Source: Pirellulaceae bacterium (GTDB lineage Bacteria; Planctomycetota; Planctomycetia; Pirellulales; Thermoguttaceae). Taken from it: a stretch of 45,092 nucleotides of DNA. This document shows, piece after piece, positions 1-45,092 of this stretch; positions within the stretch are counted from its first letter, which is position 1, and every line of letters starts with the position of its first letter. The stretch is taken from the NCBI GenBank assembly GCA_012744395.1, contig JAAYCB010000452.1, forward strand, positions 1-45,092, given 5' to 3'. The notes under the pieces were generated by a model that saw only the letters and a list, made by a program, of their open reading frames with translations, was not told the origin of the DNA and ran no database searches. The position numbers and the translations under genes were made by a program.

Positions 1-2
1 CC

Positions 3-2480
3 GGCCTTGCCCCGGGGGTCTACGGGGTCGAGGAAATCCAGCCGCAAGGTTATTTCGACGGGCCGGACCACGTGGGCAGCGCCGGCGGGACCCTGGCGGG
101 GACGGACAAGATCACCGGCATCACGCTTGTCAACGGCACGCACGGCGTCCGCTACGACTTCTGCGAATTCTTGCCGGTCAGCCTGTCAGGCCACGTCTAC
201 GAGGACCTCAACGACAACGGCCGGCGCGACGCGGGCGAAGCGGGCATCGCCGGAGTCACCTTGACGTTGCTCGACGCCGCCGGACAGCCGACCGGAACAA
301 CGGCCGTGACGGACAGCGGCGGATTCTACCGCTTCGACGGGCTGGAGCCCAACATGACCTACGGCGTCGGCGAAGTGCAGCCGGGCGGGTATTTCGACGG
401 CCGCGACAGAGCGGGCAGCGCGGGCGGCGCGGCCGAAAATCCCGGCGACAGGATCACCGGCGCACTGCTCTCGGTCGGCGTCCACGGCGAAGACTACGAC
501 TTCGGCGAATTGCCGCCGGCAAGCATCAGCGGGCTGGTCCACGGGGAATTGAACGGCGACTGCATCCCCGACCCGGGCGAGCCGCTGCTCGGCGGCGTGA
601 CGATCCACCTGCTCGACGCCTCCAGCAACCGGGTCGCCTCGACGACGACCGACTCGTCCGGCCGCTACGTGTTCACGGATCTTCGCCCCGGCGTCTACGG
701 CGTGCACGAGGTCCAGCCGGAGGGCTATCTCCAAGGGAAGACCCACGCGGGCTCGGCAGGGGGCCGGGTGGAGGGGGACCGGATTCTCGATGTCAACTTG
801 ATGCCCGGCATCGACGGCGTGGATTACAACTTCTGCGAGGTGGTGCCGGCGAGCATCTCCGGGTACGTGTTCCAGGACGGCCCGGCGATCGAGATTGCCC
901 AGGGCGAGGAGATCGGCGACCCGATCAACTATCGCGACGGCCAGCTCAAGGCGGACGATCAGCGGATCGCCGGAGTGGTTCTGCAGTTGGGCGACGGCAG
1001 CGGGGCGCCGCTGGTGGATTCCAGCGGCAACCCGTTCACGGCGGTCACCGACCGGGACGGCTACTACGAGTTCACCAACCTCTACCCGGGCCTGTATACC
1101 GTGCTCGAGATTCACCCGGAGGACTACGTCGACGGGATCGATACGCCGGGCACGGCCGGCGGAATCGCGGTCAACACCCACGAGGAGATCGACCCGATGG
1201 TGCTCAGCCAGTTGGCGGTCGATCCCCAGAACGACGCGATCATCCGCATCCCGCTGGGGATGGGCGAGCAAGCCCGGGACTACAACTTCAGCGAGCTGGT
1301 GGTCCGGGAGACAGCGCCGATCACCCCGGCGCCGCCCCCGGAGCGTGGGCCGAGCGCTCCGCTGCCGCCGCCGACGGCGTGGATCGGGTCGCCGCCGCCC
1401 GCCGCCGCCGTGCTCTACTCGCCCAGTCCGATCCAGGATGTCCGCGTGCCCCACTGGGCCGGCGGGGGAGGCTTCACCCCAACGTACAGCTGGCACTTGA
1501 GCGTCATCAACGGCGGCAAGCCGCGGCAGGACGACGACGACGACGACCAGACGGAAGCCGAGTTGCTCGCGGCCCAGGCCGTGTTCTTCGACCCGCTGAC
1601 CTGGACCGGCAGCGATGTCGACGGGGGCGAGTGGACCATCGCCGACCAGGAAGGGAACGTATTGCGGCGGACGATCTTCGGACTCGAGGACGGCATCCCG
1701 GTGGTTGGCGACTTCAACGGCGATGGGGTCGATGAGATCGCCGTTTTCCGCGACGGCATCTGGTTGTTCGACCTCAACGGCAACGGCCGCTGGGACGAGG
1801 GCGACCTGTGGGCCAAGCTCGGAAGCAAGGGCGATCTGCCGGTCGCTGGCGACTGGGACGGCGACGGGAAGACGGACATCGGCATTTTCGGCCCCGCGTG
1901 GATCGACGACGACGTGGCGATCCGGCACGAGCCGGGCCTGCCCGATGCCGCCAACCAACTCGCCAGCCCGATGAAGAACGTGCCGCCGGAACAGCGCTTC
2001 GCCGCCAGCGATGTCCGGCTCATGAAGCGGACTGCCCGCGGCAACATCCGCTCGGACCTGATCGACCACGTGTTCCAGTACGGCAGCCCGGGCGACGTGC
2101 CCGTGGCCGGCGACTGGAACGGCGACGGGGTGGTCAACATTGGCCTGTTCCGCGACGGCGTCTGGTACCTGGACCGCGACGGCGACGGGCGATGGACGGC
2201 GGGCGACTTGTATGTCGGGAATTTCGGCGCCGCCGGCGACGTGCCGGTCATCGGCGACTGGAACGGCGACGGGATCGACAACCTGGGCATCTACCGCGAC
2301 GGCCACTGGCACCTCGACGCGAACGGCAACTTCCAGCTCGACGCCCACGACCGGGTGCTCCAGCTCGGCGGACCGGACGACAAGCCGATCGCCGGCGACT
2401 TCGACGGCGACGGGATCGATGAGATTGCCGTCTATCGCAGCCGCCCGGCCGCCGCAGCGGCGCAGTCCGAAGCGCGTTGA
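3..2480 (+). CDS. SdrD_B-repeat / FG-GAP-like secreted protein, 5' end missing
   Basis: The frame is open from the first complete codon, so the gene starts before the window; 825 residues are visible. Residues 1-57 are the end of one SdrD_B (Cna_B-like) repeat, and three further repeats start near residues 58, 172 and 282, each with a D-x-N-x-D or related loop and a closing YDF/YNF-C/GE signature. A Pro-rich linker (about 440-490) and a run of six Asp follow. The C-terminal third holds four or five repeats of the form GDxNGDGxxxIxxFRDGxWxLDxxGDG, which look like calcium-binding FG-GAP/VCBS-type blades. There is no sortase motif or visible anchor at the C-terminus. The likely role is an extracellular adhesin or matrix protein. 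That is inference from repeat type, because the N-terminal domain that would define function lies outside the window. It converges with the mechanosensitive channel gene, with 12 bp between the stops. Confidence 0.85.
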   Translation, partial: GLAPGVYGVEEIQPQGYFDGPDHVGSAGGTLAGTDKITGITLVNGTHGVRYDFCEFLPVSLSGHVYEDLNDNGRRDAGEAGIAGVTLTLLDAAGQPTGTTAVTDSGGFYRFDGLEPNMTYGVGEVQPGGYFDGRDRAGSAGGAAENPGDRITGALLSVGVHGEDYDFGELPPASISGLVHGELNGDCIPDPGEPLLGGVTIHLLDASSNRVASTTTDSSGRYVFTDLRPGVYGVHEVQPEGYLQGKTHAGSAGGRVEGDRILDVNLMPGIDGVDYNFCEVVPASISGYVFQDGPAIEIAQGEEIGDPINYRDGQLKADDQRIAGVVLQLGDGSGAPLVDSSGNPFTAVTDRDGYYEFTNLYPGLYTVLEIHPEDYVDGIDTPGTAGGIAVNTHEEIDPMVLSQLAVDPQNDAIIRIPLGMGEQARDYNFSELVVRETAPITPAPPPERGPSAPLPPPTAWIGSPPPAAAVLYSPSPIQDVRVPHWAGGGGFTPTYSWHLSVINGGKPRQDDDDDDQTEAELLAAQAVFFDPLTWTGSDVDGGEWTIADQEGNVLRRTIFGLEDGIPVVGDFNGDGVDEIAVFRDGIWLFDLNGNGRWDEGDLWAKLGSKGDLPVAGDWDGDGKTDIGIFGPAWIDDDVAIRHEPGLPDAANQLASPMKNVPPEQRFAASDVRLMKRTARGNIRSDLIDHVFQYGSPGDVPVAGDWNGDGVVNIGLFRDGVWYLDRDGDGRWTAGDLYVGNFGAAGDVPVIGDWNGDGIDNLGIYRDGHWHLDANGNFQLDAHDRVLQLGGPDDKPIAGDFDGDGIDEIAVYRSRPAAAAAQSEAR

Positions 2481-2492
2481 AGCGGCGCCGTT

Positions 2493-5400
2493 TCAGCCGC
2501 CCGGCGGTTGCCGCCGCGAAGCTCCCGCAACGGTTCCCGGGGACGCCGGGGCATGCCCGGCCCCCTGCGGCCAGGGCCCGTCCGTGGTGCGGAGATGGAT
2601 GCCGCGCTGCGGAAAGGCGATCTCGATCCCGGCCTTGCGGAAGGCCTGGTCGATCCCCGTGTGCAGGTCGTGGATCGTCCGCAAGCGGTTGTCGAGTTTC
2701 GCCAGGTAGCAGCGCGCCACCAGGTTCAGCGTGCTCTCGCCGAATCCCTCGAAAGTGACTATCGAGGGCGGGTCGCCGAGGACTTCGGAGTGTTCGCGGA
2801 GGACTTCTTCGATCAGCCGCCGGGCCAACTCGGTGTCGGACCCGTAGGCGATCCCCACGTTGATGACGATCCGATTCACGTGGTCCGAACGGGTCCAGTT
2901 GAGCAGCCGGCCGGTGATGAACTCCTTGTTGGGCACGATCAAGTCCTGGCGATCCCAGTTGGTGACCGTCGTTGCGCGGGTCTGGATGCGGCTGACAACT
3001 CCGGTCGTCCCATCGACGGTGACGATGTCGCCGACGCGAATCGGCCGCTCGAAGAGGAGAATCAGCCCGGAGACGAAATTCGCGAAAATCTCCTGCAAGC
3101 CGAAGCCGAGGCCCACCGTCAAGGCGGCCACCAGCCACTGGACGTTCGACCAACTGAACCCGATCGCGTTGAACCCGACGACGATCCCCAGGGCGATGAC
3201 ACCATAGCGGGTGAGCGTCGTGATCGCGTAGCGAGCGCCGGCATCGAGCGGCAGCTGTTTCGGCAAGGAGATTTCCAGGAGTCCGGGCAGGTTCTTCGCG
3301 CCGATGATCGTGACGAAGCCGACGATCACGGCAAGGATCAAGTCGGCGAGACTGACGAAACCCAGCTTCTGGATGCTGCGCACGGCGGTTTCCCCGTCGG
3401 CCAGCGCGACCGGCTCGGTGACCGTGATCGTGGTCCGCCAGAGCGGCAGGCGATCGAGGAACGCCAGCGCGGGGAGGACTTCGATCCAGATCCACCAGAC
3501 GAGCAGGACGCCGACGACAAGCAGCAGGCTGTTGACGAACCGCCGCGTCTGGTCGCTGACCTTGGCCAGGTCGATGGCCTGTTCGGCGGCCACGGCCGGC
3601 GCGATGGAGACGGCCAGGCCCTCGGCGGCCTCTTCGGTGGATTCCGCGGCGCGGCGCTGGCGCATCCGCTCGATGGCCAGGCGGCGCCGCACGACGAGCA
3701 CCCAGCGGGAGATCAAGGCGCTGGCGATCGTCAGGGCCAACGTCAGCAGGACGGTCTCCCGGACGCGGCCTCCGAGGCGGTAAGCCGTGTAGTAATACCC
3801 GAAGAAAGCGCCCAGCCCGAGAACGCCCGCGATCAGGATCGTGGACCAGTGGAGCAGCCGCGGGTGGCGGAGAATCCAGCCCCGATCGCCAGCAGCGCGG
3901 AAGTGCCGCAAGGCGGCCCCCGCAGGCCGCAGCAGCATGTGGGCGAACACGGCGACCACGAACACCAGGATCAAGAAACCGCCGCGCCCGAGCGCGTTCT
4001 GCCAGCGTGCGATTCCCTGGGCCTCAACCAGGGCGATCAGGAACACCAGCGGCAGCCCCAGAACCGTGAACCAGCGGAGATGCAGCCGCACCGCCCGGAT
4101 CGCTCCGCCTGGCCAGGCGAAGTGCGATTCAGCCAGCCCCTGCGGGCGGCAGAGCTGGGCCATCACGGTCAGCGGCAGCCACCAGGCGGCGAGGTGAAGG
4201 CATCCGCTCCCGACCGCCCTGGCAAACTCCGTGCTGTCTTGATAGAGCGCCAGGCGGAGTCCCAGGCAGAAGGCAAACACGGGTCCAACCGAGCCGACCA
4301 GAACGGTTGCCAACAGGGCCTGGATCGTGGGCCAGATGCGAACCTGCGCGCTGGTGGCTGCATTCCTCCCCAGCCGGGCAAGGGAATTGCCCACGCGACG
4401 CCAGGCGATGGCCCAACTGAGGAGCAGGCAGAACATCGCCAGATAGACGAGCGGATATTGCCTGGCGTCGGCAAGCCAGACGCGGACCACGTCGCGCCAG
4501 CCCGCCCAGCCGCCGGGGCAGACGCCCGTCCGCAGGATGCCCAGCGAGAGCACGAGATCACCGAGGCCGAGCGTCTCGGCGCTGCGGATCCAGAGGACGC
4601 GCTCGCCGATGTAGTCGGCGAACGCCTCCGTTTCGTGGATCAGCTGGCGTTGGACGACTTCGGAGTCTCCCAGCATTCGCAGGAATTCGTAGTGGTTCTT
4701 GATGGCCAGGTCGAGGTATTCAGCGCGCTTGGCCAGGTACGCGCGGACCGCGGATTCAAGCTCTTGCGGCGGCACGGCGGTCGGCACGGCGCCAACGTGC
4801 CGCATCGCCTCGGCGTATTGCTGTTCGAGGCCGCGGGCATCGGAGCGGCGGTCCTCCAGCTCGAAGAGCTTGATCTGGACGGCGCGGATGCGGGCCTGCC
4901 GCAAGCGGGCCTCGCGATAGTGCCCGGCCAGGTCGGGCAGGTTCGTCTTCTGGGCGCGGAGAAGCTGGCCGATGGCGTTGGTCAGCCCGACGGCCTCCAC
5001 CCGATCGCGGGCCCGCTGGAATTGCTTTTCGATCCCGTCGAGTTGCTCCTTGATCGCGTTCTGCGCCGTCACTTCCTGGCGGACATCGGAGGCCAGCGAT
5101 TCGGCGATCTCGGCGAGCGCCTGGTTGTCGTTGGCGAGCGCCTGGAGGGCGGGATCCGCTCCGAGCGCCGCCCGCCGCGCCTCGTCGGCCCGCCGCCGGG
5201 CATCCTGCTCGACCAGGCGGCTCTCGGCCTGCCGCCAGGCCTTGACTTCCGCTTCGAGGCGGGCCGCGCGGGCCGTGGCCAGCTTCTGCCGGAGAGGCAG
5301 CAGGTCCGCGCTGGCGTCAAAGGCCAGCAGCTCCTTTTCGCCCGCGGCGATCTCTCCTTCCAGCGCCTTCTTTTCCGCCAGGAGGGATAGGACCTGGACG

Positions 5401-6023
5401 CGGAGGAGCGGTTCGGGCGTGTCGGGGGCGAGCGGTTCGCGAAGCTGCTGATCGATCCGCGCCAGACGCTTCCTGGCTTCCGCGATGCGGTTGGGGATTT
5501 CCTGCCGGGCGGTGATTCGGCGCGCAAGCTCCGCTTCGACGGCGGCCGCCTCTTCCTTGGCCTTGGCCAGCGCGAGCTCCTTCTCGCCGCGGACCGTCTT
5601 CAGCGTCTCCAACGGCTCGTCGCCGGAAGGCAGCTGCGGCGATCCCCGGCCAAGCTCCTCGCCCTCGCGCCCGATGTGTTCGGCTTCCGCGGCCGCCGTC
5701 TCGATCAGGTGTTGCGAGTCCGCCGCACTCCGCGCCGATCTTGCCGCGGCGTCCAGAAAGGCGGCTGCCTGATCGTACGCTTGCAGGAGTCTCTGCTTCA
5801 GCTCGCCATCGAGCTCGGCGGCCTGTTCGATTTCCTGCCTGGCAGTCCGAATCGCCTCGGCGGTCAGGTTTTCCTGGACGGCAACTGGCACCAGCGGCGC
5901 CATGGAGGCCTCGGCAGCGTCAACCGCCAGCGGAGCGGAAGCCGCCGCCAGCGCTGCGAAGAGAAGTTGGAAAGCCCAGCGGCCCCCAACAGCCGGATGG
6001 ACTGCAATCGCGCATGTTCTCAT
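2493..6023 (-). CDS. MscK-like large mechanosensitive ion channel
   Basis: This is a 1176-residue channel of the MscS superfamily, close in size to E. coli MscK. After a signal peptide (about residues 1-36) comes a long, charged, Ala/Glu-rich coiled-coil periplasmic region (about 40-450). Around ten hydrophobic segments follow. The C-terminal MscS module has the pore helix GLGFGLQEIFANFVSG near residue 970, then the beta domain with FERPIRVGD and VPNKEFI. The family releases solutes on hypo-osmotic shock; MscK also responds to K+, which cannot be judged here. The ATG at 6023 is preferred over an upstream in-frame start at 6239. It gives a clean signal peptide, and a sigma70-like promoter lies just upstream (6067-6095), inside the extended version. 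The gene is divergent from the propeller gene at 6257. Confidence 0.93.
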   Translation of the reverse strand: MRTCAIAVHPAVGGRWAFQLLFAALAAASAPLAVDAAEASMAPLVPVAVQENLTAEAIRTARQEIEQAAELDGELKQRLLQAYDQAAAFLDAAARSARSAADSQHLIETAAAEAEHIGREGEELGRGSPQLPSGDEPLETLKTVRGEKELALAKAKEEAAAVEAELARRITARQEIPNRIAEARKRLARIDQQLREPLAPDTPEPLLRVQVLSLLAEKKALEGEIAAGEKELLAFDASADLLPLRQKLATARAARLEAEVKAWRQAESRLVEQDARRRADEARRAALGADPALQALANDNQALAEIAESLASDVRQEVTAQNAIKEQLDGIEKQFQRARDRVEAVGLTNAIGQLLRAQKTNLPDLAGHYREARLRQARIRAVQIKLFELEDRRSDARGLEQQYAEAMRHVGAVPTAVPPQELESAVRAYLAKRAEYLDLAIKNHYEFLRMLGDSEVVQRQLIHETEAFADYIGERVLWIRSAETLGLGDLVLSLGILRTGVCPGGWAGWRDVVRVWLADARQYPLVYLAMFCLLLSWAIAWRRVGNSLARLGRNAATSAQVRIWPTIQALLATVLVGSVGPVFAFCLGLRLALYQDSTEFARAVGSGCLHLAAWWLPLTVMAQLCRPQGLAESHFAWPGGAIRAVRLHLRWFTVLGLPLVFLIALVEAQGIARWQNALGRGGFLILVFVVAVFAHMLLRPAGAALRHFRAAGDRGWILRHPRLLHWSTILIAGVLGLGAFFGYYYTAYRLGGRVRETVLLTLALTIASALISRWVLVVRRRLAIERMRQRRAAESTEEAAEGLAVSIAPAVAAEQAIDLAKVSDQTRRFVNSLLLVVGVLLVWWIWIEVLPALAFLDRLPLWRTTITVTEPVALADGETAVRSIQKLGFVSLADLILAVIVGFVTIIGAKNLPGLLEISLPKQLPLDAGARYAITTLTRYGVIALGIVVGFNAIGFSWSNVQWLVAALTVGLGFGLQEIFANFVSGLILLFERPIRVGDIVTVDGTTGVVSRIQTRATTVTNWDRQDLIVPNKEFITGRLLNWTRSDHVNRIVINVGIAYGSDTELARRLIEEVLREHSEVLGDPPSIVTFEGFGESTLNLVARCYLAKLDNRLRTIHDLHTGIDQAFRKAGIEIAFPQRGIHLRTTDGPWPQGAGHAPASPGTVAGASRRQPPGG

Positions 6024-6066
6024 GGATCCGGACAGTATCCGAGGTCGCCGCCAGTTCGTTGCCCCG

Positions 6067-6095
6067 GTTATACCTGGATCGCCAGGGGCGGACAA
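6067..6095 (-). promoter_or_regulatory. sigma70-type promoter for the MscK-like gene
   Basis: On the minus strand, TTGTCC (6095-6090) is followed by exactly 17 nt and then TATAAC (6072-6067). The predicted transcription start is near 6060, giving a leader of about 35 nt to the ATG at 6023. The spacing and the -10 match are good and the -35 is fair. This is visible in sequence; activity is inferred. Confidence 0.6.
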
Positions 6096-6256
6096 TGACC
6101 CCCGGCCGGCAAACCGGCTGGCCGATCCGCCAGCGTTGCTCCGCCTGGCGGCGGTCTGTAAGCTATTGAAGATCGGCCCCGTCTGGCGAACTCCTTGCTG
6201 GCGGGCCGGATTTCGGCTCCCCACGAGCCTTCGCTGCAACCCCCGGAGTCTCCCCG

Positions 6257-7288
6257 ATGACGCCCCGCTTCTTCCTCGCGACGCCTGGCAGGCTCGGCCC
6301 CGGCGGCGCCGGCCTGCTGGCCCTCTGGGCCGCCGTCGCCATGCCGGCGGCCGCGGCGGAGTTGGCCGACGATGCCAGGCGGATCCCCACCGCGATCGTC
6401 TACGAAACCTGGCAGGACGACAACTGGGAGCTGTTCACGATCCGGGCCGACGGTTCCGGCATGGCCAACCTGACCAGGACAGCCGATCGCAACGAGCTGT
6501 ACCCGCACGTATCGCCCGACGGCACGAAGGTCTGCTTCGTCTGCGACGAAGGCGCCGGCGCCGACCAGAGCCGCAACGTCTACGTGATGAATCTCGACGG
6601 CACGGAGAGGAGACTGGTCGCGACCAATGCGCGGGACCCCTTCTGGAGAGCCGACTCGAAGGTGCTCGCGTATCTGAAGGGCGAGGTGGACGCGTTCACC
6701 TTGACCGACTACGCCACCAAGGGCCTGTTCTTCTATGAACTGGCCACCGGCGAGCACGCGCAGCATCCCAACGGCGACCTGATGCACCTCTACAACCCCT
6801 GCTGGTCGCCCGACGGCAAGTGGATCGTGTCGACCGTTCACGCGGGCATGGGTTACCGGCACGCGATCCTGGCAATCGAGGCGGACGGATTGGGCGTGTT
6901 CGACCTGAAGATTTCCGGGTGCCGGCCGGACATCAGCCCCGATGGCAAGCGTCTCGCCTGGGGGTCAAGCGACTGGGCCCTCTCGATTGGCGACCTGGAT
7001 TTCACCGCCGCCCCGAAGGTCGTCAACATCCGCAACGCGGTGACCAGCGAGAAGCCGATGAAGATCTACCATGCCGACTGGTCGCCATGCGGCAAATACA
7101 TCGCCTTCAGCCGCGGGCCGGACCGCAAGATTCTGGGGACGATTCCCGAGGTCGTGGGCGCCAAGGCCAAGGGGTGGGAGATCGCCGTGGCCGACGCCGA
7201 GGCGGTCAACCGCTGGATGCAGATCACCTTCGACGGCAACTGCAACAAGGAACCGGACTGGATCCCGCTTGCGAAGGAAGCGCCATGA
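6257..7288 (+). CDS. secreted TolB-like (PD40/WD40-like) beta-propeller protein
   Basis: This 343-residue protein has an N-terminal signal peptide ending near AMPAAAAE (about residue 35). The rest is a run of PD40-type strands: WELFTIRADGSGMANLTR, YPHVSPDGTKVCFV, NVYVMNLDGTERRLV, CWSPDGKWIVSTV, DISPDGKRLAW and HADWSPCGKYIAF. These form a propeller like the C-terminal domain of TolB, which binds partner proteins or glycans in the periplasm. No catalytic residues can be assigned. The stop overlaps the next start (ATGA at 7285-7288), so the two genes are probably translationally coupled. It is the first gene of the operon running to 11954. Its exact ligand is unknown. Confidence 0.85.
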   Translation: MTPRFFLATPGRLGPGGAGLLALWAAVAMPAAAAELADDARRIPTAIVYETWQDDNWELFTIRADGSGMANLTRTADRNELYPHVSPDGTKVCFVCDEGAGADQSRNVYVMNLDGTERRLVATNARDPFWRADSKVLAYLKGEVDAFTLTDYATKGLFFYELATGEHAQHPNGDLMHLYNPCWSPDGKWIVSTVHAGMGYRHAILAIEADGLGVFDLKISGCRPDISPDGKRLAWGSSDWALSIGDLDFTAAPKVVNIRNAVTSEKPMKIYHADWSPCGKYIAFSRGPDRKILGTIPEVVGAKAKGWEIAVADAEAVNRWMQITFDGNCNKEPDWIPLAKEAP

Positions 7289-9252
7289 CCAGGCTGCTCT
7301 TGTGCCTGGCGCTGGCGGCCTGCATCGCGTGCCAGAAGGTCGATCGCTCGGCGCCGCCGGCCGCTCCGCCCAAGCCGCCGATCGTGACCTGCGGCGGTGT
7401 GGAGATGGTCCTGCTTCCGGCCGGCCGGTTCGTCATGGGCCGCGAGGGCGGACCGCCCGAGCAGGAGCCGGCCCACGAGGTCGAAGTCGATGCGTTTCTC
7501 ATCGATCGCTACGAGGTGACCCAGGCGGTCTACGCCGAGATGGACCCGGTCAACGGCTCGCACTTCAAGGGGCCGGACCTGCCCACGGAGATGATCAGTT
7601 GGGGCAAGGCGGCGCTCTACTGCAACATGCGATCCGAAGCGGAGGGCCTCCAACCCTGCTACAACGAATACGGCGAGTGCGATTTCGAGGCCGATGGCTA
7701 CCGGTTGCCCACCGAGGCCGAGTGGGAATATGCCTGCCGGGCGGGCAGCACGTCGCTGTATGGCTTCGGCTCCGACCCGCGCGATCTGGAGAAGCACGCC
7801 TGGTACGCCGGGAATGCCAACAAGAAGACCCACCCGGCCGGCCGCAAGGCGCCCAACGCCTGGGGCCTGTTCGACATGCACGGCAACGTCGCCGAGTGGT
7901 GCAACGACTATTACGATCCGGAGTACTACAAGAATAGCCCGGCGAAGAACCCCCGCGGGCCGGCCGAGGGCGAGAAGAATGTCCTCCGTGGCGGCCATTG
8001 GGGCGCCAGCCCGGAGGCCTGCACGTCGGCGTTTCGGGCCGGCGAGGAGCCGGGTTTTTCCGACGCCTGCTTCGCCCGCGACGCGATCGGATTCCGCTGC
8101 GTGAGGAGGGCCCCGAGCCGGTCCGGCGGCAGTCCCGCCGCCAGACGAACAACTCCGCAAGAAGCCGGGCAGTCTGCCGCTGGCGGGCCGGGCAGCGCGG
8201 CGCGCCGCGCCCGCCCGCCCGGCCTTCCCCTGGCCTGGATGGCCGTCCTGCCGGGCATGGGCGCCGCCGGGGATTCACACACCTCGCCGGCCCGGCAGGC
8301 CCCGCCGCCTTCCAGGAAAACCGGCTTCGTCTATGCCGACATCTATCTCCGGCACGTTCCGGGGCCCGGGCACCCGGAACGTCCCGAGCGGCTGCGGGCG
8401 ATCAACGCCCGGCTCCGCAGTCTGGGGCTGATGGAGCGCCTGGCGGCCATCTCTCCCCGGGCGGCGGGCGACGAGTGGCTGACGACGGTTCACACGGCCG
8501 AGCATCTCGGCCAGCTGCGGGGCAAGGCCGACCGGGGAGACCCGTATGCCGGCGCCCCCGACACGCCGATCTGCGGAGCGTCGTACGCGGTCGCCGTCGA
8601 GGCGGTCGGCGGGGTCCTCGCCGCGGTCGACGCCGTGCTTTCGGGCGAGGCCCGGAATGCGTTTTGCGCGGTCCGCCCGCCCGGCCACCACGCCACGGCG
8701 GACAGATCGATGGGGTTCTGCCTGTTGAACAACGTGGCGATCGCCGCCCGCTACGTTCAAAAGCGGCACACGCTGCCCAACGTCCTGATTGTCGATTGGG
8801 ACGTGCATCATGGAAACGGCACGCAGGAATTGTTCGACGACGATCCGAGCGTCTTCTATTTCAGCGTCCACCGGCATCCCTTCTATCCCGGGACGGGCAG
8901 CGCGGAGCAGCACGGGGCGGGAAAGGGAACGGGAGCGACGCTCAACGCGCCTCTGCCCGCCGGCAGCGGCGACCGCGATTTCCTGCGGGCGTTCTCTGAA
9001 AAGCTCGTGCCGGCCGCCGGGCAGTTCCGCCCGGACTTCGTGCTGGTTTCGGCCGGCTTCGACGCCCACCGGGACGACCCCCTGGGCGGCATGGGAGTCA
9101 CCACCGAGGGGTTTGCCGAAATGACGCGGATCGTCAAGCGGATCGCGGAAGAGCATTGCCAGGGGCGCTTGGTGTCGGTGCTCGAAGGAGGCTACGATCT
9201 GGACGGCCTGGCCGCCTCCGTCGCAGCGCACCTGCGGATCCTGATGGAGTGA
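7285..9252 (+). CDS. lipoprotein fusing a SUMF1 domain to a histone-deacetylase-like domain
   Basis: This is one uninterrupted 655-residue frame. Residues 1-13 are a lipoprotein signal with lipobox LAAC (Cys13). Residues about 37-275 form a formylglycine-generating-enzyme/SUMF1 domain (RYEVTQAVY, YRLPTEAEWEYACRAG, GLFDMHGNVAEWCND, VLRGG, GFRCVRRA). Residues about 276-343 are a low-complexity Pro/Ala/Gly/Arg linker. Residues about 344-655 are a zinc deacetylase of the acetoin-utilisation/class II HDAC type: the HH dyad (His468, His469), DVHHGNG ligands Asp506 and His508, Asp593 in SAGFDAHRDDP, and LEGGYD. All catalytic positions are present. GGAAG lies just before the ATG. The unfused paralogue at 14033 stops immediately after its GFRCVRRAK, so this copy looks like a SUMF1 gene that ran into a downstream deacetylase. 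Possible internal ATGs at 8239 and 8257 have no clear ribosome site. Confidence 0.8.
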   Translation: MTRLLLCLALAACIACQKVDRSAPPAAPPKPPIVTCGGVEMVLLPAGRFVMGREGGPPEQEPAHEVEVDAFLIDRYEVTQAVYAEMDPVNGSHFKGPDLPTEMISWGKAALYCNMRSEAEGLQPCYNEYGECDFEADGYRLPTEAEWEYACRAGSTSLYGFGSDPRDLEKHAWYAGNANKKTHPAGRKAPNAWGLFDMHGNVAEWCNDYYDPEYYKNSPAKNPRGPAEGEKNVLRGGHWGASPEACTSAFRAGEEPGFSDACFARDAIGFRCVRRAPSRSGGSPAARRTTPQEAGQSAAGGPGSAARRARPPGLPLAWMAVLPGMGAAGDSHTSPARQAPPPSRKTGFVYADIYLRHVPGPGHPERPERLRAINARLRSLGLMERLAAISPRAAGDEWLTTVHTAEHLGQLRGKADRGDPYAGAPDTPICGASYAVAVEAVGGVLAAVDAVLSGEARNAFCAVRPPGHHATADRSMGFCLLNNVAIAARYVQKRHTLPNVLIVDWDVHHGNGTQELFDDDPSVFYFSVHRHPFYPGTGSAEQHGAGKGTGATLNAPLPAGSGDRDFLRAFSEKLVPAAGQFRPDFVLVSAGFDAHRDDPLGGMGVTTEGFAEMTRIVKRIAEEHCQGRLVSVLEGGYDLDGLAASVAAHLRILME

Positions 9253-9261
9253 TGTTCTTCG

Positions 9262-10713
9262 ATGCTATTCCACACCTGGGTGTTTCTCGCGTTCTTTCTG
9301 GTCTTCTACCCCGTCTACCTGGCCGTCAAGGCGACGCCGCTCAGGCTGCCCTGGCTGCTGGCGGCCTCCTACGTGTTCTACGGCTGGTGGAATCCCGTCT
9401 ACCTGCTGCTGATCGTCTGGTCCACGGGCGTCGACTACCTGGCCGTGCTGGCGATGGCCCGGACGCCGTGGAAGAAGCCCTGGCTCACGCTGAGCATCCT
9501 CAACAATCTCGGTTTGCTGGGATTCTTCAAGTACGGCGGCTTCCTGGTGGAGAACCTCAACGCCCTGGCTGAGCGGTTCGACCTGCCCTACGCGCTGGCC
9601 GATCCAAACGTCTGTTTTCTCAGCAATGGCCTGAACGAGGCCCTGGCGTGGCTCGGAACCTCGTACCAGGTGGCCGATTTCGCCTACCTGCTGCCGGTGG
9701 GCATCTCGTTCTACGTATTCCAGTCGATGAGCTACTCGATCGACTACTACCGCGGGCAGGTCCAGCTCGAGCGCAGCTTCATCCGCTATGCCACGTTCGT
9801 CTCCCTGTTCCCGCAGCTTGTCGCCGGGCCGATCGAACGGGCCAGCCACCTCCTGCCCCAACTTCACGGCACTCCGCGGATCAGCCGCGAAGACCTGGCC
9901 GACGGGTTGTCGCTGTTCGTCGTGGGGCTGTTCAAGAAGGTCGCGATGGCCGATTACCTGGCGATGTACGTCGATCCCGTCTACGCCGCGCCCCAGAACC
10001 ACGCCGCGCCCGCGGTGCTGCTGGCGACGTTCGCCTTCGCCTGGCAGATCTACTTCGATTTCAGCGGCTACACGGACATGGCCCGCGGCATCGCCCGGCT
10101 GATGGGCTTCCGCCTGATGCTGAATTTCGAGAACCCCTACCTGGCCACCGGCCTGGGCGACTTCTGGCGACGCTGGCACATCAGCCTCTCGACCTGGTTT
10201 CGCGACTATGTCTATATCCCCTTGGGCGGGAACCGCCACGGCCACGCGCGGACCCACGTGAACATGGTGCTGACGATGCTCGTCTCCGGGCTGTGGCACG
10301 GGGCGATGTGGACCTTCGTGCTCTGGGGCGCCGTCCACGCGGCGGGCCGCGTGCTGACCCGCGAGTTGGAGCGGACCGCGTTCTACCGCGACCGGGTGCC
10401 GGTCCTCGCCAAGCAGACGCTGACCTTCCTGGTGGTCACGCTGGCCTGGGTCTTTTTCCGCGCGCAGAGCACTTCCGACGCCTGGCTGATCCTCGGGCGG
10501 ATCTTTTCCAGCGGCCTGGCGGACCCGGCGTTCCCCCTGTTGATGGCCGGCCTTGTGCTGGCGATCTGGCTGTACCAGTATGTCTACGAGTCGAGATTTC
10601 GCCGGCTGCTGAGCGCCGGCCCGGTGCGAATCGCCCTGGTCGTGGCGATGCTCCTGTACATGGCGACCGTCGTCACCTCCGGCAACCAGGAATTCATTTA
10701 CTTCCGATTCTGA
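9262..10713 (+). CDS. MBOAT family O-acyltransferase (AlgI/DltB-like)
   Basis: This 483-residue polytopic membrane protein has about ten hydrophobic helices. Family signatures are LVAGPIERASHLLPQL, FDFSGYTDMARGIA, FWRRWHISLSTWFRDYVYIP, GGNRHG and the catalytic-histidine segment GLWHGAMWTFVLWG (His346). AlgI-type proteins pass acetyl groups across the membrane to polysaccharides or other envelope acceptors. The start is 9 bp after the stop of the SUMF1-deacetylase gene. The SGNH-type gene that follows is the usual partner of such transporters, as with AlgJ/AlgX or DltD. The acceptor is not evident: no alginate or teichoic-acid genes are in the window. Confidence 0.93.
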   Translation: MLFHTWVFLAFFLVFYPVYLAVKATPLRLPWLLAASYVFYGWWNPVYLLLIVWSTGVDYLAVLAMARTPWKKPWLTLSILNNLGLLGFFKYGGFLVENLNALAERFDLPYALADPNVCFLSNGLNEALAWLGTSYQVADFAYLLPVGISFYVFQSMSYSIDYYRGQVQLERSFIRYATFVSLFPQLVAGPIERASHLLPQLHGTPRISREDLADGLSLFVVGLFKKVAMADYLAMYVDPVYAAPQNHAAPAVLLATFAFAWQIYFDFSGYTDMARGIARLMGFRLMLNFENPYLATGLGDFWRRWHISLSTWFRDYVYIPLGGNRHGHARTHVNMVLTMLVSGLWHGAMWTFVLWGAVHAAGRVLTRELERTAFYRDRVPVLAKQTLTFLVVTLAWVFFRAQSTSDAWLILGRIFSSGLADPAFPLLMAGLVLAIWLYQYVYESRFRRLLSAGPVRIALVVAMLLYMATVVTSGNQEFIYFRF

Positions 10714-10790
10714 TGGACGCGAGTGGGGTGGGCCCGCGCTGGCGCGGCCGGCGCCGGGCAGTCCCCGATCGACGATCAAGAGGCGAGCCG

Positions 10791-11954
10791 ATGATCCAGA
10801 CAGGTGAATCGCTGAGCAGGGCGATGCCGGACCGGGGCGGAATCGACGACCGTTTTGCCGCCAACGACGTCCGCCTCTCGCTCGGCGGTTGGCTGATCGC
10901 CGGGACTCTGACCGTGGCCGCATTCTGGCTGATCCCGCTCGCCTGGCAGCGGATCGAGCCGCTTGCCGCGAAGAGCGACTACCGGGTGCCCTACCGCTTG
11001 GGGAACGACTACTGGAACTACGAGCGGACCTGCCATGCAATCGGCCCCAGGCGCGGCGCGGTTCTGATCGGCGATTCCGTGCTCTGGGGCCATTATGTCG
11101 AGAGCCGGGAGACGCTTTCCCACAATTTGAACGAGCTGTTGGGAGAGGCCCGGTTGGCGAACCTGGCCGTCGACGGGATCCACCCGGTGGCCCTGGCCGG
11201 CCTGATCGAAAACCGCGCCAAGGCGATTCGGAACCAGCGCGTGATCGTCAACTGCAACCTGCTCTGGCTGAGTTCGCCGCGGCACGATCTCTCATCGGGC
11301 GAGGAAGCGCCGCTGAACCATCCGGCGCTGATTCCGCAGTTCGCCGTGCGGATTCCGTCCTACAAGGCGTCGCTGGCGGAGAGGTTGGGAATCGTCGCCG
11401 CCCGGCATTGGGGTTTTCTCGGCTGGGCCGATCATTTGCGGATCGCCTATTTCGGCAGCGACGACCTGGCGTCCTGGACGCTCGAGCATCCTTACGCCAA
11501 TCCGCTGGCCGAGGTGACAGGCCGGCTGCCTTCGCCGGACGAGCCCCCCTCGCCCGTCCCGGATGCGCGGCCCTGGGACGAAAAGGGCATCCGCCCGATC
11601 AGCCCCGACTGGGTGCCGCTCGACGAATCGCTGCAATGGCGTTTCTTCCGCCACACGATCGAACTGCTCAAAAAGCGCGGCAATCGCCTGTTCGTAATCA
11701 TCGGCCCGTTGAATGAGCACATGCTGACGGCGGAGGGGCTGGAGGGATACTCGCGGCGGAAGCGCGCCGTCGCCGCCTGGCACGCGGAGCAGGCGATCGC
11801 CCATGCCGTGCCCGAAGCGCTTCCGAGCGAAATGTACGCTGACCTGAGCCATCCGACGGCCGCAGGCTACGCCCTGCTCGCCGAGCGGTTGATGGCGGAA
11901 GAAGCCTTTCACAATTTTGTGGGGGAGTCAGGCGTGGTATGTTATGGTCTATAA
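10791..11954 (+). CDS. SGNH-hydrolase-like acyl-transfer partner of the MBOAT protein
   Basis: This 387-residue protein has one N-terminal membrane segment (about residues 32-52, GGWLIAGTLTVAAFWLIPLAW) and a periplasmic SGNH/GDSL-like domain. The GDS block is VLIGDSVLWGH (Ser96) and the C-terminal block is DLSHPT (Asp351, His354), giving a complete Ser-Asp-His triad. FVIIGPLNEHM fills the position of a central block. By analogy with AlgJ/AlgX and DltD, it probably completes transfer of the acyl group exported by the MBOAT protein 77 bp upstream. The ATG at 10791 sits just after AGAGGCGAG, a plausible ribosome site. The fold is clear from the motifs, but the acceptor is unknown. Confidence 0.82.
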   Translation: MIQTGESLSRAMPDRGGIDDRFAANDVRLSLGGWLIAGTLTVAAFWLIPLAWQRIEPLAAKSDYRVPYRLGNDYWNYERTCHAIGPRRGAVLIGDSVLWGHYVESRETLSHNLNELLGEARLANLAVDGIHPVALAGLIENRAKAIRNQRVIVNCNLLWLSSPRHDLSSGEEAPLNHPALIPQFAVRIPSYKASLAERLGIVAARHWGFLGWADHLRIAYFGSDDLASWTLEHPYANPLAEVTGRLPSPDEPPSPVPDARPWDEKGIRPISPDWVPLDESLQWRFFRHTIELLKKRGNRLFVIIGPLNEHMLTAEGLEGYSRRKRAVAAWHAEQAIAHAVPEALPSEMYADLSHPTAAGYALLAERLMAEEAFHNFVGESGVVCYGL

Positions 11955-12004
11955 GTTACTGTTCCATGTTCCACATGCCAGCCCTCAGCAGGCCATGACT
12001 GACG

Positions 12005-12028
12005 GCTGATAGCTGATAGCTGATAGCT
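12005..12028. repeat. three tandem copies of GCTGATA
   Basis: A perfect 7-bp unit occurs three times plus a partial copy, 50 bp after the SGNH gene stop and 26 bp before the ATG at 12054. It is a short low-complexity intergenic repeat with no known function. Confidence 0.85.
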
Positions 12029-12053
12029 TTTGACACGTTTGGGAGCTACGACA

Positions 12054-13850
12054 ATGGACGTTCGGATTCTTCGCATTCTGGCGGCGGCTGGGCCGCTGGC
12101 GATTCTGCTGGGCGGCGGATGGCGTTTGGCCGAGGCGGCCGCGCCCGCGGAAGCGCCCCGGCAGGGTGTCGCCGTGCGGATTCTGCCCGCTCCGTTCAGC
12201 GGCAACCCAGCGCCGCTCGGCGCTCCCCTGGAGCGGCTGCCGGGCGCGCTGCCCAGGCCGCTTTCGGGATATCCGTTGCTGGAGGCGGAAACGGCTTGCG
12301 TTGCCCTTTCGCCCGACCGGGGGAACTTGACCTTCTGGACGCGCCGCGCGGGGCGATTGACGCGCCGCGGCGAGATTGCCCTCAGCCGGGCGGCCGGGCC
12401 GGCGCGTTTCCAACTCGTGGCCGATCCGCGGCAAGGGGTGGCCGTTGAAATCGGCGTTCCGGGCGGAGAGCAGGCACACACGATTGCGCTCTCGCCGGAT
12501 GGAATCCTCGAAATCCGGCAGCCGCCGGGAGCGACCGTCACGGTCCGCAGTCCGCTCCGCTATGCCCTGGCGCCCTCGCTGGTCGGCACCGACTTGCTCT
12601 ACGATCCTTCTCGTGGGATGGGTCTCCAGGCCCGTCCGCAGGTTTTCGTTGACGGCCAGGCCTACGTGCCATCGCTCGGCATGGTGGTCGGGCTTGGAGC
12701 GGGGGGCGACGGGATGCTGGTCGGAGTCTGGCCGCGCGGCAACCAATTGGTCCGGCTCGCCGTCGGCGAGCAGGGCGACCGCCCCACGATCGAGTCGCTG
12801 GCGATCGACACCGATGGCAAGAGCTTTTACGTGGCCTTTCTCGATCAGCCGGGCATCTGGCACGAGGAACCGCTCCGCGACGCGTACCTGGAGACCCATA
12901 CGGCGATCGGCTGGCGGCGGCCTTTCGACGCCCGCTGGATCGGCCGGTTCTTCATCGACTCGGATGGCTACGGCTTTCCGTTCTATTTCCTCAGCGAGAA
13001 GCAGAAGCTGTGGGGGCGCTGCATTCGCGGTTGGTTCGAATATCCCGTTTGGTTCGATGGCGACCGGACGATGGTTCACTTCGAAAAGAAATTCCCGCCC
13101 AAGGGGATGCTGCTCGTTTACTTTCTCGACACGTACGGGCAGGGCGGCGCGCCGCTCTCTCCGGTCGCCGTGATGCAGGAGTCGCTGGGCGAAGCGGAGG
13201 CCGACCAGTTGCTGGATTTCGACGGCACGCAGGAGCAAGTCCTGCTGGAACACCGCAACGCCGTCTGCGCGATGACGGCCAAGATCGAAGCCTACTTTGC
13301 CAAGGAAGCCAGCGCGCCGGCGCGGGAGGAAATCAAGCAGTACGCCGACGACGTGTCGACATTCATCCGCCTGATCCGCGAGCGGGTTTTCGAGTTCGAG
13401 CGGTTCGCCGCCGCGATGGAGAAATGGTTGAAGACGGAAACGGCGGGGCGGCCGGCCGTGGCGGCCGACCTCGAGCCCTGCGAGGAGATTCTCGCGGAGA
13501 TTCGCGAGGTCGCCGCCGAGCTGCCCAAGACGTCGCTCGGCGAGGTCCGCGATTGGACCGAGCAGCTGAAGACGCTCTCGGCCGGCGACAGGGAAGAGAA
13601 TCTCGCGCTGGCCAAGAAACTGACCCAGAAGTGCCGCTCCGTCGCGGGGACGCAAGACGACCTGGCACGCAACCTGAGCGTGGCCGCGATCCGGCTCATG
13701 GAAGAGGCCGCATGGATGGGCGCGCGTTCGCCCGACCACGTTCGGGTGGCGGAAAGAATGATCGACGACTGCCGCGGCATTCTCCGCAAGCCGACCTGGT
13801 GGGAGCCATGCCGCAAGTACCTGCCCAAGAGCAATCCGGGCGCGCCGTGA
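12054..13850 (+). CDS. secreted protein of unknown function, helical C-terminus
   Basis: I do not recognise this 598-residue protein. It has a signal peptide (about residues 1-30, hydrophobic core LAAAGPLAILLGG). A beta-rich middle (about 100-390) includes aromatic-rich strands such as FYFLSEKQKLWG and WFEYPVWFDGD. A charged, mostly helical C-terminal third (about 400-570) contains EILAEIREVAAELPK and LALAKKLTQKCRS. Four Cys lie in the last 170 residues, perhaps forming disulfides. The ATG at 12054 is preferred over an in-frame TTG at 12030 because GGGAGC precedes it and it begins the signal peptide. It lies between the acyltransferase operon and a SUMF1 lipoprotein gene on the same strand, so an envelope role is likely but unproven. 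Confidence 0.75.
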   Translation: MDVRILRILAAAGPLAILLGGGWRLAEAAAPAEAPRQGVAVRILPAPFSGNPAPLGAPLERLPGALPRPLSGYPLLEAETACVALSPDRGNLTFWTRRAGRLTRRGEIALSRAAGPARFQLVADPRQGVAVEIGVPGGEQAHTIALSPDGILEIRQPPGATVTVRSPLRYALAPSLVGTDLLYDPSRGMGLQARPQVFVDGQAYVPSLGMVVGLGAGGDGMLVGVWPRGNQLVRLAVGEQGDRPTIESLAIDTDGKSFYVAFLDQPGIWHEEPLRDAYLETHTAIGWRRPFDARWIGRFFIDSDGYGFPFYFLSEKQKLWGRCIRGWFEYPVWFDGDRTMVHFEKKFPPKGMLLVYFLDTYGQGGAPLSPVAVMQESLGEAEADQLLDFDGTQEQVLLEHRNAVCAMTAKIEAYFAKEASAPAREEIKQYADDVSTFIRLIRERVFEFERFAAAMEKWLKTETAGRPAVAADLEPCEEILAEIREVAAELPKTSLGEVRDWTEQLKTLSAGDREENLALAKKLTQKCRSVAGTQDDLARNLSVAAIRLMEEAAWMGARSPDHVRVAERMIDDCRGILRKPTWWEPCRKYLPKSNPGAP

Positions 13851-13880
13851 GGAGGCGTGCCGGGCGGGCCCGGCCTCTCC

Positions 13881-13898
13881 GCCTGGCGTCCGCCAGGC
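13881..13898. other. GC-rich hairpin downstream of the unknown secreted protein
   Basis: GCCTGGCG and its exact reverse complement CGCCAGGC are separated by 2 nt, in a GC-rich 182-bp gap. No U-tract follows, so an intrinsic terminator is doubtful. It could be mRNA-stabilising or simply intergenic GC structure. Confidence 0.35.
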
Positions 13899-14032
13899 CA
13901 GTCCGCGAGGAGTGCTCGCCCCCGGAGGGGCCGGAGGGGAGCGTTCGATGCTGGCGGCGAGCCGATTTTTTTGATGGCATTCAGCGAGAGCGTTTCGCCG
14001 CCAAACCTGATGGATACGAGGTAGAACAAACC

Positions 14033-14905
14033 ATGCGACCAGGATCCTCTGCGTTGACTCTTGTTGTGGCGCTCGCGGCGGCGTGCGGCTGCGTCGAGCG
14101 GCGGCAGGCCGCGCCCGGCGGCCCGCCGCACCCGAACGAATCGCCAGCGGCCGAGTTGCCGGCCGAGATCGTCACGCCGAGCGGCGCCGAGATGGTGCTG
14201 GTTCCCGGCGGCCGCTTCACGATGGGTAGCCAGGCCCAGCGCGACGCCGGTCCGCCCCACGAGGTGACGATCAGCCCCTTCTACATGGACTGCTACGAGG
14301 TGACGCAGGATCTCTACCAGCGGCTGATGGGGCAAAACCCTGCGCGGCGAACGGGCGAGAAGAACCCCGTGGAACGGGTCCGTTGGACCGACGCGCTGAA
14401 GTTCTGCAACGCCCGGTCCGCCGCCGAGGGGCTGACGCCGTGCTACGACCTGGCCACGCGGGCCTGCGATTTCGCCGCCGACGGCTACCGTCTGCCGACC
14501 GAGGCCGAGTGGGAGTACGCCTGCCGCGCGGGAAGCAGCGGCGACTACTACTTCGAAGGCGGCGCGGAGCAGCTCGGCGACTTCGCCTGGTTCCGCGAGA
14601 ATGCCCGGCGCAAGCATCACCCGGTCGGAGAGAAACAGCCGAATGCCTTCGGCCTCTACGACATGGCCGGAAACGTCCGCGAGTGGTGCAACGACTGGTA
14701 TGCGGTCGACGCGTACTCCGCGGAGCCGCGCAGCGATCCGCGCGGGCCGTCCACCGGCGAGAAGACCGTGCTTCGCGGCGGCGCGTTCTCCGGTTCGGCC
14801 GAGACCTGCACGAGTTGGGCCCGCTATTGCGACGAGCCGGGCTTCACCGATGCCTGCGTGGCGTCGGACGACTATGGTTTTCGCTGCGTCCGACGGGCGA
14901 AATAA
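14033..14905 (+). CDS. SUMF1-domain (formylglycine-generating-enzyme-like) lipoprotein
   Basis: This 290-residue protein has a lipoprotein-type signal (hydrophobic core LTLVVALAAAC, Cys18 or Cys20 as the lipidation site). One SUMF1/FGE-sulfatase domain runs from about residue 45 to the end: GGRFTMGS, DCYEVTQDLYQRLMG, YRLPTEAEWEYACRAG, GLYDMAGNVREWCNDW, VLRGGAF and a terminal GFRCVRRAK. It is a close paralogue of residues 37-275 of the fusion protein at 7285 but ends normally. Both lack an obvious sulfatase neighbour. Many bacterial proteins of this family are not formylglycine generators, and the paired active-site Cys of true FGE (near the C-terminus) is not clearly present, so a non-enzymatic or different role is possible. 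Confidence 0.88.
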   Translation: MRPGSSALTLVVALAAACGCVERRQAAPGGPPHPNESPAAELPAEIVTPSGAEMVLVPGGRFTMGSQAQRDAGPPHEVTISPFYMDCYEVTQDLYQRLMGQNPARRTGEKNPVERVRWTDALKFCNARSAAEGLTPCYDLATRACDFAADGYRLPTEAEWEYACRAGSSGDYYFEGGAEQLGDFAWFRENARRKHHPVGEKQPNAFGLYDMAGNVREWCNDWYAVDAYSAEPRSDPRGPSTGEKTVLRGGAFSGSAETCTSWARYCDEPGFTDACVASDDYGFRCVRRAK

Positions 14906-15087
14906 GAACCTCGGGGCGACGCACGCAAGCCAGACTGGCTAAACATATCCCCCTGGCGAAATGCAGTGGTTCGTAGACCTTGCTTTCTCATAATCGTTCA
15001 CAGGGAGCCACCCCCCCTTGGCTCCACCCCAACGCCGCGACAAGCACGGCCGCTGGGGCGCGTGGCCGCGACAGGCGCCACGTGGGG

Positions 15088-15190
15088 AGGTGAAAACTGG
15101 TCTATTCTGGTTTGGCCGTTTTTGTTCCACGGTTGTCTTTTGGTGGCACTGTAAACAGTGCGGGCTGCTGGCGGCTACGGTTTTCACCTC
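15088..15190. repeat. 103-bp segment bounded by 11-bp perfect inverted repeats
   Basis: GAGGTGAAAAC at 15088-15098 is matched by its exact reverse complement GTTTTCACCTC at 15180-15190. The interior carries a 7-bp perfect stem (15146-15161). No target-site duplication is visible at the borders. The segment could be a small non-autonomous repeat of MITE or REP type, or a structured RNA. Only the symmetry is observed. Confidence 0.55.
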
Positions 15191-15327
15191 GCCATGCCCA
15201 ACTCGTTTTTTCGTCTCGTCCCGAAGGGACGGGCCGCAAAACCGGGTCGGAAGTCTTTCTCTTCACCGGCGTCACGGCCAGGCATGACAAGTACAGCCGA
15301 CCAGACTAGAAAAATCCACCCGGTCCC

Positions 15328-15356
15328 TTGACGAACCGGCCAGCCGGCACAATTAT
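15328..15356 (+). promoter_or_regulatory. candidate promoter for the M48/AIM24 cassette
   Basis: TTGACG (15328-15333) is followed after 17 nt by AATTAT (15351-15356); TATAAC immediately downstream is an alternative -10. The spacer contains the small palindrome CCGGCCAGCCGG, which might be an operator. It would leave a leader of about 180 nt before the gene at 15544. Confidence 0.4.
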
Positions 15357-15543
15357 AACGCAAGCAGAAAGAAAGGGAATTCGGCGGGGCACGCGTCGAG
15401 CCCATATCGGCGGTTTCGACCGCGAGGCAGCGGGCGCGGACAGTCAACTCGCTGGAACCGGACGATTCCTCGACTGCCGCGAGCAGTAACCTGCTGCCTG
15501 GACCCTGACCGCTCGCGCCTGACGGCTTTTCCATTCCACGCCA

Positions 15544-16677
15544 ATGACCGGCGAAGCGACATTTCCTGGTGGTGTCTTCAGCGAGAGGATCGATGACGGC
15601 CGGGCAGGGGCCGAGATCGAGCTTTCCGTCGCTGGTGTCCGCGCTCGCACTCCCGACGGCGCGGAGTTTCTTCTCCCCTATGCGGAGTGCCGGCTCGAAA
15701 TCGGTGGAGCCAGCGGGAGAATGATCTTCTGCCGCAATCGGGACCGCAGCCTGACGATCTTCTGCGAGGAACGCACCTTCGCCGATGCGCTTTCGCGGGC
15801 CTCCGGCGGGCTGCTTTCCGAATCGCTTGGCGAGCTTCTCGCGGCTCGCCGCCGCGAGAGCCGCCGCGGGTGGTGGATCGCCGCTTCGTTGGCCCTGGGG
15901 ATCGCCGCTCTGCTGGTGGCCGGCTTCTGGGGCGTCCGCGTCGCCGCCCGAGCCGCCGTCCACGCGATGCCGGTCGCCCTGGACGAGAAGATCGGCGAAC
16001 TGGCCCTGAAATCGATGGACCTCGGAGGCCCGGAGGTTCACGACCCGCTGGTCGTCGGCGCGCTGCAAGCGATCGTCGATCGGCTGGCGCCGCACGCCGC
16101 CGTCTCCGGGCTCGAGTTCCGGCTCCGCGTGGTCGACGCGCCGATCGTCAACGCCTTTGCCCTGCCCGGCGGGCCGATCGTGGTCTATACCGGCTTGATC
16201 GGCAAGGCCGCGGGCGCCGAAGAGGTGGCCGGGGTGATCGGGCACGAAATGGCCCACGTCACCGCGCGGCACGGCCTGGAGCGGATCGCCGATTCGGTGG
16301 GCATCGTCACCGCCGTCCAAATCCTCGTCGGCGACACGCAGGGGCTGGTGGCTTTCGGCGCGGAGCTGTTCACCCTGGCGTCGGTCAACAGCTACAGCCG
16401 CCGGCAGGAGATGGCCGCTGACGAGGAGGCGGTCCGCATGCTCCATGCCGCGGGAATCGACCCCGCGGGGCTGGCCAGGTTTTTTGAAGTCCTCGACCGG
16501 GAGCAGGGCGATCTGCCGAGCGCCGTCTCGTGGATCAGCACCCATCCGCAGAACCAGGCGAGAATCGCCCAGATCCGCGGCCGGCTCGCCGCGCTCGGCG
16601 AGCCGTCCTATCAACCGCTCGCCGTCGATTGGGCCGAGGTGCGGCGGCGGGCGGCGGGCGGCGGCCAAGTGGAATAG
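15544..16677 (+). CDS. M48 family zinc metallopeptidase, membrane anchored
   Basis: This 377-residue protein has a small N-terminal beta domain (about 1-100, of the type seen before M48 peptidases), one membrane helix (about 109-132, WWIAASLALGIAALLVAGFW), and an M48 catalytic domain. The zinc motif is HEMAH (His234, Glu235, His238), with the third ligand probably Glu289 in RRQEMAADEEA. NAFALPGGPIVVYTGL is the usual substrate-groove strand of BepA/LoiP-like enzymes. Such peptidases act in envelope protein quality control. The gene leads a same-strand run with three AIM24 genes, the first starting 46 bp after its stop, which suggests co-expression. Confidence 0.92.
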   Translation: MTGEATFPGGVFSERIDDGRAGAEIELSVAGVRARTPDGAEFLLPYAECRLEIGGASGRMIFCRNRDRSLTIFCEERTFADALSRASGGLLSESLGELLAARRRESRRGWWIAASLALGIAALLVAGFWGVRVAARAAVHAMPVALDEKIGELALKSMDLGGPEVHDPLVVGALQAIVDRLAPHAAVSGLEFRLRVVDAPIVNAFALPGGPIVVYTGLIGKAAGAEEVAGVIGHEMAHVTARHGLERIADSVGIVTAVQILVGDTQGLVAFGAELFTLASVNSYSRRQEMAADEEAVRMLHAAGIDPAGLARFFEVLDREQGDLPSAVSWISTHPQNQARIAQIRGRLAALGEPSYQPLAVDWAEVRRRAAGGGQVE

Positions 16678-16723
16678 CAGGAACACCAACGGCCCAGCCG
16701 GGGCCGATTGCCGTGGGAGATCG

Positions 16724-17383
16724 ATGATGGAAGCGGAAATCCGCAACAAGCCGTCGTTCGCCAATCTTCGTCTCCAGCTGGCGCGGGGCGATCGTCTGAT
16801 CGCCGAGGCCGACGCGATGGCCAGCATGAGCGCGGCGATCGAGATCAAGACGCGCTGGAACGGCGGGTTCGCCAAGGCGGTGCTCAAGCGGGTCTTCGGC
16901 GGCGAGTCGCTGTTCGTCAACGAGTTCTCCACCGATTCGGAAGGGGAACTGGTTCTGACCCAGCCTTTCCCGGGTGATATCGAGTGCATCGAACTGAAGG
17001 GCAACACCCTCTTCTTGCAGCCGGGGGCGTTCCTTGCCTGCGAGCCGGGCGTGAAGCTGGGGCTGGGCTGGGCGGGCTGGCGGAGCTTCATCGCCCGCGA
17101 GGGCCTCTTCCGGCTCAAGGTCAGCGGCAGCGGCCATGTCTGGTTCGGCGCCTATGGCGGCATCTTCACCCGCGAGATCGGCGAGGAGTACATCGTCGAC
17201 TCGGGCCACCTGGTGGCCTACGAACCCTCGATCCGGATTCGCATCGGCATGGCGGGCGGCGTTTTCACGAGCTTCTTCAGCGGCGAGGGCCTGGTGACGC
17301 GCGTCGGCGGACCCGGCCGGATTTATATGCAGTCGCGGTCGTTCGGCGGCCTGGCCGCCTGGGCCAATTCGCACCTGTATTGA
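16724..17383 (+). CDS. AIM24 family protein, copy 1 of 3
   Basis: This 219-residue protein belongs to the AIM24/TIGR00266 beta-sandwich family (double-stranded beta-helix trimer fold). Signatures are MASMSAAIEIKT near residue 30, VFGGESLFVNEF, the repeated turn FFSGEGLV, and IVDSGHLVAYEPSIRI. There is no signal peptide. The family is widespread; yeast Aim24 supports mitochondrial inner-membrane organisation, while the bacterial members are uncharacterised. Two ATGs (16724 and 16727) are adjacent; GGGAGA at 16715-16720 is spaced better for the second. The gene follows the M48 peptidase closely and precedes two paralogues. Confidence 0.88.
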   Translation: MMEAEIRNKPSFANLRLQLARGDRLIAEADAMASMSAAIEIKTRWNGGFAKAVLKRVFGGESLFVNEFSTDSEGELVLTQPFPGDIECIELKGNTLFLQPGAFLACEPGVKLGLGWAGWRSFIAREGLFRLKVSGSGHVWFGAYGGIFTREIGEEYIVDSGHLVAYEPSIRIRIGMAGGVFTSFFSGEGLVTRVGGPGRIYMQSRSFGGLAAWANSHLY

Positions 17384-17507
17384 ACCAGGCGCATCCCGGC
17401 GCTTCCTTAACACAAATCGACAACCATCCACAAAACGGACTTGATTCCGTTTACCGTGCGACAATCGGCTGACCACCGGCACTCCACCCCCGTTCGGCCC
17501 ACCCGCC

Positions 17508-18191
17508 ATGCAATACGAAATCCTCTCTCGGCCCGCGGCATCCGCTGCGAAGTTGACGCTCGATGCCGGCGAATCGGTGACCTGCGAAGTCGGCGCGATG
17601 ATCGCCATGTCCGCCGGGTTTACCGTCGAGACCACCTCGCGAAAGAAAGGGGGCGGCGGCGGGCTGATCAAGGGACTCAAACGGATTCTCGCCGGCGAGA
17701 ACCTGTTTCTCAACCATTTCACGGCCACCGCGCCCAACCAGACGCTAATCATCGGGCCGGGCCTGCTCGGCGACATCATCCACCACCCGATGAAGGGAGG
17801 CACCGTCGTCGTCCAGGGGTCAAGCTGGCTCGCCTCGGGGATCGGTATCGACATCGACGCCACCTGGCAGGGGCTGGGCAAGGCCCTGTTCAGCGGCGAA
17901 CGGATGTTCTGGGTCAAGTGCAGCGGGTCGGGCGACCTGTTCCTGAACAGTTTCGGCGCGATCTACCCGGTCGATGTGGCCGGCGAGTACGTCGTCGACA
18001 CGGGGCACATCGTGGCGTTTGAGGACACGCTCCAGTTCCACATCGGCAAGGCCAGCAAGAGCCTTGTGGGGAGCTTCCTCGGCGGCGAAGGGCTGGTCTG
18101 CAAGTTCAGCGGGCAGGGGAGGCTCTATTGCCAGACCCACAACCCGCCCAATTTCGGAAAACTCCTCGGCCCCAAACTGAAACCTCGCTAG
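17508..18191 (+). CDS. AIM24 family protein, copy 2 of 3
   Basis: This 227-residue AIM24-family protein begins MQYEILSRPAASAAKLTLD, which is the canonical start of the family. Later motifs are VGAMIAMSAGFTVETT, a Lys/Gly-rich loop (KKGGGGGLIKGLK), LAGENLFLNHFTA, YVVDTGHIVAFEDTLQF and FLGGEGLVCKFSGQGRLYCQT. It is closer to the third copy than to the first through the IVAFEDTLQ segment. It has no signal peptide or membrane helix. A 124-bp gap separates it from copy 1, so it may have its own promoter, though none is clear. Molecular function is unknown. Confidence 0.9.
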   Translation: MQYEILSRPAASAAKLTLDAGESVTCEVGAMIAMSAGFTVETTSRKKGGGGGLIKGLKRILAGENLFLNHFTATAPNQTLIIGPGLLGDIIHHPMKGGTVVVQGSSWLASGIGIDIDATWQGLGKALFSGERMFWVKCSGSGDLFLNSFGAIYPVDVAGEYVVDTGHIVAFEDTLQFHIGKASKSLVGSFLGGEGLVCKFSGQGRLYCQTHNPPNFGKLLGPKLKPR

Positions 18192-18206
18192 CCCCAGGTG
18201 GCGGAG

Positions 18207-19118
18207 ATGACGATCGAGTTCCTCTGCGGATCGTGCCAGAAGCATTACCGCGTGAAAGACGAGCTGGCCGGCAAGCGGGCGAAATGCCAGCAGTGCGGTG
18301 CAACGATCGAGATTCCCGTCCCGCCGGCGGTCGATCCCCAGGCGGAGGCGGCCGCCCCGCTCTCGCCCACAGCGCCCCCCAGACCGGTCGGAATGCCTTC
18401 GTCGTCGGAGAACATCCGCGGCAGTGGAGATTTCGAGTTCGAGATCAGCCAGCGCCCCGATTTCGCCCTCGTCACGGTCAAGCTCCAGCCGGGGCAGAAG
18501 GTCTTCGCCGAACCGTCGGCAATGGCCTCGATGGATCCTTGCATCACGCTCCAAGCCGGCTTCAAGGGCGGGCTGAAGAGGACTTTGGGGCGGGCCCTCG
18601 GCGGCGAGAGCCTGATCATCAACACGTTCACGGCAACCGGTGCTCCGGGCGAGGTCACCTTCGCCGCCGGCCAGCCCGGCGACGCCGCCCACTACCGGCT
18701 CAAGGGGGGCGCCCTCTATCTCCAGCGCGGCGCGTTCATGCTCCACGGCGAAGGCGTCGACCTGACCGGCAAATGGCAAGGCGCCAAGGGGTTCTTCAGC
18801 GGCGAAGGCCTCGTCCTGCTCAAGGCGTCCGGAAACGGCGACCTGTTCTTCAATTCCTACGGCGCGATCCTCCCGGTCGACGTGACCGACCAGTACATCG
18901 TCGACACGGGCTACATCGTCGCCTTTGAAGACACGCTGCAATACCGCGTCAGCGTGCTCCCCGGCCTCCGCGCCGGCGGCACCTTGAAGACCCTGTTCTT
19001 CGGCGCCGAGGGGCTCGTCTGCCGATTCTCCGGGCAGGGCCGGGTGTGGATCCAGACGCGCCACGTGCATCCGTTCCTGGCCTGGGTCAATCCCTTCCGC
19101 CCGGCAAAAAGCAACTGA
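18207..19118 (+). CDS. zinc-ribbon AIM24 family protein, copy 3 of 3
   Basis: This 303-residue protein begins with an MJ0042-like zinc ribbon (CGSCQKHYRVKDELAGKRAKCQQCG, residues about 8-32, quoted here as two CxxC knuckles around a basic loop). A Pro-rich linker (to about 70) and an AIM24 domain follow: MASMDPCITLQAGFKGGLK, GGESLIINTFTATG, FFSGEGLVLLKASGNGD, YIVDTGYIVAFEDTLQY and GLVCRFSGQGRVWIQT. Such ribbons are common at the N-terminus of planctomycete proteins. The start is ATG 18207; a GTG nine bases upstream is an alternative. Only 15 bp separate it from copy 2, so the two are probably cotranscribed. Confidence 0.9.
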   Translation: MTIEFLCGSCQKHYRVKDELAGKRAKCQQCGATIEIPVPPAVDPQAEAAAPLSPTAPPRPVGMPSSSENIRGSGDFEFEISQRPDFALVTVKLQPGQKVFAEPSAMASMDPCITLQAGFKGGLKRTLGRALGGESLIINTFTATGAPGEVTFAAGQPGDAAHYRLKGGALYLQRGAFMLHGEGVDLTGKWQGAKGFFSGEGLVLLKASGNGDLFFNSYGAILPVDVTDQYIVDTGYIVAFEDTLQYRVSVLPGLRAGGTLKTLFFGAEGLVCRFSGQGRVWIQTRHVHPFLAWVNPFRPAKSN

Positions 19119-19152
19119 CCAGCAGAAACGCGCCCCGGCTCGACGCCGGTGG

Positions 19153-20559
19153 TCATTCGCGGGCCGGAGCCAGCGCCGCGCCGTCCAAGTCCAACCGGTA
19201 AAGGACCTGGTTGTAGTCGTAGCGCGGCACCGGGTGGGGCCGATCGGCAAACTGCATCGTGTAGGTCCCCTCAAACAGCAGGATCGGCGACTCCGGATCG
19301 GTGAACTCCGGATGAATCCGCGGGTTGTAGAACGTGTAGTTCTCGTGGCTGACGATCTTCACCGCCGGCCCCCAGGGACCGGTCGGCTGGTCCGCCTCGG
19401 CATACCACAACTCCCCGAGGGCCGACGGCTTGCCGAACCACTGCATGAAAACCGCGACCCATCGCTTCCGCCAGCCGCTGAAGGCAATCGAGCCGCTGTG
19501 GGGCTTGACCGGGCTTGAATCCGCCGCGGAGCGCAGGCTGTCTTGACGGCGGAGCACTTCCCACGCAGTCGGGTCTTGCCAGGCCTCGAACGTGGCCGGG
19601 CAGCGCAGCGCCGGCAACGGATCGCCGAAAAGCACCCAGCGAGTGCCGTTCGCGTCGTCCCAGATCGCCGGGTGGCCCTTGGGCATCGGCGGCGGCTCGG
19701 CAGTCTCCTCCGTCTTCGTCCAAACGTCCTTCAAGTGCTCGAACTTGCCCGCACGGTCGTTCCACACGCAGAGACCATAGCGGTAGGCCTCCAGCGGCGG
19801 CTTGATCTTGGCGTACAGCCCGACGAGCCGCTCGCGGCCGGTCTGGTCGGGCAGGCTGGCATAACCGGTGACCCAGGTGGGGCCGTCGCCGGGCATCTCG
19901 GCGACGCCGCGCGGGGCGCCCCGAGCGCCGGCGAAGTACTGGTACTTTAGCCGGATCGGCGGCTCGAACACCTCGAGCGGCCGAACAGGCGTCGTGGCGC
20001 TCGTGGCGTGGAAGATGCCCAGCGGATACCGCAGCAGGCTGGTATCCCCCCAGAGCCAGAACATGCGGCCGCGGTAGACGGCGTTCTGCACGCTGTCGCA
20101 GCCGGCCACGCCCGATTCCTCCCAGTCGGCCTCGCCGCCGAGGCGTTGGCTCTCCGCGAAAATCCCCGCCCCGGTGATCCGCCCCAACCGCCGCGCGATG
20201 ATCGTGCGCGCCAACTCGACTCGCAGCGTCTTGCCGCGCTCGGGCACGAGCCGCACGCCGCGAAGGCCGAAGCCGTCCTGGGACGCTTCGTACCCGTTGC
20301 CGTTGACGGTGAACCAGACCTCGCGGCCCATCAACTCGGGCGCGTCGAGGGCGATCACGCCCGCGTTGTCCGTCACCAACCGCACGTTGTGCACCGAACG
20401 CAGTTCGACCAGCGGCACCGGCCAGCCGCTCCCCTGCTCGACGACCTCGATCCGGCAGGGCGGCGCCGTGGCAGCCGGTTCGCTCGCCGCGGCCGCGCCG
20501 GCCAACCAGACCCAGCCGGCAATTTGAATTGCCCGTTTCGCAGACGCGGTCATTACCAT
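19153..20559 (-). CDS. secreted protein with a glycosidase-like five-bladed propeller fold
   Basis: I cannot name a family with certainty for this 468-residue protein. A signal peptide (about 1-24, core IQIAGWVWLAGAAAA) precedes a small carboxypeptidase-regulatory or Cna_B-like beta domain (about 30-110, CRIEVVEQGSGWPVPLVELR). The rest resembles five-bladed propellers of GH43/GH32-type proteins: RMFWLWGDTSLLRYPLG, GYASLPDQTGRERL, WRKRWVAVFMQWFG, WGPAVKIVSHENYTFYN and LLFEGTYTM. The Ser/Gly-x-Tyr/Trp pattern and a Glu in the FEGTYT strand would fit a sugar-binding propeller. The ATG at 20559 has AGGA 9 nt upstream. The gene converges with the AIM24 cluster, with 34 bp between the stops. Confidence 0.72.
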   Translation of the reverse strand: MVMTASAKRAIQIAGWVWLAGAAAASEPAATAPPCRIEVVEQGSGWPVPLVELRSVHNVRLVTDNAGVIALDAPELMGREVWFTVNGNGYEASQDGFGLRGVRLVPERGKTLRVELARTIIARRLGRITGAGIFAESQRLGGEADWEESGVAGCDSVQNAVYRGRMFWLWGDTSLLRYPLGIFHATSATTPVRPLEVFEPPIRLKYQYFAGARGAPRGVAEMPGDGPTWVTGYASLPDQTGRERLVGLYAKIKPPLEAYRYGLCVWNDRAGKFEHLKDVWTKTEETAEPPPMPKGHPAIWDDANGTRWVLFGDPLPALRCPATFEAWQDPTAWEVLRRQDSLRSAADSSPVKPHSGSIAFSGWRKRWVAVFMQWFGKPSALGELWYAEADQPTGPWGPAVKIVSHENYTFYNPRIHPEFTDPESPILLFEGTYTMQFADRPHPVPRYDYNQVLYRLDLDGAALAPARE

Positions 20560-21216
20560 TTCAGGCAATCCTGGAGACCGCCCCGGTGTTTCGGCAGACA
20601 ACGACAACCGCGCGGCACGCCGCCCAACGCGCTCGGATAGAACGCCTGGCAGGATGTCAATGTAAAATGCAGGGACTGCTGCTGCAACATCGATTGAAGT
20701 GCTTTGCGGTCCGTTCGGGGCCGGTGAACCAGGCATGCTGGAAACGCATCGGGCGAGGCCGCGGCGGAGCGGAGGTCTCCAAGTCCGGAAAACGGCGCGC
20801 CCTCCGGCCAAGATTGGATGGCCCGGATAGAGTGGGAGGTTGGCCTCAGGCACCGCCCCCACACTCCGCTGCGCAGCCCCCCCGGGTCGATTCGCCGCCA
20901 TCGGTGGCCAGGTCCTTGCCTGAGATGTGCTGCCTTCGCCAGGCTGCCCCGTTCCGGCCAGTCTGCCAAAAGGCGTCCAGATTCTCCGATTGGCCTTCTT
21001 TGGCCTCAACCAATCCGCGCGACAGCCGACGCGCCGCCCCGAGCGGCCCGAGGGAGGCACTACAATTGGTCTTTCGCTGAACGCTGGATTCTGGTACTAA
21101 CGCGACTCGCTGTCGGCAGTTCTTGCGCGCCGGCCTGCGTCTGTTTGCGAACGTGCCTTGCGGACCGTGCGACCTCCCGTCGAGCCGTTTCTGTCCGTTT
21201 TTGGGGAACCCGATTG
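20560..21216. other. 657-bp gene-free divergent region
   Basis: This region lies between the divergent genes at 20559 (minus) and 21217 (plus). No protein family was seen in any frame. A TACAAT hexamer at 21061-21066 is a possible -10 but has no convincing -35. Promoters for both neighbours are expected here but could not be fixed. Confidence 0.55.
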
Positions 21217-23316
21217 ATGAAACGCCTCCTTCTTCGAATGTCTGCGCTGGCTGCCATCATCGTTTTGGGGTTGATCGCGATTGCCCAGGCGCAGCGTAGC
21301 GGTGATCCGAGTCCGTCGCCGGCCGCGGGCTCCCCTTCGCGGGGGTTTTCCGTGCCGGAGGCGAATCCACTGCGATCGCCCTCTCCGATCCGCACGGCTG
21401 CGGCCTCAAACCCGGTGCCAACCGTCGGGAGCCGGCCTGGATCGCCGGCCAGCGCGGGTCGGGCGCCCACCCAGAAGAGCAGCGGTTTTTCGTTAGGCAA
21501 CGCGACCGACACCGGCATCGCGCCGATCCTCACAGCGCCTGCCGAAGCGCCGCACGTTTTGCCGTCGGCTGCCGCCCCGACCGAGTCGATCGCTGATACG
21601 GCGGCGCCCGCGGCGAATTCGATTCCACCCATCTCGCCGAATTTCGGCACGATGCCCCCGGCAGCCGAGCAGCCGCCGTCCGCGGCGCCGCGGACGGCAG
21701 CGGGCCAACAGCCCAGCGCCAACGGTCCGCCGATCGCCGCGGCGCCGGGTCTCTCGACCCTGCCCCAATTCGGCGGCTCCACTTCGGAACCGGGCCTGAT
21801 CCCCCAGCCAGCCGCCTCGCCGCCCCCCCAGCCGATCCAGGCGCTCGCCGATTCACCGCCCGGCGCGCAGCCGACACACCTGGAATCGTCCGGCCTGGGG
21901 CAACCGGCCACCGGCAATGGCCGGCCGGGCACAAAGAGTCTTGAAGGGGCCCAAGTGCCCCAATTGGTCGTTGAGAAGACCGCCCCGGCGGAAATCCAGG
22001 TGGGGCGTCCCGCGATCTTCCAGATTCACGTCCGCAATGCCGGACAGGTGGCCGCCTTGGGCGTGGAAATCCACGACGAGATTCCCCGCGGCGCGAGGCT
22101 GCAAAGCGCCAAGCCGCAGGCATCGCAGAGCGCGCAGGGTGGACTTGTCTGGGAAATCGGCACATTGAACCCCAACGAGGACGTGACGGTCGAAATCGAG
22201 TTGATGCCCACCGATGAGGGCGAAATCGGCAGCGTGGCGACCGTGCAATTCCAGACGGAAGCCTCGGTGCGCGTCAAGGCGACCCGGCCGCTGTTGGCCA
22301 TCGAAACCGAGGGCCCGGAGAAGGTCCTCAAGGGCGAACAGGTCGCGCTGAAGATCACGGTCTCGAATCCGGGCAGTGGAATCGCCGAAGACGTCGTCGT
22401 CGAAGAACACGTCCCGGCCGGGTTCCGCCATGCCGCGGGCGCCGAATTGGAGTACGAGATCGGCAACCTTGCGCCGGGCGAGAGCCGCGAACTGGAACTC
22501 GCCTTGGAGGCCGTCCATGCCGGTCCGCTGGTCAACGTGATCACCGTCCGGGGCGAACCGAACCTGCGGACGCAGAACCAGAAATCGATTGAAGTCATCG
22601 CACCCCAACTGCAAGTCGCCGTCGAGGGGCCGAGCCGCCGCTACCTGGAGCGCGAGGCGGTCTACAGCCTTTCCGTCCGCAATCCCGGCACCGCCCCGGC
22701 CCGGCAGGTGGAGATGGCCGTGGAATTGCCGCCGGGAATGAAGTTCGTCAGCGGGTCGAACCAGGCATACTACGAGGAAGACACGCGGACCGTCCACTGG
22801 AAACTCGAAGAAATCCCGGTTCAGGACGGGCCGCCGCCGGTCCAGTTGACCTTGATGCCCGTCGAGGCGGGGCAGCACACCCTGCGGCTCGTCTCGTTCG
22901 ACAGCAGCGGCGCATCGGCCGAGGTGGAACAGGCCGTCGTCGTCGAAGGCATCTCCGCCCTGTTCTTCGAGGTCGCCGACATGGACGATCCGATCGAGGT
23001 CGGCGGCCAGACGATGTACGAGATTCGCGTCGTCAACCAGGGTTCGAAGGAAGCCACGAACGTGCAACTCGCCGCCGAACTGCCGCCGGGCCTACAGCCG
23101 GTCGCCGCCGAGGGACCGACGCGCCACGGGATCGAATCCGGCCGCGTGGTCTTCGCACCGCTGCCCCGACTGGCCCCCAAGGCCGACACCACCTACCGGA
23201 TCCGCGTCCAGGGCGTTCAGCCGGGAGACCTGCGAATCAAGGTCCAGGTCGTGACGGACGAGATTCGCACGCCGATCACCAAGGAAGAGAGCACGCGGGT
23301 GTACGCGGACCAGTAG
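21217..23316 (+). CDS. secreted DUF11-repeat protein
   Basis: This is a 699-residue protein. A signal peptide (about 1-25, SALAAIIVLGLIAIAQAQ) is followed by a Pro/Ala/Ser-rich low-complexity stretch (about 26-245). Four immunoglobulin-like DUF11/CARDB-type repeats start near residues 248, 360, 465 and 581. Each carries a segment such as VRNAGQVAALGVEIHDEIP or VRNPGTAPARQVEMAVELP, which is the hallmark N-x-G ... P-x-G turn. Proteins of this type are cell-surface or cell-wall structural components. There is no C-terminal anchor. GGGGAA lies 8 nt before the ATG. Proline-rich regions of this kind often span an envelope layer, which is inference here. Confidence 0.88.
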   Translation: MKRLLLRMSALAAIIVLGLIAIAQAQRSGDPSPSPAAGSPSRGFSVPEANPLRSPSPIRTAAASNPVPTVGSRPGSPASAGRAPTQKSSGFSLGNATDTGIAPILTAPAEAPHVLPSAAAPTESIADTAAPAANSIPPISPNFGTMPPAAEQPPSAAPRTAAGQQPSANGPPIAAAPGLSTLPQFGGSTSEPGLIPQPAASPPPQPIQALADSPPGAQPTHLESSGLGQPATGNGRPGTKSLEGAQVPQLVVEKTAPAEIQVGRPAIFQIHVRNAGQVAALGVEIHDEIPRGARLQSAKPQASQSAQGGLVWEIGTLNPNEDVTVEIELMPTDEGEIGSVATVQFQTEASVRVKATRPLLAIETEGPEKVLKGEQVALKITVSNPGSGIAEDVVVEEHVPAGFRHAAGAELEYEIGNLAPGESRELELALEAVHAGPLVNVITVRGEPNLRTQNQKSIEVIAPQLQVAVEGPSRRYLEREAVYSLSVRNPGTAPARQVEMAVELPPGMKFVSGSNQAYYEEDTRTVHWKLEEIPVQDGPPPVQLTLMPVEAGQHTLRLVSFDSSGASAEVEQAVVVEGISALFFEVADMDDPIEVGGQTMYEIRVVNQGSKEATNVQLAAELPPGLQPVAAEGPTRHGIESGRVVFAPLPRLAPKADTTYRIRVQGVQPGDLRIKVQVVTDEIRTPITKEESTRVYADQ

Positions 23317-23409
23317 GGTCCGAATTGGCCTGGAGCGGAGCAGAGCGTTTCGCTACGCTTTGCCGACGATTCCGGTCAACCTGGGCACGCACTTCCCTCG
23401 AGGCAATCC

Positions 23410-24405
23410 ATGCTCAAGCCACCCCGTCTGCTCCTGCTCGCGGCGATCGGGCTGGGGGCCTATTACTTCGTCACCCACTATCGGCTGGAGGGACTGGAGA
23501 ACATCGAGGTCCAGCCGCTCGGCGGATCGCCGGCCGGTTCCCCCTCGCCGGACCCGCCGGGCGCCGCCCCCCAGATCGCGCCGAAAAAGAAGCCGACGAT
23601 CCGCATCGCCACGGCGAACCTCGGCCCCCTCGACCGCCGCAAACTGGATGACCGGAACATCGCACCCTTGCTCGGCGAGATCATCCGCCGCTACGACGTG
23701 GTTGCCGTGCAGGATGTGCGCGGGCAAAGCCAGGGGCTCGTGCTCGATCTGCTCGAGATCGTCAACCAGGGCGGGGGTACGTACGACTTCGCCATCGACC
23801 GCCGCGTGGGGCGCGAGCCGGTCGAAACCTACGCCGCCTATTTCTTCGACCGCGCGGTGGTCGAGATCGATCGCACCACGGTCGGCGAGGTCAACGACCC
23901 GGCCGACCAGTTCCTCCACAAGCCCCTGGTGGCGGCTTTCCGGGTCCGCGGCCCGCGGCCCGAGGAGGCCTTCACGTTCACGCTGATCAATGTCCAGGTC
24001 GATCCGGCCCAGGCCGAGCTGGAATTGGACCTCTTGGCCGGCGTGTTCCGCGCTGTTCGCGGCGACGGCCGAGGAGAAGACGACGTGATCGTGCTCGGTT
24101 CGCTGGGCACCGACGAGCAGGGCCTGGGCGGCCTGGGGCGCATCGCCCATCTGATGTGGTCGGTCGCCGGCCGGCCGACGACGACCCTCGGGACCCGGTT
24201 GGCCGACAACATCCTCTTCGACAGCCAGGCGACCACCGAGTTCGTGGGCCGCTCCGGCGTTTTGGACCTTATCCAGGAGTTCGACTTGACGATCCGCCAG
24301 GCGATCGAGGTTTCGGACCATCTGCCCGTCTGGGCCGAGTTCAGCTCCTACGAGGGGGGCCAGGTGGGCCGAATCGCCGAGGCCAACTCCGGAGCCGCCC
24401 GCTGA
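23410..24405 (+). CDS. membrane-anchored DNase I-fold protein with degenerate active site
   Basis: This 331-residue protein has an N-terminal hydrophobic anchor (about 5-20), a Pro-rich spacer, and an endonuclease/exonuclease/phosphatase (DNase I-like) domain (about 63-312). The first motif IATANLG (Asn70) and the last SDHLPVW (Asp303, His304) are intact. The metal-binding Glu of the QE motif is Asp (Gln101-Asp102). The usual His of the central block is Gln196 (LINVQVDP), and the usual G-D-x-N block reads GSLGTD (Ser231, Gly233). A protein with these changes may have lost hydrolysis. It is followed 13 bp later by the HD hydrolase gene. An alternative reading is a divergent subfamily with different metal ligands. 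Confidence 0.8.
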   Translation: MLKPPRLLLLAAIGLGAYYFVTHYRLEGLENIEVQPLGGSPAGSPSPDPPGAAPQIAPKKKPTIRIATANLGPLDRRKLDDRNIAPLLGEIIRRYDVVAVQDVRGQSQGLVLDLLEIVNQGGGTYDFAIDRRVGREPVETYAAYFFDRAVVEIDRTTVGEVNDPADQFLHKPLVAAFRVRGPRPEEAFTFTLINVQVDPAQAELELDLLAGVFRAVRGDGRGEDDVIVLGSLGTDEQGLGGLGRIAHLMWSVAGRPTTTLGTRLADNILFDSQATTEFVGRSGVLDLIQEFDLTIRQAIEVSDHLPVWAEFSSYEGGQVGRIAEANSGAAR

Positions 24406-24418
24406 CCGGGGCGATCCA

Positions 24419-24991
24419 ATGAACCTGACCGATCGATTTTCCGACGCCGTGGTCGTGGCTCTCCACCTGCATCGCGGCCAGGTCCGCAAGACATCCACCG
24501 TGCCCTACGTATCGCACCTGCTTCGCGTCGCCGGCATCGTCCTGGAGCACGGCGCGGACGAGGTGACGGCGATCGCCGCCGTGCTGCACGACGCCGTCGA
24601 GGACCAGGGGGGCGCCCGGACCGCCGAGCAAATCCGCCGCCGGTTCGGCGAGCGCGTGGCCAGCGTTGTCCTGGAATGCAGCGACACCGACCAGACACCC
24701 AAGCCGCCCTGGCGAAAGCGCAAGGAAGACTACCTGGCGCACCTCGCCTCGGCCTCGCCGGCCGCCCGGCTGATCGCCGCGGCCGACAAGCTCGACAACA
24801 CCCGGTCGCTGTTGACCGACTACAGGCGGATGGGCGAGGCGGTCTGGCAACACTTCCGCGGCGGCCGCGACGGCACCCTCTGGTACCTCCGCTCCGTCTG
24901 CGACATTCTCCAGAAGGTCGATCCCGGCGCTTTGGTCGATCAACTGGACCGGGCGGTGAGAGAATTGGAGCGGGAGGCGGGGCAGGGGTGA
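24419..24991 (+). CDS. HD-domain protein, SpoT/Mesh1-like small alarmone hydrolase candidate
   Basis: This 190-residue single-domain protein has the HD signature in the order found in RelA/SpoT hydrolase domains: TVPYVSHLLRVAGIV (first His after PY), AVLHDAVED (His-Asp pair), and AAADKLDNTRSLLTDYR (late Asp). It lacks synthetase, TGS and ACT domains. Stand-alone proteins of this type (Mesh1, SAH) remove the 3' pyrophosphate from (p)ppGpp in a Mn2+-dependent reaction. Other HD phosphohydrolases share the layout, so the substrate is not certain. The gene is 13 bp downstream of the DNase I-fold gene and is probably cotranscribed with it. Confidence 0.82.
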   Translation: MNLTDRFSDAVVVALHLHRGQVRKTSTVPYVSHLLRVAGIVLEHGADEVTAIAAVLHDAVEDQGGARTAEQIRRRFGERVASVVLECSDTDQTPKPPWRKRKEDYLAHLASASPAARLIAAADKLDNTRSLLTDYRRMGEAVWQHFRGGRDGTLWYLRSVCDILQKVDPGALVDQLDRAVRELEREAGQG

Positions 24992-25007
24992 ATGTCGAAT
25001 GTCGAAT
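24990..25007. repeat. two and a half copies of GAATGTC at a gene end
   Basis: The repeat overlaps the last two bases of the HD gene stop codon. It is similar in scale to the GCTGATA repeat at 12005. It is a low-complexity intergenic repeat in the convergent gap before the transporter gene. Confidence 0.7.
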
Positions 25008-25143
25008 TGGCAGTGGGGAAGATTAAATCGCCAGGCCCCCCTCTCCAATTGCCGGTGCCGCAGTCTGTGTCTTGATGGCCGGTGATGGGACCTCTTCCGT
25101 AAGGCAATCGAATGCCCAGCGGGTTAGGCTCTACATCGCCTTT

Positions 25144-26460
25144 TCAGGAGCCCGTGACGGTTGCGATCAGGGCATGGACAAACAGCGCGAAGTAAGCGAT
25201 CGTCCCGGCCACGATCACAATGTGCCAGACGACGCCGGGGCGGCACTCGGGCCTGAGCCGGGCGTGCAGCAGGTAGACGAGCATCACGGCCGAGAGCGAG
25301 AGGATCGGAGCCTCCAATGCCGAGACGAGCACGATCAGCACGACCGGCTCCCCCGTGAAGAGCAGCGCGAAGATGATCAGGCAGAGACTGGCGATCCCCA
25401 CCCGGTACCACGCCAGGTCGGACCATCGCCGGGACCGGGGGGCAATCATCCGAACCGCCGTCCGCAGGGCTCGGGCCTTGCCGTCGACAAGGCCGAGGAT
25501 CGTCGAGAAGAGGATCGCCAGGACGGCGAGGATGAAGATGTAGAGGGCCCGGGGGCCGGCGGCCGCCGTCAGCATCCGCGAGAGCACGGCCGTGGTTTCC
25601 TCGCGGGCGGGCACGAGCGGGCCGCCGTCCGGACCGGCCGTGCCCAGCGTGATCGACCCGATCGCAAGGAACGCCAGCGATACGAACATCATCATCGTGT
25701 AGGACACGCCGGCGTCGAGCCGCACAAGCGAGATCCACGACTGGAAGTCTGCGTGGCTCTGGGAGAGGTCCGCCGCCGGGCCCGGATTGCCGCGCGGGCG
25801 GGCGTAGCCCTTCTCCAGGATCCAGAAGCTGTACAGGAGGGTCGACGTGCCGCCGGCCGTCCAGCCGAGCAGGCTGATGAGCGTCTGGCCGGAACCGGGC
25901 GGCAGCCGCGGGATGCCCTCGCGCAGCAGCCAGCCCGAGGGGGGCTGAAGCACGGACAGGCTGTAGAGCACTCCCGCGATGAGGATCAACGCCAGGACCA
26001 AGGCGGCCTTTTCCACCGGCCCGTAAGCCCCCTTGAGGAGCAGGAGGAACGTTGCGGCCACAACAACCACGGCCCACTGGATCATCGAGAGTGCGGGGAA
26101 GACCGTGAACAGGGCCGACCCGCAGGCCAGGGCGATCCCCGCATAGCCCGCCGCGCCGACGAGGAAGACAAGGGCCAGGATCCAGACGAACCAGTTGCGC
26201 GGGCCCGGCAGGTGCGAGAAGCCCTCGAAGATGTCCTCCCCCGTGGCGATCGTGTAACGCGCCAGGCCCAGGGTGAGCGCCAGCTTGTAGGCAATCGAGA
26301 CCAGGATCACCCAGCCGATCGAGATCCCGAACATCGCGCCCGCACGCGGAGTGAGGATCAGTTCCCCCGATCCGATCGCCGCCGCGGCCAGAAGGATGCC
26401 CGGTCCGATCCGCCTCAGCCTGGCGCCGAGGGTCTCCGGCGGGGACGAAGGTTCGTTCAT
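25144..26460 (-). CDS. NRAMP-like membrane transporter lacking canonical metal motifs
   Basis: This 438-residue protein has about eleven hydrophobic helices. The start of helix 1 (RIGPGILLAAAAIGSGELIL) and GAMFG fit the NRAMP/SLC11 superfamily. The DPGN metal motif of helix 1 is replaced by GSGEL (residues 30-34). The helix 6 segment that normally carries A/MPH reads LGWTAGGTSTLLYSFW (about 198-213). Divalent-metal selectivity is therefore doubtful; NRAMP relatives without these motifs exist and carry other substrates. It is convergent with the HD gene and 145 bp downstream of the GH31 stop on the same strand. The ATG at 26460 follows a CGAACCTTCGTC-rich region with no strong ribosome site. 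Confidence 0.8.
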   Translation of the reverse strand: MNEPSSPPETLGARLRRIGPGILLAAAAIGSGELILTPRAGAMFGISIGWVILVSIAYKLALTLGLARYTIATGEDIFEGFSHLPGPRNWFVWILALVFLVGAAGYAGIALACGSALFTVFPALSMIQWAVVVVAATFLLLLKGAYGPVEKAALVLALILIAGVLYSLSVLQPPSGWLLREGIPRLPPGSGQTLISLLGWTAGGTSTLLYSFWILEKGYARPRGNPGPAADLSQSHADFQSWISLVRLDAGVSYTMMMFVSLAFLAIGSITLGTAGPDGGPLVPAREETTAVLSRMLTAAAGPRALYIFILAVLAILFSTILGLVDGKARALRTAVRMIAPRSRRWSDLAWYRVGIASLCLIIFALLFTGEPVVLIVLVSALEAPILSLSAVMLVYLLHARLRPECRPGVVWHIVIVAGTIAYFALFVHALIATVTGS

Positions 26461-26605
26461 GATCCGGAAGTCCCTGGTGGCTGGCGGACTTGACCGTGTT
26501 TCGCATGCCGGAGAACGTCGGACGCGCCAGACACGGCGCCTCCTCCGCCTTGGCCGCGCCGCCGAGAAGCCCCGCCGGTCGTAGGCTCCAGTCAGGCAAC
26601 CGTTC

Positions 26606-29059
26606 CTAGTTGAGGGACAACACGCGCGGCGCTGTCCCGCACGCGGGGATCTTGATCGTGGCCGCGGAGCGGGCCGCGTTCCACTCGAAGTCCGTCACGG
26701 CGGCCCCGTCGAGCGCGACGGTTTTCGGCCGGGCCGGCAGATGGATCGTCGCCGTGAACTGGCGCGTTGCGGGCATTCCGGCATACGCGCCCTGGCGGCC
26801 GCCGATCGAGAGCTTGACGCTCTTGCCGGACGTTTCGCAGGTCAGCAGCGTCCGCGCGAACTGGCCCTTGCGGTAGCCGAGGCTCTCGCCATCGTCTTCA
26901 TACAGGGTGAAGCTGCTCCGCGCCGCCGGATAGACGAGCAGGCCGACCTCGGGCGACCAGCCCTTCTCGACGTGATCGCAGACCGGCCAGGTGGGGATGA
27001 TCGCGCCGCTCTTGACCAACAGCGCGCCGCCCTGGGTGGGCGTGACCTGCACGGGAATCGTGGCCGGCCCCTCGAACCGTTTTCCGCTCCAGAAGTCGAT
27101 CCAGGTCCCTTTGGGCAGGCGGACCTCCTTGACATAGGCGGAAACCAGGAGAGAGTCGCCCAGCATGTATTGCCCCAGAGTGGCGTCCCAGGCTGGATCG
27201 TCGGGGTAGGCCAGCGGCATCGCCCGCATCACCGGATAGCCGGTCGCCGCGGCTTCGGCCGCCGCCGAGTAGAGATACGGCAGCAGCTGGTAGCGGAGCC
27301 GGCCGTATTGGCGAAACGCCTCGGTGTGGACGTCCTCGAGGTGCCAGGGCTGGTACCAGTAGTCCCAGTTGTTCTGCTGGGCCCAGGTCTGGAGAAACCC
27401 GAAGTGGATCCCCTCGACACTCGTGACGGTCATGTCGCAGGAGTGGTTGGAGTGGCCCGACAGTCCGAGGTTCAACATCGAGGCCAGCGGCTTGGGGCCG
27501 CCCCCGGTGTCGCCGGCCCAGGTGGCGACGAACTGCTGGACTCCCGCGTAGCCGCCGGCCGAGTAGATCATCGAGCGCCGCCCGGCGTGCTCCTCGAACC
27601 CGCGGGCCATCTGCTTGGCGTAGATCACCGGGTAGAGGTTGTGCATCTCTTCGTCGCTCATCCCGTTGGCCCAGTTGCGCTTGGGGTGCTCGATGACCTG
27701 GCTGGAACCGTCGAGTTTGAACGCCGCGACGCCTTGATCGACGAACTTCTTCAGGTGCTCGAACCACGGCTCGAGGGTCTTCGCCTCGCTCGTCGCCGCC
27801 GCGGCCGGCTTCGCCGATTTCGACGGTTTGCTGAGGCGCTGGTCTTCAAAGCCGTCGACGACGTTGGCGGCCGCCGTCTTGGCGGCCGGCGTTGCGCCCG
27901 CGGGCGCCCGCCCGGAAAGCAACTGCTCCTCGTAGACTCCCAGATCGTAATCGCAGCAGAGCCAGAGGCTGAGCTTGAACCCCTTGCGCTTCAGCGCGCC
28001 GAGGAACGTGTGCGGTCCCTTGGGCGCCCAAGAGGGGATCGGAAAACGCTGCGGGTGCCAGGTCTTGTCGGTGCTGCCGTCGTAGTTTTTCGACATCCAT
28101 CCGGGCTCCAGCCCCAGCACGTCGCACGGCATCCGCTCGCGGCGGAAGGTCAGCGCTTCGTTCAGCAGGTTGAACGCGTCGATGTTCTGGTTGCAGACAT
28201 AGGTGAAGGCGTAACCCCAGATCGGCAGGAGCGCGGGCCGGCCGCTGAACGAGGTGTACGTGTCCAGCAGGCTGCGGTAGTCCGGGCCGCAGAACAGGTA
28301 GTAGTCGAGATCGCTGCGGCGGGCGGTGCAGATCATCCGCTGCGGATCGCTCTTGCCGATGTCGATCGTGTTCCGCCAGGTCGTGTTCATCAGCAGGCCC
28401 CAGCCCCGGCTGCTGAGGACGACGGGGATCGGAATATAGGCTTTCACATTCAACACCCAGAACTCGTAAGCGCCGCCGCGGCGCATGAGGTTCTCGCGGC
28501 TGACATCGCCCAATCCATACAGGCGTTCCTTGTCGCTCAGCGCAAACCGGACGTCGTAGCCGCCGCCGGCCTGGTACTGCGGCGCGGCCTGTTCGGTGAG
28601 CGGCTTTCCGGCGGCGTCCGCCAGGGTGATCGCCCCGTCGCTGCCCCGGATCGCGAGTTTGGCCTGCTTGGTGGCCAGCGTATGCACGCCGTTGGCCTCC
28701 GCCTTTTCAAATGCGGCTCCCGCAAAGGAGGCGGTGAGCACGCCGTAGCGGTTCAGCGCGGACTCGGTCCACTTGCCGGTCTTGCTGTAGCGGATGCGGA
28801 ACAGGCGATCGGCCAGCACGTCGACCCGGACCAGGCCGCCCCCGTCCAAGGCCAAGACGACATTCTGCTTCGTCAGCGGCGCGGTGTCGGCCCAGCCGGG
28901 CGCCTTTCCCGCTTCCGCCGCTCCACACTTGCCGGCCAACCCGCCCAGGAAGAGGCCCAGGCCGAGCCAGAAACCGGCCCGCAGAGATCGAGAGACGCGC
29001 TTCCGCCGCCAGAACTCGCACAGGCTGCAACGCACGGGCCGGTTCATCAAATCGCTCAT
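26606..29059 (-). CDS. GH31 family glycoside hydrolase, exported
   Basis: This 817-residue protein has a twin-arginine-like or long signal (RRKRVSRSLRAGFWLGLGLF, about 18-48). The GH31 N-terminal beta-sandwich, TIM barrel and C-terminal beta domains follow. The catalytic nucleophile is Asp450 in AAFKLDGSSQ and the acid/base is Asp517 in WAGDTGGG. The later GH31 block is LRYQLLPYLYSAAAEA. The family includes alpha-glucosidases and alpha-xylosidases; the sugar cannot be fixed from sequence alone. An insertion at about residues 365-425, rich in Ala/Lys, separates two barrel strands. The ATG at 29059 has a strong GGAGG 9 nt upstream, so it is preferred over an in-frame TTG at 29089. It is divergent from the GH106-like gene. 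Confidence 0.93.
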   Translation of the reverse strand: MSDLMNRPVRCSLCEFWRRKRVSRSLRAGFWLGLGLFLGGLAGKCGAAEAGKAPGWADTAPLTKQNVVLALDGGGLVRVDVLADRLFRIRYSKTGKWTESALNRYGVLTASFAGAAFEKAEANGVHTLATKQAKLAIRGSDGAITLADAAGKPLTEQAAPQYQAGGGYDVRFALSDKERLYGLGDVSRENLMRRGGAYEFWVLNVKAYIPIPVVLSSRGWGLLMNTTWRNTIDIGKSDPQRMICTARRSDLDYYLFCGPDYRSLLDTYTSFSGRPALLPIWGYAFTYVCNQNIDAFNLLNEALTFRRERMPCDVLGLEPGWMSKNYDGSTDKTWHPQRFPIPSWAPKGPHTFLGALKRKGFKLSLWLCCDYDLGVYEEQLLSGRAPAGATPAAKTAAANVVDGFEDQRLSKPSKSAKPAAAATSEAKTLEPWFEHLKKFVDQGVAAFKLDGSSQVIEHPKRNWANGMSDEEMHNLYPVIYAKQMARGFEEHAGRRSMIYSAGGYAGVQQFVATWAGDTGGGPKPLASMLNLGLSGHSNHSCDMTVTSVEGIHFGFLQTWAQQNNWDYWYQPWHLEDVHTEAFRQYGRLRYQLLPYLYSAAAEAAATGYPVMRAMPLAYPDDPAWDATLGQYMLGDSLLVSAYVKEVRLPKGTWIDFWSGKRFEGPATIPVQVTPTQGGALLVKSGAIIPTWPVCDHVEKGWSPEVGLLVYPAARSSFTLYEDDGESLGYRKGQFARTLLTCETSGKSVKLSIGGRQGAYAGMPATRQFTATIHLPARPKTVALDGAAVTDFEWNAARSAATIKIPACGTAPRVLSLN

Positions 29060-29432
29060 CTGTGGATACCTCCGGTAAATCTTCCTCAACGGAACGCTGT
29101 TGGCTGTTGTGTACTCACCGTGCAGGGGCGCCGACGGCGCCCAACCGATCGCGGCGGAAAGGACCGCGCCGCGCCGCCTGGATGGACTCCGCGGTTTCGC
29201 CCGGCTTGCCGCCGCGCGGCTCTGCGCCTGATTGCCGCGGCGCGAGCAGGACTGGCGCTGGATTGTAAGCGAACCGGGTGCGGGTTGCCAGATTTGGCGG
29301 GAAAAGAAGCGAGCGATCCGATCTTGCTCGCGCTTGCTTCGGAAAGTCGGCGGGACGACAATGGTCGGAATGCCGGCATCCGGCGAAACGGCGGATGCCC
29401 GATGGCCCCTTGGCCGGTTGGCCTGCGGAAAG
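29060..29432. other. 373-bp divergent gap without a clear gene
   Basis: This gap lies between the GH31 start and the truncated SdrD_B frame. No supported gene was found. It must hold promoters for both directions, but no well-spaced -35/-10 pair stood out. Confidence 0.5.
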
Positions 29433-29615
29433 ATGAAGCGGATGACTACCCGCCGACTGCTCCTCGCGGCGATCCTCGCTGCCGAGTCGCTCGTCTCTCA
29501 CGCAAGCAGCGCCGCGCTGGAGGGACGCGTCTATCTCGATGCAAATCAGAACGGCCGGCCCGATCCGGCGGAAGCCGGGGTCGCCAACGTGCTGGTCAAC
29601 AAGGACATCCCATGA
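29433..29615 (+). pseudogene. truncated exported SdrD_B protein (60 residues)
   Basis: The frame encodes a signal peptide (MKRMTTRRLLLAAILAAES) followed by the first strands of an SdrD_B/Cna_B domain, LEGRVYLDANQNGRPDPAEAG. It stops after VANVLVNKDIP. A complete domain is about 100 residues, so over two-thirds is missing. The stop overlaps the next start as ATGA (29612-29615), and AAGGA inside the truncated frame can serve as the ribosome site of the next gene. This looks like the 5' end of a surface or calcineurin-type gene fused by deletion to the GH106-like gene. A functional small leader peptide that couples translation is the alternative. Confidence 0.6.
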
Positions 29616-32395
29616 ACCGTGCATGTCGGATTGGACTTCTTGTCGGGTTGTGCGGCGCGGTCTGCCAGGCGGCGGAGCCGCCCGCGTCTCTGCTCGCCCC
29701 GTTGCCGGCGGAAGATCGACCGCTGGCGGAGCGTTTTTCCGCGCCGCCGGCCTCGGCGCGGATTCTGCGAATCATCCATGCGCAGCAGGCCAATCCGGCG
29801 GAACAGGACCGGCAATTGCAGACCTTGGCGGCGCAGGGCTTCGGCGGGTTTGCGGGCAACGTCGCCTTCGACGGCTACGTGGACGACGAGACGAAGTGGC
29901 CCGCTTTCCTGCGCGGCGTCCGCCTGGCCAAGGCGGCCGGCATGTCGCTCTGGCTCTACGACGAGTGCGGATACCCATCCGGCAGCGCGCGCGACCTGAC
30001 GCTCCGCGGCCATCCGGAGTGGGCCGCGCGTGGCCTGCTCGTGGCCGGCACGGACACTTCGGGCGGCGCCGTCTCGCTCGCGCTGCCGCCCGGTCGACTG
30101 GTGCTGGCCGCCGCGCTGCCGCGGCGCGACGGCGCGATCGCGCTGGATCACGCGCGGGACCTGGCGGCCTCGATCCGCGATCGGCAACTCTCCTGGCAGG
30201 CTCCGGCGGGCGAGTGGTTTGTCGTGGTGATGACCGATGACCTGATCTACGAAGGGACACATGCGGCAGTCAGCCTCGCCTTCAAAAAGCCCTGCATCGA
30301 CCTGCTGACGCCGGAGCCGACCGCGCGGTTCCTGGAAGTCACCCATCAGCGGTATGCGGAAAAGCTGGGGCCGGACCTTGGGCGGTATTTCGTCTCGACG
30401 TTCACCGACGAACCCTCGCTCCAGAACCTCTGGTTCCGCCCCATGCCCTACCGCGTGCTGCCCTGGTCGCTGACCATCGAGCAGGAGTTCAGCAAGCGCC
30501 GCGGGCGCCCGTTGCGGCCGCTGCTGCCGGCGCTGGTGACCGAGGCCGGGCCGGCCGGCGCCCGGGCGCGGTATGATTTCTGGAACACCGTGGGCGAATT
30601 GGTCGCGGAGAATTATTTCGGCCAGATTCAGGACTGGTGCCACAAACACAACATCCTCTCCGGCGGCCACCTGTTGATGGAGGAGTCGCTCGTCGGGCAC
30701 GTGCCGCTCTACGGCCACTTCTTTCGCTGCCTGCGGCGGCTCGACGCCCCCAGCATCGACTGCCTGACGAGCCTTCCGCCGGAGGTCCCCTGGCAGATCG
30801 CCCGCCTGGCCGGCAGCGCTGCCGATCTCGAAGGCCGCAGCGTGACGATGTGCGAGGTCTCCGACCACAGCCAGCGCTACCGCGCGGCGGGCGACACGCG
30901 CCCGATCCGGGTCGTCACCGAGGACGAGATTCGCGGCACGTGCAACCGGCTGGCCTGGGGCGGGATCAACACGCTGACCAGCTACTATGCGTTCCAGGAC
31001 CTGACCGACGAGCAGTTGCGGCGGATCAACACGCACGCCGGCCGCTGCCAGACAATGCTCCGGGGAGGGCGCCAGGTCACGGACATCGCGGTGCTCTACC
31101 CGATCGAGAGCCTCTGGCCGGTGTTCCTTCCCGCGCTGCGGGGCGCGACGGACGAGCCGGCGGCGCGCCGCGCGGAGAGCGTTTTCGACGGCGCCAGTTC
31201 GGCGCTGTACGCGGCCGGCCGCGATTTCGCCTACGTGGATTCGCAGGCACTCCGCGCGGCGCGGGTCGCGGAGGGAGCGCTGGCGCATGGCGACCTGCGC
31301 TGGCGCGTGCTGGTATTGCCCGCCGCCGACACGCTGCCGCTGGCGGCGTGGGAAAACGTGGCCGCGTTCTGGCGCCAGGGGGGCGCGGTGATCGCGGTCG
31401 GCGCTCGCCCCCTCAATAGCGAGCGGGAATTCCCCGCGCCGCGCGTGGAGGCGATCGGCCGCGAACTGTTCGGCGCCGCCGACGCCCCCTGCGTGGTCAC
31501 GAACCCAGCCGGCGGCACGGGCATTCTGCTGCCCGCCGGCATGATCGCGCTGCTGCCGCGGATCGTCGACGCGCTGTTTGAACGCGACGCGGCTTGCGTG
31601 GAGGCGAAGGCGCCGATCAAGGTGACGCGGCGCCGCATCGATGGACACGAGGTCTATTTCGCGATCAATGACAGCGGCGCGGCCTGGCAAGGCGACCTCC
31701 GCTTCTGCGGCCGAGGCGTAACCGAGCAATGGGACCCCGCGACCGGCCAGGTAACGCCGGTGGCCGAGGGGACGCAAGTACCGCTGCGGCTCGGCCCGTA
31801 TGGCGCGATGCTCTTCCGATCGGCGGCCGCCAGCGTGCCGAAACGCTTGGGAGGCGCCATCGCGGGCGCCCTTTCGATGACCTGCGAGCCACTCCGCGCC
31901 GCCCCCAAGCCGGCCGTATCCCAGGCACAGGCCGTGCAGTCGGAATTGACTGGCGACGACGCATCCGGCTGGCGCGCGGCGGCGACCCTCACCAAAGGGC
32001 AGGTCGACACGTTCCTGTTCCTCAACTTCGCGTATCCAGAGCCGCTCGATTTGACCGCCTGCGAGGGACTGGCGATCGATGTTTCGGCGCCTTCCGGCCA
32101 ACGCACGAGCGCCGAGTTGCTGGTCTTCCTGAACACGGCCGACGGCGGGCGTTTCCTGGGGGGTACGGGACACTATCTGAACATGCCCGGATCGCGCCGC
32201 GCCTACGCGGTGTTCAGCCAGTTCAAACCGTTCGGGCAGACGCGCGGGGAACTCGACCTCGCCCAGGTTGCCTCGATCAGCGTCGGTTGGGGCGGCTACT
32301 TCGGGAGCGAAGGCGAGCGGATCGCGTTCACGGTCAGGCCGCCACAACGTTTCGTTTGCAGCGTGAAATGTCCCCCCGCCGAGCCCGCCCCCTGA
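29612..32395 (+). CDS. exported GH106-like glycoside hydrolase (putative alpha-L-rhamnosidase)
   Basis: This 927-residue protein has a signal peptide (about 1-22). The N-terminal TIM-barrel carries MSLWLYDECGYPSGSAR, a pattern typical of GH106 and related families. Later segments are STFTDEPSLQN, LSGGHLLMEES and MCEVSDHSQRYR, whose Glu residues are catalytic candidates. A beta-galactosidase-trimerisation-like alpha/beta domain (about 490-650, LVLPAADTLPL) and C-terminal beta domains follow. It has a 4-bp overlap with the truncated SdrD_B frame. With GH31 and the esterase it forms a polysaccharide-degradation locus. Family assignment at the sugar level is inferred; the protein could belong to a sister group of unclassified glycosidases. 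Confidence 0.78.
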   Translation: MNRACRIGLLVGLCGAVCQAAEPPASLLAPLPAEDRPLAERFSAPPASARILRIIHAQQANPAEQDRQLQTLAAQGFGGFAGNVAFDGYVDDETKWPAFLRGVRLAKAAGMSLWLYDECGYPSGSARDLTLRGHPEWAARGLLVAGTDTSGGAVSLALPPGRLVLAAALPRRDGAIALDHARDLAASIRDRQLSWQAPAGEWFVVVMTDDLIYEGTHAAVSLAFKKPCIDLLTPEPTARFLEVTHQRYAEKLGPDLGRYFVSTFTDEPSLQNLWFRPMPYRVLPWSLTIEQEFSKRRGRPLRPLLPALVTEAGPAGARARYDFWNTVGELVAENYFGQIQDWCHKHNILSGGHLLMEESLVGHVPLYGHFFRCLRRLDAPSIDCLTSLPPEVPWQIARLAGSAADLEGRSVTMCEVSDHSQRYRAAGDTRPIRVVTEDEIRGTCNRLAWGGINTLTSYYAFQDLTDEQLRRINTHAGRCQTMLRGGRQVTDIAVLYPIESLWPVFLPALRGATDEPAARRAESVFDGASSALYAAGRDFAYVDSQALRAARVAEGALAHGDLRWRVLVLPAADTLPLAAWENVAAFWRQGGAVIAVGARPLNSEREFPAPRVEAIGRELFGAADAPCVVTNPAGGTGILLPAGMIALLPRIVDALFERDAACVEAKAPIKVTRRRIDGHEVYFAINDSGAAWQGDLRFCGRGVTEQWDPATGQVTPVAEGTQVPLRLGPYGAMLFRSAAASVPKRLGGAIAGALSMTCEPLRAAPKPAVSQAQAVQSELTGDDASGWRAAATLTKGQVDTFLFLNFAYPEPLDLTACEGLAIDVSAPSGQRTSAELLVFLNTADGGRFLGGTGHYLNMPGSRRAYAVFSQFKPFGQTRGELDLAQVASISVGWGGYFGSEGERIAFTVRPPQRFVCSVKCPPAEPAP

Positions 32396-32411
32396 CCCGG
32401 CGTCTCCGAGT

Positions 32412-32437
32412 GAGACTGCCGAGCGGCCGGCAGTCTC
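32412..32437. terminator. strong hairpin between convergent genes
   Basis: GAGACTGCCG (32412-32421) and CGGCAGTCTC (32428-32437) pair perfectly over 10 bp with a 6-nt loop, AGCGGC. It lies 17 bp after the GH106-like stop in the convergent gap. There is no U-tract, so it may act as a bidirectional roadblock or mRNA 3'-end stabiliser. Confidence 0.5.
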
Positions 32438-32553
32438 CAGGCGGAAGGGGGCAGAGCGGAGACGCGCGAACCGGAAGCCGCTGCTTTGGTCGTCCTCATC
32501 GAATCCGTGGCGGCTTCCGTCACGGAGCGACCCCAGTCAGCGGAGGGCCGGCT

Positions 32554-33441
32554 TCACTTCGCCGCGGCAGCCGGCTGCCGGGCGGGCGGCGCGGCCCGCT
32601 CGGGAGCGATTCCGTCCTGGCTGCCTTTCGCCTGCATCCACCGCAGCATCGGCGCCACGGCCGGCTCGAACATGCCATGCCCGTAGCCCTGGAGTTCGTA
32701 CAACGTGACGTCCTTGTGGCCGGCGACTTTGAGCATCCGCATGAAATAGGCATTCTCCTCGTAGCGGCCCAGCATCTCCAGCTCGCGGTCGCCGGTGATC
32801 AGGAGAATTGGCGGAGCGTCGGGCCGGACATGGTACAGCGGCGCCAGCTCGTCCACGACCGGTTGCGTTTGCGGAATGCCCCGTTCTTCGCGAACCGTCA
32901 TGTGCGTAATCGTGTGCCCGCTGAGCGGGATCAGTCCGGCGATCTGGTCGGCGTCGGTCCCGCACTCGGCGAGCCATCGTTTATCGAGGCCGATCATGCT
33001 GGTCAGATATCCCCCGGCGGAATGACCCGTGACGAAGATTCTCTTGGGGTCGCCGCCGTACTTTTCGACGTTGTGAAGGGTCCAGGCGACGGCGGCGGCC
33101 GCATCCTGGAGATAGCCGGGGCACTTCACGTTCGGATACAGTCGATAGTTGACGCCCACGACGCCGATGCCCTTTGCCTGCAACTGCTTGGGGATCGAGC
33201 GATGGCCCGCTTTGAGCCCCCCACCATGGAACCAGACAAGCGTCGCGAACCCCGTCCGGTTCTCCGGATAGTAGATGTCCAATCGGCAGCGTTCCTGCTG
33301 GTAGGGCGTGGTCGCTTTCCCCTTCTCCAGGTAGATAATATCCGTGTCGGTGCGGTAGGTGATTTCGCCGTCCTTCTCGGCGGCCGAGGCGCCGAAGCCC
33401 AACGCGCTGGCCATGACGAACATCAGCAGTGAGCGAAGCAT
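32554..33441 (-). CDS. secreted alpha/beta-hydrolase (carboxylesterase, BD-FAE-like)
   Basis: This 295-residue protein has a signal peptide (about 1-21) and an alpha/beta-hydrolase fold. The oxyanion loop is FHGGGLK (His72-Gly75) and the nucleophile elbow is GHSAGG (Ser141). A likely acid is Asp218 in LLITGDRE and the base is His255 in GYGHGMFEP. The HGGG form fits the hormone-sensitive-lipase/feruloyl-esterase-like group, which removes acetyl or aryl groups from plant or algal polysaccharides. Its place beside GH31 and GH106-like genes suggests it deacylates the same substrate. A short Ala/Pro tail ends the protein. The TACAAT box at 33638-33643 on the minus strand is a possible -10. Confidence 0.88.
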   Translation of the reverse strand: MLRSLLMFVMASALGFGASAAEKDGEITYRTDTDIIYLEKGKATTPYQQERCRLDIYYPENRTGFATLVWFHGGGLKAGHRSIPKQLQAKGIGVVGVNYRLYPNVKCPGYLQDAAAAVAWTLHNVEKYGGDPKRIFVTGHSAGGYLTSMIGLDKRWLAECGTDADQIAGLIPLSGHTITHMTVREERGIPQTQPVVDELAPLYHVRPDAPPILLITGDRELEMLGRYEENAYFMRMLKVAGHKDVTLYELQGYGHGMFEPAVAPMLRWMQAKGSQDGIAPERAAPPARQPAAAAK

Positions 33442-33744
33442 TCAATTCTTCCTTTCTGATTCGGCAAGTTGCGATCGAGCGGCGGACCGAGCGCGCCCGG
33501 CTCGGCCGGGTCGGTCGGCAGCAGTCCGGAGAGGCGGTCGCTCTTCCGCGGGGGAACAAGTCAGAGCGCCCCGGTTTTGCGGGACCAGGCGCGGAATCCG
33601 GATCTCGCCCAGGGGGGCTGGCACGGCCACCGGGCCCATTGTAGCGTGGGAGGAAGACTGGAAACATCGCCTTGGTGGGATGGAAACGTCTGCCGCCGCT
33701 CCGCTCTTCGCCCCGCCGCGGCCGATCGCCGAGGAGCCCGTCTG
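33442..33744. other. 303-bp divergent region upstream of the TOTE-like gene
   Basis: No gene was found here. On the minus strand TACAAT (33643-33638) lies about 200 nt upstream of the esterase start, but its -35 is poor. GGAG at 33733-33736 is the ribosome site of the plus-strand gene at 33745. Confidence 0.5.
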
Positions 33745-36591
33745 ATGGCCCCGCAGCCCGCGCTCGTGCACCGGCTCTCCTCGCCGGCATCCAAGATCGC
33801 CCTGTTCCGCTCGCTGTTCCGCGGGCGCGACGACGTCTATCCGCGCCGCTTCGAGAGCCGCCGGACCGGCAAGTCCGGTTATCAGCCCGCCTGCGCCAAC
33901 GAGTGGGTCCGGGGCGTGTGCCAGAAGCCGAAGGTCAAGTGCACGGACTGCTCCGAGCAGAAGTTCCTTCCCGTCACGGATGAAGCGATCGGCTGGCATC
34001 TTTCGGGCAGGGACGCTGCCGGCCGCGATTTCGTCATGGGTGTTTACCCGCTGCTGCTCGACGAGACCTGTTTCTTCCTGGCGGCCGATTTCGACAAGGC
34101 GGCGTGGCAGGAGGACGCCCGCGCCGTCCTGGAGACCTGCTGCCGCCTCGGCGTGCCGGCCGCGCTGGAGCGATCGCGTTCCGGCAAGGGCGGGCACATC
34201 TGGCTGTTCTTCGCGGAGGCCATTCCCGCGGCGCTGGCCCGCCGGCTCGGTGCGCACATCCTCACCGAGACGATGGAATTCCGGCCGGATGTGGGGCTCG
34301 ACTCCTACGACCGATTCTTCCCCAACCAAGACACTTTGCCGCACGCCGGCCTTGGCAACCTGATCGCCCTGCCGCTGCAAAGACGGCCGCGAGACCGCGG
34401 TAGCAGCGTGTTTCTGGACGATTCGGGCGCTGCCCATCCCGATCAATGGGCGTTTCTTTCCACGGTCGAAAAGATCGACCGTGCGACCGTGGAGCGAATC
34501 GCCCATGATGCGGAACGGCGCGGGCGGATCGTTGGCGTCCGCATGGCCTCGCTGGACGACGAGGATGCCGCGCCCTGGGCCGCGCTTCCCTCGCGCCGCC
34601 GCCAAGAGCCGCCGATCGCCGGCCCGCTGCCGGAGAGCTTGGAGTTGATACTCGGCGACCAGGTCTACATTGCCAAGGATCGACTGCCGCCGGGACTGCG
34701 GAATCGCCTCGTCCGGCTGGCGGCCTTTCAGAATCCGGAGTTCTACAAGGCGCAGGCGATGCGGCTGCCGACGTATGACAAGCCGCGGATCATCGGCTGC
34801 GCCGAGGACCTTGCCCATCACATCGGCCTGCCGCGCGGCTGCCTGGAAGACGTGGAGAATCTGCTTTCCGACCTGGGCATCGCCGCCGCCGTCCGGGACG
34901 AACGAAACGCCGGCTCGCCGCTCGAGGCCAGGTTTCACGGCGAGTTGCTGCCCGAGCAGAAGATCGCCGCCCGGGCGATGCTGGCGCATGAGACGGGCGT
35001 TCTCTGTGCAACGACGGCCTTCGGCAAGACCGTGGTCGCCGCCTGGCTGATCGCCCAGCGGGGAGTCAACACGTTGGTTCTCGTCCACCGCCGCCAGTTG
35101 CTGGAGCAGTGGGTCGAGCGGCTTGCGGCGTTCCTCCACCTGCCGCCCAAGACCATCGGACGAATCGGCGGCGGCCACCGAAAGCCGACCGGCTCGCTCG
35201 ACGTGGCCCTGATTCAGAGCCTGGTGCGCAAGGGCGTCGTCCAGGACTGCGTGGGAGACTACGGCCAGCTCATCGTCGATGAATGCCACCATCTGTCCGC
35301 CCGGAGCTTCGAGCAGGTCGCCCGGCGGGCGCGGGCGCGATTCGTCACGGGGCTTTCCGCCACGGTCGCGCGCAAGGACGGCCACCACCCGATCCTCTTC
35401 ATGCAATGCGGCCCGGTGCGCCACCGCGTCGATGCGAAGGCGCAGGCCGATGCGCGCCCCTTCGCGCACGTCGTGCTGGTCCGACCGACGTCGTTTCGCC
35501 CCCTGAAACCGGCCGATCCGGACATGCGAATCCAGTTCCATGAACTTTACGGGGAGCTGATCGCCGACGGGCGGCGCAACGAGGCCATCTGCGACGAGGT
35601 CGTGCGGGCTGTCCGCGAAGGCCGTTCGCCCCTGGTGTTGACCGAGCGCAACGAGCACCTCGACAACCTGGCTGCGCGGCTCTCGCCCGGCGTCCGCCAC
35701 CTCGTCGTGCTGCGCGGCGGCGCGCGGCCCGCAGAGGCCCGGTCGCTCGCCACGCGGCTGGCGGCGATTCCCGAGAACGAGGAGCGGGTCCTGCTCGCCA
35801 CGGGTCGATATGTCGGCGAGGGGTTCGACGATGCAAGGCTCGACACCTTGTTTCTGACGCTTCCCGTTTCATGGCGCGGGACGATCGCGCAGTACGTCGG
35901 CCGGTTGCACCGGCTGAATCACCGCAAGCGCGAGGTCCGGGTGTATGACTACGCCGACCTGGATGTGCCGATGCTCGCGCGGATGTTCGATCGGCGCTGC
36001 CGCGGCTACGAAGCGGTCGGGTATACCGTCATGCTGCCGGCCAGTGCGGTACCCGGCTGGCCCGCCGAGGCGCCGCTGCCCGTCGATCCCCAGTGGAAAC
36101 AGGACTACGCGGCGACCGTGCGGCGGCTGGTTCGCGACGGCGTCGACCCGCCGCTGGCCAACCTCTTCGTTCACGCGGCAGGCGAGGTCTCTCCGCATGC
36201 CGAAGGCATCGAGCGCGCACGAAGCGCCACCGAGGCGTTTCTTTACCAGCGATTGGAGACGCTGTCGGAGACCGCCGGGCTGTTCCGCCTCAACGCCGAG
36301 TTGCCGATTCCCTTTGACGGACGTGGGCGGATGGAGGTCGATCTGCTGGCCGCCGACGAGCGGATCGCCATCGAGATCGACGGCGGTCAGCACCTGGGCG
36401 ATGCGGAGGCTTATCGCCGCGATCGGCGCAAAGACCTTCTGTTGCAGGAGAACGGCTACCTCGTCCTGCGATTCCTCGCCGAAGACGCCGGCAAACGCCT
36501 CGATGCGGTTCTCGACGCGATCCTGCGCGCACTTGCCCGGCGACGCGGGCGGACGGACGACGGGAAGGACGCCCCCGCGTCCGACGCGTGA
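33745..36591 (+). CDS. TOTE-like AEP primase / SF2 helicase / DUF559 nuclease
   Basis: This is a 948-residue multidomain protein. Residues 45-70 hold a four-Cys cluster (Cys50, 59, 66, 69). An AEP-TOTE primase domain follows, with Asp115-x-Asp117 in LAADFD, a second block SGKGGHIWLFF, and LGNLIALPLQ. A superfamily 2 helicase spans about 400-750: motif I ATTAFGKT (Lys428), DECHH (Asp512), LSAT (537-540), and QYVGRLHR (716-723). The C-terminus (about 830-930) is a DUF559/Vsr-like nuclease (MEVDLL with Asp866, IAIEIDGGQH with Glu877 and Asp879, LLQENGYLVLRF). AEP-TOTE proteins are predicted conflict-system enzymes acting on invading nucleic acid. Here it is a lone gene with GGAG 8 nt before the ATG. 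Motif I has Ala where Gly is usual. Confidence 0.87.
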   Translation: MAPQPALVHRLSSPASKIALFRSLFRGRDDVYPRRFESRRTGKSGYQPACANEWVRGVCQKPKVKCTDCSEQKFLPVTDEAIGWHLSGRDAAGRDFVMGVYPLLLDETCFFLAADFDKAAWQEDARAVLETCCRLGVPAALERSRSGKGGHIWLFFAEAIPAALARRLGAHILTETMEFRPDVGLDSYDRFFPNQDTLPHAGLGNLIALPLQRRPRDRGSSVFLDDSGAAHPDQWAFLSTVEKIDRATVERIAHDAERRGRIVGVRMASLDDEDAAPWAALPSRRRQEPPIAGPLPESLELILGDQVYIAKDRLPPGLRNRLVRLAAFQNPEFYKAQAMRLPTYDKPRIIGCAEDLAHHIGLPRGCLEDVENLLSDLGIAAAVRDERNAGSPLEARFHGELLPEQKIAARAMLAHETGVLCATTAFGKTVVAAWLIAQRGVNTLVLVHRRQLLEQWVERLAAFLHLPPKTIGRIGGGHRKPTGSLDVALIQSLVRKGVVQDCVGDYGQLIVDECHHLSARSFEQVARRARARFVTGLSATVARKDGHHPILFMQCGPVRHRVDAKAQADARPFAHVVLVRPTSFRPLKPADPDMRIQFHELYGELIADGRRNEAICDEVVRAVREGRSPLVLTERNEHLDNLAARLSPGVRHLVVLRGGARPAEARSLATRLAAIPENEERVLLATGRYVGEGFDDARLDTLFLTLPVSWRGTIAQYVGRLHRLNHRKREVRVYDYADLDVPMLARMFDRRCRGYEAVGYTVMLPASAVPGWPAEAPLPVDPQWKQDYAATVRRLVRDGVDPPLANLFVHAAGEVSPHAEGIERARSATEAFLYQRLETLSETAGLFRLNAELPIPFDGRGRMEVDLLAADERIAIEIDGGQHLGDAEAYRRDRRKDLLLQENGYLVLRFLAEDAGKRLDAVLDAILRALARRRGRTDDGKDAPASDA

Positions 36592-36951
36592 GAGTTGATT
36601 GGGCGGGCCGTGATGGCGATTTTCCTTGGCTCGCGCGGCTTGAGCCCGGCGCGGTGCAATTCCCCGGGAGAATCTCCGGAGACCGCTGGGGGGGCGTGCA
36701 ACACGGGTGTTTGCACCTTGCCCGTCGGATTTTCCGCCTCGCCCGGAACGGCGCCCGATTCGTGATTGCAAGTCGTTAATTCAAGGCGGTTTACGGCGCG
36801 GCTTTTTCCTTGCCTGGAGTTGTGGCCGGGACGGAAAAACGGTATATTACGGGTTTGCACAAAGCGCCGCCGGGTGCATCTGGCGGCGGCTCGTCCCACG
36901 GCGGCCGACGTGCCGCGGAGCGGGCGTGTTTCTTCCTCGAAAGGATGATCC
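36592..36951. other. 360-bp leader region of gyrA
   Basis: No gene was found. The stretch is less GC-rich toward its 3' end and contains the gyrA promoter at 36820-36848, leaving a leader of about 97 nt before the start at 36952. Confidence 0.65.
36820..36848 (+). promoter_or_regulatory. sigma70-type promoter of gyrA
   Basis: TTGTGG (36820-36825), a 17-nt spacer, and TATATT (36843-36848). The transcription start is expected near 36855. The spacing is ideal and the -10 matches five of six consensus bases. It separates gyrA expression from the upstream TOTE-like gene. Confidence 0.65.
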
Positions 36952-39708
36952 TTGTCGACCGATTCGAATCTCCCTCCCGGCCCCCCCGAGGTGCCGGGCG
37001 ATGGGTCCATGGCGGGCGGGGCCGCGGGCCTTGCTGGGCGGCTGTCCCAACTCCCGATCGAAGAGGAGCTTAAAGACAGCTACCTGACGTACGCGATGAG
37101 TGTGATTGTCAGCCGGGCGCTGCCCGACGTGCGCGACGGCCTGAAGCCTTCGCAGAGGCGGATTCTGGTGGCGATGAACGACCTGAATCTGGGGCCAGGC
37201 GCCGGGCGGGTCAAGTGCGCCAAGATTTCGGGTGACACGAGCGGCAACTACCACCCCCACGGCGAGAGCGTGATCTACCCCACGCTGGTCCGCATGGCCC
37301 AGGAATGGAACCTGCGGCACGTGCTGATCGACAAGCAGGGGAACTTCGGTTCCATCGCCGGCCTCCCGCCCGCCGCGATGCGATACACCGAAGCCCGGAT
37401 GTCGCCGATCGCCGCCTTGATGCTCGAGGACATCAAGCTGGACACGGTCGACTACGTGCCGACCTACGATGAGCGGCACGTGGAGCCGACGGTCTTGCCG
37501 TCGAAGTTCCCCAACCTGCTCGTCAACGGGGCCAACGGGATCGCCGTGGGCATGGCCACCTCGATCCCCCCCCACAACCTCGGCGAGGTTTGCAGCGGGC
37601 TGATCCGGCTGATCGACGATCCGAACGTGTCGATCGACGAACTGCTGGAGATCATTCCCGGGCCCGACTTTCCCACCGGCGGGATCATCTGCGGGCGGAG
37701 CGGGATCCGCCGCGGCTACTACACCGGCCGGGGCACGGTCGTCGTCCGCGCCCGAGCCCATATCGAGGAGATGGAGCGGGGCTACCGGATCGTCGTCACC
37801 GAAATCCCCTACCAGCAGGCCCGCGACCGCGTCGAGGAGCGGATCGCCGCCCTGGTCAACGAGGGGCGGATTCCGGACATCCGGGCGATTCGCAATGAAA
37901 GCGACCTGGACGAGCCCGTCCGCCTGATCCTGGAATTGAAGCGCGACGCCGATCCAGAGATCGTCTTGAATCAGCTCTACAAGTTCTCGCCGCTGCAAGA
38001 CACGTTCTCGCTGATCCTGCTGGCGCTTGTCGACGGCAAGCCGCGCGTCCTCTCGCTGAAGGGGATTCTGGAGGAATTCCTCCGCCACCGGGTCACGGTG
38101 ATCCGCCGCCGGACGCAGTTCCTGTTGGCCAAGGCGCGGCAGCGGAAACACACCGTCGAGGGCCTGCTCCTGGCCCACGCGAATATCGACGAGGTGATCC
38201 GGGTGATCCGCTCGTCGAAGACGCAGGCCGAGGCCAAGGATCGCTTGATGCAGATCGAGTGCCCGGCGGCGATGCTCGCCCGCGCCCTGGGCGAGAACGG
38301 GTTCGCGATCTTTCAGGAGGAGCGCGGAGCGGCCGAGAGTTATACGCTGACTCCGGTCCAGGCCGACGCGATCCTCCGCATGACCTTGGGCCAGCTGGTC
38401 AATCTCGAACAGGAGAAGCTCGGCGACGAGCACCGCAACCTGCTGGCGAACATCGGCGAATACCGGCAAATCCTCTCCGATGAGCAGAATATCCGCGCGA
38501 TCATCCGCCAGGACCTCGAGGAGTTGAAGCGCAAGCACGCCGACAAGCGGCGCACCGAAATCGACGGCGAGGAGATCGGCGACATCGACCTGGAGGACCT
38601 GATCGAAGAGGAGACGATGGTCGTCTCGATCAGTTCGAACGGCTACATCAAACGGACGCCGATCACCGAGTACCGCACGCAGCGCCGCGGCGGCAAGGGG
38701 CTCAAGGGCGCCAAGGCGGAGGACGAGGACCCGATCCAGCACCTGTTCGTGGCCAGCACCCACGCCTACCTGCTGTTCTTCACGAACCTCGGCCGGGTCT
38801 ACTGGCGGAAGGTCTACCAACTGCCCCAGCTCGCCCGCGACAGCCGCGGGCGCGCGATCGTCAACCTGCTCCAGCTCGCCGAAGGGGAGCAGATCATGGA
38901 CTGCCGCGCGGTCCGCGATTTTGAGAAGGAGGGGAGTTTTCTTGTCATGGCGACCGCCGGAGGGCTGGTCAAGAAGACGCCGCTGAAGGCCTATGGCCGG
39001 CCGATGAAGGCCGGGATCATCGCCATCAAGCTCCGCGAAGGCGACGAACTGGTCGATGTCGTCGTGGCCGAGCCGGGGGACGAGCTCGTGCTCTCCACGG
39101 CCCACGGCATGGCGATCCGCTTCCGCCAGTCCGACGTGAGGGCGATGGGGCGGAATTCCAGCGGCGTCAAGGGGATCGCGCTCGTCGGCGACGACAAAGT
39201 GGTGGGGATGGTCGTGGCCGAGCCCGACGCCTGCCTGCTCACGGTCTGCGCCCACGGCTACGGCAAGCGGACGCCATTCGGGCCCAACCTCGATGCCGAG
39301 GAAGACCGGTCCGAGCCGGACAACGGCAGCGACGAGGAGACTGGCGACAACCAGAACGGCGCCGACGAGCTTCTGGTGGAGGACCCGGGCGGCGCGTTCG
39401 ATGAAGAAGAGGAGGTCTCTTCGCAGCGCAGCTACCGCACCCAGCGCCGCGGCGGCAAGGGCCTCCGCGACATCAAGACCACCGATCGCAACGGCCCGGT
39501 GATCGGCGTCGTCCGCATCTGCGACGACGACGAACTGCTGATGATCACCGCCAGGGGCAAGCTCCAGCGGATCGCCGCCAAGGAGGTCAGCATCCTCGGG
39601 CGCAACACCCAGGGAGTCCGCGTCATGAATCTGGGCGGCGATGACACGCTGGTGGCCGTCAAACGCGTCCCCCAGGAGGACGCCAACGGCGAGACCGAAG
39701 AGAACTAG
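36952..39708 (+). CDS. gyrA: DNA gyrase subunit A
   Basis: This 918-residue protein is the breakage-reunion subunit of type IIA topoisomerase. The catalytic Tyr145 is in [10 protein letters not shown], and the quinolone-determining region reads [10 protein letters not shown], so Ser is kept at the E. coli 83 position and Pro replaces Asp at 87. The GyrA box QRRGGKG appears at 577-583 and again at 831-837 in the C-terminal pinwheel. Between blades lies an acidic insertion (about 782-826) absent from E. coli GyrA. The TTG at 36952 is chosen because AAGGA precedes it by 6 nt and no in-frame ATG lies near the conserved N-terminus. cysK begins one base after the stop. ParC is less likely because the pinwheel and GyrA box are complete. 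Confidence 0.97.
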
Positions 39709-39709
39709 G

Positions 39710-40600
39710 ATGCTCACCAACAGTATTCTCGATCTGATCGGCAAGACCCCGCTCGTCCGCCTCGGCGAGGAGAACATCTATGCCAAGGCGGAGTTCCTCA
39801 ACCCCGGCGGGAGCATCAAGGACCGCGTCGCCCTGGCGATGCTCGAAGGCGCCGAGCGCGACGGCCGCTTGAGGCCCGACTCGATCATCTGCGAGCCGAC
39901 GAGCGGCAACACCGGCATCGGCGTGGCGCTGATCGGCCGGCTGAAGGGATACCGCGTCAAGATCGTCATGCCCGAGGGGATGAGCGAGGAGCGGAAGAAG
40001 ATCATCCGGGCCCTGGGGGCGGAGTTGATTCTCACGCCCGACGAGGAGAGCGTTGACGGGGCCGTCCGCAGGGTCAAGGAGATCGCCGCCGGGGACCGGC
40101 GCGTGTTCGTCCCCCAGCAGTTCGAGAATCCCGACAACCCCCGCTGCCACTACGAGCACACCGCCCACGAATTGTGGCGGCAGATCGGCGGCGAAGTGGA
40201 TTGCTTCATCGCCGGCGTGGGCAGCGGCGGCACGCTTCAGGGCGTCGGCGCGTTCCTCAAGGAGCACAAGCCGAATGCGAAGGTCGTCGCCGTCGAGCCG
40301 AAAAATGTCTCGGCCCTGCTGGGGCACGAGCCGGGGCTGCATCAGATCCAGGGGATCGGCGACGGCTTCATTCCCGCAGTCCTCGACATCTCGCTGGTCG
40401 ATGAAGTCGTCGAGGTCAGCGACGAGGACGCGATCGAAACGACCCGGCAGCTCGGCCGCGACCTGGGACTGCTCGTCGGGATTTCGTCCGGGGCCAACGT
40501 CTGGGCGGCGCGGGAGCTGATCGCCCGGGGATTCGAGGGGAAGATCGCCACCGTGCTGGCCGACCGGGCGGAACGCTATTTCAGCACGGCGCTGCTCTGA
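39710..40600 (+). CDS. cysK: cysteine synthase A (O-acetylserine sulfhydrylase)
   Basis: This 296-residue fold-type II PLP enzyme converts O-acetylserine and sulfide to cysteine. The PLP lysine is Lys37 in NPGGSIKDRVA, the substrate loop is TSGNTGIG, the phosphate-binding loop is GVGSGGTLQG, and GISSGAN is also conserved. The C-terminus ERYFSTALL is the usual end of the family. The length is normal. The gene starts one base after gyrA, so it is probably translated from the same transcript; this pairing of gyrase and cysteine synthesis has no obvious functional logic. CysM or a cystathionine-beta-synthase-type enzyme is the alternative. Confidence 0.95.
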   Translation: MLTNSILDLIGKTPLVRLGEENIYAKAEFLNPGGSIKDRVALAMLEGAERDGRLRPDSIICEPTSGNTGIGVALIGRLKGYRVKIVMPEGMSEERKKIIRALGAELILTPDEESVDGAVRRVKEIAAGDRRVFVPQQFENPDNPRCHYEHTAHELWRQIGGEVDCFIAGVGSGGTLQGVGAFLKEHKPNAKVVAVEPKNVSALLGHEPGLHQIQGIGDGFIPAVLDISLVDEVVEVSDEDAIETTRQLGRDLGLLVGISSGANVWAARELIARGFEGKIATVLADRAERYFSTALL

Positions 40601-40601
40601 G

Positions 40602-40811
40602 CTACGAGGACAGCCGCTGGAGGGCCCGGGCAGCCTCGGACCGCACGCGCGGGTCCTCGTCGGCCGTTCGCTGGGCAAGGGCCTCGAGCGCCGCGGAGGC
40701 GCGGCGGCCGAGCAGGCGGAGGGCTCCGGCGGCATTCCGCCGCACGCTGGAATCGGCGTCGCTCAGGCGGCAGACAAGCTTGGCGACAAGCGGATCGTCA
40801 ATCGTGGCCAT
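40602..40811 (-). CDS. small HEAT-repeat protein
   Basis: This 69-residue protein consists of two HEAT/PBS-lyase-type helical repeats: LVCRLSDADSSVRRNAAGAL and LAQRTADEDPRVRSEAARAL. Both have the D-x-x-x-R-x-x-A pattern of bacterial HEAT repeats, which act as protein-binding scaffolds. It is 76 bp downstream of ridA on the same strand and convergent with cysK (1-bp gap between the stops). It may be a stand-alone adaptor or a remnant of a longer repeat protein. Confidence 0.7.
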   Translation of the reverse strand: MATIDDPLVAKLVCRLSDADSSVRRNAAGALRLLGRRASAALEALAQRTADEDPRVRSEAARALQRLSS

Positions 40812-40887
40812 TTCAAGACTCCCGATGCATGGCGCGGAGGAGCCAAATCCTCCTGATCCATGTATCGGCGGCGGACTTCGCCGGTCT

Positions 40888-41385
40888 TCAGTCCGCGGCG
40901 ATTCCTGGGGGCGGTTCGACCTCGAAGACAGCCTCGATTTCGACGGGGACGCCCAGCGGCAGCGAACCGGCGCCCATGGCGCTGCGGGCGCCGACGCCGT
41001 GCTCCGGGCCGAAGACGTCGGCAAGCAACTGGCTTGCGCCGTTGATCACTGCGGGCTGCTGGTCGAACCGCGGCGCGGCGTTGACCATGCCGAAGATGCG
41101 GATCACGCGGCGGACCCGCTCGAGCGACCCGAGGGCCGCCCTCAGGGTGGCGAGAATCCCCAAGGCGGCCAGCTCGGCGGCGCGGCGGCCGGCCTCCACG
41201 TCGCAGTCTTCACCGAGCTTGCCTCTGACAATCTCGCCCGACGGCGCCACGGGCAGGTGGCCCGAGACGTAGGCCAGTCTCCCGTGGAAGACCACGGTCT
41301 TGTAGAGCCCCTTGGCGGCCGGCGGCGGCGGCATCTGGATGCCAAGTTGGGCCAACCTTGCCGAAAGCCGCGTCTCCGCGCTCAT
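40888..41385 (-). CDS. RidA family protein (YjgF/YER057c/UK114)
   Basis: This 165-residue protein has RidA features: YVSGHLPVAPSGEIVRGKLG, IRIFGMVNAAP, and the C-terminal GARSAMGAGSLPLGVPVEIEAVFEV, with the conserved Arg of the active pocket. The family deaminates reactive enamines such as 2-aminoacrylate. It is longer than classical RidA (about 128 residues), as in the YjgF subgroups with an N-terminal helix. It lies 15 bp downstream of hisG and has AAGGGG before its ATG, so it belongs to the his transcript. Confidence 0.9.
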   Translation of the reverse strand: MSAETRLSARLAQLGIQMPPPPAAKGLYKTVVFHGRLAYVSGHLPVAPSGEIVRGKLGEDCDVEAGRRAAELAALGILATLRAALGSLERVRRVIRIFGMVNAAPRFDQQPAVINGASQLLADVFGPEHGVGARSAMGAGSLPLGVPVEIEAVFEVEPPPGIAAD

Positions 41386-41400
41386 CGCGCCCCCCTTCGG

Positions 41401-42276
41401 TCAATCGATGATCTTGGTCAGTGGATACTCGACGATCCCCCGCGCGCCGGCCGCCCGCAGACGCGGAATGATGTGGCGGACGATCGATTCGTCGATGATC
41501 GTGTTGACCGCCACCCAGGCTTCGTCCGCGAGATTGGAGATCGTCGGCTTCTGCAGCGCGGGCAGCAGCGCCAACACCTTGCCGAGGCTCTGCCGGGAGA
41601 CGTTCATCATCAGGCCGACCTTCCCTTCGGCAGCCATCGCGGCGCGGAGCATCAGGGCGAGATCGTCGATCTTCTGCTGCTTCCAGCGATCGGTGTAGGC
41701 CTGCTTGTTGGCGATCAGCCGCGTCGTGCTTCGGAGCACCTCGTCGACGATCCGCAGGTTGTTCGCGCGCAGGGAACTGCCCGTCTCGGTGACCTCGACA
41801 ATCGCGTCGACCAGCTTCGGCGGTTTCACCTCGGTGGCGCCCCAACTGAACTCGACCCGCGCCTTGACGCCGTGCCGCTCCAGATAGCGCGTGGCGAGAC
41901 CGACCGCCTCCGTGGCAATCCGCTTGCCTTCCAGGTCCTCGACGGTCCGCACGGGGGAATCTTCCGGCACGCAGAGGACCCAGCGGACGGGCCGGCGGCT
42001 GACTTTCGAAAACACCAGCTCCGCCACCTCGTGAACGTCCGCGCCGGTCTCCATGATCCAGTCGTAGCCGGTCAAGCCGGCGTCGAGGACGCCGTCGGCC
42101 ACGTAGCGCGCCATTTCCTGAGCACGGATCAGCAGGCAATCGATCTCATCGTCGTCGATGTCCGGGTAATAACTGCGTGAATTGAAGGAGATCTTGTAAC
42201 CCGCCCGGCGGAACAGTTCCGCCGTCGCGTCCTGCAAGCTCCCGGCCGGGATTCCCAGCTTCAGGATGTTCTGCAT
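41401..42276 (-). CDS. hisG: ATP phosphoribosyltransferase, long form
   Basis: This 291-residue enzyme catalyses the first step of histidine synthesis, joining ATP and PRPP. Diagnostic segments are [10 protein letters not shown] at the N-terminus, [22 protein letters not shown] and [15 protein letters not shown] (the PRPP loop). A C-terminal ACT-like regulatory domain (about 215-291, VGLMMNVSR ... [10 protein letters not shown]) shows it is the long HisG(L) form, which does not need HisZ and is feedback-inhibited by histidine. It starts 6 bp after the hisI stop. Confidence 0.96.
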
Positions 42277-42282
42277 TGCGTT

Positions 42283-42750
42283 TCACCCCAGGTCTGAATC
42301 GGTCTTTGTCTGGCGGGAAGGGGTCGCTTCCCCCGAATGAGCGACTCGCTGCCCGCCGTACACCTGGGCCGGATCGAATACCCGCTCGCCCTCCGTTTCG
42401 AGCCCGCCGGGGGTCACTCGGCGGAAGAAACAGCTCTTGTACCCCTCGTGGCAGGCGGCGCCGCCGACCTGTTCGACCTTGAGCAGGACCGTGTCGCAAT
42501 CGCAGTCGATATAGATCGCGCGGACAAGCTGGAGATTGCCGCTTTCCTCGCCCTTGCGCCAAAGCCTCTTCCGGCTGCGGCTGTAATAGACGGCCTCGCC
42601 GGTCCGCAACGTCTCGGCGTAGCTTTCCGGGCTCATGTAGGCCATCATCAACACCTCGCCGGTCGCCGCGTCCTGGGCGATCGCCGGCAGCAGGCCCTCG
42701 CATTTGGCAAAGTCGGGCCCTTGTTCCGCCCTTTCTCGTTTTTCCGACAT
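42283..42750 (-). CDS. hisI: phosphoribosyl-AMP cyclohydrolase
   Basis: This 155-residue protein carries out the cyclohydrolase step of histidine synthesis. It has [30 protein letters not shown], the metal-binding IDCDCDTVL, and HEGYKSCFF; the Asp-Cys-Asp and later Cys residues are the zinc/magnesium ligands. It lacks the HisE domain found in E. coli HisIE, so the pyrophosphohydrolase must be encoded elsewhere. An extra tail of about 30 residues follows the core. ATG 42750 has AAAGG 9 nt upstream. It is the first gene of the hisI-hisG-ridA set. Confidence 0.95.
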
Positions 42751-43156
42751 CACAGTTCACCTTTCCCGAAACGCCTCAGGATAATCCGAGCCGATGGATC
42801 ACGCCAGGGCCCGCCCCCCTGCGGGGGGTAATGATCCAGCCCGCCGTACCGTTTATTCCTACGGCGCTTCCTCCCATCCGGCGACGCGCGTCGGCTTCGC
42901 CGCCTGGCCGGCGCGGATCGTCCCCGGCGGGCGGCGGCGGCGAGGCGCCGCCCGCCGTTCTACACGGCACGATTGACGCGTTCCACAAGAGTCGCGCAAC
43001 GGGGTTGGCGCGCGGTAGATTGGAGCAGGCTGCCGCCGGTTGCCGAGTAAGAAGCTAGCTCGAAGCCGGACCGGCCGCCTCCCGCGGTCGAAAACCGACC
43101 GAACTGCCGCCCGTCTTGAGCGTCTGCCGCCGCCCCCCTCGCGGAAAGGACCTCCC
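42751..43156. other. 406-bp divergent region between hisI and the GT2 gene
   Basis: No gene was found. It contains a G/C hairpin at 42814-42828 (six C, TGC, six G) in the hisI leader. No T-box, his leader peptide or attenuator was recognised. A TTGACG at 42973-42978 has no good -10 at the right spacing. Confidence 0.55.
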
Positions 43157-43795
43157 GTGGACTGTTCCCTCACCGTTCTGCTCCCTGTCGAAGATGTCCA
43201 GGCCGACCTGGCCGCGAGCGTCGTCCGGCTTCTGGAAGTGCTTTCCGAGCTGACGGATCGCCTGGAAATCATCATCGTCGACGACGGCTCGACCGACGCG
43301 ACGATCGAAGTGGCCGACGAGCTGGCCAGCCGGTATCCGCAAGTTCGCGCGATTCGCAATACGACTTCCCATGGCCGCGCGCGTGCGATCCAGCGGGGAA
43401 TCGACTCGGCCCGCGGCGACGTGATTCTGCTGATCGACGACGACTGTTGCCTGCCGGTGGATGAGGTCGGTCTCTTGTGGCGCGCAGCCCAAGAGCACGA
43501 AATCGTGCTCGGCCGGCTTGCGCGGCAGACGGCCAGCGATTCGACCCGTTTGCGGCGATTGGACCGCGCCGCGGAGGGCGGCTACCAGATGCTCAGCCGC
43601 CGCGCTGCTTGCCACCTTCGGAATTGTGTCGGCCACCAGGCGACGCTTCGCGCGGAGCTGGCCCGCACCAGCGCCCGGTGGCACGAGATCGAGGTCGGCC
43701 CGCGATCCTCCTGCAACCGCACGCTCGCGCTGGACTGCCGTCCCAGCCGCCCGAACTATCTGCGCGCGATCCGCCAGCTCGCGCTCGGCGAGTAA
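43157..43795 (+). CDS. family 2 glycosyltransferase
   Basis: This 212-residue GT-A-fold protein has IIIVDDGSTDATI (nucleotide-binding Asp42, Asp43) and the DxD motif VILLIDDDCCLP (Asp94-Asp96). The GTG at 43157 is chosen because AAGGA lies 6 nt upstream; an in-frame TTG at 43040 would add a Lys/Arg-rich segment without support. It is short for a processive GT2 and lacks membrane helices, as expected for a soluble single-transfer enzyme. The Arg-rich C-terminal half (about 115-180) is unusual. Its acceptor is unknown. Confidence 0.85.
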   Translation: MDCSLTVLLPVEDVQADLAASVVRLLEVLSELTDRLEIIIVDDGSTDATIEVADELASRYPQVRAIRNTTSHGRARAIQRGIDSARGDVILLIDDDCCLPVDEVGLLWRAAQEHEIVLGRLARQTASDSTRLRRLDRAAEGGYQMLSRRAACHLRNCVGHQATLRAELARTSARWHEIEVGPRSSCNRTLALDCRPSRPNYLRAIRQLALGE

Positions 43796-44224
43796 CACAA
43801 GGCGCCCCCCCCGACTAGGTGAGTGCGTATTGGGGCTCGACCTCGTTCTCCCGCTCCCGCTTGGGACCGGGCAGCGCGGAGGAGTCTTCTCGCCGACCCT
43901 TGTATACGGCTCCGCGTTTGGGTACTATTTAGTTGAGCAGGTCGCCGGCCGCCGTTCGGCTGATTCTCATCTGATGGCTGGATGACCTCTCCTTAGTCAG
44001 TTTGGGCGCAATCCGAAACGGAACAGATCACCTATCGCAACGTCACAACACTTGGGTCTTTTCAGACAGAAGGCTCTCTCGGGGGTGGGTGACGCAGCGT
44101 GCTTGCAGAGCGCACTCGGCATGCGGCTGAGTGTCTGTGCAGGCGAGTCGATCCTACGGAACTGGCGGCCGGTCGATCCTCGGTTCGGCCCGCTCGCTCG
44201 CCGTGAGTTGAGGAGGCACCTGTC
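43796..44224. other. 429-bp leader and promoter region of the XRE-type gene
   Basis: No protein gene is supported. A promoter at 43900-43928 would give a leader of about 290 nt, long enough for a structured RNA. The leader is AT-richer than its surroundings around 43985-44060. GAGGAGG at 44210-44216 is the ribosome site of the next gene. Confidence 0.5.
43900..43928 (+). promoter_or_regulatory. candidate promoter for the XRE-type regulator
   Basis: TTGTAT (43900-43905), 17-nt spacer, TACTAT (43923-43928). Spacing is ideal and hexamer matches are moderate. Confidence 0.4.
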
Positions 44225-44755
44225 ATGAGTCTTGCAGAATTGAGTGTCGATCGCGCAGACATCGTTGCTGCTCCCAACGTGGGCGTCCGCAGACCCAGCC
44301 GTGCGCTGCATCGGCTTGCCGAGGTGCGGCGGATTCAGGGATTGTCGCAGCGGACGGTCGCCCGCCGGTTGCGGCTCGACATGGCCAGTGTCAAGCAGAT
44401 GGAGCGGGAGGATACGGACCTTCCGCTCAGCGCGCTCTACGAGTGGCAGAAGGCCCTCGATGTGCCGGTCGGCGAGCTGCTTGTCGAGCCGGACGAGCCG
44501 CTCTCCACCCCCGTGATGAAGAGGGCGCAGCTTGTCAGGCTGATGAAGACCGCGATGGCAATCAAGGAGCGGAGTGGCCAACCGGCCATCCAACGGTTGG
44601 CGGAAGTGCTCGTCAACCAGTTGATCGAGATCATGCCCGAACTGGCCCAGGTGACACCGTGGCACGCCGTGGGCAACCGCAGGAGCCAGTCGGAGTTGGG
44701 TCAGGCCGCAATCCGGCAAATCTCCGACCGGATGCTTGAAGAACTGGCCGATTAA
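44225..44755 (+). CDS. XRE-type helix-turn-helix protein
   Basis: This 176-residue protein has an N-terminal tail of about 28 residues, an XRE/HTH_3 DNA-binding domain (about 29-88, EVRRIQGLSQRTVARRLRLD ... KQMEREDTDLPLSALYEWQKAL) and a helical C-terminal part (about 95-170) that may dimerise. The core matches lambda-repressor-like folds. It has a strong Shine-Dalgarno GAGGAGG and lies after a long leader. A hairpin follows the stop. Its targets are unknown; no phage or toxin partner is adjacent, so a housekeeping regulator is more likely than an antitoxin. Confidence 0.88.
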   Translation: MSLAELSVDRADIVAAPNVGVRRPSRALHRLAEVRRIQGLSQRTVARRLRLDMASVKQMEREDTDLPLSALYEWQKALDVPVGELLVEPDEPLSTPVMKRAQLVRLMKTAMAIKERSGQPAIQRLAEVLVNQLIEIMPELAQVTPWHAVGNRRSQSELGQAAIRQISDRMLEELAD

Positions 44756-44777
44756 CCCTTGCCGGCACGGGCAAGGG
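44756..44777. terminator. hairpin immediately after the XRE-type gene
   Basis: CCCTTGCC (44756-44763), loop GGCACG and GGCAAGGG (44770-44777) form a perfect 8-bp stem directly after the TAA. No U-tract follows. It lies between convergent genes and could end both transcripts. Confidence 0.5.
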
Positions 44778-44828
44778 CCGGAATCGGTGGCGATCTTCCG
44801 GCTCGCGCAGATATCGGCCGGGAAGGAT

Positions 44829-45092
44829 CTATGGTTGGTCGCCGCCGCCAGCCGGCGCCGCTCCGCCGAACGGGTCCTGAACGCCGCCGGCCGGAGCTGT
44901 CCCGCCGAACGGGTCCTGAGCGCCGCCAGCCGGAGCTGCCCCGCCGAACGGGTCCTGAGCGCCGCCAGCCGGAGCTGCCCCGCCGAACGGGTCCTGAGCG
45001 CCGCCGGCCGGAGCTGCCCCGCCGAACGGGTCCTGAGCGCCGCCGGCCGGAGCTGCCCCGCCGAACGGGTCCTGAGCGCCGCCGGCCGGAGC
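44829..45092 (-). CDS. C-terminal end of a 13-residue-repeat protein, 5' end missing
   Basis: On the minus strand a frame enters from the right edge and ends at TAG (44831-44829) after 87 visible codons. It encodes six copies of QDPFGG within the unit AQDPFGGAAPAGG and closes with GGGDQP. The DPF-type repeats are disordered and could bind adaptor domains or serve as a surface or linker segment; nothing more can be said without the rest of the gene. It is convergent with the XRE-type gene. A protein is more likely than a non-coding repeat because the unit is a multiple of three and the frame stays open. Confidence 0.7.
   Translation of the reverse strand, partial: APAGGAQDPFGGAAPAGGAQDPFGGAAPAGGAQDPFGGAAPAGGAQDPFGGAAPAGGAQDPFGGTAPAGGVQDPFGGAAPAGGGDQP
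44853..45092. repeat. 39-bp tandem repeat array, six units to window edge
   Basis: The marker CCGAACGGGTCCTGA recurs at 44866, 44905, 44944, 44983, 45022 and 45061, exactly 39 bp apart. The right-hand units are nearly identical (differences such as GCCAGC versus GCCGGC), and the leftmost unit, nearest the gene stop, is the most degenerate. The array continues beyond the window. Confidence 0.92.

Follow-up and report, generated by a model that had tools for sequence, protein, structure and literature searches.

A fixed operon, in which a membrane M48 metallopeptidase is followed by three AIM24 paralogues in the order A-B-C, indicates a partner for the bacterial AIM24 proteins, a family about which little is understood. 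In the window, by which we mean the whole 45,092-nucleotide stretch of Pirellulaceae bacterium DNA analysed here (contig JAAYCB010000452.1 of assembly GCA_012744395.1), the four genes occupy positions 15544-19118. We propose, at about even confidence, that they specify one membrane-associated complex whose ring anchors and controls an envelope protease.

The protease and its N-terminal domain

The initial annotation read the locus as an M48 peptidase with three tandem AIM24 paralogues, and matches to PF01435, PF01987 and TIGR00266 bear this out. All four genes, and the features within them, lie on the forward strand. The first, PH-M48 (15544..16677; 377 aa; AlphaFold mean pLDDT 90.5), has M48 as its sole Pfam match (PF01435, residues 172-347; 120.2 bits against a cut-off of 20.3; E=1.2e-34). 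Its catalytic domain (residues 143-375; 15970..16668) matches 3c37 and BepA (6ait) structurally, with VIA-align Z scores of 25.0 and 23.5, respectively. BepA (NF052400) and LoiP (NF052399) are also its best NCBIfam matches, far under their cut-offs (97.2 versus 570 bits and 71.9 versus 365 bits). These low scores set PH-M48 apart from BepA and LoiP, as do its N-terminal PH-like domain with a single helix and the AIM24 genes encoded with it. We aligned 68 PH-M48 rows, comprising 67 of the 71 M48 proteins from the loci described below plus the window protein, with three short rows and one containing X letters left out. Residues H234, E235, H238, E289 and D293 are invariant, in keeping with an HExxH...E zinc site; the HExxH motif (residues 234-238; 16243-16257) was required when calling M48, so its invariance is not independent, and E289 and D293 were not required.

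Absent from the initial annotation is the N-terminal domain (residues 1-96; 15544..15831), which adopts a PH-like arrangement in the predicted model: seven strands, from E6-13 to E70-74, and a closing C-terminal helix, H79-86, as in the PH superfold. VIA-align relates it to many PH, PTB and FERM domains, including those of SPT16, Lam6, ASAP1 and the CERT PH domain, at Z 6.8-8.3, of which Z 7-8 is the range that the tool terms possibly a mere common arrangement. Besides metallopeptidase models, no Pfam family matches more than 5 of the 68 members except eCIS_core (10) and BSP (6), which from their names we take to be peptidase-like, the match positions being those of the window protein only. 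A single transmembrane helix follows (residues 112-130; 15877..15933), and Lys plus Arg residues are more numerous before than after it in 66 of 68 relatives, with one tie. Given this positive charge bias across the helix, the PH-like domain is predicted to be cytoplasmic and the M48 domain periplasmic. The earlier description of a membrane peptidase agrees with hydropathy, the charge rule and the model, which together predict a single-pass protein.

The three AIM24 paralogues

AIM24-A (16724..17383; PF01987 E=4.6e-61), AIM24-B (17508..18191; E=2.8e-62) and AIM24-C (18207..19118; E=2.5e-59) score 201-211 bits against a cut-off of 25.7, matching the profile from position 1 or 2 to 205 of 205, and each also matches TIGR00266. 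Pairwise identities are 33% (A-B), 41% (A-C) and 44% (B-C), and the 6.17 Mb assembly contains no other AIM24 match. Among the matches listed for a control set of 14 genomes that includes E. coli, none belongs to E. coli. The AIM24-B model folds like 1YOX (Z 23.7 over 192 residues) and 1PG6 (Z 23.0 over 212 residues); the loops proposed to contact the membrane, the GE-loops, are of low confidence in it. Cys198, Cys208 and His211 are conserved and specific to B in an alignment of the window protein with 61 of the 77 B sequences. The stretch ahead of the first GE-loop is amphipathic, with a median helical-moment percentile of 0.96-1.0 and a net charge of +2.3 to +3, as counted in the 39, 31 and 32 of 64 rows that match a simple motif.

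The AIM24-C reading frame opens from a GTG at 18198; the ATG at 18207 is the more likely start, since it agrees with the MIEF/MIEI start of relatives. Near this start lies the zinc ribbon that had been noted on the third copy, a four-cysteine CxxC-x16-CxxC arrangement at residues 10-33 (18225..18296). It scores 18 bits for Zn_ribbon_4, under the cut-off of 30.3, and a relative (L120) lies just over it at 30.5 bits. The further claim that all three copies differ at the N-terminus does not hold: C alone is extended, whereas A and B consist of the AIM24 domain and nothing more. Depending on lineage, the N-terminal module of C is a zinc ribbon, GYF_2, an L7/L12-like module or none. Since other modules or none take its place elsewhere, the zinc ribbon is a lineage-specific add-on of C outside the core.

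Conservation of the cassette

The initial annotation had named conservation of the cassette as a point to check, and here it fares well. In a database scan with AIM24-B as the only query, M48 lies upstream at 71 of the 80 loci kept, representing ten named phyla. Five of the remainder are ended by contig ends, and four have no adjoining M48 (L150, L163, L197, L198). The distance from M48 to the A domain is at most 564 nt in 69 of 70 measured cases and 1,522 nt in the other; median gaps to the AIM24 domain start are 15 nt (M48-A) and 19 nt (A-B). L188 is a further M48 plus AIM24 case across a contig break. For all nine loci whose contig has no M48, the genomes are draft bins. Near full-length PH-M48 matches occur in those of L188 and L197 and partial ones in those of L163, L198, L174 and L127; those of L150, L162 and L146 have none at E<=1e-20. 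Cultured organisms also carry the cassette with M48, namely Rhodopirellula rubra (L121), Gilvimarinus polysaccharolyticus (L181), Mucilaginibacter aquatilis (L189) and Alcanivorax sp. DG881 (L167). Within its own family the cassette is patchy. The AIM24-B scan retrieved no relatives on viral contigs. Likewise, neighbour clustering over the 80 loci revealed no recurrent fifth gene, the widest cluster spanning 7 loci at mixed positions; open reading frames of at least 100 aa were chosen mechanically, so small or overlapping genes may escape. Long open frames had suggested fusions of AIM24 copies, and these proved to be separate reading frames where examined (G015, G059).

The phylogenetic tree comprised 64 rows, from the window and the 63 of 80 loci in which all four proteins are complete enough. 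Left out were L036-L039 and L057, and, from the AIM24 set, the broken B of L011 and matches under 180 bits (among them those of the truncated A genes in L074 and L078). In all 64 rows, each of the three M48-linked paralogues falls into one clade, with supports of 100 (A), 98 (B) and 95 (C), and every cassette contains one A, one B and one C, in order. With three separate clades and one member of each per cassette, A, B and C are, on the evidence of the tree, old and distinct subunits. The distance matrices of the four proteins correlate at r 0.82-0.88, or 0.77-0.85 without Planctomycetota. When the M48-linked and second-type triples are pooled, neither A nor C forms a single clade (2 changes each).

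AIM24 and M48 outside the cassette

Is M48 a partner of AIM24 proteins in general? This is ruled out by single AIM24 genes, which have M48 beside them at 0 of 36 loci (with a flank of at most ~1.5 kb in 30 of the 36), and by second-type AIM24 triples, which have it at 1 of 13. The initial annotation took scattered AIM24 copies without M48 as evidence against a joint complex. Such copies are what we find outside the subfamily described here, and largely not within it, where M48 is present at 71 of 80 loci. With singles and second-type triples mostly lacking M48 beside them, the link is in the main a property of the M48-linked subfamily rather than of AIM24 generally. A single AIM24 gene outside the 36-locus set (G216) does adjoin M48.

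In the phylum sample of 392 genomes, an M48 relative (E<=1e-25) occurs in 25 of 35 genomes with at least three AIM24 copies versus 15 of 357 others, the copies being read by hand and the counts lacking phylogenetic independence. Where this sample is counted by family, 110 families are assumed, after the highest label. Only seven of the 25 have M48 shown beside AIM24, and in 7 of the 25 the alignment begins at about residue 93, without coverage of the PH-like domain. M48 relatives also occur without an AIM24 neighbour. Three of 14 extra stretches (L200, L208, L209) were analysed.

Discussion

How might the four proteins work together? We propose that A, B and C, one of each, would form a heterotrimeric, TRAP-like ring at the inner membrane, on its cytoplasmic side, contacting the bilayer through conserved cationic, hydrophobic GE-loops. 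The protease would be anchored by its one helix; its PH-like domain would dock either to the ring or to the lipid surface that the ring contacts, and its M48 domain, of OMA1/BepA type, would lie in the periplasm. By localising the protease, the ring could couple membrane state to the cutting of envelope proteins, the putative substrates of the protease, and so serve envelope/membrane quality control, while the exchangeable N-terminal module of C may recruit further lineage-specific partners. An A:B:C heterotrimer fits the old, distinct subunits together with AIM24 relatives that have been modelled as trimers. Similarly, a conserved cassette, one-of-each clades and a membrane protease with a predicted cytoplasmic domain are what would be expected of a hetero-oligomer working with a protease. 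Conservation of the operon may also reflect co-regulation.

Protease-scaffold pairs are familiar from FtsH-HflKC and NfeD-stomatin. The proposed complex would follow a similar logic, in which an oligomer at the membrane surface binds a membrane protease or is encoded alongside it, although the protease family and the scaffold family are both different. Mitochondrial OMA1 belongs to the M48C grouping. PH-M48 resembles it in layout, being membrane-anchored with an M48 domain that is predicted to lie on the opposite side of the membrane (for OMA1 orientation, PMC10078952).

AIM24 proteins are found in all domains of life, and to our knowledge no eukaryotic member is paired with an M48 protease. 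Yeast Aim24 is described as a protein with no predicted transmembrane segment that is firmly bound to the inner membrane, with its C-terminus in the matrix or membrane, in a complex of ~400 kDa (PMC3975624). The Arabidopsis AIM24 proteins PAWH1/2 are members of an Hrd1 ERAD complex, and 1YOX/1PG6 served as templates for homotrimer models of them, according to a 2019 paper, which calls the physiological function of bacterial members wholly unknown (PMC6677890). The window proteins share full-length family matches with these relatives, and B shares the fold of 1YOX/1PG6; unlike them, three old paralogues here stand with a protease in one operon, and C carries lineage-specific N-terminal modules. 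We found no description of the M48 plus three-AIM24 unit in the open-access papers searched, nor a paper joining AIM24 and M48.

A rather less probable possibility is that the AIM24 trio is by itself a membrane scaffold serving lipid domains or respiratory complexes, with the protease expressed alongside in response to the same stress but not bound. Second-type triples lack an adjoining M48 at 12 of 13 loci and single AIM24 genes at 36 of 36, and since such triples mostly stand alone, a ring need not have a protease at hand. Moreover, yeast Aim24 is associated with MICOS, cardiolipin and respiration phenotypes, and the accessible part of that report names no protease (PMC3975624). However, the same kind of protease at 71 of 80 loci in ten named phyla, with no other wide neighbour, suggests that the link is closer than shared regulation would make it. 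That A, B and C instead form separate homotrimers, as three rings acting at different steps or stacked, strikes us as unlikely: single-copy AIM24 is widespread, so homo-oligomers are possible, and 1YOX contains six chains of one sequence, but the strict one-of-each content and order over phyla, with as many copies as the modelled trimer has subunits, is more simply explained by a mixed ring. AIM24/TIGR00266 genes have been reported beside ter genes such as terD (PMC5822837, citing Anantharaman 2012), but a role in a Ter-type metal/stress response is very improbable here; AIM24 is what the systems have in common, the window genome has no TerD family match, and no neighbour recurs widely at the 80 loci. 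Finally, although paralogues are often tandem and the cassette is patchy in its own family, chance adjacency or local duplication in one lineage is refuted, its probability negligible, by an order kept in ten named phyla and by three deep clades.

We return to the proposal of a single ring-protease complex, which would amount to a machine for membrane quality control with a mixed ring of three parts as its base. In an extended form, which we regard as doubtful, the cassette would be an ancient bacterial membrane-surveillance machine, the counterpart of mitochondrial Aim24 and OMA1 functions, whose mixed A:B:C ring, on the cytoplasmic face, would sense the state of the lipid or bilayer and use the PH-like domain and the helix to switch on an OMA1-type protease across the membrane. 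A deeply conserved, fixed partner makes bacterial AIM24 function directly testable, with one protease and three subunits in one operon. If AIM24 proteins do provide a platform for bacterial membrane proteolysis, this would suggest a thread shared with Aim24 of the mitochondrial inner membrane and with the AIM24 proteins of plant Hrd1 ERAD.

Organization of the cassette

The initial annotation described an M48 peptidase gene followed by three tandem AIM24 genes, and this is borne out by strong Pfam matches for all four products. The M48 gene (15544-16677), AIM24-A (16724-17383), AIM24-B (17508-18191) and AIM24-C (starting at 18198 or, preferably, 18207 and ending at 19118) lie on the same strand; the three paralogues, hereafter A, B and C, are 33-44% identical pairwise and are the only AIM24 matches of the whole assembly. 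Since an FGE-sulfatase-like ORF on the 5' side ends at 14905, leaving a gap of 638 bp, and the long ORF on the 3' side runs on the opposite strand, the M48-A-B-C cassette appears to stand alone. By Pfam, the flanking genes are the FGE-sulfatase-like ORF (13010-14905) and, 3', a DUF11-repeat protein (20818-23316), both apparently unconnected to it.

Conservation and linkage to M48

How widely is the cassette conserved? Genome contigs were scanned with a profile from 15 aligned B proteins and the best 80 of 547 relatives were kept; because retrieval used B alone, M48 had no part in choosing the loci. Conservation of the cassette, proposed as a check in the initial annotation, is evident in this set: 77 of the 80 loci have a tandem row of three AIM24 genes or fragments, the remaining three being cut by contig ends, and M48 lies upstream at 71. 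By record-title ranks, under which some bins may be misnamed, these 71 belong to Planctomycetota (28), Pseudomonadota (17), Verrucomicrobiota (8), Bacteroidota (6), Myxococcota (3), Spirochaetota (3), Bdellovibrionota (2), and Acidobacteriota, Lentisphaerota, Thermodesulfobacteriota and an unclassified bacterium (1 each). The titles of contigs L154, L180 and L188 name Akkermansia muciniphila or Chryseobacterium gleum next to dated isolate codes, and we guess that these bins may be misnamed. M48 lies no more than 564 nt from the A domain at 69 of the 70 measured loci and 1,522 nt away in L151. No third widely recurring gene kind was found around the 80 loci, the widest neighbour cluster occurring at 7 of them in mixed positions.

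At five of the nine M48-less loci the contig ends before the M48 position (L127, L146, L162, L174, L188), and the L188 genome carries M48 and then a cut A gene at the end of another contig; no adjacent M48 was found at L150, L163, L197 and L198. Searching these nine genomes for the protease yielded near-full-length matches in two (L188 and, unlinked, L197); four more (L163, L198, L174, L127) gave partial matches, and the other three (L150, L162, L146) gave nothing at E<=1e-20. This search, albeit of draft bins, gives the AIM24-M48 link no support.

Among 40 near genomes (the organism's own and 39 relatives), the same M48-A-B-C order is found in G015 and, on a short contig with B broken, in G018; this B gene (L011, G018:C569, 624-1315) is split across two frames of a 3.2 kb contig, through sequencing error or decay. 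In G001, of the same genus, C alone is visible, at a contig end, and G016 has a diverged AIM24 triple with no M48 visible on its 3.8 kb contig. In a phylum sample of 392 genomes, AIM24 is present in 136. The 80-locus set overlaps with these genomes, L149 being the G059 locus and L152 that of G018. Twenty loci picked from the phylum sample for looking like tandem AIM24 sets all carry three AIM24 genes or pieces, the first incomplete in L074 and L078 and the third match interrupted in L089; M48 is directly upstream in four (G059, G090, G096, G182) and downstream in one (G228).

Is M48 a companion of AIM24 in general? It was found beside none of 36 single-copy AIM24 loci, and beside 1 of 13 triples of a second, diverged A-B-C type (L027, L070, L073, L074, L080, L082-L089; 12 without M48 nearby). 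It adjoins AIM24 in 6 of 10 Planctomycetota loci that are basal or of the first, M48-linked type, and in G103, one of the other four, the link runs across a contig break. The refuting condition of the initial annotation, AIM24 copies scattered and without M48 in relatives, applies mostly to single copies and second-type triples and largely fails for the B-retrieved loci. At the genome level, an M48 relative (E<=1e-25) occurs in 25 of 35 genomes with at least three AIM24 genes versus 15 of 357 others, adjacency being demonstrated in only 7 of the 25 and the alignment being limited to the part from about residue 93 onward in 7; per family, the raw counts, which ignore kinship, are 10 of 14 versus 8 of 96. 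Outside the 36-locus control set, a single AIM24 is followed by M48 in L200 (G216:C320), and in L208 (G228:C238) a second-type triple has M48 on its downstream side, a hint that the two families may have come together repeatedly. Other M48 relatives have no AIM24 in roughly 1.5 kb around them (L093-L117 and L119, except L114; e.g., G233:C37, G269:C367); eight of their neighbours scanned included DUF3754 in two (L094, L095) and FAA_hydrolase in two (L093, L097).

Three distinct subunits

In a FastTree tree of 265 AIM24 domains, including those of 64 cassettes, A, B and C form three clades (64/64 each; supports 100, 98 and 95), and the second-type A, B and C likewise form clades; with both types pooled, B is one clade and A and C require two changes each. 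The three positions reappear in a smaller IQ-TREE tree, together with a parallel two-type split, with C as one group (support 76) and two label changes each for A and B, owing to distant single copies among them and the unresolved basal locus L077. Correlations between the distance matrices of the four proteins (M48, A, B, C) are 0.82-0.88, and their joint tree tracks phyla with 9 label changes (minimum possible 8), so the unit, judged from its sequences, is old and inherited largely en bloc. Three obligatory, non-interchangeable paralogues, in a family modelled as trimeric, suggest a ring with one copy of each.

The three copies had been said to differ in their N-termini; this is true of C, which has an added N-terminal module, but A and B are bare AIM24 domains. 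Sorted by simple motifs at 77 of the loci (from the best 80 of 547), the C proteins of 30 Planctomycetota divide into 8 with a zinc ribbon and 22 with no module; 8 of 10 Verrucomicrobiota have a GYF type, 16 of 17 Pseudomonadota have another extension (one, L153, GYF-like by eye), and in other phyla the extension is absent or very short. Pfam, applied to seven C proteins, confirmed the ribbon of L120 and scored GYF_2 above cut-off in two Verrucomicrobiota proteins and in that of the Planctomycetota locus L079; in two of three Pseudomonadota (L172, L187) the N-terminal domain fused to AIM24-C resembles, below threshold, the ribosomal L7/L12 C-terminal domain, the third having no match. The zinc ribbon noted on the third AIM24 therefore recurs in Planctomycetota but is not general, and since the module changes with lineage, that of the window is a decoration, probably for recruitment.

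In its model, B adopts the 1YOX/1PG6 fold. The lowest-confidence stretches of this model (46-63, 123-131, 186-192) coincide with or adjoin three highly conserved GE-loops, with invariant residues G63-E64, E131 and G193-E194-G195; in the chains of 1YOX, 186-209 residues out of 250 are resolved, so parts are disordered in the crystal as well. The segment before the first GE-loop is amphipathic and cationic in A, B and C, as judged from about half of the sequences. Our guess is that the GE-loops may form a membrane-contact face, consistent with yeast Aim24, which is firmly bound to the inner membrane without a predicted transmembrane segment, exposes its C-terminus to the matrix or keeps it in the membrane, and belongs to a complex of about 400 kDa (PMC3975624). 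M48-linked B proteins also carry Cys198, Cys208 (each at least 90%) and invariant His211 around a GxG turn (window 18099-18140, residues 198-211), a set that A, C and single copies lack in their consensus and that is possibly a metal or redox site.

The protease

The confident protease model (mean pLDDT 90.5) shows, in residues 1-96, seven strands and a helix in a PH-like arrangement, with a tentative resemblance to many PH, PTB and FERM domains (Z 6.8-8.3), followed by a single helix and a catalytic domain matching 3c37 (Z 25.0) and BepA (Z 23.5). Pfam reports M48 alone for the window protein and, across 68 members, other peptidase models as the widely matched families. In 66 of 68 relatives, with one tie, the stretch preceding the helix carries more positive charge than the one following it, which predicts a cytoplasmic PH-like domain and a catalytic domain outside. 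Curated cut-offs exclude its being BepA or LoiP; two further M48 family matches lie elsewhere in the genome.

Implications

Among the open-access papers searched, we found neither one with both AIM24 and M48 nor the term 'AIM24 family protein'; bacterial AIM24 appears in those consulted as a tellurite gene context, two crystal structures and a statement of no known bacterial function. The M48-A-B-C unit thus appears undescribed in that literature, its component families being known. Among eukaryotes, the AIM24 proteins PAWH1/2 are part of a Hrd1 degradation complex in plants, and modelling gave homotrimers whose ring surface is flat (PMC6677890); OMA1 is a mitochondrial M48 protease with its catalytic domain on the intermembrane-space side (PMC10078952). 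Claiming no direct Aim24-OMA1 contact, we regard these as a suggestive parallel to a proposed AIM24 ring acting with an M48 protease. We propose, as the most likely reading, that an A:B:C ring on the cytoplasmic face would hold and tune a single-pass protease that would cut envelope proteins, a unit presumably comparable to protease-plus-scaffold systems.
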